A stretch of DNA of 12,411 bases, taken from Rubrobacteraceae bacterium (lineage in GTDB: Bacteria; Actinomycetota; Rubrobacteria; Rubrobacterales; Rubrobacteraceae). This document shows, piece by piece, positions 1-12,411 of this stretch; the first letter of the stretch is position 1, and each line of letters begins with the position of its first letter. A program made the position numbers and the translations under genes. A model generated the notes under the pieces. It ran no database searches, was not told where the DNA came from, and saw nothing but the letters and a program-made list of their open reading frames with translations. Location: contig JACCSM010000193.1 in assembly GCA_013698525.1 (NCBI GenBank), positions 1-12,411 on the forward strand. Direction: 5' to 3'.

Positions 1-2
1 CG

Positions 3-440
3 TGCCCCATCGACCACAGCGCTTTCCAGAAGGCCGGCGCCAACGTCCCCGAGGGCGGCTCGAAAGAGTTCACCTGGACCGACGACGCCATACAGCGCCT
101 GGAGCGGGCACCCAAGGGCTTTATGCGGAACATCTCGCGTAACATGACAGAGAAGCTCGCCCGCGAACGCAGCACGACGCACATAGACCTCGCCCTCGTC
201 GAGGACTCGCTCACGGGAGCGCGCACCACGATGGAGGAGGTCATAACGGGCAAGGTCTCCATCGCCGACCTCGCCAGGGACACGGGAGAGAGAATAGAAG
301 CAGAGAATGGTGAGGCCCCGCATCCGCCCATGACCGTAACGATGGTCTGCACCACCTGCGGCGAGGAGTTGCAGGGCGTTCAGCCTCCTGAGGAATGCCC
401 TGTCTGCGGCGCTCCTGGAGAGGATTTCGAGCAGAGGTAG
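3..440 (+). CDS. PCP_red-domain protein with C-terminal rubredoxin-like ribbon (5' end outside window)
   Basis: Only the last 145 codons are present; the frame is open from the first bases, so the start lies upstream. Visible residues 24-75 fit the PCP_red family (the small domain at the C-terminus of light-independent protochlorophyllide reductase subunit B): a WTDDA start, a RLERAP.GFMRN core and a following helix with EKLARE. The last 33 residues form a rubredoxin-type knuckle pair, CTTC and CPVCGAP, as in the C-terminal domain of rubrerythrins, and would bind Fe or Zn. An internal ATG at 123 is inside the PCP_red domain and is not a credible start. The catalytic N-terminal part is missing, so the overall function cannot be named; a redox role is inference. 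A hairpin follows the stop codon by 2 bases. Confidence 0.8.
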   Translation, partial: CPIDHSAFQKAGANVPEGGSKEFTWTDDAIQRLERAPKGFMRNISRNMTEKLARERSTTHIDLALVEDSLTGARTTMEEVITGKVSIADLARDTGERIEAENGEAPHPPMTVTMVCTTCGEELQGVQPPEECPVCGAPGEDFEQR

Positions 441-442
441 GC

Positions 443-485
443 ATCAGGCTGCAGGCATCAGCCGTCAGGCAACCTGTAGCCTGAT
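443..485 (+). repeat. Post-stop hairpin repeat, copy 1
   Basis: Thirteen-base arms ATCAGGCTGCAGG (443-455) and CCTGTAGCCTGAT (473-485) are complementary except for one G-U pair, around a 17-base loop. The hairpin begins two bases after the TAG of the preceding gene. There is no T-run, so it is not a textbook intrinsic terminator. The left arm and loop contain a 14-base imperfect tandem repeat starting GCATCAG. The same GGCTnCAGG/CCTGTAGCC core recurs at 11508-11539, so it is probably a dispersed intergenic element that may act as a transcript 3' end. Confidence 0.6.
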
Positions 486-534
486 AACCGAGACGCCGGT
501 TCCAGAGATCAGTGAGCGAGGTTCTTCGTGGATC

Positions 535-566
535 TTGAATCTCTGAATTGTCTCTGCGCGTATACT
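535..566 (+). promoter_or_regulatory. Possible promoter of the LuxR-type regulator
   Basis: A good -10 hexamer TATACT lies at 561-566, about 70 bases before the ATG at 636. The best -35 candidate is TTGAAT at 535-540, but the 20-base spacer is longer than ideal. The assignment is tentative. Confidence 0.3.
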
Positions 567-635
567 CTTTAGAGTGCCGCCGGCGTAGCGCTCCGCGGCC
601 AGAGGCAGGACGGAGAGGTCCTTGGTGGAGCATCG

Positions 636-1388
636 ATGCAACGAGGCTCGCGGAGGGACCGACGAGAGCAACCTCAGGGAGGCGCCTGGGCTGTGTTGAC
701 ACGGGTTCTGGCAGCGCTCGGCGTTGGGGTGTGGTGCAGTTTCATCCTGTTGGTGTCGGTAGTGTTCGTGATCGACAGGGGACTGGCCGATGTAGGCATA
801 GTCTGGGTGGCCGTCCTTGGCATCGGGGTGGCGGCTCCCGTACTCCTCTTGAGGCAGATCAACCGCGCCATAGCGGCGCACGAAGAGTCCCGTCGTTCCA
901 TCCCTGATACGAGGGAGAAGGAGAAAGAGCTCCTCGGCGCCCTGGAGGAGCACGACAAGCTCACCCCCGCCACAGCCGCGATGCGGACCTCGCTCACCGT
1001 TGATGAAGCGTCGAAGATGCTCCATACGCTGGCCCGCAAAGGACACCTTGAACTGCGAACGGAGGAAGGCACCGTAGCCTACGCCCTGAACGGGCGCGAC
1101 AGGCAAGGGCTGCCGGGAGAGGACTCCACGTCTCCCTCAGGCGCAGAGAATGGCGAAGCACCGGGCCGGGCCGCTGCGCATGACCATCTCGAAGACCCGT
1201 TGAGCGAACGTGAGATCGAGGTGCTGAGCCTCCTCGCCTCGGGCAAGACCAACTCAGAGGTAGCCGGAGATCTCTTCGTCTCCGTGGGCACCGTCAAGAG
1301 CCACACAGGCAACATCTACCGCAAACTCGGCGCAAGGAACCGCACCGAGGCCCTCACCAGGGCGCGCGAGCTCGGGCTGATTCGGTAG
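636..1388 (+). CDS. Membrane-anchored LuxR-family transcriptional regulator
   Basis: A 250-residue protein. Residues 22-46 and 53-73 are two hydrophobic helices forming a membrane hairpin. Residues 75-105 are charged and helical. Residues about 97-152 look like a winged-helix fold (LTPATAAM, LTVDEASKMLHTLARKGHLEL, then a strand ending VAYAL). A low-complexity linker follows, and residues 187-250 are a classic LuxR/GerE helix-turn-helix (LSEREIEVLSLLASGKTNSE, then GTVKSHTGNIYRKLGA). No receiver or ligand-binding sensor domain is present, so any signal must be read by the membrane hairpin or the middle domain. The ATG at 636 has GGTGGAG five bases upstream; a GTG at 693, just before the first helix, is an alternative start. 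It stands alone, with a weak promoter upstream. The regulator assignment is secure; its target genes are unknown. Confidence 0.88.
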   Translation: MQRGSRRDRREQPQGGAWAVLTRVLAALGVGVWCSFILLVSVVFVIDRGLADVGIVWVAVLGIGVAAPVLLLRQINRAIAAHEESRRSIPDTREKEKELLGALEEHDKLTPATAAMRTSLTVDEASKMLHTLARKGHLELRTEEGTVAYALNGRDRQGLPGEDSTSPSGAENGEAPGRAAAHDHLEDPLSEREIEVLSLLASGKTNSEVAGDLFVSVGTVKSHTGNIYRKLGARNRTEALTRARELGLIR

Positions 1389-1424
1389 GAATCTCCTCGA
1401 GCCTGTAAGTGCTCCCGCCACCAC

Positions 1425-1445
1425 GCTGGAACTCTCCGGTCCAGC
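1425..1445 (+). terminator. Weak stem-loop after the LuxR-type gene
   Basis: GCTGGA (1425-1430) and TCCAGC (1440-1445) form a perfect 6-bp stem with a 9-base loop, 37 bases after the stop codon. There is no T-run. It may contribute to transcript termination but could be chance. Confidence 0.25.
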
Positions 1446-1544
1446 TCGCGAATAGCCCTCCCCATCCCGCCAACAGGCCACGAATGAACCCCGATGAACC
1501 ACCCAGATCTGCTTTTCGGCCGATGCGCTTGCGACCGGTTCAGC

Positions 1545-1561
1545 CTTACCTTCAAGGTGAG
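1545..1561 (+). promoter_or_regulatory. Dyad upstream of the DUF6220/multicopper oxidase pair
   Basis: CTTACCTT (1545-1552) and AAGGTGAG (1554-1561) form a near-perfect inverted repeat centred on C1553, with ACCTTCAAGGT as a perfect core. It ends 30 bases before the ATG at 1592. Its size and position suit an operator, and MerR-family regulators often use ACCTT/AAGGT half-sites, but no convincing -35/-10 pair frames it. The regulator is unknown. Confidence 0.35.
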
Positions 1562-1591
1562 ACGTAAGCAACCGGCAAGGAGGCCCCCGCA

Positions 1592-2056
1592 ATGGCCCGT
1601 GTTGTAGAGACGCCGAGAAATCCATCGCGAGTCGAGGCAACCGTTACGCCACCGAAACGAGGGACGACGATGACCAGGCGATCCGTCCCTGTTCGTCTGG
1701 CCCGAATCGGCTACGCTCTGCTCTCCTCGGTCTTCGTCGCCTGCGTCCTGGTCCAGGTGTTCTTCGCCGGCATGGGAGCGTTCGGGGCGGACTGGGCCTG
1801 GCACCTGACCTTCGCACACTTCCTGGAGCTGCCGCCTCTGCTGATGATACCCATGGCTTTCGTCGGACGTTTGCCGTGGGCGTTGAGGCTGCTGCCCTTC
1901 GGTCTGGTGGTCCTGGTCGGCGCGCAGTACGCGTTCGCCAACGCGGCCGTGCCGACCGCGGCTTTGCACCCGGTGAACGCGCTAGTGATCTTCTGGATGA
2001 GCCTCTTCATCGCCAGGCGGGCTTGGGCCGCCGTGTACGGGCAGGGGAAGGGGTGA
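1592..2056 (+). CDS. DUF6220-type four-helix membrane protein
   Basis: A 154-residue protein with four predicted membrane helices at about residues 37-60, 73-91, 97-117 and 125-142. Conserved-looking features are QVFFAG (55-60) in helix 1, histidines 71 and 76 before and within helix 2, and LHPVNA (125-130) at the start of helix 4. This pattern matches my recollection of the actinobacterial DUF6220 family, which has no known function. The start at 1592 has AAGGAGG eight bases upstream. An in-frame ATG at 1670 also has a good site (GAGGGA, 5-base spacing) and would remove 26 polar N-terminal residues, so the start is ambiguous. The stop is 7 bases before the multicopper oxidase start, so the two are probably co-translated. 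A role in supplying electrons, haem or copper to the oxidase is only a guess. Confidence 0.72.
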   Translation: MARVVETPRNPSRVEATVTPPKRGTTMTRRSVPVRLARIGYALLSSVFVACVLVQVFFAGMGAFGADWAWHLTFAHFLELPPLLMIPMAFVGRLPWALRLLPFGLVVLVGAQYAFANAAVPTAALHPVNALVIFWMSLFIARRAWAAVYGQGKG

Positions 2057-2063
2057 TCCATTC

Positions 2064-3647
2064 GTGAATATCTCGCGTGGGGAGTTCTTGCGGCTGGGGC
2101 TCGCGGGCGCGGTGACGCTCGCCCTCCCTTTCGGCGCGTCCGCTTGTTCCGGATCTAGCGAGGGCTCGACGGGGACGCTGTTGCAGAGCAAGGCGAAGCT
2201 GCCCGAGCCGTTTATGGTGCCGTTGCCGATGCCCCCGGTGCTGGAGCCCGCACGCTCCGACGCGAACACCGACTATTACGAGCTGGTTCAAAAGGTCGGC
2301 AAGGCGGAGATCCTGCCTGGTCTCGAGACGGAGGTCTGGGGCTACGGTGGGATCTTCCCCGGCCCTACCGTGGAGGCCAGGAGCGGGAGGCGGACCGTAA
2401 TCCGGCAGTGGAACGAGTTACCGGTGCCCGTCTCTGTCCACCTGCACGGCGGCAGGACGCCGCCAGGGAGCGACGGCTACCCCACGGACCTGATCCTACC
2501 CAAAGGGAGCGAGCACGGCGCTTCCGGGCACGCGAGCCACGACTCGGGGCATCATGATCCAGCGGGCCAGCACGCCCATCTCTTCAAGGACTACACCTAT
2601 CCGAACGAGCAACGCAGCGCCACGCTCTGGTACCATGACCACCGCATGGACTTCACGGGACCCCAGGGCTGGCGGGGACTCGCCGGGTTTCACATCATCC
2701 GCGACGACGAAGAGGACGCCCTGCCCCTCCCGAAGGGCGAGAAAGACGTTCCGCTCATGATCTGCGACCGCTCTTTTGATGAGGACGGCTCGTTCCTCTA
2801 CCCTTCCCTGGATCCCTCGCTGATGGGTGAGCCTGGCGTCGAGGACGATTACATGGACGGCGTCCTCGGAGACACCATCCTGGTCAACGGATCTCCGTGG
2901 CCGGTGATGGAGGTCTCGAACACGAAGTACCGCTTCCGCATCCTCAACGCCTCCAACGCCCGCCGCTACGAGCTCGCCCTGGAGCCGGAAAACAATACCT
3001 CGTTCGTCCAGGTCGGAAGCGACGGGGGTCTGCTCGGCGCTCCGATCCACCACCGCACGATCCGGATCGCGCAAGCGGAGCGCTTCGACGTGGTCATAGA
3101 TTTCTCGAAGTACGATGTCGGCACGGAGGTCACGCTAAAGAACCGAATGGGCGAGGGCAAGACTGCAAACGTGATGCGCTTCCGCATCACCCGCAAAGAG
3201 AAAGACGAAAGCGCCGTACCAAGGCGGCTTGCGTACATGGCGGAGTTCGAAGGGCTCGAGGAATCTCGCGCCAGGCGCACGCGCGAGTTCCGATTTACCC
3301 GGGTTGGTGACGAGGGCCGGGTGATGTGGGGTATCAATGGCGAGCCGTTCGACCCGGAGCGTATGGCCGCCAGCCCGAAGTTGGGGTCTACCGAGGTCTG
3401 GCACCTGAGGGCAGCCCCCGCTGCGCACCCGATCCACCTTCACCTGGTCCACTTCAAGGTGCTCTCCCGCAACGGCAGGAGACCCTTGCCAACGGACGCC
3501 GGCTGGAAGGACACCGTGGACCTGACCTCGGGCGAGGAGGCACGTGTGCTCGTCCGTTTCGACGGCTACCGAGGCCGCTATGTCTTCCACTGTCACAACC
3601 TCGAACACGAGGACATGATGATGATGGCCAACTTCGAGGTCGTATGA
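2064..3647 (+). CDS. Exported multicopper oxidase, CotA/bilirubin oxidase type
   Basis: A 527-residue oxidase that would couple one-electron oxidation of phenols, bilirubin-like compounds or metal ions to four-electron reduction of O2 to water. All four copper motifs are intact: HLH (126-128), WYHDH (189-193), HPIHLH (455-460) and HCHNLEHEDM (509-518), supplying the type 1 and the trinuclear type 2/3 sites with Met518 as axial ligand. HLHGG and YPTDL fit the CotA/PhsA subgroup. The N-terminus is a signal peptide: SRGEFLRLG resembles a Tat motif but has Arg-Gly instead of Arg-Arg, and ASAC at 25-28 could be a lipobox. Residues 148-172 form a histidine-rich insertion with seven His. The start is a GTG, 7 bases after the DUF6220 stop, with GGGGAAGGGG upstream. 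The natural substrate cannot be read from the sequence. Confidence 0.93.
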   Translation: MNISRGEFLRLGLAGAVTLALPFGASACSGSSEGSTGTLLQSKAKLPEPFMVPLPMPPVLEPARSDANTDYYELVQKVGKAEILPGLETEVWGYGGIFPGPTVEARSGRRTVIRQWNELPVPVSVHLHGGRTPPGSDGYPTDLILPKGSEHGASGHASHDSGHHDPAGQHAHLFKDYTYPNEQRSATLWYHDHRMDFTGPQGWRGLAGFHIIRDDEEDALPLPKGEKDVPLMICDRSFDEDGSFLYPSLDPSLMGEPGVEDDYMDGVLGDTILVNGSPWPVMEVSNTKYRFRILNASNARRYELALEPENNTSFVQVGSDGGLLGAPIHHRTIRIAQAERFDVVIDFSKYDVGTEVTLKNRMGEGKTANVMRFRITRKEKDESAVPRRLAYMAEFEGLEESRARRTREFRFTRVGDEGRVMWGINGEPFDPERMAASPKLGSTEVWHLRAAPAAHPIHLHLVHFKVLSRNGRRPLPTDAGWKDTVDLTSGEEARVLVRFDGYRGRYVFHCHNLEHEDMMMMANFEVV

Positions 3648-3786
3648 GAAGTCGCTAGGCTCACCAGAAGCAGAATTGCCATCGAGATCAGTCACAGACC
3701 GTTGCATCGTTCGCCAAGTAAGACCCACCGATGTGCTAGAACAGGCCAGAACACGACCTGCCAACATGGGCCAATGGGAGCGAACG

Positions 3787-4056
3787 ATGGCGAAGACCCA
3801 CAAGGTAACCTTCAAGAAGAGCGGCATCACCATAGACGTCGCAGAGGACGAGTACATCCTCGAAGAGGCCGAGGACGCTGGCCTCCATCTCCCTTACGAC
3901 TGCCGCAGCGGCACCTGCACGACCTGCATCCAGAAGTGCCTGGAGGGTGAGATCGACCAGGACATGGCCTTCGCCATCGGCGACGCGGAGCTAGAGCAGG
4001 GCCTGCGCCTCATCTGCATCGGCAGTCCCTTAACCGACGTGGTGCTCGACGCATGA
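3787..4056 (+). CDS. [2Fe-2S] plant-type ferredoxin
   Basis: An 89-residue soluble electron carrier of the plant/cyanobacterial type. The cluster ligands are Cys39, Cys44 and Cys47 in CRSGTCTTC and Cys77 in LICIG; Cys51 is an extra cysteine close to the cluster. A beta-grasp fold is indicated by VTFKKSGITIDVAEDEYIL at the N-terminus. The frame stays open upstream to 3676, but the ATG at 3787 is preferred because GGGAG lies six bases before it and the family begins there; the upstream residues look non-coding. It is 139 bases after the multicopper oxidase stop and 35 bases from the convergent toxin gene. No reductase or oxygenase partner is next to it, so its redox partner is unknown. Confidence 0.93.
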   Translation: MAKTHKVTFKKSGITIDVAEDEYILEEAEDAGLHLPYDCRSGTCTTCIQKCLEGEIDQDMAFAIGDAELEQGLRLICIGSPLTDVVLDA

Positions 4057-4091
4057 ACGCACCTACGTCTTCTATACCTACTGTGTCGATC

Positions 4092-4478
4092 CTACCAGAC
4101 GACCTCGACAGGGTAGTGTGAGATCTTGGGGTCGGCGCTGAGCAGGGGCATCTCTTCGAGGATGGCTTGTGAGGCGAGGATGCGGTCGAAGGGATCTCGA
4201 TGATGGTCAGGCAAAACGCGGGTGTGCAGCGTGTGGCTGAGGTAGATGGGCAGTACCTTGATGGCGTTGCGGGAGAGCTGGTCGGCGATGAATCGCTGGA
4301 GGTCCCCGGGGACCTCCAGCCTGCCTAGCCCGGCCTTTATGGAGATCTCCCATCCGCTCGCTGCGGAGAAGAACAGCTCGTTGCGACCGTCGCCAATAAA
4401 TTCCCGCGCCCGGTCGGACAGCCTGCGGTCGTCAGAGATCCACCACAGAAAGGCGTGCGTGTCGAGCAGTGCCTTCAC
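4092..4478 (-). CDS. vapC: VapC-type PIN-domain toxin
   Basis: A 128-residue PIN-domain ribonuclease, the toxin of a type II toxin-antitoxin pair; family members cleave tRNA or rRNA using Mg2+. The acidic residues expected at the active site are present: Asp6 in LLDTHAFLWW, Glu44 in SGWEISIKAG, Asp95 or Asp98 in HRDPFDRILASQA, and Asp116 in LLSADPKI. The length is normal and nothing looks broken. The start is a GTG sharing four bases (GTGA) with the antitoxin stop, the usual sign of translational coupling. The gene converges on the ferredoxin gene. Confidence 0.92.
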   Translation of the reverse strand: MKALLDTHAFLWWISDDRRLSDRAREFIGDGRNELFFSAASGWEISIKAGLGRLEVPGDLQRFIADQLSRNAIKVLPIYLSHTLHTRVLPDHHRDPFDRILASQAILEEMPLLSADPKISHYPVEVVW

Positions 4479-4711
4479 CGTTCGAAGGCTTCCAGAACCC
4501 CCTCAGGCAGCGGAGCGTCAAAATCCTCGCCGATAATCACCCTCCCCGACGCGCTTCCAGGCTCACGCCGCTCAGGCCTCTCCCCAACAGGGACCAGCCG
4601 GGCCACAGGCCTGCCTGCTTTGGAGATCACGACCTCCTCTCCCTCGCTCACCCGTTCGAGCAACCGCGAGAGATGGGTCTTGGCCTCGTGTATGTTTACC
4701 GTCTTGCGCAT
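4475..4711 (-). CDS. Phd/YefM-type antitoxin
   Basis: A 78-residue antitoxin that should bind and inhibit the downstream PIN toxin and repress its own promoter. The N-terminal part (NIHEAKTHLSRLLERVSEG, then EEVVISKAGRPVARLVP) is the standard Phd/YefM DNA-binding and dimerisation fold; the acidic C-terminal tail (GEDFDAPLPEGVLEAF) is the probable toxin-wrapping segment. The open frame runs 54 codons further upstream, but the family starts at MRKTVNIHEAK, and AAGGGG (4723-4728) lies 11 bases before that ATG. A promoter and a direct-repeat operator candidate lie 37-65 bases upstream. Confidence 0.9.
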   Translation of the reverse strand: MRKTVNIHEAKTHLSRLLERVSEGEEVVISKAGRPVARLVPVGERPERREPGSASGRVIIGEDFDAPLPEGVLEAFER

Positions 4712-4747
4712 TACGTATCGCACCCCTTGATGTATTGGTTTCAGACC

Positions 4748-4776
4748 ATAGTAAACTAAGTCTTGGACTAAGTCTA
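4748..4776 (-). promoter_or_regulatory. Promoter of the toxin-antitoxin operon
   Basis: On the - strand TAGACT (4771-4776) and TACTAT (4748-4753) match the -35 and -10 consensus at four positions each, with an ideal 17-base spacer. The start point would be near 4741, giving a leader of about 30 bases before the antitoxin ATG. The spacer and -35 are overlapped by a 9-bp direct repeat. Confidence 0.5.
4755..4775 (-). promoter_or_regulatory. Direct-repeat operator candidate of the toxin-antitoxin operon
   Basis: AGACTTAGT occurs twice on the - strand (4767-4775 and 4755-4763) with a 12-base period, about one helical turn. Within the first copy GACTTAGTC is an inverted repeat. The pair covers the -35 and spacer of the predicted promoter, where Phd-type antitoxins bind to autorepress. 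Confidence 0.5.
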
Positions 4777-4885
4777 CCCTAAAATAAAAGGTCTCGGTAT
4801 GACTCTCTACGGATCGGCAGTCCCCTATCTGATACGTAATCCGGTAGAGCGCTTCTGGATCGAGGCAAGACATGCCTGGCGCAGT

Positions 4886-4930
4886 GGATTCCCCCTTTCG
4901 CGGGAATGACCGGGGACGCGGGAATGACGG
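4886..4930. repeat. dRS3-like palindromic repeat (ATTCCC-N8-GGGAAT)
   Basis: ATTCCC (4888-4893) and GGGAAT (4902-4907) flank eight bases containing CTTTCGC, matching the pattern of the dispersed repeat known as dRS3 in Neisseria and found in many genomes as CATTCCCGCGAAAGCGGGAAT. The 11-mer GCGGGAATGAC is repeated 18 bases on (4900-4910 and 4918-4928). Translated on the - strand it gives the familiar spurious peptide VIPAKGGI. It is probably a mobile or recombination-prone repeat rather than a gene part. Confidence 0.65.
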
Positions 4931-5039
4931 ACATCATGCTGGGAGCAATGAGGAAAGGAGTTACTCTCATCTATGTTCTACACCGCTGAACTGATGATGC
5001 GGATTCCGTATGTCATCTCAGTAGATCCGGTTTCGGGTT

Positions 5040-6905
5040 TTATCGTCCGAGCTCGCGCAGGTTCTCCCACAGGATGTAGAGTCCTACGGCCAGGACAGCG
5101 AGGATGATGACCCCCCAGAAGTAGTGTTCGAGGATGACCAGGGCGCCCACTATCGCCAACGCGACGTTGACGCTGACTATGAACCTGGTTAGTCGCCTCC
5201 TGAAACCGGCCTCGATGAACGCGAACATGGCGATGGCGAAGACGAGCGCGGAGAGCAGGTGCTGCCTCTGGTAGGCGATGATGAGGATGAGCGTCACGAG
5301 CACGACCGCGATGCTGATCGAGGCCCACAGCTGCGCCACCCTGCCGGCGTGGGTCTCAGCCTCGGAGACGGGGCGCGCGGGGTGCACGATGTGCGCGCGG
5401 GCGGGAGGACGCTCGCCGTCTTTCAAGCGTTCGGCATGATCCTTCAAGGATTCGGCGAGGACTTCGTCGTCGGACAGTTGTGCACGCAGCGTCTCGACTT
5501 CTTTGGATAGCTCTTCGATGTGCCGCATCTGGTTCTCGTGGAGCTTGCTCAGGTGGGACTGGTCGCGCGTGGCTTCGGCGTCCATGCCCAGAGCCTTCAG
5601 CCTGCTGCTCTTCTCCAGCAGTTCGGAGCGGAGGAGATCCCGGCGTTCTTCGATCTCCGCCTGACGCCCGGTGATGACGCCCAATTGCTCCGTCCTGGTC
5701 GGCACCTTGTCGAGTCCTGCCCAGCCCACGGGGTCGAACCACTCGCGGCTTATGGTCTTGTCGCGGTTGTACATCGGCCCCGCCGGGGCGTCCTCGCCCT
5801 CGAAGGGATCCTGGGTGTAGAGACCCCACAGTCCCCGATACCTCGAGACCCACGATGGCAACGGGTTCATGAGGCGTGGGGGGTCCCACTCCATGTCCTG
5901 TCCTGGTCCGACCGACAGCCCGTCCCCGCGCCCGTAATCCACGAAGGGGATGGTGAACTGTTCGTAGAGCTTCTCCCCGTAGTCCACGTCGGCGTACTGG
6001 CGCAGCGTTACGTACCAGAACCGCCGCGCGACCCTCCTGACCACGGCGAACGCCCGCGGCAGGGGGAAAGCGAGCTCGGTCAGGTACTCGCCCCGGGAGT
6101 AACGGGTCGCGTGCGAGCCGGCGCAGACGTACGCCACAGGATGCTCGCCGATCTTCCCCAGCTCCGGGTCGTCCCACCGGCGCCTGAGGTCGTCGCCGGT
6201 CTCCTCGTGCGCGGCGTAGGCCACCCACTCAGGCCTTACCTCGCCAGACTCCGATTCCGAGAGGAACACGAATATCTTCTCCCAGTCGGCCTCGTGGTCG
6301 TTGGCGCCAAAGACGTTGCTCCTCCAGTCGTTGAACGCGTAGAAGAGCCAGTACCGCAAGACGATCCAACCGTCCTGCCTAACCACGTGCCCATGGTACC
6401 TGAGGTGTTCCTCCTGCTCCATGAAGCGGCCGTACAGGACGCGCCCCCCCTCCACGTCTCCGCCGGGAACCCTGCCCCTGGCCAAGAGCACCAACGAGAA
6501 GAGCGCGTCCGCCAGCCTCGAAATGTAGCCGACGCGCGCGAGGCGTCCCCTGCCAGCCCGGAAAGTCTCCCTGGGCCAATCGGGGTTCGTGTGCGAGCGC
6601 CTCGCCCGCCGGCGCGCCCGGCGACCTTGATTCTCGTCTTCCTTGGGGTTGGGGATCTTGAGGTAGTGCACGGCGCCGGTGGTGTCCTCCGGCTGCTGGG
6701 CTAGCCTCTCTAGGGTGAGCTCTCCGGCCGGAACTACGCAGAGGGCGTCCTCGCCCGGACGCCGGACCCAGAGGCTGCAGGCGTCCACGTAGGGCTCACA
6801 GTCCATCGGGTAGAACCACTCGCCCTTCGTGAACCGGATCACGGGCTCGAAGCGGCGCAGCAGTGCCTCAGCGGTCCTCGCGTCCACGCTCTCCTCATTC
6901 GCCAT
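5040..6905 (-). CDS. Vps62-like domain protein with coiled coil and four C-terminal membrane helices
   Basis: A 621-residue protein of unknown function. Residues about 15-45 (RRFEPVIRFTKGEWFYP) and 180-275 (LRYWLFYAFNDW, HEADWEK at 204-210, PVAYVCAGSHATRY at 256-269) resemble the Vps62-related family, whose signature is a YWFFY-type strand, an H-E-x-D-W-E motif and a GSHA motif. Residues 95-103 are a basic tract. Residues about 410-497 are a charged heptad-rich coiled coil. Four hydrophobic helices follow at about 525-545, 550-568, 574-592 and 596-614. The N-terminal domain is thus tethered to the membrane by its tail. The start overlaps the stop of the upstream membrane protein by 11 bases, implying a co-translated pair. 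Vps62-type domains are poorly characterised; a metal-dependent or pore-forming role is speculation. Confidence 0.75.
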   Translation of the reverse strand: MANEESVDARTAEALLRRFEPVIRFTKGEWFYPMDCEPYVDACSLWVRRPGEDALCVVPAGELTLERLAQQPEDTTGAVHYLKIPNPKEDENQGRRARRRARRSHTNPDWPRETFRAGRGRLARVGYISRLADALFSLVLLARGRVPGGDVEGGRVLYGRFMEQEEHLRYHGHVVRQDGWIVLRYWLFYAFNDWRSNVFGANDHEADWEKIFVFLSESESGEVRPEWVAYAAHEETGDDLRRRWDDPELGKIGEHPVAYVCAGSHATRYSRGEYLTELAFPLPRAFAVVRRVARRFWYVTLRQYADVDYGEKLYEQFTIPFVDYGRGDGLSVGPGQDMEWDPPRLMNPLPSWVSRYRGLWGLYTQDPFEGEDAPAGPMYNRDKTISREWFDPVGWAGLDKVPTRTEQLGVITGRQAEIEERRDLLRSELLEKSSRLKALGMDAEATRDQSHLSKLHENQMRHIEELSKEVETLRAQLSDDEVLAESLKDHAERLKDGERPPARAHIVHPARPVSEAETHAGRVAQLWASISIAVVLVTLILIIAYQRQHLLSALVFAIAMFAFIEAGFRRRLTRFIVSVNVALAIVGALVILEHYFWGVIILAVLAVGLYILWENLRELGR

Positions 6906-7368
6906 GTGCGATCTCCGGTCTAGCCTCCGCCGGCGTCAGCCGTCTGCGGTGGACCACCGCCCGCACGCTGCGGGAGTTGAGGAGCAGGATCATCAAGATG
7001 CAGTAGGCGATTATGGGGTAGGCGAACCACGGACGCGAGTCGCCGTAGAAAAACAGGCAGGACAGCATGATCAGGGCCTGCGCGACCGAAGCCAGCATCC
7101 ACCCGCGGCGCCTGAGCAGCACGAAGCCGAGGCCCGCCAGGAGCAACAGGACCACGGGAGCGAAAAAATAGACCGTGAACAGGATCGCCCGTTCGAAATC
7201 CTTCACCACGGACTTGTCAGTGGTTTGGAGCCGAATCTGGCCCGGCTTGTTGGAAAGATTTACTAGCGCGTCCCAGTCGATGCTGGCGAACAACCAGACG
7301 CCGATCCCCACCATCGCGACGACCTGCAGAAGAAGCAACACACCAAGCAGCCGCGCCTGTCGGTACAA
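6895..7368 (-). CDS. Small four-helix membrane protein
   Basis: A 157-residue protein with predicted membrane helices at about residues 7-29, 61-85, 90-108 and 114-131. Between helices 1 and 2 is a 30-residue segment that is probably extracytoplasmic (DWDALVNLSNKPGQIRLQTT). The C-terminal tail is basic. No known family is recognised. The start is a TTG: GGAGGG lies six bases upstream (7375-7380), and no better in-frame start exists nearby. The gene overlaps the Vps62-like gene by 11 bases, so the two products probably work together in the membrane. Direct repeats at 7438-7465 lie about 70 bases upstream. Confidence 0.75.
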   Translation of the reverse strand: MYRQARLLGVLLLLQVVAMVGIGVWLFASIDWDALVNLSNKPGQIRLQTTDKSVVKDFERAILFTVYFFAPVVLLLLAGLGFVLLRRRGWMLASVAQALIMLSCLFFYGDSRPWFAYPIIAYCILMILLLNSRSVRAVVHRRRLTPAEARPEIAHGE

Positions 7369-7374
7369 TGCTTG

Positions 7375-7380
7375 CCCTCC
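7375..7380 (-). promoter_or_regulatory. Ribosome binding site fixing a TTG start
   Basis: GGAGGG on the - strand, six bases before the TTG at 7368. It supports a rare TTG start for the small membrane protein, as no ATG or GTG occurs in frame nearby. Confidence 0.65.
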
Positions 7381-7437
7381 GGCCTCGATTACGATCCGGC
7401 CTGTAGGATAACCGTTTGCGCCGGGTCACGCACTATT

Positions 7438-7465
7438 AGCATGTCAGCTGGTCAGCATTTCAGCT
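7438..7465. repeat. Pair of 12-base direct repeats
   Basis: AGCATGTCAGCT (7438-7449) and AGCATTTCAGCT (7454-7465) differ at one base and are 16 bases apart start to start. They lie 70-97 bases upstream of the membrane-protein start at 7368, between it and the end of the amidohydrolase operon. They may be operator half-sites. Confidence 0.4.
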
Positions 7466-7493
7466 CTTTGTTTTCGCGCGTAGTCGAATGGGT

Positions 7494-7524
7494 GATTCGC
7501 GGTGGGTCGATACCTTTGCGAATC
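7494..7524 (-). terminator. Stem-loop after the amidohydrolase operon
   Basis: GATTCGC (7494-7500) and GCGAATC (7518-7524) form a perfect 7-bp stem with a 17-base loop. It begins three bases after the stop codon of the last operon gene. No T-run follows, so intrinsic termination is uncertain. Confidence 0.35.
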
Positions 7525-7527
7525 GCT

Positions 7528-8667
7528 CTAGAGTCTGTACAGGCGCGTCGCGTTGCCGCGCAGCACGCTCTCGCCGGCGGCTTCGGCCTCGGGGAGGTCC
7601 AGCTCTCCGTGCGCCACCATCTCCCCTAGCGCCTCGCCGAGCACGCGCCTGCCGTCTATGGCGCTCATCCAGTGGAGTTCGGGCGCTCCTATACCATCCG
7701 AGCTGTACATGAGCTTCGAACTTGGGGCGACGCCGAGCGCGGCCCGGGTGAAGGAGAGCATCTCGCCGTAGCCAAGCAGGGGGATGCCGTAGGAGAGGTC
7801 CAGGTAAGCGTTCTCGTAGACGGCGGCCAGGTAGCCGCCCTGCCGGGTGTACGGGTAGCACTCGTGTAGCAGCACGACGGGCATACCGCGGTAGTCGGGA
7901 CGTTGGAGCACCGGGCGCAGGTAGAGCGGGTTGCCGAGCAGGAGGTCGGTGTCGGCGTCCCCGTAGCCGACGTGGAACTGGACGGGAATCTCCTGCCGAG
8001 ACGCCTGCGCGAACGTGACGTGCAGCAGGGTGTCGAGGAGCGGCTTGTGGACGAGGCGTGCAGAACCTGCTCCGGCGGTCCGCCTGTATTCGTGGAAGGA
8101 CTCTTCGGCCTCCTCCCGCGGCCACTCCCGAATGTCCAGGCCCGTCCGGTAGGCGGCGATGCTCTTGAGCGCCACGTAGCCCTGGCCTCGAACGTCGTCC
8201 AGCGCGGCCGCGAGTGCCTCCCGCATTTCCTCTAAAGAATCGTACTCGGCCAGCAAATCCTCCATCAGGACCTCGAGCCGCAGCATCGGCTCCGCACGGC
8301 AGTCCCCAATCTGCCCGAGCTCGGGTACAGGAAACACTTCTTCGGGCGGCGGAAAGCCCGTATCGAGAAGGAGGGCCTCGACGTTCGCGGCGAGCAGCAA
8401 TTCGTGTGTTAGTTCTCGCCCGTTCTTCTCGGTACGGGCTGCGAACACGGCTTCCTCTTCCGGCTCGCAACCGAGGAAGTCGGCCAGCGTGCGGATGAGG
8501 CGTCGGTAGAAGGACGTAGTGGTGACGTGGTCGCGCGGCATGCTGGGGTCGGCGGACTCGGTAAAGGCCCGCCTCCAGCCCGTAACGTATTCGAAGGCCT
8601 GATCCTGCGTTACACCGTGGCAGTGGTTATCCACGGCGGGGACCTGAGTAAGATCTATGACTTCCAT
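7528..8667 (-). CDS. FluG-type amidohydrolase (amidohydrolase 2 family)
   Basis: A 379-residue TIM-barrel metal-dependent hydrolase. The metal ligands expected for the superfamily are visible: His15 and His17 in DNHCHG, Lys168 in ALKSIAAYRTGL, His232 in VQFHVGYGD, His268 in VVLLHECYPYTRQGGYLAA and Asp324 in MYSSDG. The KS..YR.GL and LHE.YPY features and the GNA.RLY end fit the domain fused in front of a glutamine synthetase domain in fungal FluG and plant NodGS. Here the two are separate genes of one operon. It starts 13 bases after the M20 gene stop, with GGAGG six bases before the ATG, and is the last gene of the operon. It probably hydrolyses an amide or a gamma-glutamyl product linked to the ligase; the substrate is unknown. 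Confidence 0.85.
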   Translation of the reverse strand: MEVIDLTQVPAVDNHCHGVTQDQAFEYVTGWRRAFTESADPSMPRDHVTTTSFYRRLIRTLADFLGCEPEEEAVFAARTEKNGRELTHELLLAANVEALLLDTGFPPPEEVFPVPELGQIGDCRAEPMLRLEVLMEDLLAEYDSLEEMREALAAALDDVRGQGYVALKSIAAYRTGLDIREWPREEAEESFHEYRRTAGAGSARLVHKPLLDTLLHVTFAQASRQEIPVQFHVGYGDADTDLLLGNPLYLRPVLQRPDYRGMPVVLLHECYPYTRQGGYLAAVYENAYLDLSYGIPLLGYGEMLSFTRAALGVAPSSKLMYSSDGIGAPELHWMSAIDGRRVLGEALGEMVAHGELDLPEAEAAGESVLRGNATRLYRL

Positions 8668-8680
8668 GAGCCACCTCCGT

Positions 8681-9874
8681 TCACAGCATCACGTCCCCAC
8701 CAGACGCAGCGACAAAGGCTAACGCCTGAGCCCGGGCGACCGCCCACACCGCTTCACTGGTCGGCAGGAACCGCGGGTGGTGGAGCGGTACGTTCGGAGT
8801 GCCCGGGGCACCCTCGAGACCCACGAACAGCATGAGCGTCGGTGACGTTAGGCCGTAGAAGCCGAAGTCGTCGGATCCGCACGACCTCATCGCCGGCGCC
8901 AGCTCGAAGCCGGCCTCGGGTAATAGCGAGCGCGCCGCCTGGGCGAGGGCCGGGTCGTTGACCGTCGCCGGCTCCCCCTCGGTCACCTCCACCCTGGCGG
9001 CGCAGCCGTGCGCCCTCGCCGTGTTTTCGACGATCTCGCAGGCCATCTTTCGGAGCGATTCGCGATCCTCGGGATCCAAGGCGCGCAGCGTGCCGCCGGC
9101 CTCGGCAGCGCCCGGTATTACGTTCTCCGCCGACCCCGCACGCACCCAGCCGACGCTGAAGACCGCAGCGTGCATCGGGCCCAGCCGGCGGCTTATCAGC
9201 GACTGGAGCGTGACAACTGCGTGGGAGAGGGCGAGTATGGGGTCGTGTGCGCGATGCGGATAGGCCCCGTGGCCGCCGGACCCCTCGACGACTATGCGCA
9301 GGTTGTCTGAGGAGGCGTTTACCGGTCCGGCCTCGACGCTCACCGAGCCCCACGGAACCTCAGGGTGCACGTGCGCAGCCACGACCGCACCCGTTCCCTC
9401 CGCCAGAGCCCCTTCTTTGACGACCAGATCAGCCCCCGAAGGATAGGCCTCCTCGCTCGGCTGAAAGAGGGCGGCGAGGGGCTTCGGTAGAGAGCCTTCG
9501 ATCTGCCCAGCGGCCAGGAAGAGGGCCACGAGGGCGGCCATGTGGACATCGTGGCCGCAGGCATGCATGAGACCGTTCTTGGCGGCGAAGGGCGAGCCCG
9601 TCTCCTCCTGGATGGGCAGGGCGTCGAGCTCGGCCCGCACCGCGACGGCCTTCCCTGGCGGTCCGACCTGCGCCAGGAGGCCCGTGCGGACAACGCGCTC
9701 CACGCCCCTGATACCAAGTGCTTCCGCGACGAGGCCGGAGGTAGCGCGCTCCTCGTGGCTCGGCTCTGGGCTAGCGTGCAGCTGCTCGCGCAGCATGACG
9801 GCTCGCGGAAGGTCCTCTTCCAGGGAATGGAGGAGCCTCCTGAGGAGGTCAACAGACACGCAGGTACCGCTCAC
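8681..9874 (-). CDS. M20D-family amidohydrolase (IAA-amino acid/hippurate hydrolase type)
   Basis: A 397-residue cytosolic metallohydrolase; related enzymes cut N-acyl amino acids, hippurate or indole-acetyl amino acids. The binuclear metal site is intact: Cys106 and His108 in HACGHDVHMA, the Glu pair 141-142 in FQPSEEA, His168 in AAHVHPEVP and His365/366 in LHHPRF. The lid/dimerisation domain starts near residue 185 (SSDNLRIVVEGSGGHGAYPH). A GTG at 9874 is taken as start and overlaps the stop of the broken glutamine synthetase gene by 26 bases; a GTG five codons later (9859) would cut this to 11 bases. It sits 13 bases before the FluG-type amidohydrolase. The physiological substrate is unknown; the context suggests an amide formed or met by the operon's ligase. 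Confidence 0.9.
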   Translation of the reverse strand: MSGTCVSVDLLRRLLHSLEEDLPRAVMLREQLHASPEPSHEERATSGLVAEALGIRGVERVVRTGLLAQVGPPGKAVAVRAELDALPIQEETGSPFAAKNGLMHACGHDVHMAALVALFLAAGQIEGSLPKPLAALFQPSEEAYPSGADLVVKEGALAEGTGAVVAAHVHPEVPWGSVSVEAGPVNASSDNLRIVVEGSGGHGAYPHRAHDPILALSHAVVTLQSLISRRLGPMHAAVFSVGWVRAGSAENVIPGAAEAGGTLRALDPEDRESLRKMACEIVENTARAHGCAARVEVTEGEPATVNDPALAQAARSLLPEAGFELAPAMRSCGSDDFGFYGLTSPTLMLFVGLEGAPGTPNVPLHHPRFLPTSEAVWAVARAQALAFVAASGGDVML

Positions 9875-10673
9875 AGGCTTCCGATGGCTCTACTCCTTCA
9901 AGGAGATCTATCTCGTTCCTCTTCACGCTGAGATAGCAGTCCCAGAGGTCGGACGAGAACCAGGACCGGACGACCTCGTCCGTCTCGAGGGCTCCGAGGG
10001 CTTCGTCCAGCGAGCCAGGAAAAGCCCACTGATACCCAACCTCCGTCGTTCCTCTTCGTCTAGCCCGGTGGGATCCTCCTCGACCAGAGTCGGCTCGGGG
10101 AGTTCGTCCTGGAGCCCGCGCAGGCCAGCGAGGACGAGCACGGCGAGGACCAGGTGAGGGCACGCTGCCGCGTCGGGGGCCCTGAACTCGAGGTTGATCT
10201 GCCGCGCGGGGTCGCCGCCTGACAGTTCTACTGTAGGCGGGATCCGGATGGCCGTCTCCCTGTTGCGCTCGCCCAGGCAACCGAAGCCCGCGCTCCAGAA
10301 GTGCGGCACGAGGCGCAGGTAAGAGACGACGCTCGGGGCGGTGAAGGCGCAGAGGGCCGGCAGGTGTTCGAGGATGCCCGCCGCTCGGTGTTGACGGCGT
10401 CGCAGAGGAAGAAGTGAAGGGCTGAGGCATCGTCCCACAGATCGACGCGCACGCGGGTATCCCTGTCGGGGAGGAGACGGAGGTCGCCGAGCGACCCGAA
10501 GGGGTTCGGCTCGGCGATGGGTCCGAAGGGCGTAAGCGCCTGATCCGCCGGCACCCACCCTACGCCCGCCGCGAACCGCTCGTCGAGTTCCGCGGCCGGG
10601 ACCGACCCCGGTTCAGACCCGAGATGTCGCTGTGGAGGAAGGCGACGAGCTCCTCACCCCGCACGATACTCAC
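9849..10673 (-). pseudogene. Broken glutamine synthetase-like gene (internal deletion and frame changes)
   Basis: A start GTG (10673) shares GTGA with the preceding stop. The reading then moves through three frames: SIVRGEELVAFLHSDISGL (10670-10614), then AAELDERFAAGVGWVPADQ through LHFFLCDAVNTE (about 10595-10384), then AGILEHLPALCAFTAPS through RRRLGIS (about 10378-10030), and finally PGSLDEALGALE to the stop at 9849. The first parts match the N-terminal beta-grasp region of a glutamine synthetase and the last the C-terminal third. The intervening catalytic core, seen in the intact paralogue as HAEVGQGNLEL and NGHHLHVSL, is absent, with the joint near 10378-10388. The other two frame changes lie near 10591-10600 and at an A4 run (T4 on the coding strand) at 10020-10023. 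Loss of the core makes a working ligase very unlikely, even if small frame changes were sequencing errors. Confidence 0.82.
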
Positions 10674-11485
10674 CGCCCCCAGTCGCGGTCTGGGGAGCCG
10701 TTGTTCCAGTGGCGCAACTCGAAACCCGCCTCCCCCAGCCGCACGGTAAGGCTCTCGGCCGCGGATACCTCGCAGGCGCAGAGCACCCCGCCTTCGTGCC
10801 CGTCGTCCCGTTCGAGCGCTGCCGCAACCGCCACGACCGGCTGCAGATGATAGCCGTCCCAGCCTAGCTGCGGGTAGGTGTCGCGGAGGACGACGAGGGC
10901 ACCGCCGGGACCACCCACGCACGCCGCAATCGTCAGGAAGTGCCCGCAGTCCCAGTCTGGCGGCGGCGTCTCCACCGACCGCCCGAGCAAGTAGTCGAGC
11001 AGGAGCCTTGCAGGAGGGTGCGAGCCCCACAAGTGTCGCGTGCGCAGGTTGGCGATCAGGACGCACTCGGGCACCTCTGCGGCGGCGATCTCGACGAGCG
11101 AGACAACCGTGTCGGAGCTCCACGGTCCCGCTACGGGAACCACGACCAGCGCATCCCCGGAGAGCTCCTCGATTGTACCTGCGACCCCCGTCGCTGACGT
11201 CCCCGCGGAAGCCACGTCGGGCGAGATTGGGATAGTTGCCTCGTAATCTGCCCGGGGTGAGGCGCCCGGTGGCAGCCATGACGCAGGGTGCCCCTCCGCC
11301 AGGGTCGTCCCTGCCCGGAGCGCGACCTCCTCCTGGCTTGCGGCGTGGCCGAAGGCTGAGAGGATCAGCGCTCCCCAGAACGCGCCGCACAACTGGTCTT
11401 TCTGCGGCATCGACCTTTCGTGCAGCAGGGCGAAGTCCCCGGGACCGGGGAGGATCTCACCCGCTCCGGCTAGTGGACCTATCAC
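10670..11485 (-). CDS. DUF6885-like protein, putative papain/C39-fold cysteine hydrolase
   Basis: A 271-residue soluble protein. I recall this family, with its PQKD.LCG..W.AL motif, as DUF6885, found next to glutamine synthetase genes in actinobacteria; no function is established. The residues are laid out like a C39-type papain fold: Gln28 and Cys33 in PQKDQLCGAFWGALIL, then His182 in CGHFLTIAA and Asp202 in VVLRDTYPQ, spaced as the oxyanion Gln, nucleophile Cys, His and Asp of that fold. Whether it hydrolyses amides, transfers acyl groups or is inactive is unknown. There is no signal peptide. The GTG start at 11485 is fixed by AAAGGAGG six bases upstream. It is 56 bases behind the intact glutamine synthetase gene, with a hairpin between, and overlaps the broken copy by four bases. 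Confidence 0.72.
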   Translation of the reverse strand: MIGPLAGAGEILPGPGDFALLHERSMPQKDQLCGAFWGALILSAFGHAASQEEVALRAGTTLAEGHPASWLPPGASPRADYEATIPISPDVASAGTSATGVAGTIEELSGDALVVVPVAGPWSSDTVVSLVEIAAAEVPECVLIANLRTRHLWGSHPPARLLLDYLLGRSVETPPPDWDCGHFLTIAACVGGPGGALVVLRDTYPQLGWDGYHLQPVVAVAAALERDDGHEGGVLCACEVSAAESLTVRLGEAGFELRHWNNGSPDRDWGR

Positions 11486-11491
11486 GCAGCG

Positions 11492-11499
11492 CCTCCTTT
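11492..11499 (-). promoter_or_regulatory. Strong ribosome binding site deciding a GTG start
   Basis: AAAGGAGG on the - strand, six bases before the GTG at 11485. It is a near-perfect anti-16S match and sets the start of the DUF6885-like gene, which should be translated strongly despite the GTG. Confidence 0.75.
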
Positions 11500-11507
11500 C
11501 AGTCGGC

Positions 11508-11539
11508 GGGCTTCAGGTATTTGCTGATGCCTGTAGCCC
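11508..11539 (-). repeat. Post-stop hairpin repeat, copy 2
   Basis: GGGCTTCAGG (11508-11517) and CCTGTAGCCC (11530-11539) pair with one mismatch around a 12-base loop. It lies two bases beyond the stop codon of the glutamine synthetase gene, inside the operon. The core GGCTnCAGG/CCTGTAGCC matches the hairpin at 443-485. It could reduce read-through or stabilise the upstream message. Confidence 0.55.
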
Positions 11540-11541
11540 AT

Positions 11542-12411
11542 CTAGTAGAGCATTGCGGCCGTGGCCGCCACCTCCTCGGGCGGAAGCTCTCTGGCAGTGG
11601 CGGCTTGCGCCCGGGCGACGGCCACGTGGGTGCGCACGAGTGGTTCGCCCAACGCCTCTATAAGGACGGCGTCTCGTTCCAGTGCATCCAGGGCCTCGTC
11701 CGGGGAGGCGGGGAGTGGACGGATGCCCCTGGAGGCACGTTCCTCTTCGCTGAGCGTGGCAGGGTCGACCATCGTCGGCTCCCCTGGGTCAAGACCGCGA
11801 TCCATCCCGTCCATCCCGGCGGCGAGGACCGCGGCGAGGGCCAGGTAGGGGTTTGAGGTGACGTCGACCGGCTTGAGCTCGACGTTGGCGGTCGCTGACT
11901 CCCTGCCGGCCACGGGCGAGGCGAGCCGCACGGCGGCCTCCCTGTTGTCCAGGCCGTAAGCGGCGTAGGCCGAGGCCCACATGCCTGGGGCGAGCCGCTG
12001 GTAGGAGTTGGGGCTCGGGGCGGTAAACGCCATGACGGCGGGCAAATGTTCGAGTATGCCGGCCACGAAGCCCGAGCCTGGGCCGCTCAATGCTCCTGAG
12101 GCGTCGAAAAGCACTGGAGTGTCGCCTTCGTAGAGGCTCACGTGCAGGTGGTGACCATTGCCTGCCCCCTCCAGGTATGGTTTCGGGGCCATCGTGGTCT
12201 GTAGTCCCATCCGGTGTGTCACGCCCCGAACCGTCTCGAGCACCATCACACGCTTGTCCGCCGCGGCTAACGCTTCGTCCTCCCCCACGGAGAGCTCGAG
12301 GTTTCCCTGTCCCACCTCGGCGTGGCACTGCTCGGGACGGATGCCCATCTCCTCCAGCGTCTGTGCCAGCTCGGCGACGAAGTCAGCCGCCGGGGTCAGC
12401 GCGTAGCTCCC
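11542..12411 (-). CDS. Glutamine synthetase-like gamma-glutamyl ligase, FluG/NodGS type (5' end outside window)
   Basis: The C-terminal 289 residues are present; the frame is open to the window edge (GSYALTPAADFVAELAQTLE), so an internal ATG at 12348 is not the start. Glutamine synthetases join glutamate to ammonia with ATP; many actinobacterial paralogues use amines instead. Visible motifs: HAEVGQGNLELS with metal-binding glutamates, NGHHLHVSL (ATP/metal), PNSYQRLAPGMWASAYAAYG, DNREAAVRL and NVELKPVDVTSNPYLALAA. The PG.W..AY...G..NREA and N.E.K..D forms resemble FluG/NodGS rather than classical GlnA. It heads the visible part of the operon. The amine substrate is unknown. Confidence 0.93.
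   Translation of the reverse strand, partial: GSYALTPAADFVAELAQTLEEMGIRPEQCHAEVGQGNLELSVGEDEALAAADKRVMVLETVRGVTHRMGLQTTMAPKPYLEGAGNGHHLHVSLYEGDTPVLFDASGALSGPGSGFVAGILEHLPAVMAFTAPSPNSYQRLAPGMWASAYAAYGLDNREAAVRLASPVAGRESATANVELKPVDVTSNPYLALAAVLAAGMDGMDRGLDPGEPTMVDPATLSEEERASRGIRPLPASPDEALDALERDAVLIEALGEPLVRTHVAVARAQAATARELPPEEVAATAAMLY

Follow-up and report, generated by a model that had tools for sequence, protein, structure and literature searches.

What might a soil bacterium do with a gene run that places two glutamine synthetase (GS)-like ligases beside three putative amide hydrolases? The window analysed here, the whole of a 12,411-nucleotide contig from a Rubrobacteraceae bacterium, carries such a run, and its products probably tag small amines with glutamate and then remove the tag. 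All five genes lie on the minus strand, with ligase A first and a FluG-type amidohydrolase last, and the co-directional arrangement with short overlaps and gaps reported in the preliminary description was confirmed: the ligase A and DUF6885 genes are 56 bp apart, the DUF6885 gene shares a 4-bp GTG overlap with ligase B, the ligase B frame and the M20D gene overlap by 26 bp, and 13 bp separate the latter from the FluG-type gene. The contig terminates within the ligase A gene, too early to reach the upstream transporter, regulator and dehydrogenase considered in that description; in a relative (G006), where all five genes are intact and in the same order, an APC permease is found immediately upstream of ligase A. 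A BBE-like FAD oxidase upstream in G006 was considered as a fixed partner and dropped, being unmatched in a further genome, G019. Searches by tblastn (E 1e-5) of the window and of the 20 kb of G006 revealed no PuuB, PuuC, PuuD or PuuE. On the other side, the genes at 5040-6905 and 6895-7368 and a multicopper oxidase adjoin the operon in the window and G006 alike; they were unmatched in the other DUF6885/FluG loci searched (loci L158-L177 lay outside this search) and are regarded as local neighbours.

The last gene of the run (7528..8667, minus strand) encodes a 379-residue protein that matches Amidohydro_2 (E 8e-13) and has 2QPX as its best solved relative (phmmer E 6.4e-48 over residues 7-343). 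Residues H15, H17, K168, H232, H268 and D324, which we take to be the ligands of the amidohydrolase superfamily (HxH, Lys, two His, Asp), are kept in 36/36 full-length rows among the 43 aligned. In PMC6478659, 2QPX is named as the template for the N-terminal part of FluG, and this relation, together with the retained ligands, indicates that the window protein belongs to the family of the FluG amidohydrolase half, as had been suggested. A FluG/NodGS-type fusion is absent, the amidohydrolase and the ligase being separate ORFs in the window, G006 and G019. This split is not new but the usual state in Actinobacteria, where a GS-like ligase is present within 500 bp of the FluG-type gene in 30/40 loci and within 5 kb in 37/40, and it is already in print, both in general (PMC6478659, which refers to Strong 2003 and Iyer 2009) and for the separate-gene pair SCO6961/SCO6962 of Streptomyces coelicolor (PMC5403932). 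DUF6885 was found beside the FluG-type gene in 0/40 of the fetched FluG-type loci.

Ligase A (11542..12411, minus strand; Gln-synt_C E 4e-77), a putative GS-like gamma-glutamyl-amine ligase, was initially called intact. Only its C-terminal 289 residues are in the window, its 5' part being lost at the contig end with a break at residue 158 of the relative's 446; it is 93% identical to the complete 446-residue copy at L009:9261-10601. The best NCBIfam match of the fragment is GGputSyn, under the cut-off. Complete ligase A and ligase B score 372 and 300 bits, respectively, for the gamma-glutamylputrescine synthetase family NF045547, the best family for both, though both stay below its equivalog cut-off of 650. 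At the position of GlnA Glu327 there is a Trp in 4/4 ligase A rows and 15/15 ligase B rows, while E131, E212, E220, H269, R339, R344 and E357 are kept in the alignment of both; ligase A has Lys where GlnA has Arg359, and the Tyr179 position, where the alignment is gappy, is Tyr in ligase A and Pro, Gly or Ala in ligase B. Given the Trp in place of Glu327 and the retention of the residues for ATP, metal and, for the most part, glutamate, both proteins look, from their sequences, like gamma-glutamyl-amine ligases and not GlnA, in line with the initial placement of the ligase. An assignment of both to ordinary GlnA was ruled out by the NCBIfam family matches and the active-site residues. The position of GlnA Asp50 is Pro in the three ligase A rows that reach that far and still acidic in ligase B (Glu in 13 and Asp in 2 of 15 rows), which counts against the proposal made below; E. 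coli PuuA has Glu at this position.

Ligase B of the window (about 9852-10673, minus strand) is a PA5508-type pseudogene, as revealed by tblastn pieces against the intact L009 ligase B and by DNA alignment. An N-terminal piece (about 10384-10673) and a C-terminal piece (about 9855-10384) remain, the middle being deleted, and 839/910 aligned bases (92.2%) equal those of the G006 stretch. The broken paralogue noticed at the outset is thus a decayed gene, which has lost 496 bp at one internal site and 4 bp at another and has gained 2 bp relative to the intact G006 copy; an extra 1-bp difference falls immediately ahead of its start, where the DUF6885 gene ends. The G006 protein matches PA5508 (PDB 4HPP) over its full length (residues 6-440) with 463 bits, the next PDB match reaching 151 bits. 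The gene that follows (8681..9874, minus strand) encodes a 397-residue M20D metallo-amidohydrolase, an identity already proposed and now supported by 259.9 bits for TIGR01891 (curated cut-off 153.75). Its best PDB match is YxeP, followed by an M20 peptidase, ILR1-like and AgaA, and it contains HACGHDVH and QPSEE, presumably the characteristic M20D motifs.

The DUF6885 protein (10670..11485, minus strand; 271 residues; PF21819 E 2e-76) is predicted to be a papain-fold cysteine amidase. Structural matches of its model (pLDDT 87.2) point to a papain fold, with phytochelatin synthase as the nearest, and to a predicted site formed by Q28, C33, H182 and D202. Gln and Cys are each found in 47/47 aligned rows, His in 49/49 and Asp/Asn in 49/50, and these residues are kept in every copy not truncated by contig ends. 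It is therefore very likely, judging from this conservation and the predicted fold, that DUF6885 is a cysteine enzyme, as had been supposed. PF21819 is the only Pfam family that matches the protein with an E-value of 1 or less, and under the same limit a profile built from 15 DUF6885 sequences retrieved none of the solved structures; with PF05023 thus unmatched, phytochelatin synthase proper was rejected as an identity. We know of no activity for any DUF6885 protein. The family was unmentioned in the literature searched, as was PF21819, sought in combined queries only, and the main text of a census of papain-like proteins (PMC10318531) contains neither 'DUF688' nor 'PF21819'; an earlier report of the DUF6885-ligase association may exist.

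How regularly these genes travel together was estimated from tblastn matches, leaving out three duplicate loci, the second contig fragment of G214/G441 and a G060 match (below the Pfam cut-off, with one internal stop). A ligase is found within 150 bp of DUF6885 in 39/50 loci. As 18 DUF6885-carrying genomes hold 114 GS-domain matches in about 71 Mb, a ligase would be expected that close to a random gene in about 0.4% of cases, and the adjacency is far above chance. The ligase tree, built without ligase matches shorter than 900 bases or with a stop, apart from the window ligase A as a manual addition, shows several separate pairings of DUF6885 with ligases. No ligase-DUF6885 fusion occurs among 42 same-strand neighbour pairs in 38 loci, all being separate frames. 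All partners in one locus are rare: a FluG-type gene lies within 5 kb of DUF6885 in 6/50 loci, four of which have an M20 gene within 1.5 kb. The supposition of regular adjacency thus fails for the full set and stands for pairs, with permease, ligase A and FluG-type gene standing alone in G019, and DUF6885, ligase B and M20D occurring without a FluG-type gene in 11 other loci. Nine of the 50 loci, both cyanobacteria included, are without a GS-like ligase in the 5 kb around DUF6885 (L030, L031, L032, L033, L038, L015, L167, L170 and L171; L015 is at a contig edge and L038 has a GS-like ligase 6.6 kb off). PuuD-like amidotransferase-fold hydrolases lie on the same strand as DUF6885 in L041, L051 and L168, and on the opposite strand in L046 and L169; given this co-occurrence, DUF6885 does not simply stand in for PuuD throughout.

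From the anatomy of the locus, the gene association, the conserved active sites and the predicted fold, we infer a reaction, an order of steps and a substrate. The succession of amine gamma-glutamylation and hydrolysis originally envisaged is supported as regards the ligase type and the cysteine enzyme, and is better read as amine scavenging by two merged gamma-glutamylation modules, with DUF6885 as a papain-fold gamma-glutamyl-amide hydrolase, a reading to which we give an even chance. The first module would comprise the APC permease, ligase A and the FluG-type amidohydrolase, and the second DUF6885, ligase B and M20D; in each, amide hydrolases would accompany an ATP-dependent gamma-glutamyl-amine ligase. 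This ligase would couple an amine to the gamma-carboxyl of glutamate, the amine of ligase B probably being a bulky monoamine, as in PA5508. The DUF6885 cysteine would then attack the gamma-glutamyl amide, forming a thioester with the glutamyl part, so that the (processed) amine leaves first and glutamate after, and M20D might cleave a different amide bond or an N-acyl bond, either ahead of tagging or afterwards. Because ligase B is a pseudogene in the window, DUF6885 and M20D would here serve ligase A or another ligase. The lack of an oxidase or dehydrogenase in the core module, the nine ligase-free loci and the PuuD-like genes in five DUF6885 loci count against this proposal.

The same lack of an oxidase, and the frequent occurrence of DUF6885, ligase B and M20D without other recognised partners, would suit an unlikely alternative in which DUF6885 is a transferase that takes the gamma-glutamyl group of the ligase product and hands it to a different amine or to a peptide, as part of a small biosynthetic route with M20D trimming. 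Phytochelatin synthase, the nearest fold, is a transpeptidase in plants, and both it and BtrH use transferase mechanisms; however, APC permeases (11/50) and class III aminotransferases (10/50) within 5 kb of DUF6885 fit uptake and breakdown, and alphaproteobacterial counterparts carry an N-formylglutamate amidohydrolase. Equally improbable, in our opinion, is that the hydrolases act first, M20D and/or DUF6885 releasing the amine from an amide or N-acyl compound taken up by the cell, for the ligase to tag, with the FluG-type protein as sole gamma-glutamyl hydrolase. M20D indeed has near relatives among the N-acyl amino acid hydrolases (ILR1-like, AgaA), and an amidohydrolase product feeding the ligase has been suggested for FluG (PMC6478659), but DUF6885 adjoins ligases of many lineages and in 44/50 DUF6885 loci a FluG-type gene was not found within 5 kb (some end sooner at contig edges), where another gamma-glutamyl hydrolase would therefore be needed. 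That DUF6885 is merely a passenger of ligase genes, acting as a regulator or a protease or being an inactive relative, would account for the ligase-free loci, but is very unlikely in view of the preserved catalytic residues, the adjacency far above chance and the several separate pairings.

Most members of the run belong to familiar protein types; under the merged-module proposal, DUF6885 looks like a new, widespread enzyme for cutting gamma-glutamyl tags, and this unannotated family gains a specific, testable biochemical role and partner. We would further suggest, tentatively and at somewhat less than even chance, that it represents an unrecognised class of gamma-glutamyl-amide hydrolases with a papain fold of the phytochelatin-synthase type, recruited repeatedly as a neighbour of differing gamma-glutamyl-amine ligases across Actinobacteria, Chloroflexota and haloarchaea, where it provides another structural answer to the PuuD step, and possibly sharing an ancestor acting on gamma-glutamyl compounds with phytochelatin synthase. 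If true, a further hydrolase type joins gamma-glutamyl amine metabolism, and the pattern of alternatives (PuuD, N-formylglutamate amidohydrolase, FluG-type, DUF6885) helps to infer the step of uncharacterised ones. Fungal FluG controls sporulation, and operons with a FluG-type amidohydrolase offer a direct way into the old question of its reaction.

Several known systems share parts of this organization. The primitive phytochelatin synthase Alr0975 (PDB 2BU3, 6THO) shows 11-15% identity to DUF6885 in structural alignments, although DUF6885 has no PF05023 match and a different gene context; Alr0975 cuts glutathione at its Cys-Gly bond rather than at the gamma-glutamyl bond, and a papain-like fold therefore does not fix which bond DUF6885 cuts. 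PA5508, a gamma-glutamyl ligase for bulky amines, has Trp at the Glu327 position in common with ligase B, whose copy in the window is, in contrast, a pseudogene. In S. coelicolor, the GS-like gamma-glutamyl ligase SCO6962 (GlnA3) is followed by the Amidohydro_2 gene SCO6961, likely co-transcribed and proposed as the hydrolase of the gamma-glutamyl route, whereas DUF6885, a second ligase and M20D are not named in the available text of these reports (PMC5403932, PMC9397018). Alphaproteobacterial ligase B loci have the same ligase family with an N-formylglutamate amidohydrolase and an isochorismatase-like hydrolase, thus another hydrolase family where DUF6885 would stand, mostly with LIV-type ABC transporters and RpiR regulators nearby; the 0/50 versus 0/12 contrast is one between phyla, hence confounded by descent, and the queries were alphaproteobacterial. 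Some of these loci (Roseomonas, S. fredii) include an M20 protein, as in the operon. The gamma-glutamyl amine route has been described for polyamines, ethanolamine, aniline and monoamines. In the E. coli Puu pathway (PuuP, A, D, C, B, E), the PuuD hydrolase has a class-I amidotransferase fold, unlike the predicted papain-fold DUF6885, and PuuB and PuuC have no counterpart matched in the operon, but the logic of permease, gamma-glutamyl ligase and hydrolase is alike (locus L120).

The five co-directional genes of the preliminary description (minus strand, 7528-12411) are borne out by the ORF listing and by the Pfam and NCBIfam assignments. As had been described, the second of the two glutamine synthetase (GS)-like ligases (ligase B, about 9852-10673) is broken; ligase A (11542-12411), which had been taken to be intact, is cut off by the contig end. 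The window is the entire contig 329 of a fragmented assembly of 639 contigs and 2.98 Mb, estimated to be about 80% complete with 4.4% contamination; uncultured Rubrobacteraceae are the closest named relatives. The complete run is found in the relative G006 (locus L009, plus L024 from CADCVF010000013, isolate AVDCRST_MAG58), where six co-directional genes, separated by at most 90 bp or overlapping slightly, encode an amino-acid permease of the APC family (494 aa), ligase A (446 aa), DUF6885 (278 aa), ligase B (440 aa), an M20D amidohydrolase (405 aa) and a FluG-type amidohydrolase (379 aa). The window counterparts of DUF6885, M20D and the FluG-type gene lie at 10670-11485, 8681-9874 and 7528-8667.

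Elsewhere in the window, the plus strand carries a multicopper oxidase gene (2064-3647; nearest NCBIfam families PhsA and CueO, both below cut-offs), which is preceded by a DUF6220 protein gene (1592-2056) and is also found, at 94-95% identity, near the operon in G006. Upstream lies a gene for a 250-aa protein of odd architecture (636-1388), in which weak resemblances to holin-X and MarR, neither of them reaching the cut-off, come ahead of an unambiguous LuxR DNA-binding domain. On the minus strand, a 621-aa protein (5040-6905), which has no Pfam hit above threshold and on visual inspection shows a coiled coil and membrane segments at its C-terminus, is preceded by a small membrane protein (6895-7368), and this pair also follows the FluG-type gene in G006 (identities of 91% and 75%).

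Compared with the intact ligase B of G006, to which it is identical at 839 of 910 aligned bases (92.2%), the window copy has lost 496 bp from its middle and bears two smaller indels within the gene, a loss of 4 bp and a gain of 2 bp. In G004, of the same genus, ligase B is reduced to a 51-residue C-terminal match after an intact DUF6885 gene, and in G008, also of this genus, no ligase B match is found beside an intact DUF6885, in an assembly of 640 contigs that may hold a copy elsewhere. Given this decay, remnant and absence next to intact DUF6885 genes, ligase B seems to be in the process of being lost in the genus, with DUF6885 retained.

In G019, a genome of the same family, the permease, ligase A and the FluG-type amidohydrolase (identities of 85%, 85% and 79%) are found with nothing between the last two, and a search for PF21819, the DUF6885 family, gave no match there. 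Eleven other loci (L034-L037, L039, L042, L159, L160, L164-L166), mostly from Thermoleophilia as judged by record title or class search, have the trio DUF6885-ligase B-M20D but no FluG-type match. Since each module is thus found alone, the window operon is best read as the trio lying inside a permease-ligase A-FluG-type module; loss of the trio from G019, instead of its insertion, would give the same picture.

PF21819 searches (E up to 0.001, in overlapping genome sets) matched 7 of 60 near relatives, the window genome included, and 11 of 396 genomes across the phylum, where 10 exceed the Pfam cut-off. At class level, there were matches in 23 of 399 genomes for the class to which Solirubrobacter pratensis belongs and in 6 of 394 for that of Mycolicibacterium bacteremicum. 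A scan of named genomes yielded 29 loci, among them two from cyanobacteria and one each from Chloroflexi and Dormiibacterota; the family is also present on two Haladaptatus plasmids. Removal of three duplicates from 53 candidates left 50 loci. Of these, 39 have a GS-like ligase no more than 150 bp from DUF6885 (41 if the limit is 5 kb), and 22 have an M20 hydrolase at up to 1.5 kb. A FluG-type gene is present inside 5 kb in 6 loci and an APC permease in 11; class III aminotransferases stand nearby in 10 and PuuD-like hydrolases in 4. All these counts are lower bounds, since contig edges cut some loci short. Nine loci have no ligase within 5 kb. The chance of a ligase within 150 bp of a random gene is about 0.4% (114 GS-domain hits, 18 DUF6885 genomes); the binomial figure for the adjacency ignores common descent and is not a true probability. 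At four loci (L041, L051, L168, L046) DUF6885 stands beside Puu-like sets of class III aminotransferases, PuuD-like hydrolases and at least two GS-like ligases, in part also with APC permeases and GntR/FCD regulators. A class V aminotransferase follows DUF6885 in L038 (8801-10051) and L170, the former amid LIV-type ABC transporter genes, where a gene resembling ligase B lies 6.6 kb further downstream. The cyanobacterial proteins (L031, L033; 39% identity) keep the full Gln-Cys-His-Asp set, with no ligase match across the 16.8 kb searched.

A 95-row tree built from neighbouring ligases (IQ-TREE quick mode, SH-aLRT only) spreads the DUF6885-linked members over several groups: that of ligase B, that of Rubrobacter ligase A, one from Haladaptatus, one around L041 and one of actinomycetes that includes Streptosporangium, Mycolicibacterium and Actinocorallia, with further cases at L011, L052 and L177. 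This is in keeping with repeated, independent pairings; deep placement is uncertain owing to long branches, among them GlnA and PuuA. Haladaptatus halobius and H. caseinilyticus share the order ligase-DUF6885-M20, with overlaps of 1 bp and 8 bp. Next come a permease gene and a FluG-type amidohydrolase gene of opposite orientation; H. halobius has an opposite-strand aminotransferase ahead of the permease, and a second GS follows only in H. caseinilyticus. L158 reads permease-ligase-DUF6885-ligase-FluG-type, and L045 has a ligase and FluG-type pair 3 kb away on the opposite strand. The M20 slot holds two unlike types, that of the window in 16 loci and a more distant one in 6 (L040, L043, L044, L121, L122, L167).

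At the position of GlnA Glu327 an aromatic residue stands in 69 of 69 rows from six DUF6885- or FluG-linked groups of the 95-row tree, which is what would be expected of enzymes that gamma-glutamylate amines and not ammonia. The position of Asp50 is less clear-cut, with Pro in ligase A and an acidic residue in ligase B; PuuA of E. coli has Glu there. PA5508 (4HPP) is matched by the G006 ligase B over the full length with 463 bits, and by ligase A with 214 bits; PA5508 is described in PMC6478659 as preferring bulky amines over polyamines. The best NCBIfam family for both ligases is gamma-glutamylputrescine synthetase, far below cut-off.

The AlphaFold2 model of the window DUF6885 (pLDDT 87.2) gave weak Foldseek E-values (best 8e-4), with papain-like proteins as the interpretable titles, and a VIA-align tie between 22OC (14.9) and Alr0975 (14.4). 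A second model, from the Mycolicibacterium protein and 12 other diverse rows (pLDDT 94.8), placed Alr0975 first (15.6, rmsd 2.6, 172 aligned), ahead of 22OC at 14.4 and of cathepsins near 10. Among the sequences from the 50 loci, none that is long enough to cover Q28, C33 or H182 departs from these residues, and D202 is found in 49, the exception (L052) being cut by a contig end. Taken together, the evidence points to DUF6885 as a putative papain-fold gamma-glutamyl amidase.

Ligase B homologues match in 593 plasmid records. Among 30 matches listed, 13 fall on a named gene, and 12 of these, all alphaproteobacterial, were compared. Six of the 12 have an N-formylglutamate amidohydrolase nearby, which in three cases is the next gene downstream and in the other three is divergent, beyond a regulator; nine have an isochorismatase-like hydrolase, two an M20 protein and none DUF6885. 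Searched with alphaproteobacterial queries, the N-formylglutamate amidohydrolase was found in none of the 50 DUF6885 loci or of 40 FluG-type loci. SCO1615, of this family, is proposed in PMC6529630 as a gamma-glutamylglycine hydrolase in ethanolamine breakdown. This role, and the lack of any overlap between the two proteins in the loci compared, fit DUF6885 taking the hydrolase slot, but the two locus sets come from different phyla. In a Terrarubrum plasmid (L183), the ligase B homologue lies within one 2262-bp gene annotated as a SIS-domain protein, with an RpiR-type regulator apparently fused in front of it.

For the FluG-type amidohydrolase, a search of 396 genomes from the phylum gave 71 matches in 59 of them. 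Its surroundings were counted in 40 loci. These are the 44 best matches without those of the window and G006, a second hit on the same stretch and one other; the 27 weaker matches were left out. The distance to a GS-like ligase is at most 150 bp in 26 of the 40, at most 500 bp in 30 and at most 5 kb in 37, the others being L081 (contig edge), L107 (ligase at 5.1 kb) and L119; M20 is found within 5 kb in two and DUF6885 in none. Among the few non-actinobacterial records examined, a Deinococcus plasmid carries the pair side by side, and for the match on a Thermomicrobium plasmid the annotation shows no ligase in the surrounding 8 kb. A Nonomuraea record with a match was unannotated. The pair resembles SCO6961/SCO6962 of Streptomyces coelicolor, described in PMC5403932 and PMC9397018 as a polyamine-induced, uncharacterised Amidohydro_2 protein and as GlnA3, a gamma-glutamylpolyamine synthetase. 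This match, and the statement in PMC6478659 that the halves of FluG correspond to separate bacterial enzymes, close together in bacterial clusters, make the ligase and FluG-type half of the finding already known. For the operon as a whole, we infer the reaction, the substrates and the order of steps; its parts are known ones in a locally new arrangement, alongside one uncharacterised family, DUF6885.
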